This document shows, one piece after another, positions 1 through 64,000 of a DNA stretch of 64,000 nt. Positions within the stretch are counted from its first letter, which is position 1. Each line of letters begins with the position of its first letter. A program made the position numbers and the translations under genes. Location of the stretch: NCBI RefSeq assembly GCF_003634045.1, contig NZ_RBIM01000004.1, positions 310,001 to 374,000 of the forward strand, read 5' to 3'. The notes below the pieces were generated by a model. The model saw only the letters and a program-made list of their open reading frames with translations, was not told where the DNA came from and did not search any database. Source of the stretch: Maricaulis maris (GTDB lineage: Bacteria > Pseudomonadota > Alphaproteobacteria > Caulobacterales > Maricaulaceae).

Positions 1-58
1 CGACAAGGGCGGCATGGACGGATTTTTCATCGCCCGGTTCGTGAAACGCACCGGATAA
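1..58 (+). CDS. 3' end of a probable 16S rRNA m5C methyltransferase (RsmB/Sun), truncated by the window edge
   Basis: Only the last 18 codons are visible. Read from base 2 they end in [13 protein letters not shown] and a TAA stop at 56-58. The DGFF-A-F-K ending is typical of the RsmB/NOL1-NOP2 family of rRNA cytosine-5 methyltransferases, and a sun/rsmB gene just before rpe is common in Caulobacterales. With so little sequence the call leans on that ending and on context, so another member of the same methyltransferase family is possible. Confidence 0.5.
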
Positions 59-125
59 CCGTAAAACCGGCCTGACCGGCCGCGTGCGACTTGCGCGGCT
101 CAGGCCCCACTGTTATCGGATCAAT

Positions 126-785
126 ATGGGCGCTCCCGTGATCATTTCCCCGTCAATCCTCTCGGCGGATTTTGCCAAGCTGGGTGAAGAAGTTCGTGCC
201 ATCGACGAAGCCGGTGCCGACTGGATTCACATCGATGTCATGGACGGGCATTTCGTGCCCAATCTGACCATCGGTCCGGGCGTGATCAAGGCGCTCCGTC
301 CGCACACCAAAAAGCCGTTCGACGTCCATCTGATGATCACCCCGGTGGACCCCTATATCCGCGACTTCGCCGATGCCGGCGCCGACATCATCACCGCCCA
401 TCCGGAAGCCGGTCCGCATTTCCACCGCACCGTCCAGGCGATCAAGGCGACCGGCGCCAAGGCAGGCGCTGCACTGAATCCGTCGACCCCGGTCGAGGTG
501 ATTGATTATGTGCTCGACGAGCTCGACCTGGTGCTGGTGATGAGCGTCAATCCGGGTTTCGGTGGCCAGAGCTTCATCACCAATCAGCTCGAAAAGATCG
601 AAGCCATCCGGACGCGGATCGATCAGCGTGGCCTTGCCACCCGTATCGAGGTCGATGGCGGGGTCAATCCGCAAACCGCGCGCGATTGCATCGCCGCCGG
701 CGCCACGGCCCTGGTCGCCGGGTCCGCGGTGTTCAAGGGCGGTCCCGCCGCCTATCGCGACAATATCTCAGCATTGCGTTCCTGA
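126..785 (+). CDS. rpe: Ribulose-phosphate 3-epimerase
   Basis: A 219-residue cytoplasmic TIM-barrel enzyme that interconverts ribulose 5-phosphate and xylulose 5-phosphate in the pentose phosphate pathway. The family blocks are all present: SILSADF at the N-terminus, [12 protein letters not shown] (metal ligands H35 and D37), DVHLMI (H68), [10 protein letters not shown] and the phosphate-side EVDGGVN (D177). An upstream in-frame start at 84 would add 14 residues that the family lacks, so the ATG at 126 is preferred. The heparinase-family gene starts 4 bases after the stop, so the two are probably co-transcribed. Confidence 0.95.
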
Positions 786-789
786 TCCC

Positions 790-2598
790 ATGACCCGCAC
801 GGTGCGTCTGTCCGACTATGCCGGCGCGATGGTGGCGACGGTGCGGCGCGAGGCCTCCTCGACCCTGCATTCGATGGGCCTGTTCTCCAGCCTGCATGAT
901 CTCGGCGCGCTTTCGAGCGAGGTCGGGCCGCTGCCGGAGGATTTTTATGCCAGCCAGCCAGAGCGTGGCGGCGAGATCCTGGCCGGCCGCTTCCAATTGG
1001 CGGGCGACTTGCTGTCGATCGATCCGGAGCATGACAATGTCTGGCTGAAGCCGGCGCCGACCCGGGCTTTCGCCCGCAGACTGCACGGTTTCGGGTGGCT
1101 GCGCGACGTGATCGCAGCCCCGTCGCCGCAACAGGATGATGAAGACGACGCCGACGAAATGGCGACGAACGGCGCCGCGGCCGCCCGGCAGCTGGTTGAT
1201 GCCTGGGTCAAGGCCTTCGGTCGCTGGAACAGCTTCGCCTGGAGTCATGGTGTCCTGTCGGCCCGCATCATCAACTGGCTGCGGGTTGGCGAAACCCTGT
1301 TCGAAACGGACGAGTCCGATCGCAAGGCGCGCAATGCCCGGCTACGCAGCCTGTTGCGCCAAGCCCGCTATCTGCAGCGCACCATCCCGCTGGCCCATGA
1401 CGGGGCGGTGCGGCTGCGCTGTGCAATCGCGTTGAGCTTTGCCGGACTGTGCATCCCGCGCCAAGCGGCGCTCCAGAAGGCCGGATTGGCGGCGCTGGAA
1501 AAAGAGGTCAAGCGGCAGATCCTTCCAGATGGCGGCCATGTCTCGCGCTCACCGCGCGCCGGCACCGAGGCCCTGATTGACTTGATCGTGCTGCGCGATG
1601 TCGCCGAAAAGGCCGGCGTCGAAGTGCCGCGGGAGATTATTCGGGCCATCGACCGGCTGGCCCCCATGGCGCGCTTTTTCCGCATGAGTGATGGCGGCCT
1701 CGCCAGCTTCCATGGTGGCGGTGAATGTGATCATGGCGCACTGAAACTGGCCCTTTCGCGCGATGAGACCGGCGCCAAACCCTTCGGCTTCGCCCCTCAT
1801 TCCGGCTATCACCGGGCCGAGGCAGGTGGTGCGACAATCATCCTTGATGTTGGCAAGGCACCGCCCGGCGCCTTGAGCACCGGCGCCCATGCCAGCGCCC
1901 TGGCCTTTGAACTGTGCACCGCCGGCGGGCGGCTTGTGGTCAATTGCGGCTGGCATGACGACCAGCCGTCAAGTTGGCGCGAAGCGGTGCGCGCCACCGC
2001 CGCCCACTCGACCCTGACGCTTGAGGAAACCTCCTCGTCGCGCCTGTTTGCACCTGGCTGGCAGCGTGATTTGCTGGGTCCGCGGCTGGCTGCAGCGCCG
2101 GGACCGGTCACGGCCCGGCGCAATGAAGAGGAAATGGGTGTCTGGCTGGAAGGCATCCATGAGGGCTATCGCAACGAGTACGGACTGTCGCACCGGCGTC
2201 GGGTCTTCCTGGCTGCCGATGGCGGCGACCTGCGCGGCGAAGATGCCCTGTTCCGTCCGGTCTCGGACGGGCCACCCGACGATATCGATGTGCGTTACCG
2301 TTTTGCCATCCGCTTTCACCTCCACCCCGATGTCCGCGCCTCGCTGTCGCGCGACAATATGAGCGCCCTGCTGGTCCAGCCCGACGGCGATGGCTGGCGG
2401 TTCCGCACCGATGGCGGGCCAATCCGGCTGGAGCGGTCAGTCTATCTTGCTGCCGGTGCACCTCCACAACGAGCGACACAGATTGTAGTACAAGGGGAAG
2501 CTGAGCCGTTCGGCGCCGGGGATCGGCCGCCGAACCGGGTTCGCTGGGCCTTCCAGCGACTTGGCCAGGTTGGTGGCACACAGGGGGAAGCCGGATGA
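790..2598 (+). CDS. Heparinase II/III family protein
   Basis: A 602-residue protein of the heparinase II/III type, with an alpha-helical toroid in the N-terminal half and a beta-sandwich C-terminal domain starting near GYHRAEAGG. In this family the fold is linked to polyuronide or glycosaminoglycan lysis or binding. Proteins of this subgroup occur between rpe and purH in Caulobacterales and have no assigned substrate. No signal peptide is visible. The ATG at 790 follows the rpe stop by 4 bases, and longer in-frame starts would lie inside rpe. The stop overlaps the next start as ATGA, which implies translational coupling to the membrane sugar dehydratase and suggests a role in surface polysaccharide turnover (inference). 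Confidence 0.8.
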   Translation: MTRTVRLSDYAGAMVATVRREASSTLHSMGLFSSLHDLGALSSEVGPLPEDFYASQPERGGEILAGRFQLAGDLLSIDPEHDNVWLKPAPTRAFARRLHGFGWLRDVIAAPSPQQDDEDDADEMATNGAAAARQLVDAWVKAFGRWNSFAWSHGVLSARIINWLRVGETLFETDESDRKARNARLRSLLRQARYLQRTIPLAHDGAVRLRCAIALSFAGLCIPRQAALQKAGLAALEKEVKRQILPDGGHVSRSPRAGTEALIDLIVLRDVAEKAGVEVPREIIRAIDRLAPMARFFRMSDGGLASFHGGGECDHGALKLALSRDETGAKPFGFAPHSGYHRAEAGGATIILDVGKAPPGALSTGAHASALAFELCTAGGRLVVNCGWHDDQPSSWREAVRATAAHSTLTLEETSSSRLFAPGWQRDLLGPRLAAAPGPVTARRNEEEMGVWLEGIHEGYRNEYGLSHRRRVFLAADGGDLRGEDALFRPVSDGPPDDIDVRYRFAIRFHLHPDVRASLSRDNMSALLVQPDGDGWRFRTDGGPIRLERSVYLAAGAPPQRATQIVVQGEAEPFGAGDRPPNRVRWAFQRLGQVGGTQGEAG

Positions 2599-4496
2599 GC
2601 AAGCCGCCATCCAGGGCGCGGGGGACGACGTCGATCCGCAGCCAGATGTCCATGGTGGCAGTTGCCCTGTTCGACCTCGCGGCCGGGGCCGCGTCGATGT
2701 GGGCCGCCGTCCTGCTGCGCTACCGGTTTGAGCCCACATCCGCACCCGACGATATCGCCCTGCAATCGGTTGTCGTGTTTGCGCTGGCATGCGCGATCAT
2801 CTTCCCGATCGAAGGGCTGCACCGCGGCCTGTGGCGCTATACCGCGCTGAACGATGCCGCGCGGATTGTGCGGGCCATCGTGCTGGCCAATCTGGTCTTC
2901 CTGCCGATCCTGTTCCTCATCAACCGGCTCGACGGCTTTCCCCGCACCTCGATCCTGCTGGAAATGCCGATCCTGCTGTTCATCCTTCTAGCGGCGCGCC
3001 TGTCGGTGGCAGCGTTGCGGACCCAAGGGCTGCGTGGCGCCCTGCAGATCGAGGACCGGTCGAAGCCAACCGCCATCCTTGTGGGCAGCGATCTCGAACT
3101 CGATGACGCCTTGCGCGATCTCGGTCGCCGCAACGGCTCGGCGCCCTTCCGGACCAAAGGGCTGATCGAGCCCGGCGCCAGCCTGACCGGACACGCCATT
3201 CGCGGCATCCCGGTTCTGGGCGGACTGGAAGCCCTGCCCGCCGCTCTCAAACGCCTGTCGGAGGTTGAAAAGGACGCACCGCGGCTGGTTCTGGCCGGCG
3301 CGCATCCGGAAGCCGACCTGGTCAACCAGTTGATCCGGATTGCCTCGCGCACCGGCGCGAAACTGTCCCGGGCCCGACCTTCGGACGGGCGCGAGGCCTT
3401 CTCCCCGGTGGAAGCCGCTGACCTGCTCAACCGGCCACCGCGACCGCCCAACCTGTCGCCGGCCCGGCCGTTGATCGAGGGACGCACCGTTCTGATCACC
3501 GGCGCTGGCGGCACAATCGGCTCCCAGCTCGCCCGCCTTGCAGCGACCCTGGGTCCGAAAAAGCTGATCCTGTTCGATGCCTCGGAAGCCAATCTCTACG
3601 AAATCGACCTGGAGTTCGCAAAACGCTTTTCGGGCGTGGCCTGGCGGGCGGTGTTGGGGGATGTGCGCGATCGTGACCGGCTGCACCAGGTCTTCCGAGA
3701 GGAATCGCCCGACGTCGTGCTCCACGCGGCCGCGCTGAAGCACGTGCCCATGAGCGAGCGCAATCCGGGCGAAGCCGCACGCACCAATATCATCGGCACC
3801 GTCAACACGATCGAAATGGCGCAAGAACACGGCGCCCGCGTCGTGGCGCTGATCTCGACCGACAAGGCGGTCAACCCGGGCAATGTCATGGGCGCGACCA
3901 AACGCGCCGCCGAACTTTACGCCCGCGCCGCCGCATCGCGGTCGCCAAACACTCGGGTCTGTGTCGTACGTTTCGGCAATGTCCTGGGGTCGACCGGATC
4001 AGTGGTGCCGTTGTTCGAGCGCCAGATCGAAGCGGGTGAGCCGGTGACCGTGACCGACCCGGAAGCGACACGATATTTCATGACGGTCGAGGAAGCCTCC
4101 GGTCTCGTCCTCGACGCCGCCGCCCAGACCGCGGCCGACCCGGCCCTCAATGGCGCGCTCTATGTGCTCGACATGGGGCGCCCGGTGTCGATCATGCGTC
4201 TGGCGCGGCAGCTGTTGCGCCTGCGTGGCCGCGATCCCGATGCCCCCGGCGCAATCCGGGTAATCGGCCTGAGGCCCGGCGAGAAGCGGCATGAAAGCCT
4301 CGTCTACGAGTTTGAAAGCACGATCGAGACTTCGATCGACGGGGTCTGGGCAGTGACCGGTCCGGATCTTGATTCCAAGGCCGTCAGCGCCGGACTGGAT
4401 GCCATCGTCAGCGCCGCCAGCGGCGGCGATGGCGACGGCGCATCGGCAGCGCTGGAAGCCCTGTGCAAGCTGCGCCCGTCAACGCTGGAAGATTGA
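2595..4496 (+). CDS. Membrane-anchored nucleotide-sugar 4,6-dehydratase/epimerase (CapD/FlmA/WbpM type)
   Basis: A 633-residue polysaccharide biosynthesis protein. The first ~130 residues hold hydrophobic helices (start near VAVALFDLAAG), followed by a CoA-binding-like domain. A C-terminal short-chain dehydrogenase domain carries the NAD motif TGAGGTIGS at about residues 302-310. The catalytic block reads STDKAVNPGNVMGATK. Met replaces the usual Tyr of YxxxK, giving the S-M-K triad known for WbpM and PglF, which are UDP-GlcNAc 4,6-dehydratases. Likely role: making a modified sugar for O-antigen, capsule or glycosylation. It overlaps the heparinase stop by 4 bases. The exact substrate cannot be read from sequence. 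Confidence 0.9.
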   Translation: MSKPPSRARGTTSIRSQMSMVAVALFDLAAGAASMWAAVLLRYRFEPTSAPDDIALQSVVVFALACAIIFPIEGLHRGLWRYTALNDAARIVRAIVLANLVFLPILFLINRLDGFPRTSILLEMPILLFILLAARLSVAALRTQGLRGALQIEDRSKPTAILVGSDLELDDALRDLGRRNGSAPFRTKGLIEPGASLTGHAIRGIPVLGGLEALPAALKRLSEVEKDAPRLVLAGAHPEADLVNQLIRIASRTGAKLSRARPSDGREAFSPVEAADLLNRPPRPPNLSPARPLIEGRTVLITGAGGTIGSQLARLAATLGPKKLILFDASEANLYEIDLEFAKRFSGVAWRAVLGDVRDRDRLHQVFREESPDVVLHAAALKHVPMSERNPGEAARTNIIGTVNTIEMAQEHGARVVALISTDKAVNPGNVMGATKRAAELYARAAASRSPNTRVCVVRFGNVLGSTGSVVPLFERQIEAGEPVTVTDPEATRYFMTVEEASGLVLDAAAQTAADPALNGALYVLDMGRPVSIMRLARQLLRLRGRDPDAPGAIRVIGLRPGEKRHESLVYEFESTIETSIDGVWAVTGPDLDSKAVSAGLDAIVSAASGGDGDGASAALEALCKLRPSTLED

Positions 4497-4558
4497 CTTG
4501 CCGTCCCGCCGTGATACCTCGCCGCGGATCAGCGGAATGAAGCAACGGAGACCGTTCC

Positions 4559-6154
4559 ATGTCAAACCATGACCTCGCCCCCGTCCGGCGCGCCCTGATT
4601 TCCGTTTCCGACAAGACCGGCCTGATCGAACGCGGACGCAAACTCGCCGACGCCGGCGTTGAGATCCTGTCGACCGGCGGTACTCTGCGCACCCTGAAGG
4701 ATGCCGGCATTCCGGCCCGGGACGTGTCCGACGTCACCGAGTTTCCGGAAATGATGGATGGTCGCCTCAAGACGCTGCACCCGCGCGTTCATGGCGGACT
4801 ACTGGCCCGGCGCGACAATGGCGATGACCGCGCCGCCATGGGCGAGCATGGCATCCCGCATATCGACCTGCTCTATGTGAATCTCTACCCGTTCGAGGAA
4901 ACCGTCGCCAAGGGCGGCGCCTATGCCGATTGTGTCGAGAATATCGACATTGGCGGCCCGGCCATGATCCGAGCGGCGGCGAAAAACCACGCCTGGGTCA
5001 ATGTCTGCGTCGACGGCGCCGATGTTGATCGCGTCCTCGCCGACATGGAACAGCATGACGGCCATACCGGTCTGGTCTTGCGGAAGACTCTGGCCGCCAA
5101 GGCCTATGCCCGCACCGCCGCCTATGACGCCGCCATTTCGGGTTGGTTTGCGGACACGCTGGAAGAGCCGGCGCCCGACTATCGCGCCTTTGGCGGCGCC
5201 CTCGCCCAGGCCCTGCGCTACGGCGAGAACCCGCACCAGAACGCCGCCTTCTACGCCAGCGCGGAGACCCGCCCCGGCATCGCGACCGGTCGCCAGGTCC
5301 AGGGCAAGGCGCTGAGCTACAACAATCTCGCCGACGCCGACGCCGCCTTCGAACTCGCTGGTGAGTTTGACGCTGGCGACAAGGCCGCCGTGGTCATCGT
5401 CAAACACGCCAATCCGTGCGGCGTGGCGCTGCATGATGACCTGGCCGTGGCCTATGAAAAGGCCTTCGCCGCCGACCCCATTTCCGCCTTTGGCGGGATT
5501 GTTGCCATGAACCGGACGCTGAATGCGGAGACGGCCAACGAGCTGGTCAAGATTTTCACCGAAGTCGTGATCGCGCCGAACGCCGACGAGGACGCCCTTG
5601 CAGTCCTGTCCGCCAAGTCCAACCTTCGCGTCCTGCTGACCGGCGGCATGCCCGACCCCAAACAAGGCGGCTGGCTGACCAAGACCGTGGCCGGGGGGCT
5701 GCTGGTTCAGGAGCGCGATACCGGCATGATCGCAGCCAGCGATCTCAAACTCGTCACAAAACGCGCGCCGACCGACGCCGAGCTCGCCGACCTCCTGTTC
5801 GGCTGGAAAGTCGTCAAACACGTCAAATCGAACGCCATCGTCTATGCCCGCAACGGCTCGACAGCCGGTATCGGCATGGGCCAGACCAGCCGTCTGGAAG
5901 CAGCCCGCCTTGCAGTCCGCAAGGCTGAGGCAACGGCGGCGGAGAATGGTTGGGACGAACCCCGGACCAAAGATTCCGTGTGTGCGTCTGACGCCTTCTT
6001 CCCCTTTGCTGACGGGCTGCACGCCGCCGTGGAAGCTGGCGCGACAGCAATCATCCAGCCGGGCGGGTCGATCCGCGACGACGAGGTCATCGCCGCCGCC
6101 GACGAGGCCGGCGTGGCGATGGTGTTCACGGGCATGCGCCACTTCCGCCACTAG
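4559..6154 (+). CDS. purH: Bifunctional AICAR transformylase / IMP cyclohydrolase
   Basis: A 531-residue enzyme catalysing the last two steps of de novo IMP synthesis. The N-terminal IMP cyclohydrolase domain starts with [11 protein letters not shown] and contains [15 protein letters not shown]. The C-terminal transformylase domain contains [24 protein letters not shown] and the late [14 protein letters not shown] block. Length and block order match the family from end to end. The ATG at 4559 lies 62 bases past the preceding stop, so it could belong to the same transcription unit as rpe and the two sugar genes or have its own promoter. Confidence 0.97.
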
Positions 6155-6229
6155 GTGGGCCAGCGCGTCGTCGGCATGTGAATCAACGAAACATTGCCGA
6201 ACCTGGTCGCCGTGCTGCATCGTCCCGAC

Positions 6230-7102
6230 ATGACGATGAAACTCCTGCTTCGGGGCGGCGCTGCAATCGCCGCTCTGACCCTGACTGCCCTTGCCGCTTC
6301 GGCGACCGGCAATGCGAGTGGCGTGACCACGCCAACCCGCTCGCTCGACGCACAGGTCGAGTTGCTGCACGATCATGTAGAGACACGGCTTCCGCTGGCG
6401 ACAACAGGTCCGGTGCCAACCGTGATCATGCTGCATGGCTGCGGCGGATTGCGTCAGGTCCAGCTAGCTTATGCAGAGGACGTTCTGGCGGCGGGTTATG
6501 GCGTCATCATCGTCGACTCGCTATCACCGCGCGGGATCGACCGTTTCGGCGCCATGAGCCAGGTCTGTACCGCCCTGCGCCTGTGGGGCCAGGAACGTGC
6601 CGCCGACATCCCGGCGGTGATCGCCATGGCGCACGACAATCCCGCCATTGACGCGGACCGGCTGGCACTGGTCGGATGGAGCCATGGTGGCTGGACGGTA
6701 CTGGAGGCGCTCGATTTTGCCGCCGAAGGGCGGGCGTCGCCAGCCATTGCACCGCAACCCGACGCGCCCCTGGACGGGGTCCGACTTGCCGTGACGATGT
6801 ATCCCTATTGCGGCTTTCCTGTTCGCGCGGATGGCCGTGCCTTCCCGGACCATATTCCGCTGCGCGCCATCCTGGCGGAACGCGACATGATCGCGCCACA
6901 TCGCGATTGTGAGCGCCTGTTCGACCGGTCAGACGCGGCCGGGATTGCGGTCGATTTCGAGGTTTGGGACGGGTTGACACACGCCTTCGACGAACCCAAT
7001 CCACCCCCCGACCCGCGGATCGAATACAATGCGGGCGCGGCTCAAAGAGCGCGCGCCCAACTTGTTTCCTGGCTGGATGAGGCGTTCGCCGATCAGGGCT
7101 GA
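6230..7102 (+). CDS. Exported dienelactone hydrolase-like alpha/beta hydrolase
   Basis: About 290 residues with a Sec-type signal sequence (MTMKLLLRGG then a hydrophobic stretch to about AASATG). The hydrolase core shows VIMLHGCGG (oxyanion region), a nucleophile elbow GWSHGG with Ser151, and a late catalytic His in THAFDEPN. Classical dienelactone hydrolases use Cys; Ser here suggests a general esterase, probably periplasmic. A longer frame from a TTG at 6194 would bury the signal peptide, so 6230 (or 6236) is preferred, though no strong ribosome site is seen. Its 3' end overlaps the convergent glutamate dehydrogenase gene by 10 bases. Confidence 0.8.
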   Translation: MTMKLLLRGGAAIAALTLTALAASATGNASGVTTPTRSLDAQVELLHDHVETRLPLATTGPVPTVIMLHGCGGLRQVQLAYAEDVLAAGYGVIIVDSLSPRGIDRFGAMSQVCTALRLWGQERAADIPAVIAMAHDNPAIDADRLALVGWSHGGWTVLEALDFAAEGRASPAIAPQPDAPLDGVRLAVTMYPYCGFPVRADGRAFPDHIPLRAILAERDMIAPHRDCERLFDRSDAAGIAVDFEVWDGLTHAFDEPNPPPDPRIEYNAGAAQRARAQLVSWLDEAFADQG

Positions 7103-10100
7103 ACGACAGACGCCATCTCGCCCAGCTGGGTCGAGGCAATGGCCAGTTTCGACAGGGTCCAGGCTCCGGACTCGTCGAGTTGACGCTGCACCGAGTCGAC
7201 GCGGCCAGCCTCTTCCTCGTTGATCGTGTTCCAGGCTTCCACCAGCGCATCGGCCCAATCTCGCGAAGGATCCTCGACGCCGGCCGCCAGCGAGCCACCG
7301 GCCTGGGCCGCGAAACGCATGGCCGAACCGGTGAAGGCCTGCTGGCTGGCGTAGAAATCTTCCATCAGGCGACGCACGGCCAGTCGATCCCAATGCAGTT
7401 CCGACGAGACGTCCTGGCCAAGCCCGCGCAAACGGTCGAACTTGAAACGGGCGCCGACCGCGTGATAGATGTAAGCCGTTGATGCTAATGGCCAATCTGA
7501 TTCCATCGCCATGTCGATAACATCGGTCGATGAGGTCAGAGGACGCAGTTCCGCAACCGCCAGCGCGATATCTTCCGGTGCGCCGCCCTCGATGAAGCGC
7601 TTCTGACGCGCCTTCACGCCACGACGCTCATGGGTCGAGATGATCTCGTGCACGACCGAGCGCAGTTTCTGCACGCCGGGCTGATAGGCCTCGATAACGT
7701 CGGTAATCATATCCGGCTTGGACGATTTCTGGTTCCGGCCACGCCGCACAAGCCAGTAGGTCTGACGTCGCAGCAGGCGGATGATTTCCTCATGCAGCTG
7801 GACCTGGACGCTTGCCGGTGCCTTGTTGTCGAGCGCATTGATAGCCGCAGTAATTTCCGCAAAGCCGAAGATCTGGCGACCCGCCTCGAAGGCGCGGGCA
7901 ATCGCGGGAACCGCCGCCGTCGTCGAGTCGATGGCCCGGTGAATGAAGGTCGGCCCACCCAGATTGATCATCTCGTTGGCAAGCACCGTGGAAATGATTT
8001 CCCGCTTCAGCCGGTGCCCGTCCATGGCATCGCCGAATTCATGCAGGCCTTTCGGGAAGTAATTGACCAGCATCGAGGTGAAATGCGGGTCGTCCGGCAC
8101 ATCCGACGCCACCAGCTGATCAAACAGGGTGATCTTGGCGTAGGAGTTCAGGACCGCGAGTTCCGGCCGGGTCAGGCCCTGGTCGCGCGCCTTGAGGCTG
8201 CGCATCTGTTCGACCGAGGGCAGGCCCTCGACATCACGATCCAGCTGGCCCAACTCCTCGAGCCGGGCCATGAAGCGCTCGTGCGCATCAAGATCGGCGG
8301 CGGCCGTATGCTCGGCCAGGGACAGAGCCAGCGACTGGTCGTAATTGTGACGCAGCACGTGTTTGGCGACATCATCCGTCATCGAACCGAGCAGGCTGTC
8401 GCGCGCCTCACGGGTCATGTCGCCATTGCGCACCATCGGCCGCAACAGGATCTTGATATTGACCTCATGGTCAGAGCTGTCGACGCCGGCCGAATTGTCG
8501 ATGAAGTCGGCATTGGCCCGTCCGCCATGCCGGCCATATTCAATCCGCGCCGCCTGGGTGAAGCCAAGATTGGCCCCCTCACCGATCACCTTGGCGCGAA
8601 CTTCATCGGCATTGACCCGCAATCCGTCATTGGTCTTGTCACCGACTTCCCAATGTTGTTCCGAGGTTGCCTTGGCATAGGTGCCAATGCCGCCGAACCA
8701 GAGCAGTTCAACGTCAGCTTTCAGCAAGGCATTGATCAGCTCAACCGGGCTTGCACTGTCCTTGGCCAGGCCGGTGAGCGCCTTGATCTCGGCACTCAAC
8801 GGGATCGATTTCGCTGACCGGGCGAAAATGCCACCCCCTTTTGAAATCAGGGACTTGTCGTAGTCCTGCCAGGAGGTTCGCGGCAGGTCGAACAGGCGTT
8901 TGCGCTCATTCCACATCGCCTCCGGGTCGCCCGGATCCGGATCAATGAAAATGTCGCGATGGTCGAAAGCGGCAATGAGCCGGATCTGTTTCGACAACAG
9001 CATGCCATTGCCGAACACGTCGCCGGACATGTCGCCGACGCCGATCACGGTGAAGGGTTCGGTCTGGATATCCTTGCCCATTTCCCGGAAATGGCGCTTG
9101 ACCGATTCCCAGGCACCGCGTGCGGTAATGCCCATTTTCTTGTGGTCATAACCGGCCGAGCCGCCCGAAGCGAAAGCGTCGCCGAGCCAGAAATCGAACT
9201 CGTCGGTGGCCAGCCCGTTGGCCGTGTCGGAGAAGGTCGCCGTGCCCTTGTCGGCCGCCACGACGAGATAGGGATCATCATCATCCCAGCACTCGGTCGC
9301 CGCCGGATGGACAACAGCGTCATCGACAATGTTATCGGTGAGGTCGAGGAGACCACGGATGAAGGTTTTGTAGGCTTCCCGCCCGGCCTCGAAGACCTCT
9401 TCGCGGGACCCGTTGCGTGGCAGGGCCTTGGGATAGAAACCGCCCTTCGAGCCGACCGGCACGATGACCGCATTCTTGACCTGTTGCGCCTTCACCAGGC
9501 CCAGAACTTCAGTCCGGAAATCATCGCGTCGATCCGACCAGCGCAGCCCGCCGCGAGCGACCGGTCCGAAGCGGAGATGCACGCCTTCAACCGCCGGCGA
9601 CCAGACAAAGATCTCGCGATAAGGTTTCGGCAGCGGCAATTCTTCCAGCAACTCGCTGGCAATCTTGATGGCGATACGCGGCTTGGGCCGGCCATCAGCG
9701 TCGGTCTGGTAGAAATTCGTCCGCAGCGTCGCTTCCACGAGATGGAAGATCCGGCGCAGGGCGCGGTCATGGTCGAGACTGGCGACATCATCGAGCTGTT
9801 TGCGCAGCTTGTCCGACACTTCCCAGACAGCATCCGACCGGGTTTTCTGGTCCTGCGTGAAGTCGGGATCAAATTTGACCCGGGCCAGCTCCAGCAGACC
9901 GCGGGCAATGTCCGGATAGGCCGCCAGCGCCTCCTCCTGGATTGCCTGCGACGGATCGAGCCCGGTCTGTTGACGGTATCGGGCGCAGGTGCGCAGGAAG
10001 GCCGCTTCGCGCCAGGTCACGCCGATCTCGACAATGAGACGGTTGAACCCGTCATCCTCGGCCGTACCATCAGCGATCGCGAGCAGGGCATCTTCAAGGC

Positions 10101-12018
10101 TTGGGGCCAGATCCTTGAGATCACGCCCCTTGAGCGCCTCCGACTTCATCTCGAAATCATGGATATGGGCGCGGTCGAAGGGTTCGCCATTGGCGCCGCG
10201 GCGATCGACCGGGAATCCGGTCTCCTGGACGACATACAGGCCGAGATTTTCCAGCACGGGCATGACCCGCGACAGGGAGACCGGCCTGCCGATGCGGTAA
10301 ATCTTCAAACGCAGGTCGGTGTCGCTGTCATCCGCCTCGCGATAGACGCGCACGGCAACCCGGTCCGAGCCCGCCAGTGATTCCAGCTTCATGACATCCG
10401 CGAGCGCCTCCTCGGGGTCGTAAAGCTCGCGATATCCGGCCTTGAAGGCATCGTGATAGGCGCCCATGCGCAAGCGGATCGGCTCCGGGGCATAGCGCCG
10501 GACGTGGGTTTCCAGATCGTCTTCCCAGGTCCGCGCCAGGCGGGCCACCTTGCGTTCCAGCTCGCCGGTCTCGGGTTCGGGGTGATCGAACGGATTGAGA
10601 CCGATGATGTAGTGGACGCGCGCCAGCGAGCTGTCACCGAATTGCGGATAGAAAGCTGACAGCCGACCTCCAAAGGCCTCGCGGATCAGCTCACCGGCCT
10701 GTTCACGGACTTTCGAGTTATAGCGGTCACGCGGCACGAAAAGCAGGGCCGAAACGAAGCGGTCGAACTGGTCGCGTCGGATAAAAAGCTTGGTCCGGGG
10801 CCGGTCGTGCAGGTGCAGAATGCCGAGGGAAATTTCCAGCAGGTCATTCTCATCCATCTGGAAGAGTTCGTCGCGCGGGAAGTTTTCGACCGTATTGCGC
10901 AGCTTCTTGGCCGAATGAGTGCCCGGCGTCTTGCCGGCCCGCTCGAGAACACGACGCACCTTGCGCCGGATCAGGGGTACGGCACTGGCCGACTGGTCAT
11001 AGGCTTCTGCCGTGAACAGCCCGACAAAGCGCGCCTCGCCAATCACCGCACCGTCCTCGCGATACCGTTTGACGCCGATATAATCCATGTAGACGCGGCG
11101 ATGCACGCGCGACTTCATATTGGCCTTGGCGACAATGATCGGGCTCGGTTCACGTAGGAAAGTCTCGATCGCCGGTGTCAGGACTGCTGGCTCGGACCCT
11201 TTGCGAAGGACATGACGATCGGGATCGCGCAACACGCCGCGACCAGTCTCCGGGCGGACGCGCGGATGGCGCTGGGCCATCGAGCCGCCATCATCGACTT
11301 CGAAGTCATAGACACGGCAGCCCAGGAAGGCGAAATGGTCATCGCGCAGCCAGCGCAGGAATTCCATCGCCTCAACCAGCTCGTCCGGCGCGGCGTGGGT
11401 GCGGGCGGCCGACAAATGCGCGATCGCCTCATCCATCTGGGCCCGCATATCGGTCCAGTCTTCGACCGCGACGCGGACATCGTCCAGTGTCGCGGTGACA
11501 CCTTCGATGAGAGTCCGGCGCGACAATTCGTCGAGCGGCGGGAGGTGGACCTGGATCATCGACTCGGCGAGACACCGCCCGCCTTCCTCAACCCGTGACC
11601 CGTCATTGTCGCGACGGACCTGCACGATCGGGTGGAACATGGCAATGATGTCGTGGCCTTGCGCCCCGATCTCGCCCATCACCGAATCAACAATGAAGGG
11701 TCGGTCCCGACCGATGATCTCGAGCACGTCACGCGGCAGATCAGCGCCATCAGCTCGGGTCACAGTCCGCATCCGCACGAGAATATCCTCGCCCGGCCGG
11801 GTGTGCCCGTGCTGCCAGAAATCAACGCTGAGCGCCGCCAGGTCACACGGACCGACCCGTTCGAGGTCTTCGGCGAGCGCGTCATCATAGATTTGTGAGA
11901 AGAATGAGTTTCCCGGTTCACCGCATTCGGTGCCGAAAACCTCGAGCCAACGCTGTCGCGCCGCCTCCATGAAATCTGCGCGGCTGTAAGCGTGCGCGAC
12001 TCCGACGACCGCCCCCAT
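7093..12018 (-). CDS. gdhB: NAD-specific glutamate dehydrogenase, large 180-kDa type
   Basis: A 1641-residue protein of the GDH180 class. It oxidatively deaminates glutamate to 2-oxoglutarate and ammonia with NAD. The N-terminal half holds the long regulatory (ACT-like) region; the catalytic core includes RGGLRWSDRRDDFRTEVLG, the substrate-lysine block VGSKGGFYPK and the nucleotide-binding GVGDMSGDVFGNGML. Length matches the ~1600-residue family. The ATG at 12018 is chosen because AGGGAG lies 7 bases upstream; a longer frame would add 21 unsupported residues. The gene stands alone, with a hairpin-containing 400-bp region upstream. The symbol is tentative (gdh2 and gdhB are both used). Confidence 0.95.
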   Translation of the reverse strand: MGAVVGVAHAYSRADFMEAARQRWLEVFGTECGEPGNSFFSQIYDDALAEDLERVGPCDLAALSVDFWQHGHTRPGEDILVRMRTVTRADGADLPRDVLEIIGRDRPFIVDSVMGEIGAQGHDIIAMFHPIVQVRRDNDGSRVEEGGRCLAESMIQVHLPPLDELSRRTLIEGVTATLDDVRVAVEDWTDMRAQMDEAIAHLSAARTHAAPDELVEAMEFLRWLRDDHFAFLGCRVYDFEVDDGGSMAQRHPRVRPETGRGVLRDPDRHVLRKGSEPAVLTPAIETFLREPSPIIVAKANMKSRVHRRVYMDYIGVKRYREDGAVIGEARFVGLFTAEAYDQSASAVPLIRRKVRRVLERAGKTPGTHSAKKLRNTVENFPRDELFQMDENDLLEISLGILHLHDRPRTKLFIRRDQFDRFVSALLFVPRDRYNSKVREQAGELIREAFGGRLSAFYPQFGDSSLARVHYIIGLNPFDHPEPETGELERKVARLARTWEDDLETHVRRYAPEPIRLRMGAYHDAFKAGYRELYDPEEALADVMKLESLAGSDRVAVRVYREADDSDTDLRLKIYRIGRPVSLSRVMPVLENLGLYVVQETGFPVDRRGANGEPFDRAHIHDFEMKSEALKGRDLKDLAPSLEDALLAIADGTAEDDGFNRLIVEIGVTWREAAFLRTCARYRQQTGLDPSQAIQEEALAAYPDIARGLLELARVKFDPDFTQDQKTRSDAVWEVSDKLRKQLDDVASLDHDRALRRIFHLVEATLRTNFYQTDADGRPKPRIAIKIASELLEELPLPKPYREIFVWSPAVEGVHLRFGPVARGGLRWSDRRDDFRTEVLGLVKAQQVKNAVIVPVGSKGGFYPKALPRNGSREEVFEAGREAYKTFIRGLLDLTDNIVDDAVVHPAATECWDDDDPYLVVAADKGTATFSDTANGLATDEFDFWLGDAFASGGSAGYDHKKMGITARGAWESVKRHFREMGKDIQTEPFTVIGVGDMSGDVFGNGMLLSKQIRLIAAFDHRDIFIDPDPGDPEAMWNERKRLFDLPRTSWQDYDKSLISKGGGIFARSAKSIPLSAEIKALTGLAKDSASPVELINALLKADVELLWFGGIGTYAKATSEQHWEVGDKTNDGLRVNADEVRAKVIGEGANLGFTQAARIEYGRHGGRANADFIDNSAGVDSSDHEVNIKILLRPMVRNGDMTREARDSLLGSMTDDVAKHVLRHNYDQSLALSLAEHTAAADLDAHERFMARLEELGQLDRDVEGLPSVEQMRSLKARDQGLTRPELAVLNSYAKITLFDQLVASDVPDDPHFTSMLVNYFPKGLHEFGDAMDGHRLKREIISTVLANEMINLGGPTFIHRAIDSTTAAVPAIARAFEAGRQIFGFAEITAAINALDNKAPASVQVQLHEEIIRLLRRQTYWLVRRGRNQKSSKPDMITDVIEAYQPGVQKLRSVVHEIISTHERRGVKARQKRFIEGGAPEDIALAVAELRPLTSSTDVIDMAMESDWPLASTAYIYHAVGARFKFDRLRGLGQDVSSELHWDRLAVRRLMEDFYASQQAFTGSAMRFAAQAGGSLAAGVEDPSRDWADALVEAWNTINEEEAGRVDSVQRQLDESGAWTLSKLAIASTQLGEMASVVQP

Positions 12019-12149
12019 GGTGGCGCTCCCTGGACTGTTATGTTTATGCACCGACCCTAGTCCTGTTTGAGATGCGCGCAACCCGCCTACGCCGTTGAAA
12101 ACGCAAACGTGCCATTCTTTTTCTCAGGGCTGGAAAAGGTAGCGATAAC

Positions 12150-12187
12150 GGCGCCGCCGGGTAGGGACAGGGGAACCCGGCGGCGCC
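12150..12187. other. Perfect 13-bp inverted repeat (hairpin)
   Basis: GGCGCCGCCGGGT at 12150-12162 is exactly complementary to ACCCGGCGGCGCC at 12175-12187, with a 12-base purine-rich loop. It sits about 130 bases upstream of the glutamate dehydrogenase start. No T-tract follows directly on either strand, so it may be a leader structure, a secondary terminator or an extragenic palindrome. Confidence 0.75.
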
Positions 12188-12315
12188 TGGCAGACCTCAT
12201 AGGCAGGCTGGGGGGACGCACATTGAGGTCTGATCTTCACGAAGCGGAGCCGGACGGGCGGTTATGGGGGGACACCGCGCCGACCGGATTGCCGCTACGA
12301 CTTCCATGTAGAAAG

Positions 12316-12345
12316 CCCGCCCCGGATTTAAAGCCCGGAGCGGGT
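12316..12345 (-). terminator. Possible intrinsic terminator for the isochorismatase-fold/acetyltransferase operon
   Basis: Read on the minus strand, CCCGC-TCCGG and CCGG-GGCGGG arms flank an A/T-containing loop, and CTTTCT follows. It begins about 75 bases after the stop of the minus-strand gene ending at 12421. The stem has one bulge or mismatch and the T-tract is short, so this is a moderate call. Confidence 0.45.
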
Positions 12346-12420
12346 GGATTTCACGTGAATTCGCACAGAGTGCGGCATTATCACCCAGTTGTGATCGACC
12401 GGCTGGGCGTCATCGCGGGA

Positions 12421-12963
12421 TCAGACCGTCGGCGCCTCGACCGGCCAGTCACGGGTCAGGCTGCCCCAATCCATCAGTGGCGCCATGCGCCCGACGAGGT
12501 CAAACGCCATGGCCCGGGTTTCCGCGACATCCCGCGGCTCGACCGCCAGGGCGCCGACTGCATCCGGCACCACCGTGATCGCCTTGTCGCGGTTGGCGTC
12601 GTCGAACACGGTCGCCAGGATCGAGAAGGGCGCCGAGAAACCGACCAGCAAGGCCGTCGATCCGGCACTGCGCGCCAGGACCTGGTGGAAATAGGGATCC
12701 GAAAACGCCGACAGACCACGGCGCTGAAACACCGCTTCCTGGGCCGTCGGGCGAAGTCCATCAACCGGCGCCCGGCCGGAAGCCGGCCCGTCACCCTGGA
12801 ATTGGCAGTGGCAAACGCGCCATCCTGACTGGCGGGCATGGCGCAGAAGGTCGCGGATGCGGTCCAGCACCAGGCGGTTGTCCGGATCAATCTTGCCGTT
12901 GGCGCCGGTCACCTGGTCGCGCTGGCAATCCAGCAGGATCAGGCAGGGATCAGAGAAGCTCAT
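12421..12963 (-). CDS. Isochorismatase-fold protein with an altered catalytic triad
   Basis: A 180-residue protein with the cysteine-hydrolase (isochorismatase/nicotinamidase) outline: LILLDCQRD with the Asp at residue 12, a QRRGLSAF block, and the nucleophile helix GFSAPFSILAT followed by VVPDAVGAL. The family uses Asp-Lys-Cys. Here the Lys position is Arg81 and the Cys position is Ser114 (Gly-x-x-x-x-x-Ser aligned to Gly-x-x-x-x-x-Cys). It may have lost hydrolase activity or changed mechanism. Its start overlaps the stop of the upstream acetyltransferase gene as ATGA, so the two are translationally coupled. Function unknown. Confidence 0.75.
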   Translation of the reverse strand: MSFSDPCLILLDCQRDQVTGANGKIDPDNRLVLDRIRDLLRHARQSGWRVCHCQFQGDGPASGRAPVDGLRPTAQEAVFQRRGLSAFSDPYFHQVLARSAGSTALLVGFSAPFSILATVFDDANRDKAITVVPDAVGALAVEPRDVAETRAMAFDLVGRMAPLMDWGSLTRDWPVEAPTV

Positions 12964-13577
12964 GCGGCCTCCTCAGGCTTGCGGACACCCTCATCCTCTT
13001 GCATGCGCGCCAGCGAAAGGTCAAACGGGCCGGGCCGATCCCATTCGCCATCCGGCCGGATCACCACCATCGGATCGGCATTCATCGTGATCGCATTGGC
13101 AGGCGGCACCAGGTCACGTTCGATCTCGACATATTTATAGTCGGAGAAACCGAATTCCGGCCGATCTGCCCGGACCCGAAAACCATGCGTGCGCCAGTAT
13201 TTGACGCGGTTGAGCTGGGCGTGTCCCAGCATTTTCCGGTAGCCACGCCGGGCCGAATAGCGTTGCGCCTCCTGCATCAGGACCCGCATGACACCGAAAC
13301 GACGGTACTGACGCAGCACGGCCGCCCGCTCGACCTTGGCGAAGTCGGCGAAGAAGCGCAGTCGCAGCACGCCGACGGGTTCAGCGCCACGCCAGGCGAT
13401 CAGGTGGGAGGCGCCCACGAAGTCGTTTCCGTCATATTCCTCGGCATAGGGAGCAAATTGTTCGCCCAGATAGATAACGCCGCGCAGCGTCATCGCCATC
13501 ACGACCTGGTCGAGCGTGCGTGCGATGGTCACTTTGAGACTATCGGGTATCGCATTTTTCACGAGCGGGACTCCCAT
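12960..13577 (-). CDS. GNAT-family N-acetyltransferase
   Basis: A 205-residue protein with GNAT features: a central beta segment VGVLRLRFF, the acetyl-CoA motif region RQYRRFGVMRVLMQEAQ, and the late YWRTHGFRV strand-loop typical of the fold's end. About 50 C-terminal residues follow the domain. It sits in the middle of a three-gene minus-strand operon, overlapping the upstream gene by 19 bases and the downstream isochorismatase-fold gene by 4. The acceptor substrate cannot be inferred. Confidence 0.75.
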   Translation of the reverse strand: MGVPLVKNAIPDSLKVTIARTLDQVVMAMTLRGVIYLGEQFAPYAEEYDGNDFVGASHLIAWRGAEPVGVLRLRFFADFAKVERAAVLRQYRRFGVMRVLMQEAQRYSARRGYRKMLGHAQLNRVKYWRTHGFRVRADRPEFGFSDYKYVEIERDLVPPANAITMNADPMVVIRPDGEWDRPGPFDLSLARMQEDEGVRKPEEAA

Positions 13578-14197
13578 TCGCCAAGGACGGTGCGCTTCAA
13601 CAACATGTCGCCCAGCTTTTGCGGAAAGCCGGTGCTGCCATAGAGCGGGCTTGCGCCATCCGGATAGGCACAGATTTCAAAATTGAGGCGTCGCATCAAA
13701 GCCTTACCTTCCGTGGTGCGGGCCCGCGCATAGACCCGGACATCAGCGTAGAAGCCACGCCAACCAACCAAGAGCGCGCGCAGCGCGGCGGCTTGCGCGT
13801 GCGGGGTTCGGCCTGCCAGCCCCCAAGACAGGAGGGCGGAGGCCTTCTCGGTGGTGTCGCAGACCCACTCGCGACGGGCATTGGCAAAACCAAATTCGCC
13901 CCTCAGGAGCGCCGCAACGCCGGAATCGCTAAGCGGGATTGACGCAACGAAACCGTCAGGTCGCCCATTCCAACGGCGCATGTGCAAGGATCTCCGGGTC
14001 CATTCCTGCACCCGTCCAATATCTTCCGCACTCGCAATCTCACCATCGATCAACTCGTCGGCGAGGGCGTGAAATTCATCGATTTCTGACAGCTGCACCG
14101 GCTTGAAGTCCAAGGAACCAAAGGCCTGGTCGAGGCGGTCGAGTGGAAACTCGAAGCCTGTCTCTGTCGAGCTGAACTGCAGCTCATCACCCACCAT
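13559..14197 (-). CDS. Hypothetical protein, possibly a divergent GNAT-type acetyltransferase
   Basis: A 212-residue cytoplasmic protein, first gene of the three-gene minus-strand operon. The C-terminal half (AALRALLVGWRGFYADVRVYAR, then GKALMRRLNFE) resembles the end of a GNAT fold, but no clear acetyl-CoA pyrophosphate loop is visible, so the family call is tentative. The ATG at 14197 is chosen because GGAG stands 9 bases upstream; a GTG at 14206 is the alternative. The promoter region it shares with the divergent LysR gene carries a perfect TTAA-N7-TTAA motif. A substrate cannot be proposed. Confidence 0.6.
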   Translation of the reverse strand: MVGDELQFSSTETGFEFPLDRLDQAFGSLDFKPVQLSEIDEFHALADELIDGEIASAEDIGRVQEWTRRSLHMRRWNGRPDGFVASIPLSDSGVAALLRGEFGFANARREWVCDTTEKASALLSWGLAGRTPHAQAAALRALLVGWRGFYADVRVYARARTTEGKALMRRLNFEICAYPDGASPLYGSTGFPQKLGDMLLKRTVLGEWESRS

Positions 14198-14218
14198 TAC
14201 GCACACTCCGCCAAGTCG

Positions 14219-14233
14219 TTAATTCTTCGTTAA
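14219..14233. promoter_or_regulatory. Perfect CtrA-type motif TTAA-N7-TTAA
   Basis: TTAA at 14219-14222, seven bases, then TTAA at 14230-14233, in the 71-bp gap between the divergent hypothetical operon and the LysR gene. This is the full consensus half-site pair of the cell-cycle regulator CtrA in Caulobacterales. It lies 22 bases from the minus-strand ATG and 36 from the plus-strand ATG. Binding is inferred from the motif only. Confidence 0.6.
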
Positions 14234-14268
14234 CACCGCCGGGCTAGCTCTTCTTCAGCAAAGTTGGA

Positions 14269-15258
14269 ATGGGGGGTAGTCGGGACTTGGACAACGACCT
14301 TCGCCGTAATGTCTTCGACTGGGACGACCTGCAGATCTTCCACGCCGTTGCCACGACTGGCTCGATGAGCGCGGCCGCGACCGTGCTCGGCTGCCAGCAA
14401 TCCACCGTTTCCAAACGCATGCGTCAGTTGGAAAGTCGCCTGTCTGCACAGCTGATCGAACGACGCGCCGACGGCGTTGTCCTGACCCGGGCCGGCTCGG
14501 CTGCGCTCGACTATGCCGTCACCATGCAGCGCTCGGCCCAACGCCTGGAAACCGAACTTGCCGGCATGGACCGCAGCCTGGCCGGCCAGGTGTCATTGCG
14601 CGTGCCGGACGGGCTCGCGACCTATTGGCTGGCGCGACACATCCCGGAATTCCAACGGGTTAACCCAGAAATTGTCCTCAAGCTGATCAATGACCGCTCG
14701 GCCCCGGCCAGCGACACGGCGGCCGCACTCAGCCTGACCTTCACACCGGACAAATCGATGGATACCGAAGCGCGCGCCCTTGGCAGTGTGCACTATATGC
14801 CGATGGCCTCGCGCGAGTTTATCGCAACCTATGGCGCGCCGCGCTCGCTGGAAGATGTCCTGACACTGCGCTTTTTGCGGCTCGAACAATATGACCCTTC
14901 GCTCCACCTGTGGCAGCGAAAAGCCACGGCAACTGATGAGGTTGTAAGATATTCCTTCACTGCGGACATTAGTTCGGTGCTATTTGAAACCATACGTCAT
15001 GGCGGTGGTATCGCGATGGCACCGACCTACCTGGCGTCCTTGTACCCGGACGAACTGGTTGTTCTTGACTACGACTTCCATCAAGACGTCCGGTTCTGGC
15101 TCAAGAATTCGCCCGGCAGCCTTGGAATAACCAGAATAAAGTGCGTTGCTGACTGGATTGCCGAACTGTTCAACCGTAGACTCCATCCTTGGTTCCGCGA
15201 AGAGTTCTGTCATCCGAGCGAGTTTAGCGACGTGGAAGTCATCAAACCACAGACGTGA
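14269..15258 (+). CDS. LysR-family transcriptional regulator
   Basis: A 329-residue LysR-type regulator. An N-terminal winged helix-turn-helix covers about residues 15-75 (DDLQIFHAVATTGSMSAAA, then QQSTVSKRMRQLE), followed by the periplasmic-binding-protein-like effector domain. It is transcribed divergently from the isochorismatase-fold/acetyltransferase operon. That is the usual LysR arrangement for controlling the opposite operon, so this operon is the first candidate target (inference). The start at 14269 has only a weak ribosome site. The next gene begins 7 bases after its stop. Confidence 0.9.
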   Translation: MGGSRDLDNDLRRNVFDWDDLQIFHAVATTGSMSAAATVLGCQQSTVSKRMRQLESRLSAQLIERRADGVVLTRAGSAALDYAVTMQRSAQRLETELAGMDRSLAGQVSLRVPDGLATYWLARHIPEFQRVNPEIVLKLINDRSAPASDTAAALSLTFTPDKSMDTEARALGSVHYMPMASREFIATYGAPRSLEDVLTLRFLRLEQYDPSLHLWQRKATATDEVVRYSFTADISSVLFETIRHGGGIAMAPTYLASLYPDELVVLDYDFHQDVRFWLKNSPGSLGITRIKCVADWIAELFNRRLHPWFREEFCHPSEFSDVEVIKPQT

Positions 15259-15265
15259 GGACGCA

Positions 15266-15652
15266 ATGAGTGCACGAGGCCCAACCAGTATTGATCAACA
15301 TGTCGGGGCCAGGCTGCGCCTGCGGCGCAGCCTTCTGGAAATGAGCCAATCGGAGCTGGGCGAAAAGCTCGGTGTGACTTTCCAACAGGTCCAGAAGTAT
15401 GAGCGCGGCACCAACCGGATCGGCGCCAGCCGACTGTTTCATGTCGCCAAAGTCATGGAAGTTCCCGTGGCTTACTTCTTTGAAGGCCTCGAAGAAGACG
15501 GTTCATCCGAACTCAAGGGCGGCGACCCCGACACGCTTTATGATTTCATCGCCAGCCCGGACGGCCTGGCCTTGGCCTCGGCTTTCGCCGGCATCAAGGA
15601 CCAGACAGTCCGTCGCCGCGTGATCGACCTGCTGCGCTCTCTCGCAGACTGA
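15266..15652 (+). CDS. XRE-family regulator, PraR/PhrR-like
   Basis: A 128-residue protein with a Cro/CI helix-turn-helix at about residues 12-66: VGARLRLRRSLLEMSQ, then LGVTFQQVQKYERGTNRI. The FQQVQKYERGTNRIGASRL block is characteristic of the alphaproteobacterial PraR/PhrR group, which controls surface and biofilm genes in rhizobia. The target set here is unknown. The ATG at 15266 has GTGAGG a few bases upstream, and it begins 7 bases after the LysR stop. A longer frame inside the LysR gene was not used. A strong hairpin follows the stop. Confidence 0.85.
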   Translation: MSARGPTSIDQHVGARLRLRRSLLEMSQSELGEKLGVTFQQVQKYERGTNRIGASRLFHVAKVMEVPVAYFFEGLEEDGSSELKGGDPDTLYDFIASPDGLALASAFAGIKDQTVRRRVIDLLRSLAD

Positions 15653-15657
15653 TGGTC

Positions 15658-15686
15658 CAGCGCCCGGCCTTCCGCGCCGGGCGCTG
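15658..15686 (+). terminator. Hairpin after the PraR-like gene, probable terminator
   Basis: CAGCGCCCGGC at 15658-15668 pairs perfectly over 11 bp with GCCGGGCGCTG at 15676-15686 across a 7-base loop, 5 bases after the stop codon. There is no T-tract, so termination efficiency is uncertain. Confidence 0.55.
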
Positions 15687-15827
15687 ATCCGCCCCGCCTG
15701 CCGATACCGCCAGGCCCGCGCTTCCTGATCGTGCGATGAACGCAATGGCCGGAAAATGGCCTTGTCGATGCCCTGTGTTTGCCCTGCTCAGGCGCGACCA
15801 TGGTCCCTCAGCGACGAGGAGGCCGAC

Positions 15828-15989
15828 ATGACGATCCGCCCGCAAAAACCAACCCGCCCGTTGATCCAGGCCCCGGCCGCGCTGCGGATCGGCCTGCCCC
15901 ATCTCCTGTTCAACCGCGGCAAACCGCTGCCGGCCACAGATGCCCGGCACGCAATGTATGTCCGCCTGCGCGAACTCCGCCTGTCCTGA
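15828..15989 (+). CDS. Possible small basic protein, 53 residues
   Basis: A short frame starting at the ATG at 15828, preceded by a perfect AGGAGG with a 5-base spacer. It encodes a Pro- and Arg-rich protein beginning MTIRPQKPTRPLIQ and ending RLRELRLS. No domain is recognised. It stands alone between the PraR-like gene and the tRNA. The main argument is the strong ribosome site; composition is compatible with a real protein but not decisive. Confidence 0.45.
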   Translation: MTIRPQKPTRPLIQAPAALRIGLPHLLFNRGKPLPATDARHAMYVRLRELRLS

Positions 15990-16061
15990 TCGACAAGTCG
16001 CAACGCGCGCGACATGACGATACCTGTATCGACGCCTGCCGGATTGATTACGGGGAGAGAA

Positions 16062-16136
16062 TGGAGCGGGCGATGAGATTCGAACTCACGACATTCACCT
16101 TGGCAAGGTGACGCTCTACCCCTGAGCTACGCCCGC
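16062..16136 (-). tRNA. tRNA-Gly (GCC)
   Basis: Read on the minus strand the gene starts GCGGGCGTAGCTCAG and ends with the T-arm GTTCGAATC, acceptor CGCCCGC, a T discriminator and an encoded CCA. The anticodon GCC is at 16104-16102. The 7-bp acceptor stem pairs perfectly and total length with CCA is 75. GCC reads GGC/GGU, the major Gly codons in this GC-rich genome. Confidence 0.97.
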
Positions 16137-16256
16137 TCACGATTGGCGAGGCTAGGCCGCGCCGGGGAGCGGGGTATATCGCGCAAAGCTTGGAAGATTG
16201 CAAGCGTCTGTTTCCGTCCTCTTGCACATGCGCTGCAGCCGGGCTTCAACAGGGGC

Positions 16257-16778
16257 ATGACAGCCAGCCGGACCGATCTGTTTGCGCGCCTCGATGCGCT
16301 GGGCATCGCCCACACGACCCATGACCACGCGCCGATCTTCACCGTCGCTGAGGGCGAGGGCATGAAAGACGACATGCCCGGCGGTCACAGCAAGAATCTC
16401 TTCCTGACAGACAAGAAGGGCCAACTGGTGCTGGTCTCAGCGCAGGCGAATACCCGGATCCGGATCAATCGCCTGCACAGCGCAATCGGCTGCGGTCGGC
16501 TGTCCTTCGGCAGTCCGGATTTGCTGCATGAAGCCCTGGGCGTGCGACCCGGTTCGGTGACCGCCTTTGCCTTGATGAATGATACCCGCGGCAAGGTCCG
16601 CTTTGTCCTCGATACAGCGCTCCTGGCGCACGAGATCGTCAATTTTCACCCGCTGGACAATAACGCTACCACCGCCGTTTCCGCCGATGACCTTGTGCGT
16701 TTTGCCTGCGACACGGGCCACGAGCCGCTCATTCTTGACCTCGGCGCGCTTGCTGCAGCAGCCGATGCGGCGCAGTGA
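16257..16778 (+). CDS. YbaK/ProX-type aminoacyl-tRNA editing domain protein
   Basis: A 173-residue stand-alone editing-domain protein related to the INS domain of prolyl-tRNA synthetase. These proteins deacylate mischarged tRNA such as Ala-tRNAPro or Cys-tRNAPro. Typical blocks are HDHAPIFTVAEGE, GGHSKNLFLTDKKGQ (with the conserved Lys), GSVTAFALMND and FHPLDNNATT. The ATG at 16257 sits next to AGGGG. A longer in-frame extension would run into the tRNA-flanking DNA and was not used. Substrate specificity within the superfamily is not resolved. Confidence 0.88.
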   Translation: MTASRTDLFARLDALGIAHTTHDHAPIFTVAEGEGMKDDMPGGHSKNLFLTDKKGQLVLVSAQANTRIRINRLHSAIGCGRLSFGSPDLLHEALGVRPGSVTAFALMNDTRGKVRFVLDTALLAHEIVNFHPLDNNATTAVSADDLVRFACDTGHEPLILDLGALAAAADAAQ

Positions 16779-16854
16779 CCGCTTGCATCGAACCGCGCCA
16801 GGGGCCACTTAGACACTCACAAATGACATATCCGGAAACGACAAGGAAACTGGC

Positions 16855-17772
16855 ATGACCCTGATCAGCGGCGCCAACGGACAGGACACTCCGACAGACG
16901 ATCTGGTTCGCGAAAGCTCCGACCAGACCTTCATGCAGGATGTGATCGAGCCGTCACGCGAAGTCCCGGTCCTGGTCGATTTCTGGGCGCCCTGGTGCGG
17001 CCCCTGCCGCCAGCTTGGTCCGATGATCGAGAAATGCGTTCTCGACGCCGGCGGCGCGGTCCGTCTGGTCAAGATCAATATCGACGAAAACCCCGGCATC
17101 GCCCAGCAATTGCGGGTACAATCGATCCCGGCCGTGTTCGCATTCAAAAACGGCCAGCCGGTCGATGGTTTCACCGGCGCGCTGCCGGAAAGCCAGATCA
17201 AGGACTTCATTGCGCGGATTTCCGGAAAGGGTCCCAGCGAAGCCGATCTGCGCGCCCTTGTGGAACGCGGGCTTGCTGCAATCGAGGCCGGTGATCTCAA
17301 CGGCGCTTCGCAGGATTTCGCCGCCGTTCTGCAGGCCGATGACGGACACCCCGGTGCCATTGCCGGACTGTGCCGGGTCTGGCTGAAAGCCGGTGACACC
17401 GAAAAAGCCGCCCAGATCCTGGCCCAGGTGCCAGAGAACCGGGCCGATGACCCAGCCATTGATGGCGTTCGCGCCGCCCTTGAACTGGCGACCGGCGCAC
17501 CGGTTGACGACGCGGAAACCGCAGCACTCCGACAGGCCGTCGCCGCGGACGCCAGCAATCTTCAGGCCCGTTTTGACCTCGCCGAAGCCTTGGTGGCTGC
17601 CGGCGACCACAAGGGGGCCGTCGACCAGCTGATCGCCATCACCGCGCTTGATCGTGAATGGAATGACCAGGCAGCGCGCACCTTGTTGCTGAAAGTCTTC
17701 GATGCCGCCGGCCCGGCTTCGGACGTGGCCCGCGACGGGCGTCGCCGCCTCTCTGCCATCCTGTTTTCCTGA
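16855..17772 (+). CDS. cnoX: Thioredoxin-domain/TPR co-chaperone (CnoX/YbbN)
   Basis: A 305-residue protein with an N-terminal thioredoxin fold (DFWAPWCGPC, Cys48 and Cys51) and a C-terminal helical repeat region of TPR type from about residue 125. CnoX chaperedoxins hold unfolding substrates and hand them to DnaK or GroEL. The intact WCGPC pair means this copy should also be redox-active, as reported for the Caulobacter protein, unlike E. coli CnoX. It leads a tight run with the Trm112 and DUF971 genes, 11 bases from the next start. Confidence 0.88.
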   Translation: MTLISGANGQDTPTDDLVRESSDQTFMQDVIEPSREVPVLVDFWAPWCGPCRQLGPMIEKCVLDAGGAVRLVKINIDENPGIAQQLRVQSIPAVFAFKNGQPVDGFTGALPESQIKDFIARISGKGPSEADLRALVERGLAAIEAGDLNGASQDFAAVLQADDGHPGAIAGLCRVWLKAGDTEKAAQILAQVPENRADDPAIDGVRAALELATGAPVDDAETAALRQAVAADASNLQARFDLAEALVAAGDHKGAVDQLIAITALDREWNDQAARTLLLKVFDAAGPASDVARDGRRRLSAILFS

Positions 17773-17783
17773 GGAGCTGAATC

Positions 17784-17975
17784 GTGAGCGATACCGAAAC
17801 CCGAGACGTCGATCCAAAACTCCTGGAAATCCTGGTTTGCCCGGTCACGCGCGAAACCCTGCATTATGATCGCGATGCGCACGAACTGATCTCCAAGGGG
17901 GCCGGCCTGGCCTATCCGGTGCGCGACGGCATTCCGATCATGTTGCCGGAAGAAGCCCGTCAGATCGAGGATTGA
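17784..17975 (+). CDS. Trm112 family protein (YcaR/UPF0434-like)
   Basis: A 63-residue protein with the [10 protein letters not shown] block at the start and [16 protein letters not shown] at the end, the signature of bacterial Trm112/UPF0434 proteins. Eukaryotic Trm112 activates methyltransferases; the bacterial role is less defined. The GTG start at 17784 has GAGGAG about 8 bases upstream. It lies 11 bases after cnoX and ends 2 bases before the DUF971 gene start, so the three form an operon. Confidence 0.9.
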
Positions 17976-17977
17976 GC

Positions 17978-18280
17978 ATGTCCCGTCCCTGGCCCGAAAA
18001 GCTGGATTTTTCCAGTACTGACAAGACACTGCATGCGCGCTTTGACGATGGCAACGCCTTCTCCATTCCCTATGAAACCCTGCGCGTGGAAAGCCCCAGC
18101 GCCGAGGTCCAGGGGCACGGCCCGGGCCAGAAGAAACTGATCACCGGCAAACAGGATGTCGGTATCACCAAGGCCGAGCCGGTCGGTCGTTATGCTGTCC
18201 GGCTCACCTTTGATGATGGTCATGACAGCGGAATTTTCACCTGGGACTATCTCTACGCGCTCGGCGAAGCGACCCGCTAA
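17978..18280 (+). CDS. DUF971 (gamma-butyrobetaine hydroxylase N-terminal-like) protein
   Basis: A 100-residue stand-alone DUF971 domain. It begins MSRPWPEKLDF and contains FSIPYETLRVESPSAEVQGHG, then VGRYAVRLTFDDGHDSGIFTWDYLYALG, the typical end of the domain. Related bacterial proteins have been linked to iron-sulfur or electron-transfer biogenesis, but no activity can be assigned here. The ATG at 17978 follows GAGG; a TTG at 17972 inside the Trm112 stop region is less likely. Confidence 0.88.
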   Translation: MSRPWPEKLDFSSTDKTLHARFDDGNAFSIPYETLRVESPSAEVQGHGPGQKKLITGKQDVGITKAEPVGRYAVRLTFDDGHDSGIFTWDYLYALGEATR

Positions 18281-18374
18281 AGCGTTTTCAGCGAACGTGG
18301 GAACCGGGGTCGCGGTTCGAAAATGCGACAAGACAATGAATTAGGGCATCCGCCTTGGGGCAGGAGGATCGGAC

Positions 18375-19361
18375 ATGACCCACAAGAACTGGCGCTGGGG
18401 CATGGTCGGCTGCGGCGATGTCACCGAACGCAAGAGTGGTCCGGCCTACCGGATCGCAGCCGGCAGCGAACTGGTCGCCGTGTATTCTCGCCGCGCCGAC
18501 AAGGCCGCCGACTATGCCCGCCGCCACGGTGTCGATCACTGGCATGACGACCTCGACGCGCTGCTTGCCAATGACGCGGTTGATGCGGTCTACATCGCCA
18601 CCCCGCCCGCCGCACATCCCGACATCGCCCGACAGGTCGCCGCCGCGGGCAAGCCGTGCTGCATCGAAAAACCGCTGGCCAACTCGCTGGAAGAGGCCGA
18701 GGCCATCGCCGACGCGTTTTCCAGCCGCGGCCTGCCGCTGTTTGTCGCCTTCTATCGCCGCAGCCTGCCGCGCTTCCGCCAGGTTGCCGGCTGGATCGAG
18801 ACGGGCCGGATCGGCGCCGTCCGCCATGTTCACTGGTCGCTGACACGCGCTCCGAATGCCGCCGACCTGTCCGGTGCAGACAATTGGCGCACTGATCCCG
18901 ATGTCGCACCCGGCGGCTATTTCGACGATCTCGCCTGTCACGGCCTCGACCTGTTCGATCACCTCATCGGCCCCTTGAGTAATGTGCACGGACAAGCCCT
19001 GCACCAACATCAACTCTACAAGGCCCCCAGCGCTTTTTCCGCCAACTGGCAGCACGCAAATGGCGCCACCGGCACCGGCGTCTGGAATTTCGCCGCGGCG
19101 GGTCGAGAGGACCAGGTCCGGATTCTCGGCTCCCACGGCGAGATCCGCTTTTCCGTGTTTGAAGACGAGCCCGTCATCCTCCAGACGGAGGACGAAACCC
19201 TCTCCCAGCTGGTCGACAATCCCGATCCGGTGCAATTGCCGCACGTCGAGGCGATGATCACGCATCTCAATGGCGGCCCGGCCCACCCGTCCCTTGCCGC
19301 CAATGCCCTGCGCACCGTCCGCGCTGTCGATGCCATTCGCGGTGTGCCCGGCAACGGCTGA
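18375..19361 (+). CDS. Gfo/Idh/MocA family oxidoreductase
   Basis: A 328-residue NAD(P)-dependent sugar or inositol dehydrogenase-like enzyme. The N-terminal Rossmann domain opens WGMVGCGDVTE; the family EKP motif is in CIEKPLANS; the C-terminal alpha/beta domain includes GGYFDDLACHGLDLFDHLIG with the conserved His. AGGAGG stands 7 bases before the ATG. The gene is monocistronic as far as can be seen. The substrate cannot be assigned from sequence. Confidence 0.88.
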   Translation: MTHKNWRWGMVGCGDVTERKSGPAYRIAAGSELVAVYSRRADKAADYARRHGVDHWHDDLDALLANDAVDAVYIATPPAAHPDIARQVAAAGKPCCIEKPLANSLEEAEAIADAFSSRGLPLFVAFYRRSLPRFRQVAGWIETGRIGAVRHVHWSLTRAPNAADLSGADNWRTDPDVAPGGYFDDLACHGLDLFDHLIGPLSNVHGQALHQHQLYKAPSAFSANWQHANGATGTGVWNFAAAGREDQVRILGSHGEIRFSVFEDEPVILQTEDETLSQLVDNPDPVQLPHVEAMITHLNGGPAHPSLAANALRTVRAVDAIRGVPGNG

Positions 19362-19435
19362 CGGGCGACCACCGGGCAGGACAAGACCGCCAGGCGCGGT
19401 TAGGCTTGGATCAAGCCACTCCGGAGTCCGTCATC

Positions 19436-19963
19436 ATGTTCCTTCGTCTCGCCCGATACGCCCCGATCGCGGCCGTCTGCCTGGCCGTCAGCGCGCCCGC
19501 CTTCGCCGGTCCCGATGATTTCGGTCCCGGTACGCTGATCCCGGATTATGGCCAGATCGCCACCGTGAACATGACGACACCCCTGCCCGAAGGCGCCATC
19601 TTCCAGGTCACCTTCGACAGCGCCGCCCGGTCCGAGGCCGATGGCCTCAATCGCACGCTGACCAGCGCCGCGCGCTTCCTCAACATGCATGTTGCCAACG
19701 GTGTCGCGGCCGAGAACCTTCGGCTGGCGGTCGTGATCCATGGCGGCGCCGTGCACGATGTCACAATCGACGCTGCCGGCGCCAATGCCGACCTCATCGC
19801 GACCCTGCAGGCGCACGGTGTCCGCCTCATCGTCTGCGGCCAGAGCGCGGCCTATCAGGATGTCGGTCGCGACGATCTGCTTTCCGGTGTTGAAATGGCC
19901 CTGTCAGCGATGACGGCACACGCCCTGCTGCAACAGGACGGCTACACACTCAACCCGTTCTGA
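19436..19963 (+). CDS. Exported DsrE/DsrF-like protein
   Basis: A 175-residue protein with a clear signal peptide (MFLRLARYAP, then a hydrophobic core ending AFAG) and a DsrE-like domain: AARFLNMHVANG, LAVVIHGGAVHD, GVRLIVCGQSA and the family ending DLLSGVEMALSAMTAHALLQQDGY. The conserved Cys lies in IVCGQ. Relatives bind or relay sulfur, but exported versions are of unknown function. The ATG at 19436 with GGAG upstream is chosen because it starts the signal peptide. It converges on ubiH with a 12-bp gap. Confidence 0.8.
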   Translation: MFLRLARYAPIAAVCLAVSAPAFAGPDDFGPGTLIPDYGQIATVNMTTPLPEGAIFQVTFDSAARSEADGLNRTLTSAARFLNMHVANGVAAENLRLAVVIHGGAVHDVTIDAAGANADLIATLQAHGVRLIVCGQSAAYQDVGRDDLLSGVEMALSAMTAHALLQQDGYTLNPF

Positions 19964-19975
19964 CTGGACGCCCGT

Positions 19976-21250
19976 TCAGGCCGCATCGAGGCGTTTTCCC
20001 CGCAAGAGACGCGGCGGATCGCCGGTCTCGCCACCGGCCTGACGCATGAAGAAGCGGCGGGCGGGGCCGATCTTGTTGACCAGTGACAGGCCGAGACCGC
20101 GCAATTGCCGGACCGGCTCGATATCGTTGGAGAACAGGCGATTGAACAGGTCGGTCCCGGCGGCCAGCGTGGCGCTGTCGAATTTGCGCCAATCTTCATA
20201 GCGACGCAGCGTGATCAAGGCGCCGATATCAAGTCCGACGCGTTTGGCCTCGCCGGCCACTTCGGCCAGCGCCGCCGCATCACGAATGCCAAGGTTGAAG
20301 CCCTGGCCCGCCAGCGGGTGGATGCCGCGCGCCGCATCGCCGACGAAAGCGATCCGCTCATCGCAGAAACGCTCGGCATAGCGCAGCCCCAACGGGTAGG
20401 CGAAACGCGAACCTTCAACCCGCACATCGCCGAGAAAATCCCCGAAACGATTTTCCAGCTCTTCCTGGAAGACCGCGTCCGGTGCGTCTTTCAGGGCATC
20501 GGCAATCGCATCCGGCTCGGTCCAGACAAGCGAGGCGCGATTGTCAGGAAGTGGCAGGATGGCGAACGGCCCTGATGGCAGGAAGTATTCATAGGCAACA
20601 CCATTGTGTGGCTCAGCATGCCGCACCGTGGCGACCAGGCCTTTCTGGCCGTACTGCCATCCGGCTGTCCGGACCGCAGCCTGGCGACGCAGGCGTGAAA
20701 ACTTGCCGTCGCAGGCGACAAGGAGCTGGCCAGACAGGATGCGGCCATCGTCGAGATACAGGTCCACCCCGTCGCCGCGCGTCTCATAACGCTCGGCGCG
20801 GGCCGGGGCGATCACCGTGATGTCAGGTCGAGCCTTGATCGCCTGGATCAGGGCAAAACGGGCATGACGGTTCTCAGCCATCCAGCCCAGCGGCTCGCCA
20901 TCATCACCTTCAGAAATTTCGCGACGGTCGAAATGCAGGCTGTGCGGCCCCGGGCCACCGGGTTTGTCGCCACCATAGGGGCGACCGTCGCAGACCAGGA
21001 TATGCTCGATGCGCTGCGTGAAGGGTTTGAGATGCTCGGCCACGCCCAGCGCCTCAAACATGCGCCAGGATGTATAGGCCAGCGCCGAGGCGCGCCCGTC
21101 GAAGGTCGGCGCCAGCTGATCATCGATCTCCAATGCATCGACGAGCGCGACATGCAGGCCCGCCTGATCCATCGCCAGGGCCAACGTCATTCCCGCCAGA
21201 CCACCGCCGGTGATCACGATATCGCCATCAAAAAATGCTGTCTTGTCCAT
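19976..21250 (-). CDS. UbiH/UbiF/COQ6-family ubiquinone biosynthesis hydroxylase
   Basis: A 424-residue FAD-dependent monooxygenase. The dinucleotide motif is GGGLAGMTLALAMDQAG; the middle block is DGRASALAYTSWRMFEALG; the FAD-ribityl motif is FVGDAARGIHPLAGQGFNLGIRD. These define the UbiH/UbiF/VisC/COQ6 group that hydroxylates the ring of the ubiquinone precursor. Which ring position is modified cannot be decided by sequence alone. Its promoter region is shared with the divergent ftsK gene. Confidence 0.9.
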   Translation of the reverse strand: MDKTAFFDGDIVITGGGLAGMTLALAMDQAGLHVALVDALEIDDQLAPTFDGRASALAYTSWRMFEALGVAEHLKPFTQRIEHILVCDGRPYGGDKPGGPGPHSLHFDRREISEGDDGEPLGWMAENRHARFALIQAIKARPDITVIAPARAERYETRGDGVDLYLDDGRILSGQLLVACDGKFSRLRRQAAVRTAGWQYGQKGLVATVRHAEPHNGVAYEYFLPSGPFAILPLPDNRASLVWTEPDAIADALKDAPDAVFQEELENRFGDFLGDVRVEGSRFAYPLGLRYAERFCDERIAFVGDAARGIHPLAGQGFNLGIRDAAALAEVAGEAKRVGLDIGALITLRRYEDWRKFDSATLAAGTDLFNRLFSNDIEPVRQLRGLGLSLVNKIGPARRFFMRQAGGETGDPPRLLRGKRLDAA

Positions 21251-21307
21251 GGCCGCAGAATAGGCGCTTTGACAGGCGAGAAAAGCGGCCAGAGCGTCGC
21301 AGTGCCG

Positions 21308-21322
21308 TTAACCTTTGTTTAC
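21308..21322 (+). promoter_or_regulatory. CtrA-type motif upstream of ftsK (7 of 8 consensus bases)
   Basis: TTAA at 21308-21311, seven bases, then TTAC at 21319-21322, 35 bases before the ftsK ATG in the 106-bp gap shared with ubiH. CtrA control of division genes is known in Caulobacterales, so the placement is sensible, but binding is inferred. Confidence 0.45.
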
Positions 21323-21356
21323 CGCCCGGGAAGACTTGCAGCGTTAGGAAGTCAGT

Positions 21357-23786
21357 ATGAGCCGCAAACCCTCGACCCGCAAAGCCCGTGAGCCCAAAGC
21401 CGCGCCCAAACCGGCGCCGCGCTGGCGACTGCGCCTGGCCGATCTTGTCTTCGGCAGCGTGATGCTGATTGCCGGCGTCTTTCTCATGCTGTCGCTGTTG
21501 ACCCACAATGTGCTCGATCCGAGCTGGAACGTGGCCTCGGACGGCGAGATCGGGAATTTGATGGGCCGCCCAGGCGCCGCAATCAGCGACGCCCTCCTGC
21601 AAGCACTCGGTTGGGCCGCCGGCGGACCGGCCATCGCCCTGGTCATCTGGGGCGGGATCCTGGTCTGGCGCAGCCCGGAGGCACGCGGACGGTCGGTTGC
21701 TTTTTTCCGCTGGATCTTTGCCGCGCTCGGCACCACCGGATTTGCTGCCGCGGTTGCATCGCTGCCGGTCCCGCAAGCCTGGCCGCTGGCACCGGGTCTT
21801 GGCGGCGTGATCGGCGACGCGGCGCTGGGCGCGCTCGCCTCACTGCCGGCCCGCCTCGACCTGCCCGCCCCGACAGCGATTGCCGCCGGTTTCGCGCTGC
21901 TGCTGTCGATCGCCGGCATATTCTTCACCTTCGGCCTGCGCGCCCGCGACCTCAGCGCGGCGGTCGATGCCGGCGGCCTGGCCTGGGCGACCGTGCGGGT
22001 CTGGATCGATCAGCTGCGTGGTCGCATCGGCGATTGGGGCCATGCCGACGATGATCACCGGGACGACGCCGACGATGACCCCACCATCACCCGCAATGAA
22101 CCCGTCCTGAAACGGGCCATGCGCGCCGCCGACAATGACCCGGCCATGGCGCCTGCCGCTGGAGGCAGTAACGATGCGCCGAACTACAATCCATCGGTCA
22201 AGGTCGCACCCTCGCGCAAATCCAAGGCCTCCGATCGCGATGTCCGCGAGGCCCAGGGCGTCCTGCCTTTCGTCCGCAGTGCCGGGTTCAAACTCCCCCG
22301 CCTCGACCTTCTGTCCAAGCCGGCGGTCCGCAACGACGCCATTGATGAAATGGCGCTGCGCCAGAATGCCGAGCTGCTGCAAGGGGTTCTGTCTGATTTC
22401 GGGGTCAAGGGCGAGATCGTCCAGGTGCGGCCCGGCCCGGTCGTCACCCTCTATGAATTCGAACCCGCGCCGGGTGTGAAGTCTTCGCGCGTGATCAATC
22501 TCGCCGACGATATTGCCCGCTCGATGAGCACAATGGCCGCCCGCGTCGCCGTGGTACCGGGACGCAATGCCATCGGCATCGAACTGCCCAATCCCAAGCG
22601 CGAGACCGTCTTCCTGCGGGCCCTGTTCAACTCGAAGGCCTTCGAGGACGCCAAGGCCGAACTGCCCTTCGCGCTTGGCGAGACCATTGGCGGGGAGCCC
22701 TTTGTGGCCGACCTCGCCCGCATGCCCCACCTGCTGATCGCGGGCACCACCGGCTCGGGCAAGTCGGTCGGCATCAACGCCATGATCCTGTCCCTGCTCT
22801 ACCGGCTGCCGCCGGAAGACTGCCGGATGATCATGATCGACCCGAAAATGCTCGAACTTTCGGTCTATGACGGCATTCCCCACTTGCTCAGCCCGGTCGT
22901 GACCGACCCCAAGAAGGCTGTGGTCGCACTGAAATGGGCGGTTCGGGAAATGGAAAGTCGCTATCTGCGCATGTCGAAAGTCGGCGTGCGCAATGTCGCC
23001 GGCTTCAACGAGAAGGTCGCAGAATCCCTGGAGACCGGCGAGCCACTCTCGCGCACGGTGCAAACCGGCTATGACAAGGAAAGCGGCGAACCGGTCTTCG
23101 AGACCGAGGAAATCGCCGCCGAGAAAATGCCCTACATCGTCGTCGTGATTGACGAGATGGCCGATCTGATGATGGTCGCCGGCAAGGAGATCGAGGGCGC
23201 GGTGCAGCGTCTGGCGCAAATGGCCCGCGCCGCCGGCATCCACCTCGTGACCGCCACCCAGCGCCCGTCGGTTGATGTCATCACCGGCACGATCAAGGCC
23301 AATTTCCCGACCCGCATTTCCTATTCCGTGACCTCGAAGATCGACAGCCGGACCATTCTCGGCGAGCAGGGTGCTGAACAGCTTCTGGGCATGGGCGACC
23401 TGCTCTACATGGCCTCGGGCGGTCGCGTGCGGCGCCTGCACGGCCCCTTTGTGTCGGACAAGGAAGTCGAGGACGTCGCGGCCTTCCTGAAACGACAGGG
23501 CGCGCCGGAATACCTGGAAGCTGTCACCGCCGGCGGCGATGACGATGAAGGCGGACTTCCCGGCATGGATGACGGCGAGGGCAGTGGTGATGCGCTGTTC
23601 GACCAGGCTGTCGCCCTTGTCGCCCGTGACCGCAAGGCCTCGACCTCCTATATCCAGCGTCGCCTCCAGATCGGTTATAATCGCGCCGCCACCCTGATCG
23701 AGCGGCTGGAGGAAGAAGGCATGATCGGGCCTGCCGATCATGCCGGCCGCCGCGAGATCTATCTGCCCGAGGGGGATGGCGGATAG
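21357..23786 (+). CDS. ftsK: DNA translocase FtsK
   Basis: An 809-residue septal DNA pump. N-terminal membrane helices cover about residues 30-195, followed by a short acidic/charged linker. The RecA-like motor has Walker A GTTGSGKS at about 463-470 and Walker B VVVIDEMADLMM. The C-terminal gamma winged helix (from about ALVARDRKASTSYIQRRLQ) reads polar KOPS sequences. It segregates the terminus region and activates dimer resolution at division. The linker is short, as in many alphaproteobacteria. AGGAAG precedes the ATG. A CtrA-type motif lies upstream. Confidence 0.96.
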   Translation: MSRKPSTRKAREPKAAPKPAPRWRLRLADLVFGSVMLIAGVFLMLSLLTHNVLDPSWNVASDGEIGNLMGRPGAAISDALLQALGWAAGGPAIALVIWGGILVWRSPEARGRSVAFFRWIFAALGTTGFAAAVASLPVPQAWPLAPGLGGVIGDAALGALASLPARLDLPAPTAIAAGFALLLSIAGIFFTFGLRARDLSAAVDAGGLAWATVRVWIDQLRGRIGDWGHADDDHRDDADDDPTITRNEPVLKRAMRAADNDPAMAPAAGGSNDAPNYNPSVKVAPSRKSKASDRDVREAQGVLPFVRSAGFKLPRLDLLSKPAVRNDAIDEMALRQNAELLQGVLSDFGVKGEIVQVRPGPVVTLYEFEPAPGVKSSRVINLADDIARSMSTMAARVAVVPGRNAIGIELPNPKRETVFLRALFNSKAFEDAKAELPFALGETIGGEPFVADLARMPHLLIAGTTGSGKSVGINAMILSLLYRLPPEDCRMIMIDPKMLELSVYDGIPHLLSPVVTDPKKAVVALKWAVREMESRYLRMSKVGVRNVAGFNEKVAESLETGEPLSRTVQTGYDKESGEPVFETEEIAAEKMPYIVVVIDEMADLMMVAGKEIEGAVQRLAQMARAAGIHLVTATQRPSVDVITGTIKANFPTRISYSVTSKIDSRTILGEQGAEQLLGMGDLLYMASGGRVRRLHGPFVSDKEVEDVAAFLKRQGAPEYLEAVTAGGDDDEGGLPGMDDGEGSGDALFDQAVALVARDRKASTSYIQRRLQIGYNRAATLIERLEEEGMIGPADHAGRREIYLPEGDGG

Positions 23787-23895
23787 GCCACGCCACGAAG
23801 GCCACGAGCCTGCTCACTCCATCGTGACTGGCCTGCCGCGCCACAGCTTGCATGAATGCGGCGCCGGGGGGGCGATCACAGTGCCGGGACTCATC

Positions 23896-24768
23896 ATGAA
23901 ATCACTCTGGCTGGCTGCCGGTCTCGCCCTTGCGGGTCAATCGGCGTTGGCTCAATCCGCGCCAGAGGCCACAGCGCTCTGGCGTAGCCACTCCGTTGAC
24001 CGCCCGGAGGCGGTTCACGTGCCGCTCGGCAGTGACTGGGCCTATATCGGCAACCAGTCCGGTGAAGGCGAGGAGACTGACCCGCCGGGACTTGGTTACA
24101 TATCCCGGCTCAATCTTGTGAGCGGCGAATGGCAAGCGCGCTGGGCGGACGGATTTGATGACCCGCTCGGCATCGTCTCGCAGGACGGCCACCTCTACAT
24201 GGTCGACGCCGGACAGCACGTCATCAGGCTTGACCAGGAAACCGGCGCGGAGCTCGATCGCTGGACGCTGGAGCGGGACGGTATTTTTCTCAACGACGTC
24301 GCAATTGATCCGGACGGCCGCATCTGGGTGACCGATACCCGCGGCGGCGCGCTTTATGAGCTGGTTGACGGCCGCTGGCGGCAGCTTTTTTCCGGTGACC
24401 CCTTTACCGGCGCCAATGGCGTCGAGTTCGTCGATGGCTGGATCTATGTCGTCTGCTCGAGCGGCGTCGGCAATCTCATCCGCATTCAGCCGGACACGCT
24501 CGAACACACGCTCCTTGTGAGCGGCGAAGGCTCGCTGGACGGGGTGGTCACGGATGGCCGCGGTGGCCTGGTGCTCAGCGACTTGCGGGGCCGGCTGCTG
24601 CACTGGTCCGAAGCGGGCGGGATCACCGTGCTGGACGAGTTTGCAGGCGAGGAGGTCATGCTCAACTCCATCGGCGGCACGGCTGACGGTCGCTTCATCT
24701 TAGCGCCGCACTGGGCCAGCTCGCAGCTGTCCGCCTACGCGCTGACCTATCCCGACGAGACGAATTGA
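23896..24768 (+). CDS. Exported SMP-30/gluconolactonase-like beta-propeller protein
   Basis: A 290-residue protein with a signal peptide (MKSLWLAAGLALAGQSALAQ) and repeated propeller blades: DDPLGIVSQDGHLYMVDAG, NDVAIDPDGRIWVTDT, ANGVEFVDGWIYVV, DGVVTDGRGGLVLSD. The N-D-V-A-I-D-P-D-G-R-I-W-V-T-D blade is typical of SMP-30-like proteins, suggesting a periplasmic metal-dependent lactonase or a scaffold. The ATG at 23896 is chosen because it starts the signal peptide; upstream in-frame starts overlap ftsK. Substrate unknown. Confidence 0.75.
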   Translation: MKSLWLAAGLALAGQSALAQSAPEATALWRSHSVDRPEAVHVPLGSDWAYIGNQSGEGEETDPPGLGYISRLNLVSGEWQARWADGFDDPLGIVSQDGHLYMVDAGQHVIRLDQETGAELDRWTLERDGIFLNDVAIDPDGRIWVTDTRGGALYELVDGRWRQLFSGDPFTGANGVEFVDGWIYVVCSSGVGNLIRIQPDTLEHTLLVSGEGSLDGVVTDGRGGLVLSDLRGRLLHWSEAGGITVLDEFAGEEVMLNSIGGTADGRFILAPHWASSQLSAYALTYPDETN

Positions 24769-24853
24769 CGACTGAGCGAATTCGGCGGCGGCGTGAGCGG
24801 GGCATGAACATCCAGGCCTTGCTCACGCCGCAATCCCGGGCCAGCTTGGCGAC

Positions 24854-25519
24854 ATGATCATCTTGCTTGCCTCCCTCGCCTTGCTGCAGACGACAGACCC
24901 GTCGTCGGCACCGACAGACTCCGCTGCCGCTCAACCGGTCGAGAGCGAATTGACGGATACCGCTACCGTCGATCGCGACCAGGTGCTGGCCGGGATCAAT
25001 ACCTATCTCAACTCGATCGAGACCTTGCAGTCGCGCTTCATCCAGATTGCCCCGGACGGGTCATTCGCGGAGGGAGACCTGGCACTGTCACGGCCGGGCC
25101 GGCTGCGGCTGGACTATGACGACCCGAGCCCGCTGCGGATCATCGCCGACGGAACTACCGTCGCCGTCGAGGACCAGGCCTTGGAAACCGTCGACCGGAT
25201 CCCGCTCCGTTCAACCCCGCTCTGGTGGCTGCTGAAGCCGGAAATCGACATTTCAACCGATGCCGATGTGGTGTCGATCGAGCGCGAGTACGGTTTTCTC
25301 TATCTCACTGTGCGGGATTCAAGCGGTGAGATGGAAGGCCAGGTGATGTTTGTCTTCGCCGAGCCGAATTACGAATTGCGGGAATGGTTTGTCACCGATG
25401 CCCTGAACGAGGTCACGCGCGTGAGCCTCACCGATATTCAGCCAGGCATCCGCCTGAACCCGCGCCTGTTCGTGATTCCGGAGCCGGATGACCGGCGCGA
25501 TTCGAGGCGTGGCCGCTAA
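24854..25519 (+). CDS. lolA: Outer-membrane lipoprotein carrier protein LolA
   Basis: A 221-residue periplasmic chaperone that ferries lipoproteins from LolCDE to the outer membrane. It has a short hydrophobic N-terminus (MIILLASLALLQ) and the LolA core: YLNSIETLQSRFIQIAPDGSFAEGDLALSRPGRLRLDY, PSPLRIIADGTTVAVED and a late beta region ending in NPRLFVIPE. The signal sequence is short and is followed by a Ser/Ala/Thr-rich linker. LolA next to ftsK and xthA is a common alphaproteobacterial order; here the beta-propeller gene sits between ftsK and lolA. Confidence 0.9.
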   Translation: MIILLASLALLQTTDPSSAPTDSAAAQPVESELTDTATVDRDQVLAGINTYLNSIETLQSRFIQIAPDGSFAEGDLALSRPGRLRLDYDDPSPLRIIADGTTVAVEDQALETVDRIPLRSTPLWWLLKPEIDISTDADVVSIEREYGFLYLTVRDSSGEMEGQVMFVFAEPNYELREWFVTDALNEVTRVSLTDIQPGIRLNPRLFVIPEPDDRRDSRRGR

Positions 25520-25841
25520 AAGGTTGAGGCTTTTTGGACACACGCAATTTCTTTCTCATTTTTTATTTGTAAAAGTCTGATCGCTGTGGCGTTATTGTTA
25601 CGCTGACTGAGAGGCAATGGATCGGCGTCGTCCCCCCGCTTGCGGATCCTCATCTCAGTCGCGCCGGATTGATCCCCTCCCGGCGCTGCGCTCGAACAGA
25701 CAAGCGCATGGCTTTGCGCCCGGTCTCCTCCCCCTCGAGACCGGGCGCAATTCATTCCGGCTCCGCCTCCTGTCCGCCAAAGATCGCTGTCTCGCACCTA
25801 CACCCCTGTTGCGCCGACGGATTGAGGGTTAAATACGCGTC
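25520..25841. other. Intergenic region between lolA and an unknown gene
   Basis: About 320 bases. The first 60 bases are unusually AT-rich for this genome (a TTTCTTTCTC/TTTTTTATTT stretch near 25549-25570). No RNA gene, clear hairpin or convincing reading frame was seen; the minus-strand frame here has low-complexity, non-protein-like composition. Confidence 0.6.
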
Positions 25842-26450
25842 ATGCAGTTCCAAGATGATCCCGATGACGCGGACATTCCGCGCTTGCTCGAAGAAATTCC
25901 GCTTCTCTACAAGGCCAAGGCCTTCGCCGAGAGCCTGAACTCCAATTCCTGGTTCGTCCGGCTCGGCGAACCGCTGGATGAGCGAGAGCTCTTCCTGGCG
26001 CGCGCCTATCTCGACGGCTTGGGCTTTCCTGACGCCGAACCGGCATCACTGGCCGATTGGGATGAAGCCGCCGGCGCCGCAGAAACCCTTGATCGTGACC
26101 CGGTGAGCTGGGAGGCCGAGGAGATGCTGCGAACGGGCCTGGTCTCGCGGGTTCTGGAACGTCTCGACGAAGAGGCCGTGCATGCGGCCCTCTCCATGGT
26201 CGCCCAGAAAACCGGTGATAGCGCCCGCGACATTGTCGAGGACGCGGCTGCAATGGATGATGTCGAGGACATGGCCCTGGTCAACGCAGCCGCCGGCGCC
26301 CTCGCCCAAGCCGCCAATGGCGCCGCCCTTGTGATTCTCGCCGAGGCCGAAGCCGATGATCCGCCACACCCTTTCCTCGCCCGCTGGCGTTTGTTTGCGC
26401 GCGGCCGCTGGCCGGTCGGCCTGGCCGGCTCGACCTATAATATTCTCTGA
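25842..26450 (+). CDS. Conserved-looking hypothetical protein upstream of xthA
   Basis: A 202-residue acidic, Ala-rich cytoplasmic protein beginning MQFQDDPDDADIPRLLEEIPLL. It is mostly helical in appearance, with no signal peptide or membrane segment. Fragments such as WFVRLGEPLDERELFLARAYLDGLGFPDAE look like a compact conserved domain, and the long helical middle is rich in Asp/Glu/Ala. It lies 28 bases before xthA and is probably in the same transcript. I do not recognise a family and do not propose a function. Confidence 0.75.
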   Translation: MQFQDDPDDADIPRLLEEIPLLYKAKAFAESLNSNSWFVRLGEPLDERELFLARAYLDGLGFPDAEPASLADWDEAAGAAETLDRDPVSWEAEEMLRTGLVSRVLERLDEEAVHAALSMVAQKTGDSARDIVEDAAAMDDVEDMALVNAAAGALAQAANGAALVILAEAEADDPPHPFLARWRLFARGRWPVGLAGSTYNIL

Positions 26451-26478
26451 CAGCCAATCCTTCAGCCGAAAGCCCGTC

Positions 26479-27291
26479 ATGCCGCTCACTATTGCCAGCT
26501 GGAACATCAATTCCGTGCGCCTGCGCGCCGTCCCGCTTGTCGCCGACTGGGTTCGCGAGGCCGACCCGGATGTGCTTTGCCTTCAGGAAATCAAATGCCT
26601 GGCCGAACAATTCCCGGAAGAGGCCTTCCGCGAAATGGGGTTCAAACACTTCCATGTGCGTGGCCAGAAGGGCATGCACGGCGTGGCGATCGCGTCGAAA
26701 TATCCGCTTGAAGATCTTGGCGATGCCGATCTTTGCCCGCGCAGCGAGGCACGCCATCAACGCGTCGGCGTCGAAGGTCTGGAGTTACACAATTTCTACA
26801 TTCCCGCCGGCGGCGACGAGCCCGACCCGGCCATCAATCCGCGTTTCGCCCACAAGCTGGAATTCCTCGACCGGATCGAACACTATTTCGCGGCGCGGGC
26901 GTCCGAGAACACGCCGATGATCCTCGTCGGTGATTTCAACATCGCGCCCTATGAGCACGATGTCTGGTCACACAAGCAATTGCTCAAAGTGGTCTCCCAC
27001 ACGCCCGTCGAAACCGAAGCACTGGAACGCATCCGCCAGGCCGGTCAGTTTTCCGACATAGCCCGCGAACTCATCCCCATGGACGAGAAGGTCTACACTT
27101 GGTGGAGCTATCGGGCGAAGGACTGGCGTGCTGCCAATCGCGGTCGGCGGCTGGACCACATCTGGGCGTCACCAGCGGCGCGCGACCGCGCCCTCGCGGG
27201 CGGGCGAGAGGCTTTCCGCGTCTGGGAAGACGAACGCAGCCGCGAGAAGCCGAGCGACCACGCGCCGGTGGTGCTTACGCTCGGCGATTGA
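26479..27291 (+). CDS. xthA: Exodeoxyribonuclease III (AP endonuclease)
   Basis: A 270-residue EEP-fold nuclease of base-excision repair that cuts 5' to abasic sites and trims 3' ends. Motifs: ASWNINSVRLR, CLQEIKC (metal Glu), FYIPAGGDEPDP, VGDFNIAP (Asp-x-Asn) and the terminal catalytic SDHAPV. Length is that of the family. The ATG at 26479 is chosen because the conserved N-terminus begins there; the longer frame from 26356 overlaps the upstream gene. It converges on cenR with a 9-bp gap. Confidence 0.95.
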   Translation: MPLTIASWNINSVRLRAVPLVADWVREADPDVLCLQEIKCLAEQFPEEAFREMGFKHFHVRGQKGMHGVAIASKYPLEDLGDADLCPRSEARHQRVGVEGLELHNFYIPAGGDEPDPAINPRFAHKLEFLDRIEHYFAARASENTPMILVGDFNIAPYEHDVWSHKQLLKVVSHTPVETEALERIRQAGQFSDIARELIPMDEKVYTWWSYRAKDWRAANRGRRLDHIWASPAARDRALAGGREAFRVWEDERSREKPSDHAPVVLTLGD

Positions 27292-27300
27292 TCTCACGCC

Positions 27301-27987
27301 TCAATTCTGCAAGCGATAGCCACCACTTTCGGTGACCAGCAACCGCGCATGGGCAGGGTCCGGCTCGATTTTCTGGCGCAGCCGGTAAATATGGGTCTCG
27401 AGTGTGTGTGTGGTGACCGCCGGATTATAGCCCCAGACCTCGTGCAGCAGCTCGTCGCGCGGTACCGGCTTGCCGCCGGCACGATAGAGGTATTTGAGAA
27501 TATTGGTCTCTTTCTCGGTGAGGCGGATCTTCTTCTCGTCCGAGGTCAGCAAGAGTTTCATGGCCGGTCGGAATTCATAAGGTCCGACCTGGAAGACCGC
27601 GTCTTCGCTTTGTTCATGACTGCGCAGATGCGCCCGCACCCGGGCCAGCAGGACCGAGAATTTGAACGGCTTGGTAACATAGTCATTGGCGCCCGACTCC
27701 AGGCCGAGGATCTGATCGGCGTCGGTATCCTGACCGGTCAGCATCACGATCGGCGCCGTGATCCCGTTCTTGCGCATCAGCCGGCAGGTCTCGCGGCCGT
27801 CCATGTCCGGCAGCTCGACATCAAGCAGGATAAGGTCGGCGCGTTCATTGCGGGCAATCGTCATGCCGCCGCCGGCGGTTTCCGCTGACAGGGTCCGAAA
27901 CTCCTCGTGCAGGGCGAACTGCTCGACAAGAGCTTCGCGAAGGTCTTCATCGTCATCGACGATCAGAATGGTTTTTTGCGCGTTCAT
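27301..27987 (-). CDS. cenR: OmpR-family response regulator, CenR-like
   Basis: A 228-residue two-domain response regulator. The receiver domain shows ILIVDDDEDLREAL with the acidic pocket, the phosphoacceptor Asp56 in LILLDVELPDMDG and the Lys of DYVTKPF. The C-terminal winged helix ends VTTHTLETHIYRLRQKIEPDP. The MNAQKTIL start and the VEQFALHEEFRTL block match my memory of CenR, the essential envelope regulator of Caulobacter and Brucella. No sensor kinase gene lies in the window, so its partner CenK would be elsewhere. Confidence 0.8.
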   Translation of the reverse strand: MNAQKTILIVDDDEDLREALVEQFALHEEFRTLSAETAGGGMTIARNERADLILLDVELPDMDGRETCRLMRKNGITAPIVMLTGQDTDADQILGLESGANDYVTKPFKFSVLLARVRAHLRSHEQSEDAVFQVGPYEFRPAMKLLLTSDEKKIRLTEKETNILKYLYRAGGKPVPRDELLHEVWGYNPAVTTHTLETHIYRLRQKIEPDPAHARLLVTESGGYRLQN

Positions 27988-28177
27988 GCGTTGATCATGC
28001 CCATTTCGTTTCACAAGGCAATTCCTGCCGAGTGGCAGATTTTGCCCGGCAGATTTTGCTGGTCGGGTCGAAATTGTCCTGCATTGCCGTGGTTGGTGTC
28101 TGGTCCCGATATTGCTTGGTTAATGACAGGTCCGCTTGCGTGGACAAAGCTCCGTGGTGGGGGAGGCGAAGTGGACG

Positions 28178-28741
28178 ATGGCACACTTGGTGTGCACGAC
28201 GTCCCTCGCCGACCACCGCATTTCCCGATACGTTTTTTGGATGGATTGGCAAGTCAGCCAGAATGGCAGCCTCGTGCTGGACACCGGCACCGTACGCGCA
28301 GCGCTCGGTCGAAGCGGAGTCACGAAGGCGTCAGACAAGCGTGAGGGCGACGGTGCGACGCCGCTCGGATGCTATCCATTGCGCCGCGTTCTCTATCGCG
28401 CCGACCGGATTGAACCGCCACCAACCTTATTGCCGTGCCGGCCCTTGCAACGGGATGATGGCTGGTGTGATGCACCGGAAGACCCGGCTTATAACCGGCC
28501 GGTCCGCCTTCCCTATCCCGCGTCCCACGAGACTTTGTGGCGCGAGGACGGGCTGTACGACATCATCCTGGTCCTCGGCCATAATGACGATCCGCCGGTG
28601 AGCGGCGCCGGATCAGCGATTTTCCTGCACTGCAAACGCGGCGATTACGAGCCGACAGAAGGGTGTGTGGCACTGGACCCGGTCGATGTCCGCGCCTTGC
28701 TGGCTGCCGCCCGTGCCGGTGACAGTCTGCGGATAACCTAG
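28178..28741 (+). CDS. L,D-transpeptidase (YkuD) family protein without an obvious signal peptide
   Basis: About 187 residues. The YkuD core shows KREGDGATPLGCYPL, the LGHNDDPP block, then IFLHCKRGD (catalytic His near 151) and PTEGCVALD (nucleophile Cys near 163). This family forms 3-3 peptidoglycan cross-links or attaches proteins to peptidoglycan. The start is uncertain: ATG 28178 has GGGAGG 11 bases upstream, ATG 28241 (just before the domain) and TTG 28136 are alternatives. None gives a convincing Sec signal. Its stop overlaps the convergent yggS stop by 3 bases. Confidence 0.8.
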   Translation: MAHLVCTTSLADHRISRYVFWMDWQVSQNGSLVLDTGTVRAALGRSGVTKASDKREGDGATPLGCYPLRRVLYRADRIEPPPTLLPCRPLQRDDGWCDAPEDPAYNRPVRLPYPASHETLWREDGLYDIILVLGHNDDPPVSGAGSAIFLHCKRGDYEPTEGCVALDPVDVRALLAAARAGDSLRIT

Positions 28742-29415
28742 TCCAGCCGGGGGCCGAAAAAGCCCGTGCCGACACGGATCGAGGTTGCGCCCAGGCCGAT
28801 GGCGACCGGATAGTCGGCACTCATGCCCATGGACAGATCGGCGATTTCAGACTCAGCGGCCAGCTTTGCCAACAATGCAAAATGCAGCCCGGCCGGCTGC
28901 TCGACCGGCGGGATACACATCAGACCGGTGATCGAGAACCCGTAATGTTCGCGCATGCGGCCGACAAAGGCGCCAACCTCGGACACGGCAATACCGGCCT
29001 TCTGCGCTTCGTCACCGGTGTTGACTTGAACATGAAGCCGCGGTGTGCGGCCCTGCCGGTCCATCTCCTTGCGAAGGCTGGCCGCCAGCTTCTCCCGATC
29101 AAGCGTTTCGATGACATCAAACAGGGCCACGGCCTCAGCCGCCTTGTTGGTCTGAAGCGGACCGATCAGGCGCAGTTCAAGGTTCGGAAAGTCGGCCCGC
29201 CGCGCCGCCCAATGGGCCTGTGCTTCCTGGACCCGATTTTCACCGAAGACACGCTGACCGGCGGCCAAAGCGGCCTCAAGCCGTTCTTCGGGCTGGCGTT
29301 TTGACACGGCGACCAGTTTGATGGCGTCTGGAAGGCGTCCGAAATCGCCTGCCAATGTCCGGATTTCAGCGAGAAGGCCGTCGCGACGGGCGGCAATATC
29401 AGGGATAGCAGTCAT
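28738..29415 (-). CDS. yggS: YggS family PLP-binding protein (PLPBP)
   Basis: A 225-residue single-domain PLP-binding TIM-barrel protein. It has the PLP Lys39 in LVAVSK, then FGENRVQEAQ, LIGPLQTNKA, VNTGDEAQKAG, GLMCIPP and the C-terminal phosphate-binding LSMGMSADYPVAIGLGATSIRVG. It buffers free PLP and influences amino-acid and vitamin B6 balance. The start codon at 29415-29413 overlaps the start codon of the divergent thiE-like gene, leaving no intergenic space. Confidence 0.93.
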   Translation of the reverse strand: MTAIPDIAARRDGLLAEIRTLAGDFGRLPDAIKLVAVSKRQPEERLEAALAAGQRVFGENRVQEAQAHWAARRADFPNLELRLIGPLQTNKAAEAVALFDVIETLDREKLAASLRKEMDRQGRTPRLHVQVNTGDEAQKAGIAVSEVGAFVGRMREHYGFSITGLMCIPPVEQPAGLHFALLAKLAAESEIADLSMGMSADYPVAIGLGATSIRVGTGFFGPRLD

Positions 29416-30049
29416 GACGTCGCCCTACGATGCAGTGGCCGGATTGGCAAGCGCAGCCGCCAAGCTAGGCGGCCTGAAACGGGCTGCCTTACCGCCATTT
29501 CTGGCCCTGACCGACCCGCTGCGTCAGCCGGATCCGGTTGCTCTCGCGAATGCCTTGCCACCGGGCAGTGGCCTCATCTACCGCCATTTCGGCGCCGCCA
29601 ACCGCGCGCGCCTTGCTGAGCTCGCCGCAAGAACTGCGCGGCGGCGCGGCGTGGTTTTTCTGGTTTCGCATGATGAAGGATTGGCGCGGCGGTGTGGCGC
29701 CGATGGCATTCACTGGCCCGAGCGCGATCTACCGCTGGCGGCTCGGGCGCGGGCGCATGGCGATATCCGGCTGTTCACGGCGTCGGCGCATTCGCCGATG
29801 GCGCTCAAACGCGCCGCAAGAGCGGGCATCGACGCGGCACTTGTCTCGACTGTCTTTCCCAGTGCCAGTCCGAGCGCGGGCCGCCCGATGGGGGCGCTGG
29901 CGCTGGCCGCTTGGGCAAGACAGACCGAGCTGGCCGTCCATGCGCTCGGCGGAATCAACGCCCGAACCATAGGCCGATTGGAAGGATTGGGTATTTCTGG
30001 TGTTGCCGTGGTCGGCGCGATCAGAAACGCAGCGCCGACTCAAACTTGA
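29414..30049 (+). CDS. ThiE/TenI-like thiamine phosphate synthase family protein
   Basis: A 211-residue TIM-barrel protein with the thiamine monophosphate synthase outline: LALTDPLRQPDP, GLIYRHFGA, ADGIHWPERDLP, FTASAHSPMALKRAARAGIDAALVSTVFPSASPSAG, then HALGGINARTI and GVAVVGAI. It is shorter and more divergent than housekeeping ThiE, and could act in thiamine synthesis or as a TenI-type isomerase-like relative. No other thiamine gene is nearby. The ATG at 29414 overlaps the divergent yggS start, so the true start may be slightly downstream. The 3' end overlaps the convergent ntrZ-like gene by 29 bases. Confidence 0.75.
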   Translation: MTSPYDAVAGLASAAAKLGGLKRAALPPFLALTDPLRQPDPVALANALPPGSGLIYRHFGAANRARLAELAARTARRRGVVFLVSHDEGLARRCGADGIHWPERDLPLAARARAHGDIRLFTASAHSPMALKRAARAGIDAALVSTVFPSASPSAGRPMGALALAAWARQTELAVHALGGINARTIGRLEGLGISGVAVVGAIRNAAPTQT

Positions 30050-30452
30050 TTTCCGGCTGACGCTCTTCATCATCGTTATTGCGTACGAAGAAGCTGTCAT
30101 CCGGGGACGCAAAGCGAACCTGGCCACCAAGACGGATACGATCACCAAAGGTCACGAAGGCACCGGCGCTGAGATCATTGTTCACGCGGGTGTCGCTGCG
30201 ATCCTGAATGCCGACGGTCACGCCCCAGCGTTCGCCCAGCTCAAAATCATAGGTCGTGCCCTCTTCCAGCTCCGGCGTCGGCGCTTCCGCCATCGACAGC
30301 GTGAAAGCTTCGTACCAGGGCGCTGACACTTCGGTCTCAGCCGTCGCGTCCTGGGCCATTGCGGCGGGGGTGCAAAGGATCAAGGCCGCGGCAGCACCTG
30401 CCACAGTCGATTTTTTTCCAATGATTTCAAACGGATTGACCCGCCAGACCAT
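30021..30452 (-). CDS. ntrZ: NtrZ-like periplasmic regulatory protein
   Basis: A 143-residue protein with a signal peptide (basic start, hydrophobic AGAAAALILCTPAAMA, cleavage near residue 33). The mature part has WYEAFTL, WGVTVGIQDR, then LSAGAFVTFGDRIRLGGQV and the ending EIKFESALRF. The W-G, AGAF, R-I-R-L-G-G and ESA-RF positions fit the NtrZ family, known in Caulobacter as a periplasmic partner of the NtrY sensor kinase. No ntrYX genes are in the window. GGGAG sits 7 bases before the ATG. A generic beta-strand surface protein is the alternative. Confidence 0.65.
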   Translation of the reverse strand: MVWRVNPFEIIGKKSTVAGAAAALILCTPAAMAQDATAETEVSAPWYEAFTLSMAEAPTPELEEGTTYDFELGERWGVTVGIQDRSDTRVNNDLSAGAFVTFGDRIRLGGQVRFASPDDSFFVRNNDDEERQPEIKFESALRF

Positions 30453-30556
30453 CGTACTACTCCCTCACGCCACTCTGTTGTAACGCAGCACAGCTTGCCA
30501 GCCCAAACAGAATCTGCGGCGAGGGTGAAAGAAGTCCGAGTCCTGTGGCGGATTTG

Positions 30557-31834
30557 TCAGTACCGCCAACCCAGCTCGATGAATGCGGTGGTGCCGTCAA
30601 TCTCGCGCTGAACACGCCCGCCGATCTCGACGTCGGGCTCGGTGCGCCGCGCGGCCTGAACGCCGAGGGCAACCAGGCCATGATCGCCAACGAGGCGCGA
30701 GGTTGCGGCTTGCCAGGCGCTTCCATCGCTGTGCACGAAGTCGTCACTGTACGCCGCATATTCCAGCGTGGTCAGCCAGTCGCCCTGTTCCCAGCCGACA
30801 GACGCCGAAAGCGCTTCATAGTCACCGTCGCCGGACACACCGTTATTGCTGCGACGCCAGCGCCCGCCGGCACGCCAGTCCCGCCAGCGCCAGGACAAGC
30901 CGGCATCCAGCCCGGACACGGGGTCGAAACCGGGCGCCCCATCAGCACCGCCAGCATGACTGGCACTTGCGCTGATCGCCCACTGATGCTCGCCACGACG
31001 AATATCCCAATTGACCGCCAGCTCGGCGATCCCGGTGTTGATGGCGCCGACCTGGCCACCGGGAAGCGTGCGGCGAGGGCAATAATCAATGCCGCACTGG
31101 CTGGCCTCGGGCGTGAACGACACTGCGGCCCTTAGCGTACCGACCGTGGTTTCCTGGCCGAGGGCGATCGAACGGAAGACCAGTTTCGGATCCTGGCCGG
31201 AGAACGGTGTCTCGGTGCGGATCGCCTGACGTGAGGCGGCCAGAAGATGACCACCATCGGCGCGGATCAGCCGGGCGGCAGCGGGACCGCCAACCGGATC
31301 AAGCCGGGCCGCGCCATCCCCATAGCCAAAACGGATTTCACCCCAGCCCGTATCCGCAAACGCATAGGCCTCAGACAACACCGCGCGCACCCGGTTTCCC
31401 GATGCCGGGCCGGCACTGTAAAGGCCACTGTCAGGTGCGACCGGCGTCAAGGGCGCACCCGCCGGGCCGACCGTCGCACAGTCACCAATGGCCGCCGGGC
31501 AGGCGCCAACCCGGCCGCCTTGAACATCGATATACAGGTCACGCTCGGCATGCCCGGTCAGGACCAGCCCCCAGCGTCGGCCACCATCGGTAAAGCTCTC
31601 AAAATCAAGGCCGAACTGGATATCGGCAAGCCATTCCGCACCGTCGCGCGGCGTATCGCCAGCGAGCAGGACAAGACCAAGATCGGCGCGCCAGTCGAGG
31701 CTGTGCACATCCTCGGCGAAGAGATTGTCGGAAAAATTGGCGGCGGCTGAACCCGCGCCTTGGCCGGATGCCGGCGGGCCCGCAAGTGTTCCGGACAAAG
31801 CCGCGACAAGTATCGCGCTGACAGTCCGTATCAT
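30557..31834 (-). CDS. Outer-membrane beta-barrel (porin-like) protein
   Basis: A 425-residue exported protein. The signal peptide starts MIRTVSAILVAALSG and ends near ASGQ. The mature chain has alternating amphipathic beta segments (WGEIRFGYGDGA, LDAGLSWRWRDWRAGGRWRR, YEALSASVGWEQGDWLTTLEYAAY) and ends in an aromatic residue (FIELGWRY), the usual outer-membrane sorting signal. The pattern fits the Gram-negative porin superfamily. The ATG at 31834 is chosen because it starts the signal; an upstream frame to 31945 adds unsupported residues. Channel specificity unknown. Confidence 0.8.
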   Translation of the reverse strand: MIRTVSAILVAALSGTLAGPPASGQGAGSAAANFSDNLFAEDVHSLDWRADLGLVLLAGDTPRDGAEWLADIQFGLDFESFTDGGRRWGLVLTGHAERDLYIDVQGGRVGACPAAIGDCATVGPAGAPLTPVAPDSGLYSAGPASGNRVRAVLSEAYAFADTGWGEIRFGYGDGAARLDPVGGPAAARLIRADGGHLLAASRQAIRTETPFSGQDPKLVFRSIALGQETTVGTLRAAVSFTPEASQCGIDYCPRRTLPGGQVGAINTGIAELAVNWDIRRGEHQWAISASASHAGGADGAPGFDPVSGLDAGLSWRWRDWRAGGRWRRSNNGVSGDGDYEALSASVGWEQGDWLTTLEYAAYSDDFVHSDGSAWQAATSRLVGDHGLVALGVQAARRTEPDVEIGGRVQREIDGTTAFIELGWRY

Positions 31835-32097
31835 CTCTCGCGGTCCCGCCGATCGGCCCCGTCCCCCCGGACGTCGCGCCTTACAGGAGGTGAGGCCGGG
31901 CGTCTGGTCAAGCGCCGGAAAAGGGTCGGTTGCGTGTTGACGCAAACATGTTGCAGGTTTGTCACGCTCACAGGGTGCCTTTCATCGCTGGCGTGCGCGA
32001 TTTCGCGTGTTATACAAACCATTCAAAACCTGAGGCGCACCCGCGTCCTGCAGTTTCTCGTGCGTTTTCGCCGTTTGTTTCGAAGGAGTCACGGCAC

Positions 32098-32589
32098 ATG
32101 TCGGACCGTCGGATTCTTGGATTGATCCTTTCTGCCGCAATTCTTGCCCTTCCGGCCTGCGCCTCGCGCAACGCCGATGCGGCGGACTCATCTGAGTCGT
32201 CCGGGCTGCGTCTGCCCTCGCTGTCAAACCCGCTCGCCAACAACCGTGTTGTCGAGCCGGAAGGCATTGGCGTGAACGGTTTCTTGTGGCGCGCCAGTCT
32301 CGACACGATCAGCTTCATGCCACTGGCCGAGGTTGATCCGTTCGGAGGCGTGATCGTCACCGATTGGTACGCCAATCCGCAAATGGCGAGCGAGCGCTTC
32401 AAGCTCACGGTTTATATTCTCGATACCCGGCTGCGTGCGGATGCACTGGCTGTCAGCGTTTTCCGTCAGGTACGCAGCGACAGCGGCGAGTGGATCGATG
32501 CCGAAACCGGCGCCCAGACCGCCTATGACATCGAGAACGCGATCCTGACCCGCGCACGCCAACTGCGGATCTCGCAGCTGGAAAACTGA
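32098..32589 (+). CDS. DUF3576 lipoprotein
   Basis: A 163-residue probable lipoprotein with a lipobox LPAC (Cys21) after a hydrophobic signal. The body matches the DUF3576 pattern: GIGVNGFLWRASLDTISFMPLAEVDPFGGVIVTDWY, FKLTVYILDTRLRADALAVSVFRQ, and an ending with AILTRARQLRIS. The family lies next to leuS in many alphaproteobacteria, as here (55-bp gap), and has no assigned function beyond an envelope location. AAGGAG lies 9 bases before the ATG. Confidence 0.88.
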   Translation: MSDRRILGLILSAAILALPACASRNADAADSSESSGLRLPSLSNPLANNRVVEPEGIGVNGFLWRASLDTISFMPLAEVDPFGGVIVTDWYANPQMASERFKLTVYILDTRLRADALAVSVFRQVRSDSGEWIDAETGAQTAYDIENAILTRARQLRISQLEN

Positions 32590-32644
32590 TCCGGCTGCAC
32601 AGCCTGATTGATTACCGGGGGCGCGGCGCGGCCGCGGGCCAGAC

Positions 32645-35242
32645 ATGACACGATATAATCCTCGCGAGGCCGAACCCAAGTGGCAAGCGGCCTGGGATGC
32701 CTGTGATGCGTTCAAGGCCATTGGCCCGCGCGCTGGCAATGACAAGCCGAAATACTATGTGCTCGAAATGTTTCCCTACCCGTCCGGGCGGATTCATGTC
32801 GGCCACTCCCGAAACTACACGATGGGCGACGTGGTCGCGCGCTACAAGCGCGCGCGCGGCTTTGATGTCCTGCATCCGATGGGTTGGGACGCCTTCGGCC
32901 TGCCGGCTGAAAACGCCGCCCGTGATCGCGGTGTGCACCCAGGCGCCTGGACCTATGACAATATCGACGCCATGCGCGGACAATTGCAGCGGCTGGGCCT
33001 CGCGCTCGACTGGGACCGGGAAATCGCGACCTGTGATCCGGCCTATTACCGGCACCAGCAGGCCATTTTCCTGAAACTGATGGAACGCGGCCTGGTCTAT
33101 CGCAAGACGGCGAAGGTCAATTGGGACCCGGTTGACCAGACCGTGCTGGCGAATGAACAGGTCATCGATGGCCGCGGCTGGCGCTCCGGCGCCCTGGTGG
33201 TGCAGCGTGAACTTGATCAATGGTTCTTCAAGATCACGGATTATGCCGACGAACTGACTGACGCACTCGATGAGCTCGATCGCTGGCCGGACAAGGTCCG
33301 GACAATGCAATCCAACTGGATCGGGCGGTCACGCGGCGCTGAGGTCAGCTTCCCCTTGACTGACGCCGACCTGGCGGCCCAGTTCGGCGCCAATATCGAC
33401 GTTTTCACCACCCGGCCGGACACCTTGTTCGGCGCTAGCTTCCTGGCGCTCGCGCCAGACCATCCGATCGTCAAGGCACTGGCCGCCGACGATCCGGAAA
33501 TTGATCGTTTCATGCATGAATGCGCCCGCATGGGCACGACGGCGGAGGAGATCGAGAAGGCGCCCAAGCGCGGTGTCGACCTGGGCATCACAGTTCGCCA
33601 TCCCTTTGACAAGGATTGGGAATTGCCGGTCTGGTCGGCAAATTTCGTGCTCTCGGGCTATGGCACCGGCGCCATTTTCGGTTCGCCGGCCGGCGATCAG
33701 CGCGATTTGGAATTTGCCCGCAAATACGATCTCGCCGTCAATCCCGTCGTCCTGCCGCCCAATACTGATGCAGCAAGCCACACGATCGGCGACGAGGCGT
33801 ATACCGGCCCGGGCACCATCTATAATTCACGCTTCCTCGATGGTTTGTCCACGACCGACGCAATCGAGCGGGCCATTTCGGAATTGGAATCGCGGCATCT
33901 CGGCAAGGGCGCCACGAGCTATCGACTGCGCGACTGGCTGGTTTCACGTCAACGTTATTGGGGATGTCCGATCCCGGTGGTTCATTGCGGCGATTGCGGT
34001 GTCGTGCCGGTACCGCAAGAGCAGCTGCCGGTCAAACTGCCGGACGGTGTCACCTTCGATCATCCGAGCAACCCGCTCGAGCGCCATCCGACCTGGAAGA
34101 ACACCGACTGCCCTTCCTGTGGTAAATCGGCCCGCCGGGAGACCGATACGCTCGACACCTTTGTGTGCTCATCCTGGTATTTCCTGCGCTTTACATCGCC
34201 CTCGTCGGAAGACACGCCCTTCCTGGCCAGCGAGGCCGAGCACTGGATGCCGGTCGACCAGTATGTCGGCGGGATCGAACATGCCATCCTGCACCTGCTC
34301 TATGCGCGCTTCTTTACCCGCGCGCTCAACGATGCCGGCCTGATGAATATGAGCTCCGGCGAGCCTTTCGCCGGCCTGTTCACCCAAGGCATGGTGACGC
34401 ACGAAACCTACAAGTCGGCTGAAGGCAAATGGCTCTCGCCGGAAGACGTCGAGCGTGGCGGCGACGGCATGGTGGAGATTGCAACCGGCAAGCCGGTTAC
34501 GGTCGGCTCCATCGAGAAAATGTCGAAGTCGAAGAAGAATGTCGTCGACCTGGACGCTTTCATCGAAAGCTATGGCGCCGACGCTGTTCGCTGGTTCGTG
34601 CTGTCGGATTCGCCGCCGGAGCGCGATGTCGAATACACCGACAGTGGTGTCGAGGGCGTCTGGCGCTTCATCCAACGCCTATGGACCACCATCATCTCCC
34701 TGCCGGACAATGCCCCGGGGCCGTTGACCGTAGCGTCCGATGCGTCAGGGGCTGCACTCGACATACGTCGTGCCGCACACAAGGCCCTGCACTCGGTTAC
34801 CGACTCGATCGAGGGCTTCCGCTTCAACTCGGCCGTCGCCCAGGTGCATGACCTGGTCAATGTGGTGCGCAAGTTCGAGCCGGGTGACGCGGCGGAGGTC
34901 GCTGCGAAGGCAGAGGCGCTCGGCATCCTGGTCCGCATCATTGCGCCGTTCGTGCCGCACCTGGCAGAGGAGTGCTGGTCACGGCTGGGTGGCGACGGTC
35001 TGGTGATCGATGCCGCCTGGCCCGCGGGTGATACCGGTCTTCTGATCGAGGACACGGTCGTGATGCCGGTCCAGGTCAATGGCAAGCGCCGCACCGAGAT
35101 TGCAGCACCCAAGGGCGCCTCTCAGGATGCGGTGCAGGCGCAGGCGATGGCCGACGAAACCGTGCAACGAGCCCTGGAAGGGCTTACCGTGCGCAAGGTT
35201 ATCGTGGTACCTGATCGTATCGTGAATATCGTCGCAGGATAG
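32645..35242 (+). CDS. leuS: Leucyl-tRNA synthetase
   Basis: An 865-residue class I synthetase charging tRNALeu. The HIGH-type motif is HVGH at residues 51-54 and KMSKS is at about 625-629. The editing domain lies between them ([21 protein letters not shown]), and a zinc-ribbon-like segment with CGDCG and CPSCGK is present. Length is normal for the bacterial enzyme. It is followed after 5 bases by lptE and then overlapping holA, the widespread leuS-lptE-holA order. Confidence 0.98.
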
Positions 35243-35247
35243 ATCTC

Positions 35248-35751
35248 ATGGATTCCAGCCGCCGCGTCTTCCTTGCCAGTCTTGCCGCGATGGCGGGTCT
35301 GGCCATGTCCGGATGCGGCTTCACGCCCATGTATGGCGGGGCCGGCATTGGTGGCCAGCTATCCGACATTCATGTCGAGACCGGGCGTGAACTGGTTGAT
35401 TTTCATCTGCAGGAGGCCCTGCTAGATCGGATGGGGGCTCGACACGCCCGCGGCCCCTACACATTGCGGACCGAAAGCGAGTCTAGCCGTGTCGGCCTTG
35501 GCGTCGGTGCGGATGCCGCTGTTTCGCGTTATGCCATCGGCCTGACTGTCGACTATGGTCTGTTCCGCGACGGCGATGTCGAGCCGGTCATTACCGGCTC
35601 GGTGCGCACCGAGGCCTCCTACAATCTTCCCCGGGAAGTCTATGCCTCGGTTACCGCCGAGCGCGACGCCACTGAGCGCGCCGCCCTGCTTGCGGCCGAG
35701 CGGATTGCCAATCAGCTCGTTCGGGCGCTGCAGGACGCCGACACGCAGTGA
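35248..35751 (+). CDS. lptE: LPS-assembly lipoprotein LptE
   Basis: A 167-residue lipoprotein. The signal begins MDSSRRVFLAS with a Tat-like RR pair and has Cys23 after MSG. The mature domain starts GFTPMYGG and contains VSRYAIGLTVDYGLF and NLPREVYASVTAERDATERAALLAAERIANQLVRAL, the LptE pattern. It plugs the LptD barrel and helps deliver LPS to the outer leaflet. Position between leuS and holA supports the call. Confidence 0.9.
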   Translation: MDSSRRVFLASLAAMAGLAMSGCGFTPMYGGAGIGGQLSDIHVETGRELVDFHLQEALLDRMGARHARGPYTLRTESESSRVGLGVGADAAVSRYAIGLTVDYGLFRDGDVEPVITGSVRTEASYNLPREVYASVTAERDATERAALLAAERIANQLVRALQDADTQ

Positions 35752-36800
35752 AGGCGAGTGCGCGCGATGCCGACGCTCGGGTCAGCAAGCCGGACCCGTC
35801 CATACGCGCCTATCTGATTTATGGTCCCGATCGCGGCCTGACCCATGAACGGGCCCAGACGCTGGTCGCGGCGGTCCTGGAAGATCCGAACGATCCCTTC
35901 GCGCTCACCCAACTGACCGAAGAAGACCTCAAATCCGATCCGGCCGGTCTTGCCGATGCGATGGCAGCGATGTCGCTGACCGGTAGCAAACGACTCGTCC
36001 GTGTCCGCCTGAACGGTGAAACCGGAAGCGGGCCGATTGTAGAGCTGATCAAGGCCCTCGAAGACGGCTCTCTCGCAGCGGAAGCGGTGCTGCTGGTCGA
36101 ATCCGGAGATTTAACGCCGCGAGGGAAGCTTAGAAAAACCTTCGAACCGGCGAAAAGGGCAATATCTATAGCATGTTATGCTGACAACGCTCATTCACTC
36201 GAATCACTCTGTGAAGACATGCTCAAGGTTGAGGATCTGACACTCTCGCGGGATGCGCGTGATCTTTGGATGCCGCGGCTCGAGGGCGACCGGGCATTGG
36301 CGCGTGGTGAGATCGAGAAGCTGATTCTCTACAAGGGCCTCCGAACCCAACGCGCCGAGGGCGAGGATGATGTCACGCGCGAGGATATCGAGGCCATCGC
36401 GGCCGATCAGGGCGAAGCGCAACTCGACGCTGTCCTCGCGCCGGCACTGCTCGGGTTAATGGAGAAAGCCGATAGCGCCTATCACCGCTCGATCACGGCG
36501 GGTGGTTCGGCGGTGGGTATCCTACGGGCGCTGCAACGCCGACTTGATCAGCTCGGCGCCGTACATGCGGCCGGCGGCAATGATGGGGCGATGGCACGCA
36601 GCGGGGCGCCGCGCTTCGGGCCTCAGGCGGATGCGTTCAAACGACAATTGTCGCTGTGGCGCGGGCGTCGTCTCGATCACGCGCGACAATTGGCCTTCGA
36701 CGCCGAACGGGCGGTCAAACGCTCCGGCGCACCTGCTGAGGCGCTGGTTGGCGATCTCCTGATCCGACTCGCACGCGGTGCGGCACAAATGGGTCGTTAG
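35748..36800 (+). CDS. holA: DNA polymerase III subunit delta
   Basis: A 350-residue clamp-loader subunit that opens the beta clamp. Typical blocks: AYLIYGPDRGLTHERA, MAAMSLTGSKRLVRVR, LEDGSLAAEAVLLVESGDL, CYADNAHSLESL and the C-terminal QRRLDQL helical domain. It starts at a GTG overlapping the lptE stop (GTGA), implying translational coupling. Its TAG overlaps the convergent parB stop by 3 bases. Confidence 0.92.
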   Translation: MKASARDADARVSKPDPSIRAYLIYGPDRGLTHERAQTLVAAVLEDPNDPFALTQLTEEDLKSDPAGLADAMAAMSLTGSKRLVRVRLNGETGSGPIVELIKALEDGSLAAEAVLLVESGDLTPRGKLRKTFEPAKRAISIACYADNAHSLESLCEDMLKVEDLTLSRDARDLWMPRLEGDRALARGEIEKLILYKGLRTQRAEGEDDVTREDIEAIAADQGEAQLDAVLAPALLGLMEKADSAYHRSITAGGSAVGILRALQRRLDQLGAVHAAGGNDGAMARSGAPRFGPQADAFKRQLSLWRGRRLDHARQLAFDAERAVKRSGAPAEALVGDLLIRLARGAAQMGR

Positions 36801-37726
36801 TGCCCTCGCCCGGTCTCGGCACTCAGCCGCCGGCAAACATCATCCAGTTGCTCCAGCGTTGTGTACTGGACCCGCAACTCACCGCCCTTGGCGCTGTGCC
36901 GGATATCCACCGCAAGACCGAGCCGGGCCGTGATATCGACCTCGAGTGCCCGGGTGTCGGCGTCCTTCCGGCCGCCGGCCGTCGTCGACGACGACTTGGT
37001 TTCCGGTGCAGCCGGATTATTGGCGGCACGAGCCAGCTTTTCGGCATCGCGGACTGACAGACCCTTGGCAACAATCTCTTCTGCGAGCGCTTCCGGATCG
37101 GGTGCATTGGCAATCGCACGCGCATGACCCGCAGAAATTTCCCCGCCAGCCAACAGCTTGAGCACCATGTCAGGGAGTGATAGGAGGCGCATCATGTTGG
37201 CGACATGACTGCGGCTCTTCGAGACGGCGTGCGCCACATCTTCCTGGGTATGGCCGAAACGATCGATCAGTTGGCGATAGGCTTGAGCCTCTTCAACCGG
37301 GTTGAGATCCGCACGCTGAACATTTTCGACAATGCCGATTTCGAGCGTCTCGCGATCGGTCAGTTCACGGACCAGGGCCGGCACATCGTGCAATCGCGCC
37401 CGCTGGGCCGCACGCCAGCGGCGTTCGCCAGCGACGATCTGGAAACGCTCACCACCATCGACCGGACGCACCAGGATCGGCTGGACAATGCCCTTGTCGG
37501 CGATCGACTCGGCCAGTGCATTCAGCTCCGGCTCAGTGATTGTCTTGCGCGGCTGATCCGGGTTGGGCGCAATCAGCTCGATCGGGATCATCCGGACGCC
37601 GTCGCGGGACGACGTCGATGGCCGTTCATTGGTCGTCTCCGGGACACTATAGCCTTCAGTGTCGGTCTCACCGAGCAGGGCCGACAGGCCGCGGCCGAGA
37701 CGTTTGTTCTTTTCGCTGGCGCTCAT
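36797..37726 (-). CDS. parB: Chromosome-partitioning protein ParB
   Basis: A 309-residue parS-binding CTPase/DNA-clamp protein. It begins SEKNKRLGRGLSALLG and has IELIAPNPDQPRKTI, the CTP-binding ERRWRAAQRA box, the helix-turn-helix HTQEDVAHAVSKSRSHVANMMRLL, and a C-terminal dimerisation domain. The GERRWRAAQRA motif shows it can load and slide. It is encoded just after parA (4-bp overlap), with three parS-type sites 1.4-3.4 kb upstream in the same cluster. Confidence 0.97.
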   Translation of the reverse strand: MSASEKNKRLGRGLSALLGETDTEGYSVPETTNERPSTSSRDGVRMIPIELIAPNPDQPRKTITEPELNALAESIADKGIVQPILVRPVDGGERFQIVAGERRWRAAQRARLHDVPALVRELTDRETLEIGIVENVQRADLNPVEEAQAYRQLIDRFGHTQEDVAHAVSKSRSHVANMMRLLSLPDMVLKLLAGGEISAGHARAIANAPDPEALAEEIVAKGLSVRDAEKLARAANNPAAPETKSSSTTAGGRKDADTRALEVDITARLGLAVDIRHSAKGGELRVQYTTLEQLDDVCRRLSAETGRGH

Positions 37727-38568
37727 GCCACTTCACCCTGTTCTTCGCGACGACGCTTTCGTTCTTGCTGAACGATTTCCTTGGCCAGGCTGATATAGGC
37801 CTGCGATCCCGAGCACTGGATATCATAGAGCAGGACGGGCTTCCCGACCGACGGCGCCTCGGAAACCCGCACATTGCGCGGGATCACCGTCTTGTAGACC
37901 TTGTCACCGAAATGCTCGCGGACATCGGCCGCCACTTCCGCCGAGAGATTGTTGCGGCTGTCATACATGGTCAGGACGACGCCCTGGATATCCAGCCGCG
38001 AATTGAGATGACCGCGAACCCGCTCAATGGTCTTGAGCAGCTGAGACAGCCCCTCCAATGCAAAAAACTCGCACTGCAACGGCACCAGGATCGCGTCCGC
38101 CGCGGTCAGAGAGTTCACGGTCAGAACATTCAGCGAGGGCGGACAATCGATCAGGATATAATCGAGACCAGCAGCATCAGGGCCAAGCATTTGCATGCTT
38201 TGATCAATCGCGCGCTTGAGACGATAGGACCGGCGCTGATCATCGGCCAGTTCAAGCTCGGCTCCTGACAAAAGCTCGTCGGACGGCACGATACTGAGGC
38301 CGGGGACCACGGTGGGAACCAAGGCTGACTTCAGGGAATCGCCACCAACGAGGACATCATAAGATGTCAGACTGCGCTTGGCCGGCGGCACACCAAGGCC
38401 GGTTGACGCATTGCCCTGGGGGTCGAGATCAATGATCGCGACCTTTTGCTTTATGGCCGCCAGCGCGGTGCCCAGATTGATGGCGGTCGTGGTTTTGCCC
38501 ACCCCGCCCTTCTGGTTCGCGACAGCAATAACACGGGGCGCCTTGGCGCGCTGGACGTCATTTGGCAC
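37723..38568 (-). CDS. parA: Chromosome-partitioning ATPase ParA
   Basis: A 281-residue ATPase with the deviant Walker A KGGVGKTT at residues 20-27 and the DLDPQGNAS box, followed by [14 protein letters not shown]-bound ParA on the nucleoid draws ParB-parS complexes poleward. I prefer the GTG at 38568 because GAGG stands 6 bases upstream; an ATG at 38580 gives 4 more residues. Either start overlaps the rsmG 3' end (by 11 or 23 bases), so rsmG-parA-parB form one transcript. Confidence 0.95.
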
Positions 38569-39181
38569 GTTCCACCTCATGAATGCGCAGGATCACCCCG
38601 TCGCTGGTCCGACTGGGTATGACTTCGTGATCGAATGTCCAGTGTTTACCGGCTTCGGTCAATTCATCGCGATAGTTTTGTCCCTTGAAGAAAAGGCCCT
38701 GGGCCCTGTTTTTCAGCAAGGGCGCGACATAGCCCAATAATTTATTCAACGGCGCGAAGGCCCGGGCCGTCACCAGGTCGAACCCCTCGGCCGGATCCAG
38801 CGTTTCCACGCGGACCGAGCGGGCTTCGGCATCAAGGGCGAGCGCATCAATCGTCTTGCGCAGGAAGGCGACCTTCTTGCCGATGGAGTCGACCATCGTG
38901 ACGCGCGCAGCCTGGCCACGATCGCGAAAGCCAAGCGCCAGGGCAATGCCGGGAAAACCGGCTCCCGCACCCAGATCAGCGACCCGTTTCACATCCGGCG
39001 AGATGTGATCCAGAAGCTGGAAACTGTCCATCGCATGGCGCTGCCAGAACTGGTCAAGCGTCGAACGGCCGACAAGATTGGTATGCGCATTCGTCTCCGT
39101 GAGGAGGCGGCGCCAGAGCTCAAACCCGTCCAGTGTTTCACGTGAAACACCGGTCTCGCGTCCGAACGCGACCCGATCCAT
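38558..39181 (-). CDS. rsmG: 16S rRNA m7G527 methyltransferase
   Basis: A 207-residue SAM-dependent methyltransferase modifying G527 of 16S rRNA. Motifs: [22 protein letters not shown], the SAM site [17 protein letters not shown], and [14 protein letters not shown] canonical parS site lies inside its 5' coding end, so the codons here serve a second purpose. The start abuts the mnmG stop with no gap. Confidence 0.95.
39134..39149. promoter_or_regulatory. parS site, perfect match (within rsmG)
   Basis: TGTTTCACGTGAAACA, the full 16-bp palindromic ParB-binding consensus, extended to an 18-bp palindrome by flanking G and C (39133-39150). It lies in the first 50 bases of rsmG coding sequence, about 12.3 kb from the candidate oriC. 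Confidence 0.95.
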
Positions 39182-41041
39182 CTAGCTGGCCTCCTGCGCA
39201 CGCCGCTTCACATGGGCCAGCACGGCGGTCAAAGCGCCCGGCGTGACCCCTTCAATCCGCGCCGCCTGACCCAGCGTGTCCGGTCGGGCGAGCTCGAGCT
39301 TTTCACGCGCCTCGTTCGACAAACCGCCGATCCGGCCATAATCCAGATCACGTGGAATGCGCACGGACTCATCACGACGGAAGGCCAGAATGTCAGCCTG
39401 CTGACGCTCGATATAGCCGGCATAAAGCGCATCAATTTCGATCTGCTCGGCGACACCCGCGCTGATCTCCAAGAGCTCCGGCCAGATCCCGCTAAGCTTG
39501 CTCCAATCGACGTCCGGATAGGCCAGCAATTCCGGCACGCTTCGCCGTTTGCCATCAGCGTTGACCGACAGGCCGTGGGCTTTCGCCTCGTTCGGCGTCA
39601 GGGACAGTGACGACGTCCGACCACGCGCGACCGACAACTCGTCCATTTTCGCTGTGTACCGTGTTTCACGTGAAACCCCGGCCAGGCCCAGCTCTACCGC
39701 TTTCGGGGTCAGGCGCTGGTCGGCATTGTCCGCCCGCAAGGTCAACCGGTATTCGGCACGCGATGTAAACATGCGATAGGGTTCGCTGACGCCGCGCGTG
39801 ATCAGATCATCGATCATCACACCGATATAGGCATCGGACCGGCTGAGCACGAACGGCTCGCGCCCCGTCGCGGAAAGCGCCGCGTTCGCACCAGCCATCA
39901 CGCCTTGCGCGGCCGCTTCCTCGTAGCCGGTCGTGCCGTTGATCTGGCCGGCCAGCCAGAGCCCCGGTCGTTTGCGCATCTGAAGCGTGGCATCGAGCTC
40001 ACGCGGATCGACATAATCATACTCGATCGCATACCCGTAGCGTTTAACCTCGACCTGCTCGAGCCCCGGAATGGTCTCAAGAAAGCGCTGCTGTACGTCG
40101 TCTGGAAGCGAGGTGGAGATGCCGTTGGGGTAGACCGTGTCATCATCCAGACCTTCCGGCTCCAGGAAAACCTGGTGCTGGGATCGATCCGCAAACCGCA
40201 CCACCTTGTCCTCGATAGACGGGCAATAACGGGGCCCCCGACCAGCGATGGCGCCGGAATAAACAGCCGACTGGCCAAGATTGTCTGCGATGATTTTGTG
40301 CGTTGCCTCGGTCGTCCGGGTAATCGCGCAACTGATCTGCGGAACACGGATCTCGTCCGTCATGAAAGAGAAGGGCACCGGCGCATCATCGGCCGCCTGC
40401 TGCTCGAGCGCGTCCCAATCGATCGACGATTTACGAAGCCGCGCCGGCGTCCCGGTCTTCAGCCGTCCCATGCGAAGGTCGAGACCGTAGAGCGTGTCAG
40501 ACAATCCGATCGACGGGGCCTCATCGACACGCCCGGCGGGAATGCGTTGCGCGCCCTTATGGATCAGACCACGCAGGAATGTTCCGGTCGTGAGGACCAC
40601 AGCTCGGGCGTGATACTCGCGGCCGTCCGCATCCACAGCACCGACACAGGTCTCGCCGTCAAACAACAGGTCCTCGACCGCAGCGGCATGAATATCGAGA
40701 TTGGCAGTGCCATTGAGTTCAGCCTGCATCGCCGCGCGATAAAGCGCCCGATCAGACTGGGTCCTCGGCCCGCGTACCGCCGGTCCCTTGGACCGGTTGA
40801 GTAAACGAAACTGGATGCCCGACGCATCGGCGACCCGACCCATGACACCGTCGAGCGCGTCAATTTCCCGAACCAGATGTCCCTTTCCCAATCCGCCAAT
40901 GGCCGGATTGCAGGACATCTCACCAATCGTTTCGCTCTTGTGGGTCAGCAACAGGGTGCGAGCGCCCAGCCGCGCGGACGCCGCGGCCGCATCGCAGCCG
41001 GCGTGCCCGCCACCAATGATCAAGACATCCCAAATCTGCAT
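39182..41041 (-). CDS. mnmG: tRNA uridine 5-carboxymethylaminomethyl modification enzyme, FAD subunit
   Basis: A 619-residue protein that with MnmE makes the cmnm5 modification at wobble U34. It shows the FAD motif [14 protein letters not shown] near the start, [39 protein letters not shown]-type blocks and GYEEAAAQG near the second dinucleotide site. Length is standard. A near-perfect parS lies inside its coding region. It forms a run with mnmE upstream and rsmG-parA-parB downstream. Confidence 0.97.
39662..39677. promoter_or_regulatory. parS-type site, one mismatch (within mnmG)
   Basis: TGTTTCACGTGAAACC matches the 16-bp parS consensus at 15 positions; only the last A is C. It lies in the distal part of mnmG, 528 bases from the rsmG site. 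Confidence 0.85.
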
Positions 41042-41126
41042 GGGAGTTCATCCGTTCAATCTGAGTTCGAATTGAGGCCGGACTACATAGGGCTTCCGCC
41101 CGACAGAGTCGAGGCGAGCAGGTCGA

Positions 41127-41142
41127 TGTTTCACGTGAAACA
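41127..41142. promoter_or_regulatory. parS site, perfect match (between mnmE and mnmG)
   Basis: TGTTTCACGTGAAACA in the 122-bp mnmE-mnmG gap, identical to the rsmG site. It is the nearest of the three to the candidate oriC, about 10.1 kb away. Confidence 0.95.
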
Positions 41143-41163
41143 CCCAACAAGCTTAATCTTGGC

Positions 41164-42480
41164 CTATTTGCCGATACAGAATTGCGAGAAGACTCGGTCG
41201 AGAATGTCTTCAACGTCCACCCGGCCCGTCAGACTCCCCAGCGCCCGAACTGCAAGGCGTGCATCCTCGCCAGCGAGTTCCGGCGCATCGGCGAGGTTGT
41301 CGCGACACCGGACCAGGGCCTCCAACGCGGCCTCCACCGAGCGTCGATGACGCGCCCGGCTCAGCGCCGGCATCTCCCGCGCCGACAACCGCTCTCGCAC
41401 AATCGCCTCAATCCGCGCCTCCAACTTCCCGACACCCTCACCCGACTTCGCGCTGAGCCGATAGGCACCGTCGCGTCCTGACCGGGGCGCCAGGTCGAGC
41501 TTGTTGAGAACGAGTAGATCGCCGTCCACGAGACGGCCTTGAAGGTCCTTCAACTCGTCATCGGAACGGGCATCGGCCACACCGATCCGCAGATCGGCAT
41601 GTTCAGCGCGATCCAATGCCCGCCGCACGCCCTCAGCCTCGATCGCATCGACCGCCTCGCGCAGCCCGGCTGTATCAGAGATCACCACCGGGAAACCCGC
41701 GAGCGTGAGCTGAACCTCGACAATATCCCGCGTGGTGCCCGGGATGTCCGTAACGATAGCCGCGTCTCGCCGCGCCAACCGGTTCAGTAGGCTCGATTTG
41801 CCGGCATTGGGCGCCCCAATCAACGCAATCGAAAAGCCGGTCCTCACCCGCTCGCCGCGCCGGCCATCATCGAGATGGGCAAACATCGAGGCGATCAGCT
41901 CGGACAAGGGCGCGTGTGCGGCGTGCGACAAAGCGTCCGGGACATCCGCTTCATCCGGGAAATCAATCTCCCCCTCGATAGAGGCCATCGCCGTGATCAA
42001 CCGCTCGCGCCAACCATCATACAACTGACGCAGCGCGCCAGACATCTGCGACAGCGCCTGGACCCGCTGACCCTCGGTTTCGGCCTCGATGAGATCGGCC
42101 AGGCCTTCCGCCTCGGTGAGATCGATCTTCTCATTCTCGAATGCTCGACGGGTGAACTCCCCGGCCTCTGCCGGCATGCCACCGGCCTCATCCAGCGCCT
42201 CCAGAACCGCCTCGATCACCGCAGGACCGCCATGCACGTGAAACTCGGCACTGTCCTCACCGGTGAAGCTGCCCGGTCCCGGAAACCAGACCACCAGGCC
42301 GCGATCCATCAGGACACCGGACGCATTGCGAAGCCCGCGCAAGACCGCCTGCCGCGGCGCCGGACGTGGCAGGCCCGCGATCGCATCGAGCATGCCGCCA
42401 GCGCCGACCCCGGACAGACGGATAACCGCCACTCCGGAGCGTCCAGCCGGCGTCGCAAGGGCGTAAACTGTTGTATTCAA
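41164..42480 (-). CDS. mnmE: tRNA modification GTPase MnmE
   Basis: A 438-residue GTPase partner of MnmG. It has the N-terminal folate-binding domain, the G domain with GAPNAGKSSLLNRL (G1) and DTAGLREAVD (G3), and a C-terminal end FCIGK with the conserved Cys. The family starts M-x-x-T-[IV]-x-A-L, which matches a TTG at 42480 (NTTVYALATP). AAGGA lies 11 bases upstream. GTG starts at 42501 or 42513 would overlap the DUF6489 gene and add residues the family lacks. Confidence 0.93.
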   Translation of the reverse strand: MNTTVYALATPAGRSGVAVIRLSGVGAGGMLDAIAGLPRPAPRQAVLRGLRNASGVLMDRGLVVWFPGPGSFTGEDSAEFHVHGGPAVIEAVLEALDEAGGMPAEAGEFTRRAFENEKIDLTEAEGLADLIEAETEGQRVQALSQMSGALRQLYDGWRERLITAMASIEGEIDFPDEADVPDALSHAAHAPLSELIASMFAHLDDGRRGERVRTGFSIALIGAPNAGKSSLLNRLARRDAAIVTDIPGTTRDIVEVQLTLAGFPVVISDTAGLREAVDAIEAEGVRRALDRAEHADLRIGVADARSDDELKDLQGRLVDGDLLVLNKLDLAPRSGRDGAYRLSAKSGEGVGKLEARIEAIVRERLSAREMPALSRARHRRSVEAALEALVRCRDNLADAPELAGEDARLAVRALGSLTGRVDVEDILDRVFSQFCIGK

Positions 42481-42484
42481 CGGG

Positions 42485-42733
42485 CTATCGGTCCTTGCCA
42501 CCGCCGGGAACACCGCCTGCCTGGCGCATCATGTCCATGAATTGATTGGTCATTTGCCCACCTACAGCGGACCATTGACGCATCAGAGCCTCCGGCTCCA
42601 TCGATTCCAGATTGGCCTCGGTCCGCCGCACGACCTCATCCACCATCGCCTCATTGATCCGGGAAACATCGGGAAGACCCAGAAAAGTCCGGGCCTCCTC
42701 GGGCGTGCAATCAATGTCGATCTTGACCTTCAT
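42485..42733 (-). CDS. DUF6489-like small protein
   Basis: An 82-residue protein beginning MKVKIDIDCTPEEARTFLGLPDV, with a helical middle (NEAMVDEVVRRTEANLESMEPEALMRQW) and a Met/Gly-rich C-terminus. This is the pattern of the DUF6489 group found next to mnmE in alphaproteobacteria. GAGG sits 5 bases before the ATG. It ends 4 bases upstream of the preferred mnmE start, so the two are translationally linked. Function unknown. Confidence 0.8.
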   Translation of the reverse strand: MKVKIDIDCTPEEARTFLGLPDVSRINEAMVDEVVRRTEANLESMEPEALMRQWSAVGGQMTNQFMDMMRQAGGVPGGGKDR

Positions 42734-42780
42734 TCCGGCCTCGCTTGAACTGTTCGAAGACTACTCAACAGGAGCCCCCC

Positions 42781-43479
42781 ATGACAGGTCAATATATCTC
42801 CATCAACACAGCTGATGGAGCCTTTTCCGCTTACCGTGCCGTGCCCGCCTCCGGCACGGGACCCGGCGTGCTTGTCCTGCAGGAGGTTTTCGGGGTCAAT
42901 GAGGGCATGCGGCAAATCTGCGACGGTCTCGCTGAAGCCGGCTTTGTCGCGCTTTGCCCCGATCTGTTCTGGCGTGCCGAGCCCGGCATCGAACTCGACG
43001 ATCATGTTGATGCGGATCTGAAACGCGCCTTCCAGCTCTATGGCGAATTCGACCTCGACACCGGCATGCGCGATGTCGCCGCGGCGCTGGCGCATCTGCG
43101 AGCCGATGAGGCGTGCACCGGCAAGGCAGGCGCCATGGGTTATTGTCTCGGCGGCATGCTCGCCTATCTGACCGCTTGCCGCACCGACAGCGACGCCACG
43201 GTCGGTTATTATGGCGTCGGGATAGAAGCCCGGCTCGGCGAGGCCGACGCGCTCGATCGCCCCCTGCTTCTGCATATCGCCGGCAAAGATCAGTTCGTGT
43301 CCCCGCAGGCCCAGGCCGACATCCACGCCGCCTTCGACGATCATCCGATGATCCGCCTGGAAGACTATCCCGACGAAGACCACGCCTTCGCCCGTCCCGG
43401 CGGCAGGCATTATTCCGAAAAAAGCGCTGGCCGGGCCAACGGGCTGACGCTGCAATTTCTCCGCGAAATCCTGCGTTGA
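42781..43479 (+). CDS. Dienelactone hydrolase family protein (Cys type)
   Basis: A 232-residue cytoplasmic alpha/beta hydrolase close to classical dienelactone hydrolase: VLVLQEVFGVNEGMRQICD, the nucleophile GYCLGGMLAY (Cys122), a later Asp region and His in DEDHAFARPGG. The classical enzyme opens dienelactone in chloroaromatic degradation, but most homologues act on unknown lactones or esters. AGGAG precedes the ATG at 42781. It is divergent from the DUF6489-mnmE operon, with a 47-bp gap. Confidence 0.88.
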   Translation: MTGQYISINTADGAFSAYRAVPASGTGPGVLVLQEVFGVNEGMRQICDGLAEAGFVALCPDLFWRAEPGIELDDHVDADLKRAFQLYGEFDLDTGMRDVAAALAHLRADEACTGKAGAMGYCLGGMLAYLTACRTDSDATVGYYGVGIEARLGEADALDRPLLLHIAGKDQFVSPQAQADIHAAFDDHPMIRLEDYPDEDHAFARPGGRHYSEKSAGRANGLTLQFLREILR

Positions 43480-43580
43480 CCCTCATCGTCACGCGGGCGT
43501 GATTACCGTGATCGTCCATCTTGCGTCACAATGCTGGGCCGTGCCGACACTCGCGCACCAACGAAAACCGGAATATAGCC

Positions 43581-44405
43581 TTGGCCCTCGTCGATGACCT
43601 CAGGGAAGTCCGCTTCGCCGGCTTCCCAATCCGCCCGCCCTTCCTCGCCATGACCACAGCGGCATGGCTCGTCTGCCTGTTGGTCTTCTCCGCCGCCAGC
43701 TGGGTCGACATTGTTCGCAACAATCCCGGTGCACCCTACCTGCCAGTCCTGCTCGGCTGGACGCGCGGCATGGCACCATGGCTCATCCTGTTCCCGCTCG
43801 TATTCAAACTCGGGGCGCGCCACGCCAACTCCCGGCCCAGGGAAACGCTCACATCCGCCTTGACCGCTGGCGTCATTTCAATGACCGCCGTCGCCGCCTA
43901 CGCCGCGATTGCCTTTTCAATCGGGACCGATCGCAGCCCGGTCCAGACCCTGATTGATTTCGGCCTGCAGGCCTTTCTCTGGGATATCGTTTTTTACGTT
44001 GTGACCTTCCTGCTCGGCCGGCAAATGCGCCCGACGATCGATCCGCGAGCGTATCGCTCACCAGAGTTCGGCTCGCTGGCGGTCAAGTCCAGCGGCCGGG
44101 TCGAATATGTGCCCGTTCGTGATATCCTCGGCGCCACCGCGCAGGGCAATTACATCGCGCTACACCTCGCCGATCGGGATGTCCTCCACCGGACCACGAT
44201 GGCCCAGCTTGAGCATGCCCTGACCGATGCCGGCTTTGTACGCATCCACCGCTCCCACCTGGTCAATCCGGCCTGTATCAGCATTGCGCGCTCACGCGGC
44301 GAAAGCTTCCGTATTGTCGAACTGACCAACGGAACACAATTGCCGGTCTCCGACCGTTATCGCAACGAGGTCCGTGACCAGCTCGACCAACGCGTCATCG
44401 CGTGA
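43581..44405 (+). CDS. Membrane-bound LytTR-domain transcriptional regulator
   Basis: About 274 residues. Three or four hydrophobic segments occupy the N-terminal half (AAWLVCLLVFSAASW, PWLILFPLVFKLG, SMTAVAAYAAIAF, DIVFYVVTFLLG). A C-terminal LytTR DNA-binding domain covers roughly the last 100 residues (SSGRVEYVPVRDILGATAQGNYIALHLADRD, then VRIHRSHLVNPACI). Such proteins sense membrane or envelope signals and bind DNA directly. The start is uncertain: TTG 43581 is used here; ATG 43650 (first helix) and TTG 43521 are alternatives. Confidence 0.8.
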   Translation: MALVDDLREVRFAGFPIRPPFLAMTTAAWLVCLLVFSAASWVDIVRNNPGAPYLPVLLGWTRGMAPWLILFPLVFKLGARHANSRPRETLTSALTAGVISMTAVAAYAAIAFSIGTDRSPVQTLIDFGLQAFLWDIVFYVVTFLLGRQMRPTIDPRAYRSPEFGSLAVKSSGRVEYVPVRDILGATAQGNYIALHLADRDVLHRTTMAQLEHALTDAGFVRIHRSHLVNPACISIARSRGESFRIVELTNGTQLPVSDRYRNEVRDQLDQRVIA

Positions 44406-44421
44406 AAACCAAATCCCGGCG

Positions 44422-45066
44422 TCAGGCCGGTACCGCATCAACAGCGCTCGCCACACTCCAGCCCGGACGGGCCGTCAGGCGCGCAAAATAAGCCGTCACG
44501 GCTTCCGGTGCGTCCTCGAGCTGTTTGATGATTTTCAGCAGGAAAAGCATATAACCCACGGAAATATCGGCAGCGGTGAAGCGGTTGGCGGCAAGATAAT
44601 CACGCCCCGCCAGACCATGATCAGCCAGCATCGCCAACACCTTGACCGTATCGGACTTGGCCGAACGGGCAATCACCGGATTTCGCGCCTTCTCCGGCAA
44701 TAGCGCTGTATGCGCCAGCAAAAGCGTAACCGGCATGAGCATGCCGCTCTCCCCGAAATGCAGCCATTGCAGATAAAGGTCGTAATCGGCCTCGTCCGGC
44801 GTCACCTCCAGCTCGGTCGGACCATAGCGCCCCATCAGGTATTGCAGGATCGCGACCGACTCGAACATGACACGGCCCTTGTCTTCCAGGGCCGGCACTT
44901 TGCGCAGGGGGTGGATCGCGGCATAGGCCTCGTCACCCGCCGGGCGTTGGGCGAAAGCTACCTGCTCCAATTCGTAGGGCAGGCCCATTTCCTCGACCAA
45001 CCAGCGGACGCGAACCGAGCGGGTCCGCGGGGCGTGGAAAAGACGGAGTCCGGATTTATCGACCAT
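44422..45066 (-). CDS. Glutathione S-transferase family protein
   Basis: A 214-residue GST. The N-terminal thioredoxin-like domain has LRLFHAPRTRSVRVRWLVEEMGLPYE, then PLRKVPALEDKGRVMFESVAILQYLM with the cis-Pro and Glu-Ser glutathione contacts. The C-terminal helical domain has FTAADISVGYMLF. It conjugates or reduces with glutathione; substrate unknown. GGGGAG lies 7 bases upstream of the ATG at 45066. It converges on the LytTR gene with a 16-bp gap. Confidence 0.9.
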   Translation of the reverse strand: MVDKSGLRLFHAPRTRSVRVRWLVEEMGLPYELEQVAFAQRPAGDEAYAAIHPLRKVPALEDKGRVMFESVAILQYLMGRYGPTELEVTPDEADYDLYLQWLHFGESGMLMPVTLLLAHTALLPEKARNPVIARSAKSDTVKVLAMLADHGLAGRDYLAANRFTAADISVGYMLFLLKIIKQLEDAPEAVTAYFARLTARPGWSVASAVDAVPA

Positions 45067-45239
45067 GGAAATTCTCCCCGTTTCTGATCTTGAAATCTTG
45101 TTCTTGTCGTTGTGGCGACATTGAAGCCAAATATACCTGCGCTGGCCATCGCAAACCACGCATGCCGACGATACAGTCCCGCGCCCGGATCGAAGATCCC
45201 GCGATCACCAGTCGCCAATGCCTCGCAAAGGAGCTCCGT

Positions 45240-46121
45240 ATGCGCGCACCCCTGATCGCCAGCCTGTTTGCCGGCCTGGCCGTGGTCACAGCTTGCGAAA
45301 GCCAGCTGGCCGCAACGATCGCGGCTCCAGCAGCGCCAGCCTTGGCCCTCACCTGTTTTCGCGAAAACGGCCATGCCATGCTCGCCGCGCACCGCGGTGG
45401 ACCGGCGGCTGGGTATCCGGAAAACGCCCTGTCCAGTCTACAACGTCTGGCCGACCTCGGCGTGCTTTATGCCGAAGTCGACGTCCGCCGCTCGGTCGAT
45501 GGCACGCTCTTCCTGCTGCATGACGACACACTCGATCGCACCACCACCGGCCAGGGCGATGCGGAAGGCCAAGACTGGTCGGAGCTTTCCGGCTTTCAAT
45601 TGCGTGACAATGACGGGCAACTGACCGAAGAGCGCATTCCCACCCTCGCCGACGCCGTCAATATCGCGCGCGTCAATGGTGTCATTCTCAATCTCGACCT
45701 GAAATCCGTCGATGCCACCGAGATTGTGTCATTCATCCATGATCACGACGCCCGTGATCTGGTCGCCATCATCGCCTACACCGTGGACGATGCAGCGGCC
45801 TTGCATGCCCTCGATCCGGGCCTTGTGCTGTCGGTTCCGAATGAACTCGCCGCTCTCGCTGCCGCCGGCGTCAATCTCGAGACAAGCTATATCTGGCTGG
45901 GAACCGGTGCGATCGACGCCAGTGCCGACGCCGCCCTGGCAGGGCAGGGACTGGAAAGCTCCGCTGGCCTGTTCCGCCGGGAAGACGGCAGCGCCGATCC
46001 ATATCTGGAAGCCCGAGCCGCCGGCATTGAACTTCTTTCCATCGATAATGTGGATGCTGCTGTTGCCGCACTGGGCGGATCCGCGCAGCTGAAGGACCAG
46101 ATTGCCACCTGTGCGCCCTAG
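45240..46121 (+). CDS. Glycerophosphodiester phosphodiesterase, probable lipoprotein
   Basis: A 293-residue exported GDPD-fold enzyme. The signal ends in VTAC, a lipobox with Cys19. Catalytic blocks are AAHRGG, YPENALSSL, AEVDVRRSVDGTLFLLHDDTLDRTTTG and ILNLDLKS. It hydrolyses glycerophosphodiesters released from phospholipids to glycerol 3-phosphate, probably in the periplasm. AAAGGAG lies 6 bases upstream of the ATG. Lipid attachment is inferred from the lipobox alone. Confidence 0.88.
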   Translation: MRAPLIASLFAGLAVVTACESQLAATIAAPAAPALALTCFRENGHAMLAAHRGGPAAGYPENALSSLQRLADLGVLYAEVDVRRSVDGTLFLLHDDTLDRTTTGQGDAEGQDWSELSGFQLRDNDGQLTEERIPTLADAVNIARVNGVILNLDLKSVDATEIVSFIHDHDARDLVAIIAYTVDDAAALHALDPGLVLSVPNELAALAAAGVNLETSYIWLGTGAIDASADAALAGQGLESSAGLFRREDGSADPYLEARAAGIELLSIDNVDAAVAALGGSAQLKDQIATCAP

Positions 46122-46184
46122 CAAGACGACAGCCCCGCCCCACATAGGCAGCAGACAGTCGCGCCATTCATACAGGATCACACA

Positions 46185-47159
46185 ATGAGCCACTCAATCC
46201 GCATCCACGAGACTGGCAGTCCTGCGGTCATGAAGCTGGTCAACACCAATCCGGCGACACCCGGCCCCGGTCAGCTCCTCATCCGCCATGCGGCAATCGG
46301 CGTGAACTATATCGATACTTATCACCGGTCCGGCCTCTATCCCGTTCCGCTGCCCAGCGGTATCGGACTGGAGGCAGCCGGCATCGTTGAAGCGGTCGGA
46401 GCGGATACCGACGGTTTTGCACCCGGTGACAGGGTCGCTTACGGCAATGGTCCGATTGGCGCCTACGCCACCCTTAACCTGGTCGCCGCCAATCGCGTTG
46501 CCAAACTCCCGCCAGGCGTCGATTTCGAGTCCGCCGCCGCGATCATGCTCAAGGGTATGACAGCGCGGTATTTGCTCAAGGAGACCTATCCGGTCCAACC
46601 CGGTGACACGATCCTCTATCATGCCGCCGCCGGTGGGGTGGGCCTGTTGATGTGCCAGTGGGCGCGCGATCTCGATGTCACCCTGATCGGCACCGCCAGT
46701 ACCGATGAAAAATGTGCCCTCGCCCTGTCGATGGGGGCGACCCACATGATCAATTCAACACGCGAGGATATTGTTGCCCGCGTGCGCGAGATCACGGGCG
46801 GTAAAGGTGTCCCGGTCGTCTATGACGGGGTTGGCAAGGCGACTTTCGAAATATCCCTGGACTGCCTGCAACCGCGTGGCTTGCTCGCAACCTTCGGCAA
46901 TGCGTCAGGACCGGTCACGGGCGTTGATCTGGGAATATTGACGCAGAAAGGCTCGCTCTATGTCACCCGGCCATCACTGGGACATTATGTTGCCAGCGAT
47001 GATGCCCTTGCCGCCAATACAGCAGACGTTTTTGATGCTGTTGCACGCGGTGCGCTGAACATCACCATCAACCAGCGATATGGCTTGGACGAAGCCGTGC
47101 GGGCCCATGAAGACCTTGAAAGCCGACGAACGACAGGGGCCAGCATCCTGATCCCCTAA
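46185..47159 (+). CDS. Quinone oxidoreductase (zeta-crystallin-like, NADPH-dependent)
   Basis: A 324-residue medium-chain dehydrogenase without structural zinc. Motifs: GVNYIDTYHRSGLYPVPLPSGIGLEAAGIVEAVG, the dinucleotide site YHAAAGGVGLLMCQWA, and GVPVVYDGVGKATFE. The order and length fit QorA-type quinone reductases that reduce quinones with NADPH. It converges on rho with a 13-bp gap and has no other partner in view. Confidence 0.9.
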   Translation: MSHSIRIHETGSPAVMKLVNTNPATPGPGQLLIRHAAIGVNYIDTYHRSGLYPVPLPSGIGLEAAGIVEAVGADTDGFAPGDRVAYGNGPIGAYATLNLVAANRVAKLPPGVDFESAAAIMLKGMTARYLLKETYPVQPGDTILYHAAAGGVGLLMCQWARDLDVTLIGTASTDEKCALALSMGATHMINSTREDIVARVREITGGKGVPVVYDGVGKATFEISLDCLQPRGLLATFGNASGPVTGVDLGILTQKGSLYVTRPSLGHYVASDDALAANTADVFDAVARGALNITINQRYGLDEAVRAHEDLESRRTTGASILIP

Positions 47160-47172
47160 CATTTGCTCAGCC

Positions 47173-48483
47173 TTACGTGTTCATCGAGTCGAAGAACTCG
47201 TCATTGGTCTTGGTCTGACGCAGCTTGTCGAGCAGGAACTCGATCGCATCCTGGGCACCCATCGGGTTAAGGATGCGGCGCAGCACATACATTTTCTGAA
47301 GCTGGCCACGATCCACCAGGAGTTCCTCTTTCCGGGTACCGGATTTGAGGATGTCGATGGCCGGGAAGACGCGTTTGTCAGCCACCTTGCGATCAAGCAC
47401 GACTTCCGAGTTACCCGTACCCTTGAACTCTTCGAAGATGACTTCATCCATCCGCGAACCGGTATCGATCAGCGCTGTGGCGATAATGGTCAGCGATCCG
47501 CCATGCTCAATATTCCGGGCGGCACCGAAGAAACGTTTCGGGCGCTGCAACGCATTGGCATCAACACCACCGGTCAACACCTTGCCCGAGGACGGAACAA
47601 CCGTGTTGTAGGCCCGACCAAGTCGCGTAATCGAGTCGAGCAAGATCACCACATCGCGGCCGTGCTCGACCAGTCGTTTGGCCTTTTCAATAACCATTTC
47701 AGCAACCTGAACGTGGCGCGTGGCCGGTTCATCGAAGGTCGAGGAAATCACCTCACCCTTCACGGTCCGCTGCATGTCGGTCACTTCTTCCGGACGTTCA
47801 TCAATCAAGAGCACCATCAGATAACAATCCGGGTGATTGCTCTCGATGGCGTGGGCAATGTTCTGCAACAGGACCGTCTTGCCGGTCCGGGGCGGTGCCA
47901 CGATCAGTCCGCGCTGGCCCTTGCCGAGCGGCGAGACAATATCGATGACCCGACCGGAACGATCCTTCACCGTCGGATCGGCCAGCTCCATGTTGAAGCG
48001 GCTTTCGGGATAAAGCGGAGTCAGATTGTCAAAATGGACTTTGTGACGCGCTGATTCCGGGTCCTGGAAATTGATCGTCGAGACCTTGAGCAGTGCGAAA
48101 TAGCGTTCACCGTCACGCGGGCTGCGGATTTCACCCTCAACCGTATCACCGGTCCGCAGGCCGAATTTACGGATCTGGGTCGGCGAAACATAGATATCAT
48201 CGGGTCCGGCCAGATAATTGGACTCCGGCGAGCGCAGGAAACCGAAACCATCCTGCAAGACTTCCAGAACACCCCCGCCATGAATCTCGACATCGCGCTC
48301 GGCCAAGGCCTTGAGAATGGCGAACATCATGCCCTGTTTGCGCAATGAGGAAGCGTTCTCGATTTCGAGCGCCTCGGCAAATTCAAGCAATTCTGTCGGC
48401 TTTTTCTCCTTGAGACCCTGCAGCGTCATGCGCTCCAGACCTTCAAGCAGGGCGGGGACGGGTACGGTATTTTCGTCGGTCAT
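47173..48483 (-). CDS. rho: Transcription termination factor Rho
   Basis: A 436-residue hexameric RNA helicase. The N-terminal helix bundle is followed by an RNA-binding cold-shock-like domain ([22 protein letters not shown]). The ATPase has [17 protein letters not shown] and [14 protein letters not shown], and the late RRILNPMG block. The 223-bp upstream region shows no convincing gene. It lies next to hemJ-hemH-hemE, the Caulobacter order. Confidence 0.97.
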
Positions 48484-48706
48484 GATGATACTATCAGCTC
48501 AAGCACAAGAGCGTGGCCGAACAAGGCCTTACGCGATCAAGCAAGCCGGGCGCCGCCATTGCGGAGGTAACCCGAGAATTGAGGAGCAGACGGGCGCGCT
48601 GTGTTCCACGCGTCTCACGTCACGAAAGAAAGGATCCTGAGAAAGGAGCTTGGAAACCCTTGCCATGCAGGTTGCCCATCGTCAAGCGCCAGCGCAACAC
48701 AGCTGG

Positions 48707-49174
48707 CTAGTTCAGGGCAACTACAGCCACCAATACAATCCCGATCGCGCCCACGAAAGGCAATTCATTGAGCATGCGATAGCGCTTGCCCGGCCAATCA
48801 TTGGTCCCCGCCTGGAAGTGTTTGAACCGCGCGGCAAAAACATGATGCAGGCCGGTCATGGCAATAATCAGCAGGAATTTGGCGATCCAGGCCCAATCCA
48901 GAAAAATTGACCAGCCACCTGCCCGCTCCATATTCGCCCAGACCAGCGCCAAGCCGAACAGCCAGGTGACAATCATGGCGGGGTTCATGATGATTTTGAG
49001 CAGGCGTTGTTCCTGCAGCTTCAGCGTTTCATCAAGCTCACCGCCCGACGTCGCGTCGCAATGATAGACATAGAGCCGCGGCAAATAGAGAAGCCCCGCC
49101 ATCCAGGCAATCACCGCCAGGATGTGGAAAGCCCGCAACCAATCGTATGCTGCCAACAACATGCCCAAATCCAT
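48707..49174 (-). CDS. hemJ: Protoporphyrinogen oxidase HemJ
   Basis: A 155-residue membrane protein with four hydrophobic segments. It contains WLRAFHILAVIAWMAGLLYLPRLYVYH (conserved His and Arg), WLFGLALVWAN, WAWIAKFLLIIAMTGLHHVFA and a last helix ending LVAVVALN. This is the HemJ/UPF0093 pattern, the oxygen-independent PPO of many proteobacteria. It lies just downstream of hemH and hemE, so three late heme steps are clustered. Confidence 0.92.
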   Translation of the reverse strand: MDLGMLLAAYDWLRAFHILAVIAWMAGLLYLPRLYVYHCDATSGGELDETLKLQEQRLLKIIMNPAMIVTWLFGLALVWANMERAGGWSIFLDWAWIAKFLLIIAMTGLHHVFAARFKHFQAGTNDWPGKRYRMLNELPFVGAIGIVLVAVVALN

Positions 49175-49183
49175 TATCTGATA

Positions 49184-50224
49184 TCACGCCGCAGATTGGC
49201 ACGGGCATCCGCTGCAGTCAGCCGGACAAATCCGCTCATGCCCTTCCGGACGCAGGCCCGACCCACCTTGCAAAGCCTCACCAACAAGATTGGCCAAGGC
49301 CTCGATGAAAATCGGATCACTGCCCAGCGCCGGCACGCGGACATAGCTCGAGATCCCCAATTCTTCAGCTATTTTTGCATATTCCTCGTCCAGCTCAACA
49401 AGCGTTTCAATATGTTCCGACACAAAGGCGATTGGCGATAACAGGATGGATTTGCCATCAGCTGCCGCCTTGCGAATGGCCTCATCGGTCGATGGCCCGA
49501 TCCACTCCAATGGCCCCACCCGACTTTGATAACAGGTCTCGACATCCGGAAATTCCGGCAATTGCTGGCGAACCGCCGCAACGGTCTGTTCGACCTGCCA
49601 TTGATAGGGATCACCGGCATCAATGATTTTTTTCGGCAAACCATGAGCCGAGAACAACAAGCGCACATTCTCCGGCCTGCCGGCCTTCTCCCAGGTTTTC
49701 CGGATCAGTGCTGCATGGGCATCGAGAAAAGCGGATTCGGTCGGATAACAACAAATCGCATGCGTTTCCGGACCACCTGCATCGCGCCACGCCTTCAGCG
49801 ATGACCCCGTCGTCGTCGTTGAAAATTGCGGATAGAGCGGCAAAAGCACTGTGTCATCCGGCTGCCAGGCCTTCACTTCGGCCGCAACATCATGGGTGAA
49901 CGGGTGCCAATAGCGCATCGCCGGCCAGATCCGGATGTCATGATCCGGCCATTGCGGTGACAGGTGATCGGCCAAGGCATTGGCCTGCCGGATCGTCTCG
50001 GGCAAAAGCGGTGATCCACCGCCCATCTTGGCATAATTGGCTTTGGCTTCCTTGGCCCGAACGGTTGAAATGAACAGGGCCAGCGCCTCGCGGATCAAGC
50101 CCGGAGCCTGAATGATTGCCGGATCACGAAACAGGTTCCGCAAAAACGGCCGCACAGCATCCGGTCCATCCGGACCGCCCAGATTGAACAGGATAATCGC
50201 GAGTTTCTTGCGCCCGTCGCTCAC
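49184..50224 (-). CDS. hemH: Ferrochelatase
   Basis: A 346-residue enzyme inserting Fe(II) into protoporphyrin IX. Motifs: LAIILFNLGGPDGP, MRYWHPFTHDV, LPLYPQFSTTTTGS, LLFSAHGLPKK (conserved His) and SPIAFVSEHIETLVELDEEY. The GTG at 50224 is preferred because GGGGAG lies 6 bases upstream. A longer ATG frame at 50281 overlaps hemE. A Cys-rich tail (CPADCSGCPCQ) may bind an iron-sulfur cluster, as seen in some ferrochelatases. Confidence 0.94.
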   Translation of the reverse strand: MSDGRKKLAIILFNLGGPDGPDAVRPFLRNLFRDPAIIQAPGLIREALALFISTVRAKEAKANYAKMGGGSPLLPETIRQANALADHLSPQWPDHDIRIWPAMRYWHPFTHDVAAEVKAWQPDDTVLLPLYPQFSTTTTGSSLKAWRDAGGPETHAICCYPTESAFLDAHAALIRKTWEKAGRPENVRLLFSAHGLPKKIIDAGDPYQWQVEQTVAAVRQQLPEFPDVETCYQSRVGPLEWIGPSTDEAIRKAAADGKSILLSPIAFVSEHIETLVELDEEYAKIAEELGISSYVRVPALGSDPIFIEALANLVGEALQGGSGLRPEGHERICPADCSGCPCQSAA

Positions 50225-50240
50225 TGCCAACTCCCCGAAA

Positions 50241-51278
50241 TCAGCCACGGGACCGGATCCGCGCCAATAACTGCTCGACATGGCTTACCGGCACATCCGG
50301 AGTAATGCCATGTCCCAGATTGAAGATATGGGGCCGCCCGGCCCAACTATCCAGCAACCGGTCAATCTCACTGTCGAGCGCTCGCCCTCCAGCTCTCAGC
50401 GCGGCCGGGTCCAGATGCCCCTGCACCGCCATGCCGGCCGGCAGAACCGACTGTATCCAGGCCGGGTCAACCGAAGTGTCAACAGCGATCGCCGTTACAC
50501 CGGTCTCCCGGGCATATCGCGGATACAGCGTACCGGCGCCGCGCGGAAAACCGATGATCGGTACATCAACACCAGCAGCGCGCACCGCTTCGATGATCCG
50601 CTTGGTCGGGCGGATGATCACCCGTTCGAACAGGGGCTGGGGCAAACCCTCCGCCCAGCTATCGAACAGTTTGAGGACTTCGGCACCACACCGGGCCTGC
50701 ATCACCAGATATTCCGCCGTGACATCGGCGATCCGGTCCATCATCGCATCGAATGCTTCGGGATGTTCCCATGCCGCGACCCGGGCCCGGAACCGGTCCT
50801 TCGATCCACCACCCTCGATCATGTAGGTCGCCACCGTCCAAGGCGAACCGGCAAAACCGATCATTGTTGTGGTCTCCGGCAATTGCGGCACCACGCGCTT
50901 GAGCGTTTCACCCACCGGCGCCAGCACGGCCTCGGTCTGATCGGTTCGCAATTGCTCGAACAGCCTGGGGTCGAAGGGTTCAAGCTGCGGACCTTCACCG
51001 GTCACGAACCAGACCTTGCGACCCAGCGCGATCGGCACCAGCAGGATATCGGCAAACAGGATGGACGCATCAAAGCCAAAACGCCGGATTGGCTGCAATG
51101 TCACTTCGGCGGCCAGATCGGGAGAAAAACAGAAATCGATGAAGTTCTTCGCTCGGGAACGAACCTCGCGATACTCGGCGAGATAACGGCCAGCCTGTCG
51201 CATCAGCCAGACAGGCGGTGGTGCGACGGTTTCACCGGCAAGCACCTGAAGCATGGGTTTTTTGATCGTGTCATTCAT
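50241..51278 (-). CDS. hemE: Uroporphyrinogen decarboxylase
   Basis: A 345-residue enzyme making coproporphyrinogen III. Motifs: PPVWLMRQAGRYLAEYR, ILFADILLVPIALG, GFAGSPWTVATYMIEGGGSKD and NLGHGI near the C-terminus. It is the gene beside the Caulobacter origin, and here its start faces the 445-bp non-coding gap. It is followed at 16 bases by hemH. Confidence 0.97.
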   Translation of the reverse strand: MNDTIKKPMLQVLAGETVAPPPVWLMRQAGRYLAEYREVRSRAKNFIDFCFSPDLAAEVTLQPIRRFGFDASILFADILLVPIALGRKVWFVTGEGPQLEPFDPRLFEQLRTDQTEAVLAPVGETLKRVVPQLPETTTMIGFAGSPWTVATYMIEGGGSKDRFRARVAAWEHPEAFDAMMDRIADVTAEYLVMQARCGAEVLKLFDSWAEGLPQPLFERVIIRPTKRIIEAVRAAGVDVPIIGFPRGAGTLYPRYARETGVTAIAVDTSVDPAWIQSVLPAGMAVQGHLDPAALRAGGRALDSEIDRLLDSWAGRPHIFNLGHGITPDVPVSHVEQLLARIRSRG

Positions 51279-51723
51279 CCGCCCTGCTTAGGCATGTCTT
51301 ATCGACGGATCAATCTGTCCCCTTCATCTCTCTAATAATATTAAAAGGATTGTTGAGGTTTGTGGGGGCGTGAATGACGTGGATGATCCGGGTTTTGCCC
51401 GCTGCCCGGGTTAGTATGACCTCAAAATTTTCTTCCACATTGGCTAGCCAAGCGAGAGCGGCAAAAAGAAAATCAGTCTTTTGTCTCAGCCAGTTATCGC
51501 GCATGATTTATGTGGAATGACAGTGGAAAACAGGTTCTTTGGCAAGCATGGCCTGAAAGTTCATCCACAGGCATTTCCACATAGCTGCGGCATGTGGACA
51601 GTGTTGTGGGTTGTTCGTGGTAAGACCGGGTACTACTCACATGTCTCAGGAGCCGATTGCTGAGTTGGGGAAAACAGCCCAACTTATTAACAATTGGTAA
51701 ACGCTAGCCCGGTACCCGGCCTC
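51279..51723. other. Candidate chromosomal replication origin (oriC)
   Basis: A 445-bp non-coding gap between hemE and a DUF299 regulator, the position of Cori in Caulobacter. An AT-rich patch lies at 51331-51350. TCCACA cores occur at 51431-51439, 51561-51569 and 51573-51581 on the plus strand, and 51511-51519 and 51593-51601 on the minus strand, plus a TTTTCCACT-type near-match at 51522-51530. A CtrA-type motif (51687-51701) lies before the next gene. The flanking hemE-hemH and DUF299-maf blocks point away. Boxes deviate from the perfect TTATCCACA, and a 64-residue minus-strand frame inside was rejected. Confidence 0.75.
51687..51701 (+). promoter_or_regulatory. CtrA-type motif in the candidate oriC (7 of 8 consensus bases)
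   Basis: TTAA at 51687-51690, seven bases, then TAAA at 51698-51701, 23 bases before the DUF299 gene start. In Caulobacter CtrA sites inside the origin block initiation in swarmer cells. One base differs from TTAA-N7-TTAA. Confidence 0.5.
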
Positions 51724-52563
51724 ATGCCTCCCACGAATTCTCCTTTTGATACCTGCTTTCACATCCACATGGTCTCGGACTCGACCGGTGAGACCCTGAT
51801 GGAGGTCATGCGGGCCTCGGTTGCCCAGTTTGAAGGAACCAGTCCGCTCGAACATCTCTATGCGCTGGTGCGCTCATCGAAACAGCTTGATCGAGTGCTG
51901 GATGAAGTCGCCGCCTATCCGGGCGTGGTGATGTACACGATCGTCAATGCCGATCTGCGCCGAGAACTGGAAACCCGCTGTGTTGAACTGGGTGTGCCGG
52001 CGATCGCCATTCTTGATCCGATGCTGGCAACACTGAGCGCTTATCTCGGTCGGCCGGTCGCCAGTCGTGCCGGTGCCCAACGATCACTGGATGCTGATTA
52101 CTATCGCCGGATCGACGCGCTGAATTACGCCATGGCGCATGATGATGGCCAGGGGGATGATTTTGAAGGCGCCGATATCGTGTTGCTCGGCGTCAGCCGG
52201 ACCTCGAAAACCCCGACTAGTGTCTATTTGGCCCACCGCGGGTTTCGGGCGGCCAATATCCCGCTGGTCAAGGATGTGCCCTTGCCGCCGGCGATCTTCA
52301 ATCTTCGCAATCCGCTGGTTGTCGGCTTGACGGCGTCGCCGGAGCGGATCGTGCAGATCCGGCGAAACCGCCTGCTCAGCCTCAATGAGGACCGCGACAC
52401 GAATTACATCGATGATTTTGCGGTGCGGGAGGAAATCCTGTTCGCCAAGCGTCTTTACGCTAAACACAAATGGCCGACCATTGATGTCACCCGCCGTTCG
52501 ATCGAGGAAACAGCGGCAAAAATCATCAACCTTCTCATGGAAAAACGGAATCTCACCGTATGA
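51724..52563 (+). CDS. Pyruvate, phosphate dikinase regulatory protein-like (DUF299/PPSR)
   Basis: A 279-residue bifunctional kinase/phosphorylase-type protein. It has FHIHMVSDSTGET at the start, the nucleotide loop GVSRTSKTPTSVYLA near residues 156-170, and LVGLTASPERIVQIRRNRL. The family regulates PEP synthase or pyruvate phosphate dikinase by ADP-dependent phosphorylation. The ATG at 51724 is chosen; a TTG at 51694 would start inside the CtrA motif. It borders the candidate origin, as its Caulobacter counterpart does, and overlaps maf by 4 bases. Confidence 0.93.
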   Translation: MPPTNSPFDTCFHIHMVSDSTGETLMEVMRASVAQFEGTSPLEHLYALVRSSKQLDRVLDEVAAYPGVVMYTIVNADLRRELETRCVELGVPAIAILDPMLATLSAYLGRPVASRAGAQRSLDADYYRRIDALNYAMAHDDGQGDDFEGADIVLLGVSRTSKTPTSVYLAHRGFRAANIPLVKDVPLPPAIFNLRNPLVVGLTASPERIVQIRRNRLLSLNEDRDTNYIDDFAVREEILFAKRLYAKHKWPTIDVTRRSIEETAAKIINLLMEKRNLTV

Positions 52564-53150
52564 CCCGGTTCATCCTGGCCTCCGGCAGCCAGATACGCGC
52601 CCAAATACTCACACAGGCCCACATCCCCTTCGAAGTTATCAAAGCGGATGTTGATGAGAGTGTGATCAAGGCCGAGCGGACGGATCTTGATCCGCGTGAC
52701 ATGGCGCTGTGTCTCGCTGGTGCAAAGGCGGATCCGGTATCACGGGCTTATCCGGATGCCCTGGTCCTGGGTGCCGACCAGACAATGGAGCTGGATGGCG
52801 AATTACTCGACAAATTACCGGATGCAAGTCTGGCGCGCGCCCGTCTGGAAAAAATGCGGGGCCGCCTGCATCAATTGCATTCCGGTCTCGCCATGTTGAA
52901 AAACGGCAAGACGGTGTGGTCCCTGCAACAGACATCGACCATCCGTGTCCGCGATTTCTCGAATGACTTCCTGGAGAACTATCTTCAACAAGCAGGGAGC
53001 GCGTTGACGGCCAGTGTCGGAGCCTACGCCTATGAAGGTTTGGGCGCGCAATTGTTTGAAAGCGTCGATGGTGACTATTACGCCATTCTCGGCTTGCCTC
53101 TTTTGCCGCTGATCGCGGCACTGCGCCAACACGGAGCGCTCGTCACATGA
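52560..53150 (+). CDS. maf: Maf family nucleotide pyrophosphatase
   Basis: A 196-residue house-cleaning pyrophosphatase. It starts ILASGSQIRAQIL (family LASxSxxR block) and has VLGADQTMELDGELLDK (catalytic Asp region) and ALTASVGAYAYEGLGAQLFESVDGDYYAILGLPL. The family hydrolyses dTTP/UTP or 7-methyl-GTP; which applies is not clear. Overlaps both neighbours as ATGA, in a DUF299-maf-aroE-coaE run. Confidence 0.93.
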   Translation: MTRFILASGSQIRAQILTQAHIPFEVIKADVDESVIKAERTDLDPRDMALCLAGAKADPVSRAYPDALVLGADQTMELDGELLDKLPDASLARARLEKMRGRLHQLHSGLAMLKNGKTVWSLQQTSTIRVRDFSNDFLENYLQQAGSALTASVGAYAYEGLGAQLFESVDGDYYAILGLPLLPLIAALRQHGALVT

Positions 53151-53989
53151 CCCCTACCGGTGCGGCCCGACTTGCCGGTGTCACCGGTGACCCGATCTCC
53201 CACTCCCTGTCACCCGTGGTGATGCAGTACTGGATCGAGGCGGCCGGGATTGATGCGCTTTACGCACCATTTCCGATCAAACCGGAAGATTTCGACAGTG
53301 CGGTTCGCGGTCTCGCCAAAACCGGTTGTCGCGGTCTCAATGTGACCCTGCCGCACAAGGAAGCAGCCCTGGAAATTGCGGCAGCAACGTCCTCCACGGC
53401 GCGAGCGGTCGGGGCGGCCAACCTGCTGACATTCACCGCGTCCGGCATCCATGCTGACAATACTGACATTTCCGGGTTTCTCTATGCTCTTGAACCGGCC
53501 AATCTCGATTATACAAAGACCCAGGCGCTGGTGTTCGGCGCCGGCGGTGCGGCGCGAGCCTTGGTCTATGCACTCCTGACAGTCGGGGTCGCGCAAGTGT
53601 CGATCTGTAATCGCAATACCACGCGCGCCCAGGGCTTGGCGCGGGAGATTGCGCCTGATGCCGGTATTATTCCGTGGGATGCCCGCGATGATGCGTTGGC
53701 CGGCAGCAATCTGATCGTCAATGCGACCTCTTTGGGTTTGAACGGCACCGAAGACCTTGTGCTCGACTGGCAGCGGGTGGCACCGGGTAGTGTTGTGTTT
53801 GATTCGGTCTACACACCTTTGAACACGGGATTTCTGGCCGGTGCCCGTCAACGGGGTCTGACCGCGATCGACGGGCTGGACATGCTGATCGGCCAGGCCC
53901 GACCGAGCTTTCAGGCTTTTTACGGCCGACCCGCCCCCCACATTCCCGATCTCCGTGATCGCCTGGTGCGTCGGCTTGAGGCCAAATGA
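53147..53989 (+). CDS. aroE: Shikimate dehydrogenase
   Basis: A 280-residue NADPH-dependent enzyme of aromatic amino-acid synthesis. Motifs: GDPISHSLSPVVM, GLNVTLPHKEAAL (catalytic Lys), DNTDISGFL, the dinucleotide site VFGAGGAARAL and the late DGLDMLIGQARPSFQAFYG. Coupled by ATGA overlaps to maf before it and coaE after it. Confidence 0.95.
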   Translation: MTPTGAARLAGVTGDPISHSLSPVVMQYWIEAAGIDALYAPFPIKPEDFDSAVRGLAKTGCRGLNVTLPHKEAALEIAAATSSTARAVGAANLLTFTASGIHADNTDISGFLYALEPANLDYTKTQALVFGAGGAARALVYALLTVGVAQVSICNRNTTRAQGLAREIAPDAGIIPWDARDDALAGSNLIVNATSLGLNGTEDLVLDWQRVAPGSVVFDSVYTPLNTGFLAGARQRGLTAIDGLDMLIGQARPSFQAFYGRPAPHIPDLRDRLVRRLEAK

Positions 53990-54591
53990 TGTTGCGGGTC
54001 GGGCTGACAGGGTCGATTGGCATGGGAAAATCGGCCACGGCGCAGATCCTGCGCGAGGCTGGCATACCGGTATTCGACTCTGATGCCGCAGTTCATGCCC
54101 TTTACGCGCGAGGTGGAGCGGCGGTCGATGCGGTCGGCCAAGCCTTTCCGGGCGTGGTCATCGATGGCGCGATTGATCGTCGGCGCTTGGCCGAGGCTCT
54201 GAATGCCGACCCTGCCGGCTTCGAGGTTCTGGAGGGTATTGTCCATCCACTCGTCAACGAGGCACGCGAGGCCTTTGTGGCGGAACAGGCGGCGGCTGGA
54301 CACAATATCCTGGTTTTCGACGTGCCGCTCTTGTTTGAAACCGGTGGCGACAAGCATGTCGACGTGGTGATTGTCGTGCATGCCCCGGATGATGTGCGCC
54401 GCGCCCGGGTCTTGCAGCGACCCGGCATGACGGCGGCCAAGCTGGACGCCATTATCGCCCGGCAGCTGGCTGATTCGGTCAAGCTGGAACGTGCCGATCA
54501 CGTCGTGGAAACATCCGGTGGCATCGAGGATGCGCGGCGCCAGGTCGCGACCATCATCACGGCACTGAAACGGCGGGCGGCCGACACGTAG
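53986..54591 (+). CDS. coaE: Dephospho-CoA kinase
   Basis: A 201-residue kinase for the last step of coenzyme A synthesis. P-loop GSIGMGKS at residues 9-16, DSDAAVHALY, then FDVPLLFETGGDKHVDVVIVV and the LID region RVLQRPGMT. Length is normal. ATGA overlap with aroE; dnaQ starts 17 bases later. Confidence 0.95.
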   Translation: MMLRVGLTGSIGMGKSATAQILREAGIPVFDSDAAVHALYARGGAAVDAVGQAFPGVVIDGAIDRRRLAEALNADPAGFEVLEGIVHPLVNEAREAFVAEQAAAGHNILVFDVPLLFETGGDKHVDVVIVVHAPDDVRRARVLQRPGMTAAKLDAIIARQLADSVKLERADHVVETSGGIEDARRQVATIITALKRRAADT

Positions 54592-54607
54592 AACGAGGGC
54601 GGACGAG

Positions 54608-55300
54608 ATGCGTGAAATAGTCTTCGATACCGAGACCACGGGCCTTGACCCCAATAATGGCGACCGGATCACCGAACTTGGCTGTGTCGAGATCATCGAC
54701 TACATCCCGACCGGCAAGACCTTCCACGCCTATGTGAACCCCCAGCGTTCCGTTCCCAAGGAAGTGGTCGACATCACTGGCCTGACGACCGAATTTCTCG
54801 CCGACAAACCCTTGTTTGACGAAGTCGGGCCGGAGTTTGTTGCCTTTGTCGGCGATGCGACCCTGGTCGCCCACAATGCGCCCTTCGATCGCGGTTTCAT
54901 CAATATGGAACTGGCCCGCCTGGGCATGGACATCTATCCGGACAATCGCTTCAAGGACACGGCCCGGATCGCGCGGGCGAAATTTCCCGGCTCTTATGTG
55001 TCGCTGGACGCGCTCTGCAAACGCTTCGACATCTCGCTCGACACCCGTGACAAGCACGGCGCTCTGATCGACTCCTTCCTGTTGGCGGAAGTCTATCTCG
55101 AACTGATGGGCGGCCGTACGCGGGCGCTTGACCTGTCGGGACAAGGGGCTGGCGGTGACGGCAAGGTGATGTTTCCGGCTCGACCGGCGCGAGCTGCGGC
55201 ACTGGCTTCCCGCCAGACAGAATCAGAGCGCGCCGCCCATGCCGCCTTTATCGACGAAATGGGCGAAAACGCGCTCTGGAAAAAACTGACGCTTCAGTAG
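54608..55300 (+). CDS. dnaQ: DNA polymerase III subunit epsilon (proofreading exonuclease)
   Basis: A 230-residue DEDDh 3'-5' exonuclease. Exo I FDTETTGLDP holds D7 and E9, Exo II is LVAHNAPFDRGF and Exo III DKHGALIDSFLLAEVY, with a C-terminal tail for the alpha subunit. It removes mismatches during replication. It lies in the typical alphaproteobacterial coaE-dnaQ-secB order, with secB convergent at 6 bases. Confidence 0.95.
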   Translation: MREIVFDTETTGLDPNNGDRITELGCVEIIDYIPTGKTFHAYVNPQRSVPKEVVDITGLTTEFLADKPLFDEVGPEFVAFVGDATLVAHNAPFDRGFINMELARLGMDIYPDNRFKDTARIARAKFPGSYVSLDALCKRFDISLDTRDKHGALIDSFLLAEVYLELMGGRTRALDLSGQGAGGDGKVMFPARPARAAALASRQTESERAAHAAFIDEMGENALWKKLTLQ

Positions 55301-55306
55301 GTTCAG

Positions 55307-55825
55307 TTAGTTGGCAGCGGCCGGATCGCCATTGCCATTGCTGTCCGGGCCCGGAACGGCGGCAGCGCGCTTGGCCAGCTGGGCGCGGTAGAGGCCGGCG
55401 AAATCGACCGGATCCAGCATCAGCGGCGGGAAATTACCGTCGCGCGTGACATCACCCAGGACGCGGCGCGCGAAGGGGAAGATCAGGCGCGGGCACTCGA
55501 TCAGCAGGAAAGGTTCGCGCTCGCTATCGCCAACATTGGCCATCTGGAAGAGACCGGCATAGGAGAGCTCGGCGATGAAGACGACCGTGTCTTCGCGTGT
55601 CGCCTTGGCGTTGATCGTCAGTACGACTTCATAAGTGTCGTCGCCGGCGGTACGGGCCTGGACGTCAATGCCCAGATCAATTGCCGGGGTCTGTTGACCG
55701 GGACGCAGCGTGTCCGGCGCGCCGGGGTTCTCGAAGGACAGGTCCTTCACGTATTGGGCGAGAACGCGCAGCTGGGGCGCTTGGGCCGCAGCGTTGTCGG
55801 CGGGCGTGGTGGGTGCGTCGGTCAT
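55307..55825 (-). CDS. secB: Protein-export chaperone SecB
   Basis: A 172-residue chaperone that keeps preproteins unfolded for SecA. Motifs: QYVKDLSFENPGAP, VVLTINAKA, VFIAELSYAGLFQM, LIECPRLIFPFARRVLGDVTRDGNFPPLMLDPVDFAGLY. GGGGAG stands 4 bases before the ATG at 55825. The long frame extending to 56554 runs through the 55826-56038 spacer and antisense to the next gene, so it is not used. Confidence 0.95.
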   Translation of the reverse strand: MTDAPTTPADNAAAQAPQLRVLAQYVKDLSFENPGAPDTLRPGQQTPAIDLGIDVQARTAGDDTYEVVLTINAKATREDTVVFIAELSYAGLFQMANVGDSEREPFLLIECPRLIFPFARRVLGDVTRDGNFPPLMLDPVDFAGLYRAQLAKRAAAVPGPDSNGNGDPAAAN

Positions 55826-56038
55826 GGAACTCCCCGAATGGGTCTGTAAACGGCTGGCCATATCGGCCGGGTCTGGTGAGAGCGCGCCCGTTAGCATGCG
55901 GGCCGGGCTGCGGCAAGCTGGCAAGACCACAGCACGGAGGCTGACGAAAGTCCAAATTGAGCCTATATCTTGAACAAGAACCGGTCGGCGACCCCGAGGG
56001 TCACGATCATTCAGCTTCGAAAAGGTATAATTGTCCGC

Positions 56039-56659
56039 ATGGATATCTGGACTCTTATTGGCGCGGTCGCCGCAATCTTCTTTGCCTATCGCCTGTATAC
56101 GGTGCTCGGGCGGCGGGAGGGCCATATGGAGGCGCCTGCATCCCAAGGCAAAGCGGCGAACCCGTCGGACGCGGCCAGGACCACCAGTTTGCGCCCGGCT
56201 TTCGAGGGTCCGGCTGCGGCTGGCCTGGAAGCCATTGCGGCGGTCGACACCCGGTTTGACCCGGACGCTTTCCTCGACGGCGCGCGAAATGCCTACACGA
56301 TGATTGTCCAGGCTTTTGCGGCCGGTGACAGCAAGGCGCTTGAACCCCTGCTCGCAACCAGCGTGCTGGATCGCTACACCGCTGCTATCGACCAACGAGC
56401 CGATCGCGGTGAAACGGTGAAAACCGAGATCGAGCGCATCAAGGCGGCCGACATTACCGAAGCCGGTCATGCTGATCATGTTGCCCGCATCAAGGTTCGT
56501 TTCGTGGCCGAGATCGCCACTGAAACCCGCGATCATGAGGGCGTGGTGGTGCAAGGTGATCTGAGCCGGTTGTCGACAGTGACTGAGGACTGGATGTTCG
56601 AGCGTCGCACCGACACCGGCAATCCGAACTGGGTATTGACCCGTGTCGCGGCGGTTTGA
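56039..56659 (+). CDS. Tim44/TimA-like membrane-anchored protein
   Basis: A 206-residue protein with an N-terminal membrane helix (MDIWTLIGAVAAIFFAYRLYTVLG) and a Tim44-like domain (FDPDAFLDGARNAYTMIVQAFAAGD, VRFVAEIATETRD, TVTEDWMFERRTD). In mitochondria Tim44 anchors the import motor; bacterial TimA may adapt protein secretion or membrane insertion. Position beside secB is the usual alphaproteobacterial one. The ATG at 56039 starts the helix; an earlier frame has no support. Overlaps mltA by 17 bases. Confidence 0.88.
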   Translation: MDIWTLIGAVAAIFFAYRLYTVLGRREGHMEAPASQGKAANPSDAARTTSLRPAFEGPAAAGLEAIAAVDTRFDPDAFLDGARNAYTMIVQAFAAGDSKALEPLLATSVLDRYTAAIDQRADRGETVKTEIERIKAADITEAGHADHVARIKVRFVAEIATETRDHEGVVVQGDLSRLSTVTEDWMFERRTDTGNPNWVLTRVAAV

Positions 56660-57893
56660 TTGCCCGGTTCTGATCGGTGCTGCGCTGTTGCTGGCGTCCT
56701 GTCAGCCTGGCCCGCCGCAACCCGAGCCCCAGCCGGAACCGGAGACCCCGGTCGTTGAGCGGCCGGAAACACTCGATTTCCAACCCGTTCTCTGGGACGG
56801 GCTGGCCGGGTGGACCGCGCGCGATCTCGAGCCGGCCTTGCAGGCTTTTCGTCGCAGTTGTGACCGTTTGGGCCGCCGCGCCGACGGGGATTGGCTCAAT
56901 CCGCAAGCGCCCTGGGCCGGTCGGGTCGAAGACTGGCGCGGAGCGTGTGCTGCCGCCGCGATGACCCAACCGGGTGCCGCGTCGGCGCGAGCCAGCCTGG
57001 AAGCCGTCTTCACGCCTGTTCGGCTTCTGTCCCGCGATGCCGAGACCGGCGACGTCCGCGAACAGGGGCTCCTGACCGGCTATTATGAACCCTATGTTGA
57101 TGTACGGCGCAGCCGGCAGGGCGCGTTCACCCAGCCCTTGCGGCGCCGTCCCGATGATCTGGTGACAGTCGATCTCGGCCGGTTTGACGAAAGCCTCGCC
57201 GGACGCCGAATTGTCGGTGAAGTCGAGGATGGCGAACTCGTTCTCTACAAGGACCGGGCCGAGATCGAGACCAGCGATGCCGGTGAGGTGTTTGCCTGGG
57301 GTCGGCCGGTCGATGTTTTCTTTCTGCAGATCCAGGGTTCGGGCCGTTTGGTCTTCGCCGACGGTCATGAGGAGCGCGCGGCCTTTGCCGCCCATAACGG
57401 CCTGCCCTACCGTTCGATCGGACGCGAACTGGTGCAGCGCGGCGAGCTTGAGGCGCATGCCGCCTCGAAACAGGGCATTGAAGCTTGGCTCAGCGCCCGC
57501 GGTCCGGAAGCGACTGCCGAATTGTTCGGCGTCAATCCGCGCTATGTCTTCTTTGCCAGCGAGCGACTGGACGACCCGTCACTGGGCCCGCGCGGTGCCT
57601 CCGGTGTCGCCTTGACGCCGATGGCCTCGATCGCGGTCGATACGCGGGTCATGGCGCATGGTGTCCCGGTGTGGCTGAGCGCCGACTTGCCGGAATTGGA
57701 AAACTGGACCGGCCTTGTCATTTCCCAGGATTCCGGCGGTGCCATCAACGGCCCGTTGCGCGGCGATTTTTTCTGGGGCTGGGGAGAGACGGCCGAGCGC
57801 CGCGCCGGCACGACGCGGGCCCAGGCCGGTTGGGTTGTGTTGCTGCCCCACACCGTGGTGGCGCGCCTCTTCGCCGATACCGAACCGGCCTGA
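56643..57893 (+). CDS. mltA: Membrane-bound lytic murein transglycosylase A
   Basis: A 416-residue lipoprotein (LLLASC, Cys20) that cuts peptidoglycan to 1,6-anhydromuropeptides. MltA blocks are LTGYYEPYVDVRRS, VDVFFLQIQGSGRL and the late catalytic Asp region ISQDSGGAINGPLRGDFFWGWG, the 3D domain. GTG start at 56643 inside timA. A Pro/Glu-rich linker follows the lipid Cys. Confidence 0.93.
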   Translation: MSRRFDCPVLIGAALLLASCQPGPPQPEPQPEPETPVVERPETLDFQPVLWDGLAGWTARDLEPALQAFRRSCDRLGRRADGDWLNPQAPWAGRVEDWRGACAAAAMTQPGAASARASLEAVFTPVRLLSRDAETGDVREQGLLTGYYEPYVDVRRSRQGAFTQPLRRRPDDLVTVDLGRFDESLAGRRIVGEVEDGELVLYKDRAEIETSDAGEVFAWGRPVDVFFLQIQGSGRLVFADGHEERAAFAAHNGLPYRSIGRELVQRGELEAHAASKQGIEAWLSARGPEATAELFGVNPRYVFFASERLDDPSLGPRGASGVALTPMASIAVDTRVMAHGVPVWLSADLPELENWTGLVISQDSGGAINGPLRGDFFWGWGETAERRAGTTRAQAGWVVLLPHTVVARLFADTEPA

Positions 57894-57896
57894 TTG

Positions 57897-58481
57897 ATGG
57901 CCCGCAAACGGACCATGCGGCCGGACGAGCGGGCTCTTTGGGCGCGTGTTGCCAAGTCGGTGACCCCGATCGCCGAGGACCGGCTCCGCAAACTCGAAAC
58001 CCCCGAGGAGACTCCGTCCGACGCCAATCGCAAGATGGACACGGCGGCGCGGGCCTATGATACCGGTCTGCGTCTTCCTCCGGCCCGACGCGAACCCGCC
58101 ACCTACGACCCACCGACCCCTCATGACCGATCCGGTGAAAAACGGGTCCGGCGCGGCCGCGTCGAGATTGACGGCCGGATCGACCTGCACGGCCTGACCC
58201 AGGACCAGGCGCTGCGTTCGTTGCGCCACTTCCTGCAAATGGCTTTCGCCAGCGGTTATCGCACGGTGTTGGTCATCACCGGCAAGGGGTTCAAGTCCCG
58301 TGACCGCGATACGGCGCCCTGGGAACAGGTTGAAGAACCCGGCGTTCTGCGTCGTAAGCTACCGGAATGGCTGGGCCTTCCGGAGTTTAGTCAGTATGTA
58401 TCAGGGTTCGCGAAATCGCACGCCCGCCACGGCGGCAGCGGGGCTTTCTATGTCACGCTGAGGACTCGAAGCCGTAACTGA
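57897..58481 (+). CDS. Smr-domain protein
   Basis: A 194-residue protein with a basic N-terminus and a C-terminal Smr domain: IDLHGLTQDQALRSLRHFL, VLVITGKGFKSRD, then an ending FYVTLRTRSR. Smr domains act as endonucleases on nicked or collided-ribosome substrates. The ATG at 57897 lies 3 bases after the mltA stop. The mltA-smr pair next to secB and hslVU is standard in this group. Confidence 0.93.
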   Translation: MARKRTMRPDERALWARVAKSVTPIAEDRLRKLETPEETPSDANRKMDTAARAYDTGLRLPPARREPATYDPPTPHDRSGEKRVRRGRVEIDGRIDLHGLTQDQALRSLRHFLQMAFASGYRTVLVITGKGFKSRDRDTAPWEQVEEPGVLRRKLPEWLGLPEFSQYVSGFAKSHARHGGSGAFYVTLRTRSRN

Positions 58482-58490
58482 CGGCACTGG

Positions 58491-59798
58491 TTACAGGATG
58501 AATTTCGACAGGTCGGCATTCTTGGCCAGTTCACCGACATGTTCGGCGACATAGTCGGCATCGATGGTGATCGCCTGACCGGATTTGTCCGACGCGGTGA
58601 AGGAAATCTCCTCCACAAGCTTCTCCATCACCGTCTGCAGACGACGGGCACCGATATTCTCGACGCTGGCATTGACGTCGGCAGCCAGCTTGGCCAGCGC
58701 ATCAATGGCGTCGTCGGTGAAGTCCAGCGTCACGCCTTCCGTCCCCATAAGGGCGATATATTGCTTGATCAGGCTGGCTTCAGGTTCGACCAGGATACGC
58801 TTGAGATCGGCTTCGCTGAGCGCTGACAATTCGACCCGGATCGGCAGGCGGCCCTGCAATTCCGGCAACATGTCCGACGGTTTGGCGACATGGAAGGCGC
58901 CGGATGCGATGAACAGGATATGGTCGGTCTTGATGGCGCCATGCTTGGTCGCCACGGTCGTACCTTCGATCAGCGGCAAGAGGTCGCGCTGAACGCCTTC
59001 GCGCGAGACATCGCCGCCGCGGGCATCCGAGCGGGCCGCGATCTTGTCGACTTCGTCGAGGAAGACAATGCCGTCATTCTCCGCCAGCTTGATCGCTTCG
59101 GCGGTGATCTGGCCGTCATCAAGCAATTTGTCCGCCTCCTCATTGATCAGCGGCTCGTAGGCGTCTTTCACCTTCAGGCGCACGGTCTTGGTCTTCTGGC
59201 CGAAGCCCTTGCCCAGGATATCACCAAGATTGATGACGCCGGCCCCGCCCGAGGGCATGCCGGGAATGTCCAGCATCTGCATGCCGGCCCCGCTATCGGC
59301 CAGCTGGATCTCGACATCCTTGTCGTCCAGCTCGCCGGCGAGCAGGCGTTTGCGGAAGCTTTCGCGCGTGCTTTCGCTGGCGCCGGGGCCAACCAGCGCG
59401 TCCACCACCCGGTTCTCGGCAGCGGCATGGGCCTTCGCCTTGACGTCTTCACGCTTTTTCTCGCGCACAATGCTGATGGCGATTTCCACCAGGTCGCGGG
59501 CGATCTGGTCGACATCACGACCGACATAACCGACTTCGGTAAATTTGGTCGCCTCGACCTTGATGAAAGGCGCGCCGGCGAGCTTGGCCAGGCGGCGCGA
59601 GATCTCGGTCTTGCCGACGCCGGTCGGCCCGATCATCAGGATGTTTTTCGGCGTGATCTCCTCGGCCAGGTCCTCGTCCAGCTGACGGCGGCGCCAGCGA
59701 TTGCGCAGGGCGATGGCGACCGCCTTCTTCGCATCGGCCTGGCCAACGATGAATCGGTCGAGCTCGGAAACTATTTCGCGGGGAGAAAAATCGGTCAT
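58491..59798 (-). CDS. hslU: ATP-dependent protease ATPase subunit HslU
   Basis: A 435-residue AAA+ unfoldase that feeds HslV. Start [20 protein letters not shown]; Walker A GPTGVGKT at 57-64; pore loop region [17 protein letters not shown]-domain; Walker [14 protein letters not shown]-terminal [21 protein letters not shown] and the HslV-contact tail SKFIL. The ATG at 59798 fits family length. hslV is not adjacent: four elements lie between, see the 59.8-62.6 kb entries. Confidence 0.97.
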
Positions 59799-59878
59799 TA
59801 TTGTCTTTGCATTGCTTGCGCGGTCCCTTGATGTAATCAGGGGCGGTGACCAAAACCAGTCCTGAAAGGCACAATCTG

Positions 59879-60298
59879 ATGACACGCCCGCGTTTCCACT
59901 TTGCCTTCCCGGTTGATGACCTCGCTGCAGCCCGTCGTTTTTATGGCGAGCTTCTGGGGTGTCGCGAGGGGCGGTCCTCGGCGAACTGGGTCGATTTCGA
60001 CCTGTTCGACCATCAGATCGTCGCCCATCTGGCTCCCGCCGAGTGCACACCGGCCGCAACGGGTGATGTCGACAATCACGCCGTCCCCGTTCGCCATTTC
60101 GGCCTGTTGCTGGACTGGTCCGATTGGGAGGGCCTGGCCGAACGGTTCAAGACCGCCGGGTGGGACTTCATCATTGAACCCTATGTCCGGTTCGAGGGTC
60201 AACGCGGCGAGCAGGGTACTTTCTTTGTCCGTGACCCCGCCGGCAACGCCCTGGAATTCAAGACTTTCCGGGATGAAAGCCAGATATTCGCGTCCTGA
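59879..60298 (+). CDS. VOC (glyoxalase/dioxygenase) family protein
   Basis: A 139-residue vicinal-oxygen-chelate fold protein: [52 protein letters not shown] and the last strand [18 protein letters not shown] with the metal-side Glu. Conserved His and Glu in these strands suggest a metal-dependent enzyme, reaction unknown. The ATG at 59879 is divergent from hslU with an 80-bp gap. A decayed relative of its 3' half lies at 61679-61874. Confidence 0.85.
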
Positions 60299-60407
60299 CC
60301 GGCCGGCATTGATACCGCCTGATCTGGTCAAGCGCGACGCAAGTCTCTAATATCCGGCGACCATTGGGGAATGGGTTGACACGGTTTGTCCATGATTGGA
60401 GACAACT

Positions 60408-61664
60408 GTGAAATTAAGCATGTCCCTTCCGCCTTTCATTCGTATTTGCGCCGCTACCCTGTTCGCTGCTGTGACGGTGGTGAGCGGTCTGGTTTCCGGC
60501 GCCGCAACTGCCCAGTCTGCAGAGCTTCGGGCGTTGTTTTCACAGCCGGTCCGGCTTGAACGCCCCGACACGCCCGACGCCATCCCGATGGAAGTCCGCG
60601 GCGGGAAGCTCTTCGTCCCAGCCGCCGCGAACGGGATCGAACAGGAATTCATCTTCGACACCGGCTCGCCGACCATCCTGTCGCGGCAATTGGCTGACCA
60701 GCTGGGTCTTGAACCGCTCGGTCAGAACACCGGTTTTGATGCCAATGGCAATCCTGTGACAATGGATATCGTGCAACTGGACCAGCTGGTGATTGGCCAT
60801 ACGGTGTTTCGTGACGTCCCGGTCCTGGTGTTCGACTTTAGCAGCCTAGCGACGGGCGGCTGCCTGATCGGGGGCGGTGTGATCGGTTCGGAAATTCTTC
60901 CCGGCAGTGTCTGGCGCATTGATGCACAAAGTGAGACGCTGACCATTGCCGCGACGACGGATGCCCTGGCCGACCATGATCCGGACCTGAGCGGGCGGCT
61001 GCATGATTTCGGGTATCCGCACGCGCCGATCATCGACTACCAGCTCGGTGAAATCAGTGATCGCGCCTTGTTTGACACTGGCAGCGCCGATGCGATCACC
61101 CTGTTCGCCCGGGTCGCCGAGAGCGCGTCGGCCCGGGCGCGCATGGTCCCGGGGTCGCTGCAGCGCGGCGAAGGCCAGGAAGGCGAGTCTGCCGGCGGAC
61201 GCGGGCCGACCGGACCGCTGGCCCGTTTTTCATTGCGTGAATTTGAACTGTCCGGCCAAGCCCTGCCGACCGCTCCCGCGACCATCCGTGCCGTACCGCC
61301 CACCCTGCTGGGTGCCGGCTGGCTGTCCAGCCATGTAATCACGCTGGATTATGCCGGCGCGAACATCTTCTTCGAAGCGCGTCCCGAGCCGGCCGAACCG
61401 CGGGTCGATGCCGGATACGCCATTGCCTGGGTCGATGATCATGCCGAGGTGGTGCAATTGTTCGAGGGGTCGGCGGCGGCGCAGGCAGGCCTGCGTCTTG
61501 GCGACCATGTGGTCCGGCTCAATGACCGCTCGATGCAGGCCGACGGCGCAGCGGTCTGCAATACTGTCCGCTGGCTATTCGCCGATTTCAACGCAGGCGA
61601 CGCCGCAGACATTGAAGTCACGCGCGCGTCGGGGCCTGTCGTGATCCACGTGCCGCCGCATTAA
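60408..61664 (+). CDS. Exported two-lobed aspartic protease with C-terminal PDZ domain
   Basis: A 418-residue protein with a signal peptide (ICAATLFAAVTVVSGLVSGAATAQ). Two aspartic protease motifs are present: FIFDTGSPTI (Asp84) and ALFDTGSADA (Asp223), one per lobe, as in a pseudo-symmetric pepsin-like or duplicated retropepsin-like fold. A PDZ-type domain follows from about residue 325 (VVQLFEGSAAAQAGLRLGDHVVRLNDRSM). It should cleave or bind proteins in the periplasm. GGAG lies 6 bases before the GTG at 60408. Substrate unknown. Confidence 0.82.
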   Translation: MKLSMSLPPFIRICAATLFAAVTVVSGLVSGAATAQSAELRALFSQPVRLERPDTPDAIPMEVRGGKLFVPAAANGIEQEFIFDTGSPTILSRQLADQLGLEPLGQNTGFDANGNPVTMDIVQLDQLVIGHTVFRDVPVLVFDFSSLATGGCLIGGGVIGSEILPGSVWRIDAQSETLTIAATTDALADHDPDLSGRLHDFGYPHAPIIDYQLGEISDRALFDTGSADAITLFARVAESASARARMVPGSLQRGEGQEGESAGGRGPTGPLARFSLREFELSGQALPTAPATIRAVPPTLLGAGWLSSHVITLDYAGANIFFEARPEPAEPRVDAGYAIAWVDDHAEVVQLFEGSAAAQAGLRLGDHVVRLNDRSMQADGAAVCNTVRWLFADFNAGDAADIEVTRASGPVVIHVPPH

Positions 61665-61678
61665 CTGCCCGGCCTTTT

Positions 61679-61874
61679 CCTTGCCGCCAGGTCCGACCGC
61701 GACCACACCGTCTTACGGTTCCAGCACGTGGCCGCCAGCCTGGACTTCATCATCGAGCCCAATGCCCGTGTTTGAGGAACAGAGCCCGGCGAACAAGGCA
61801 TGGTCTTCATCCGAGACCCTGCCGGCAATGCCTTGGAATTCATGATGTTTCGGGATGAAGCGCAGGTTTGCGGG
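61679..61874 (+). pseudogene. Decayed VOC-family fragment, remnant copy
   Basis: In one plus-strand frame the DNA reads RFQHVAASLDFIIEPNARV, an in-frame TGA at 61773-61775, then [22 protein letters not shown]. This matches the 3' half of the VOC gene at 59879-60298 ([10 protein letters not shown], then [20 protein letters not shown]). The N-terminal half and start codon are missing. It overlaps nothing intact except the edge of the next minus-strand gene. A broken duplicate or a former tandem gene is the best explanation. Confidence 0.75.
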
Positions 61875-62471
61875 TTAATCGTGCGGTCTGACGGTGGTGG
61901 TGGCCCGCAAGGCATCAAGGGTCGCGACGGGTTCGGTGTCGCAGCTGGTGCTGCGGACCAGGAGCGAAATTACGACTTCATTGTTGAAACGGGTGTCGGA
62001 CAGAAAGTATTGCTCGATCCAGACTGGCCCGAGCGGATCAAACCCCCGGTCGCGAAGCCAGTTGAGGTCGTGTTCCTCGGCTATGATTTCCGCATCGACG
62101 TCGAAGCAGCGCAGCGGCTTGTGCCGAAATCCGTCCATCGGCCAGCTCGACGCTTCGAACCGGGTGTAATTGGCGGCACCGGACCCGTCCGCAACCCGCT
62201 CGGCATGGACCATGACGGCCTGATCCGCAGCAATGAAAGCGGCCAGCGAGATGTCAAACGGCACGTCGTTGAAAACAGCGGAGCGGTTGGTTATCGCGGT
62301 GGCATTGAGGGTGGTATCGGCCTCAATGATCAGCGGTAAGTTATGCCGTGTCTCGAATCCGCCACCGGCATGCGGTGCCAGGAAGGCATGGTCGGACTGG
62401 GCCACTGTACCCGCAGGAAAACAAAGGCCGGCGGCGAACACACAAGCATGCCAGATTGAATTTTTACCCAT
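61875..62471 (-). CDS. Secreted protein of unknown function
   Basis: A 198-residue protein with a signal peptide (MGKNSIWHACVFAAGLCFPAGTVAQ). The mature chain starts SDHAFLAPHAGGGFE and contains NLPLIIEADTTLNATAITNRSAVFNDVPFDISLAAFIAADQAVMVHAERV, and ends with a Cys-bearing segment VRSTSCDTEPV. No family was recognised. AAAGGAGG with a 5-base spacer stands before the ATG, which is strong evidence of translation. It lies between the VOC remnant and hslV. Confidence 0.75.
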   Translation of the reverse strand: MGKNSIWHACVFAAGLCFPAGTVAQSDHAFLAPHAGGGFETRHNLPLIIEADTTLNATAITNRSAVFNDVPFDISLAAFIAADQAVMVHAERVADGSGAANYTRFEASSWPMDGFRHKPLRCFDVDAEIIAEEHDLNWLRDRGFDPLGPVWIEQYFLSDTRFNNEVVISLLVRSTSCDTEPVATLDALRATTTVRPHD

Positions 62472-62617
62472 CGCGGCCTCCTTTGCAGCGCGTCTCTGAC
62501 CACAGATGCAGCGGCAATGGGATTTGGATGCAATCTGTTCGCATCGGGGCAGTCGCCAAGGCGGCCCGCCTTGTCCGGGCTGACTGGCGCGATGGTCAGG
62601 CGGTGGGCGTGGCGATG

Positions 62618-63187
62618 TCAGTCGCCCAGTGTTTCCACCGTCAGCGTCTCATTGGTGTAGACGCAGATCCGCGCCGCGATCGCCATGGCCTTGCGGGCGA
62701 TGACTTCCGGATCGGCTTCGTATTCATAGATGGCGCGGGCGGCCGAGAGGGCGAAATTGCCGCCGGAGCCGACGGCCACGACACCATCTTCCGGTTCCAG
62801 CACATCACCGGCACCGGTCAGCAGGAAGGTCTCAGTCTTGTCGCCGACGATCAGCATCGCTTCCAGGCGTCGCAGATAGCGGTCGGTACGCCAATCCTTG
62901 GCCAGTTCGACACAGGCCCGGGCGAGTTGTTTGGGATATTGCTCGAGCTTGGCCTCCAGGCGTTCAAACAGGGCGAAGGCGTCGGCGGTGGCGCCGGCAA
63001 AGCCGGCAATCACGTCACCGCCGGCCAGGCGCCGGACCTTTTTGGCATTGCCCTTCATCACGGTCGGGCCGATCGAGACCTGGCCGTCGCCGGCGACCAC
63101 CAGGCGGCCGTCCTTGCGCACGGCGATGATCGTGGTGCCGCGCCAGGCGCTGGCATCGGCATAGTCGGGCGAGGAAGCGTGCGTCAT
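62618..63187 (-). CDS. hslV: ATP-dependent protease subunit HslV
   Basis: A 189-residue proteasome-like threonine protease. The nucleophile Thr follows a short propeptide (WRG then [10 protein letters not shown]), then [42 protein letters not shown] and the C-terminal [16 protein letters not shown] lies before the ATG at 63187. It works with HslU, encoded 2.8 kb away on the same strand rather than next to it. The 17-residue leader before Thr must be processed. Confidence 0.96.
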
Positions 63188-63272
63188 GGACCGGTCTCCG
63201 GATGAAGTCGTGCACACGATGTGGCCGACCCGGAGAGGCGGATCAAGGGTTCAAGCTGAGTTGCGGGCCGGA

Positions 63273-64000
63273 TTATTCGCCGACGGCGCGGTCTGAATAG
63301 CTGTCCGAGGCGAAGGCCACGAAGTCGGTGGCCGGCATCGGGCGACCGAACAGGAAGCCCTGCGCCAGCGTCGCACCCTGGGCTCGCAGCATGGTCATCT
63401 GCTCGGTGGTCTCGACGCCTTCGGCAACGGTTTCCAGCTTCAGCGACTTGGCCATGGCCAAGATCGTCTCGACCACGATGCGGGCGTGATGGTCCGTCGT
63501 CATGTCGCGCACAAAGCTCTGGTCGATCTTGAACACGTCGAACGGCATGCGCGTCAGATAGGACAGCGAGGAGTGGCCGGTGCCGAAATCATCAATGGCG
63601 AAATTGACGCCGCGATCACGCAGCGGCTGGACCTGTTCGATCACCCGCTCGGGATTTTCCATGGCGATGGATTCGGTCAGCTCGAGTTCCAGCAGGTGCG
63701 GCGGGAGGTTGGCGGCGGCGAGCGCTTCCAGCACCGAGTCCGAGAAACCGTCACGATCGAATTGCATGGCGGAGACATTGACGGCGACCGGGATTTCCAG
63801 GCCTTTTTCGCGCCAGGCCGCCGCTTCACGGCAAGCCGCGCGCAACACCCAGTCACCGATCTCGCCGATCAGGCCGCATTCCTCAGCCGCCTCGATAAAG
63901 GCACCCGGCGAGAGCAAGCCGGCGGTCGGATGCTGCCAGCGCACCAGGGCTTCGGCGCCGGCGCAGGCACCGTCCTTCATCAGGACTTTCGGCTGGTAGA
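63273..64000 (-). CDS. EAL-domain protein (cyclic di-GMP phosphodiesterase), truncated by the window edge
   Basis: The visible C-terminal part reads from YQPKVLM through GAEALVRWQHP (EAL motif), NVSAMQFDRDGF, ELELTESIAMENP, AIDDFGTGHSSLSYL, FKIDQSFVRDM, TVAEGVET and QGFLFGRP. All these motifs are intact, so a catalytically active c-di-GMP phosphodiesterase is likely, affecting motility and adhesion. The reading frame is open to base 64000; an upstream GGDEF or sensory domain may exist. Confidence 0.93.
   Translation of the reverse strand, partial: YQPKVLMKDGACAGAEALVRWQHPTAGLLSPGAFIEAAEECGLIGEIGDWVLRAACREAAAWREKGLEIPVAVNVSAMQFDRDGFSDSVLEALAAANLPPHLLELELTESIAMENPERVIEQVQPLRDRGVNFAIDDFGTGHSSLSYLTRMPFDVFKIDQSFVRDMTTDHHARIVVETILAMAKSLKLETVAEGVETTEQMTMLRAQGATLAQGFLFGRPMPATDFVAFASDSYSDRAVGE

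Follow-up and report, generated by a model that had tools for sequence, protein, structure and literature searches.

In this genome of Maricaulis, a marine relative of Caulobacter, the 445-bp gap that separates hemE from the PPSR gene is almost certainly, to judge from sequence comparison, the single chromosomal replication origin and the positional homologue of the Caulobacter origin Cori. It belongs to the known hemE/COG1806 kind of Caulobacter and Maricaulis origins, lying in the same place and holding parts similar to those of the studied relatives. The identification draws on a switch in strand composition, a cluster of TCCACA sequences, nearby parS sites, synteny and a composite site for CtrA and DnaA. 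An earlier note, made from the letters alone, had proposed the gap as a candidate origin, and that reading gains support from the skew switch on the contig, the nearby parS sites and the conservation of its elements throughout Maricaulis.

The draft genome measures 3.57 Mb in 12 contigs (completeness estimate 100%). The window is the whole stretch analysed, 64,000 nucleotides at C4:310001-374000, and coordinates without a contig prefix refer to it. Genome-wide scans covered about 2.5 Mb (2.54 Mb, ~70% of the genome) in 10 of the 12 contigs. The gap lies at C4:361279-361723 and has a GC content of 0.49, against 0.62 for the window. Genes diverge from it: rho, hemJ, hemH and hemE are on the minus strand on one side, and PPSR (DUF299), maf, aroE, coaE and dnaQ on the plus strand on the other. 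Both neighbours named in the earlier note are confirmed by family models, with the following boundaries.

50241 to 51278, minus strand: hemE, left boundary gene (TIGR01464, 379 bits; cut-off 303)
51279 to 51723, no strand: the hemE-PPSR gap, almost certainly the chromosomal replication origin (skew switch, TCCACA cluster, synteny, conserved blocks)
51724 to 52563, plus strand: PPSR/DUF299/COG1806 gene, right boundary, with its ATG at 51724 (NF003742, 322 bits; cut-off 225)

All 33 relatives compared, which range from Maricaulis to Caulobacteraceae, retain the flanking pair. Among named genomes, those with the closest PPSR proteins (96-99% identity) belong to Maricaulis, which assigns the present genome to that genus.

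On C4 (458 kb) cumulative GC skew declines over 360 kb and then climbs, and the gap sits at this switch of leading and lagging polarity. The raw minimum is at 363521, inside aroE and ~2 kb past the gap on its right; the least-squares change point of the skew is at 361039 and the minimum of keto excess at 361212. This is the sole large negative-to-positive switch in the ~2.5 Mb scanned. The opposite, terminus-type switch is found on C2 near 150 kb, and the skew of the other contigs scanned is nearly uniform in sign within each contig. The earlier note had proposed the skew minimum as a check, naming the neighbourhood of dnaA as one example of a refuting position; a switch is seen at the gap but not at dnaA. 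The dnaA gene is on C9, whose skew is uniformly positive, and an origin beside dnaA is therefore ruled out. A second species, M. parjimensis, likewise has a sign change in skew at the hemE-PPSR gap, which lies near 570 kb on the contig concerned.

Another origin-type switch, on C1 near 30 kb, was set aside because the local negative skew at that contig end is due to a minus-strand prophage in the first 20 kb. Frames resembling a large terminase, portal, capsid and tape-measure protein, recognised by eye from translations, are found on the minus strand there (C1:1-20000, L067).

Within the gap we distinguish these elements, mismatches being counted against the DnaA-box consensus TTATCCACA.

51322 to 51361, no strand: AT-rich patch and candidate unwinding element; by nearest-neighbour energy, no other 40-bp stretch in the 64-kb window is less stable
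51378 to 51386, minus strand: DnaA-like box TCATCCACG, adjoining the AT-rich patch (TTATCCACG or TTTTCCACG in sister genera)
51431 to 51439, plus strand: DnaA-like box TCTTCCACA, 2 mismatches
51511 to 51516, minus strand: TCCACA core, retained as TGTGGA in the closest relatives
51561 to 51569, plus strand: best DnaA box TCATCCACA, 1 mismatch from TTATCCACA and likewise 1 from the Caulobacter G-box TGATCCACA
51573 to 51581, plus strand: DnaA-like box ATTTCCACA, 2 mismatches
51593 to 51601, minus strand: DnaA-like box CTGTCCACA, its core TGTGG invariant in 15 of 15 aligned Maricaulis loci
51625 to 51641, plus strand: conserved 17-bp block ACCSGGTANTACYCACA, with ACTCACA as its last letters and a degenerate DnaA-like box at its end
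51684 to 51702, plus strand: composite element TTATTAACANNNNNTAAAC, in which the DnaA-like TTATTAACA (51684-51692) overlaps the CtrA-like TTAA-N7-TAAAC (51687-51702)

The five TCCACA cores that had been noted, in both orientations, are present (51434 and 51564 and 51576 on the plus strand, 51511 and 51593 on the minus strand), although they span 165 bp and not the 171 bp given earlier. A sixth, at 51764, is within the PPSR gene. Their rarity by chance had been estimated at 0.2 per 445 bp; TCCACA is indeed rarer by chance than found here, and the genomic count (704 per 2.54 Mb, both strands) lowers the expectation to 0.12. Elsewhere in the 2.5 Mb scanned there are at most three copies per 200 bp, making the gap the densest cluster. 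Nine 9-mers in the gap are within two mismatches of TTATCCACA, where shuffles give 1.2, but only one is within one mismatch. Neither TTATCCACA nor TTATNCACA occurs exactly in the gap by motif scan, and the description of its boxes as weaker than canonical is therefore correct. The AT-rich patch described in the same note is there too, its low predicted stability at 51322-51361 making it a candidate unwinding region.

The CtrA-type motif of the earlier note is likewise found. It is the one CtrA-like site of the gap, TTAACAATTGGTAAA, with the form TTAA-N7-TAAA at 51687-51701 and one mismatch. The composite element that contains it has one copy in this genome and one copy in each of 18 of 19 Maricaulis genomes, the remaining one (G024) having no match. 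Shaheen, Ouimet and Marczynski (2009, Microbiology 155:1215) reportedly described the origin of Maricaulis MCS10 as having a single, genome-unique CtrA site that overlaps a critical DnaA box, with CtrA and DnaA said to compete there for one place. The composite at 51684-51702 has that form, in single copy; the present genome (3.57 Mb, 12 contigs) is of a different species or strain from MCS10. A CtrA ortholog is encoded, at 84% identity to a C. crescentus query sequence.

In an alignment of 15 Maricaulis hemE-PPSR gaps, conserved blocks alternate with stretches that change freely. The left part retains a block on the hemE side together with the AT-rich patch, and the GTGGA box at 51378-51386; the right part retains the cluster of boxes from 51561 to 51601, the 17-bp block at 51625-51641 and the composite element. 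The 17-bp block occurs once in each of 18 of 19 Maricaulis genomes, with no match in the other (G018). It is exactly 59 bp from the composite element, by coordinate subtraction, in 16 of the 16 genomes that have both on the same strand; G012, with the block on the other strand, G018 and G024 were left out. In a further locus, L032, a 1-bp insertion is present. The DNA in between diverges across Maricaulis, and constant spacing over unconserved sequence suggests a protein-DNA geometry. It is rather unlikely, but conceivable, that the block is an undescribed origin element for a regulator other than DnaA, or that it reflects a rigid spacing rule for DnaA and CtrA specific to Maricaulis.

CtrA sites are more numerous and of better quality in several gaps from sister genera (Oceanicaulis, Glycocaulis and others), so that their number varies between genera. 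Sister-genus loci (L047, L049, L056 and similar) have runs of CtrA half-sites in mid-gap (GATTAAC...TTAACC...TAAAC...GTTAAC), which Maricaulis lacks.

A partition locus is close to the gap, and its components are as follows.

36797 to 37726, minus strand: parB (PF02195, PF17762, PF23552)
37723 to 38580, minus strand: parA (PF13614, 187 bits)
39135 to 39148, no strand: parS site GTTTCACGTGAAAC
39663 to 39676, no strand: parS site GTTTCACGTGAAAC, within mnmG/gidA
41128 to 41141, no strand: parS site GTTTCACGTGAAAC, between mnmG and mnmE

These three perfect parS sites (C4:349135-351141) are beside parAB and 10-12 kb from the gap, and the genome has no others. Each of seven relatives searched has three or four parS sites, near the hemE-PPSR gap wherever both positions could be compared.

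The Caulobacter origin is located between hemE and COG1806 (PMC1914354). There DnaA loads onto boxes that are moderate or very weak, and phosphorylated CtrA excludes DnaA (PMC4468827). The Maricaulis gap resembles Cori of Caulobacter crescentus in its hemE and COG1806 (DUF299) flanks, its AT-rich patch and its weak DnaA sites, and in having parS close by (within 8 kb of the origin there, PMC4468827, versus 10-12 kb here). It differs in its CtrA sites, of which Cori has five (TTAA-N7-TTAA) and this gap one, with one mismatch, and in this respect it departs from Cori in the strict sense. Also unlike Cori, it has no exact G-box TGATCCACA and no GANTC by motif scan. For IHF, the gap has one WATCAN5WTR match, which is not kept among relatives. 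According to PMC4468827, which cites Shaheen et al., CtrA is used by some marine Caulobacter origins, a trait that probably evolved independently. The origin of Rickettsia prowazekii shares the hemE and COG1806 boundary genes but is shorter (384 bp), AT-richer and different in site content (PMC1914354). Other searches of the gap gave no match to Rfam (for example an RNA like Caulobacter CcnA) up to E = 1, and no sigma-70 promoter by consensus scan; its right-hand 134 nt fold no better than shuffles (z = -1.4).

Two divergent genes need promoters in the gap, and DnaA and CtrA are transcription regulators too in Caulobacter (PMC4468827, PMC8959179). The gap could accordingly be only the divergent hemE/PPSR promoter region, with DnaA and CtrA as regulators and the origin elsewhere, for example beside dnaA. 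We regard this as very improbable, since the strand composition switches ~2 kb or less from the gap and not at dnaA, parS sites adjoin, and the TCCACA cluster is unique. Skew alone resolves position to ~2 kb, and its raw minimum in aroE would allow the origin to lie in a different intergenic gap, at most a few kb away. There is very little chance of this either: the other two skew measures (361039 and 361212) do not share that displacement, other nearby stretches have no clustered DnaA-like sites, and the hemE-PPSR gap is conserved non-coding DNA in which element spacing is fixed across the genus.

The clustering of weak DnaA-like sites would also fit a datA-like site that titrates DnaA near the origin without being the origin. 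We find this scarcely credible, with the window's least stable DNA adjoining the cluster, position and boundary genes matching those of Cori, and the skew switching at the gap itself. Taking the gap as the chromosomal origin, replication initiation in a Maricaulis genome is narrowed down to a 445-bp interval, independently of dnaA. The aligned origins of the genus, each genome having one composite CtrA/DnaA site, form a set in which that site and the 59-bp spacing are directly testable. Existing knowledge of alphaproteobacterial origins is left unchanged.

Most likely, going by the arrangement of its predicted sites, the origin works through cooperative loading of DnaA on weak sites, one of which CtrA blocks. 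DnaA would load cooperatively on the weak boxes, among which TCATCCACA at 51561 ranks first, whereupon the AT-rich patch beside hemE (51322-51361) would melt and two forks would depart. Phosphorylated CtrA on 51687-51701 would exclude DnaA from the overlapping TTATTAACA, the composite site letting the two proteins compete for one place, and this exclusion would silence the origin in swarmer cells. The new origins would then be segregated by ParB bound at the parS sites 10-12 kb away.

Two observations concern DnaA-like sequences outside the gap. Only one other place in the sampled sequence, C5:9437 (L070), has three TCCACA in 200 bp; it resembles membrane-protein coding DNA, and the triplet there is probably due to chance. 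The genome has just eight perfect copies of TTATCCACA, all of them outside the origin, and one of these (C1:498105-498113) is ~340 bp upstream of the ctrA frame (C1:497093-497764, minus strand).
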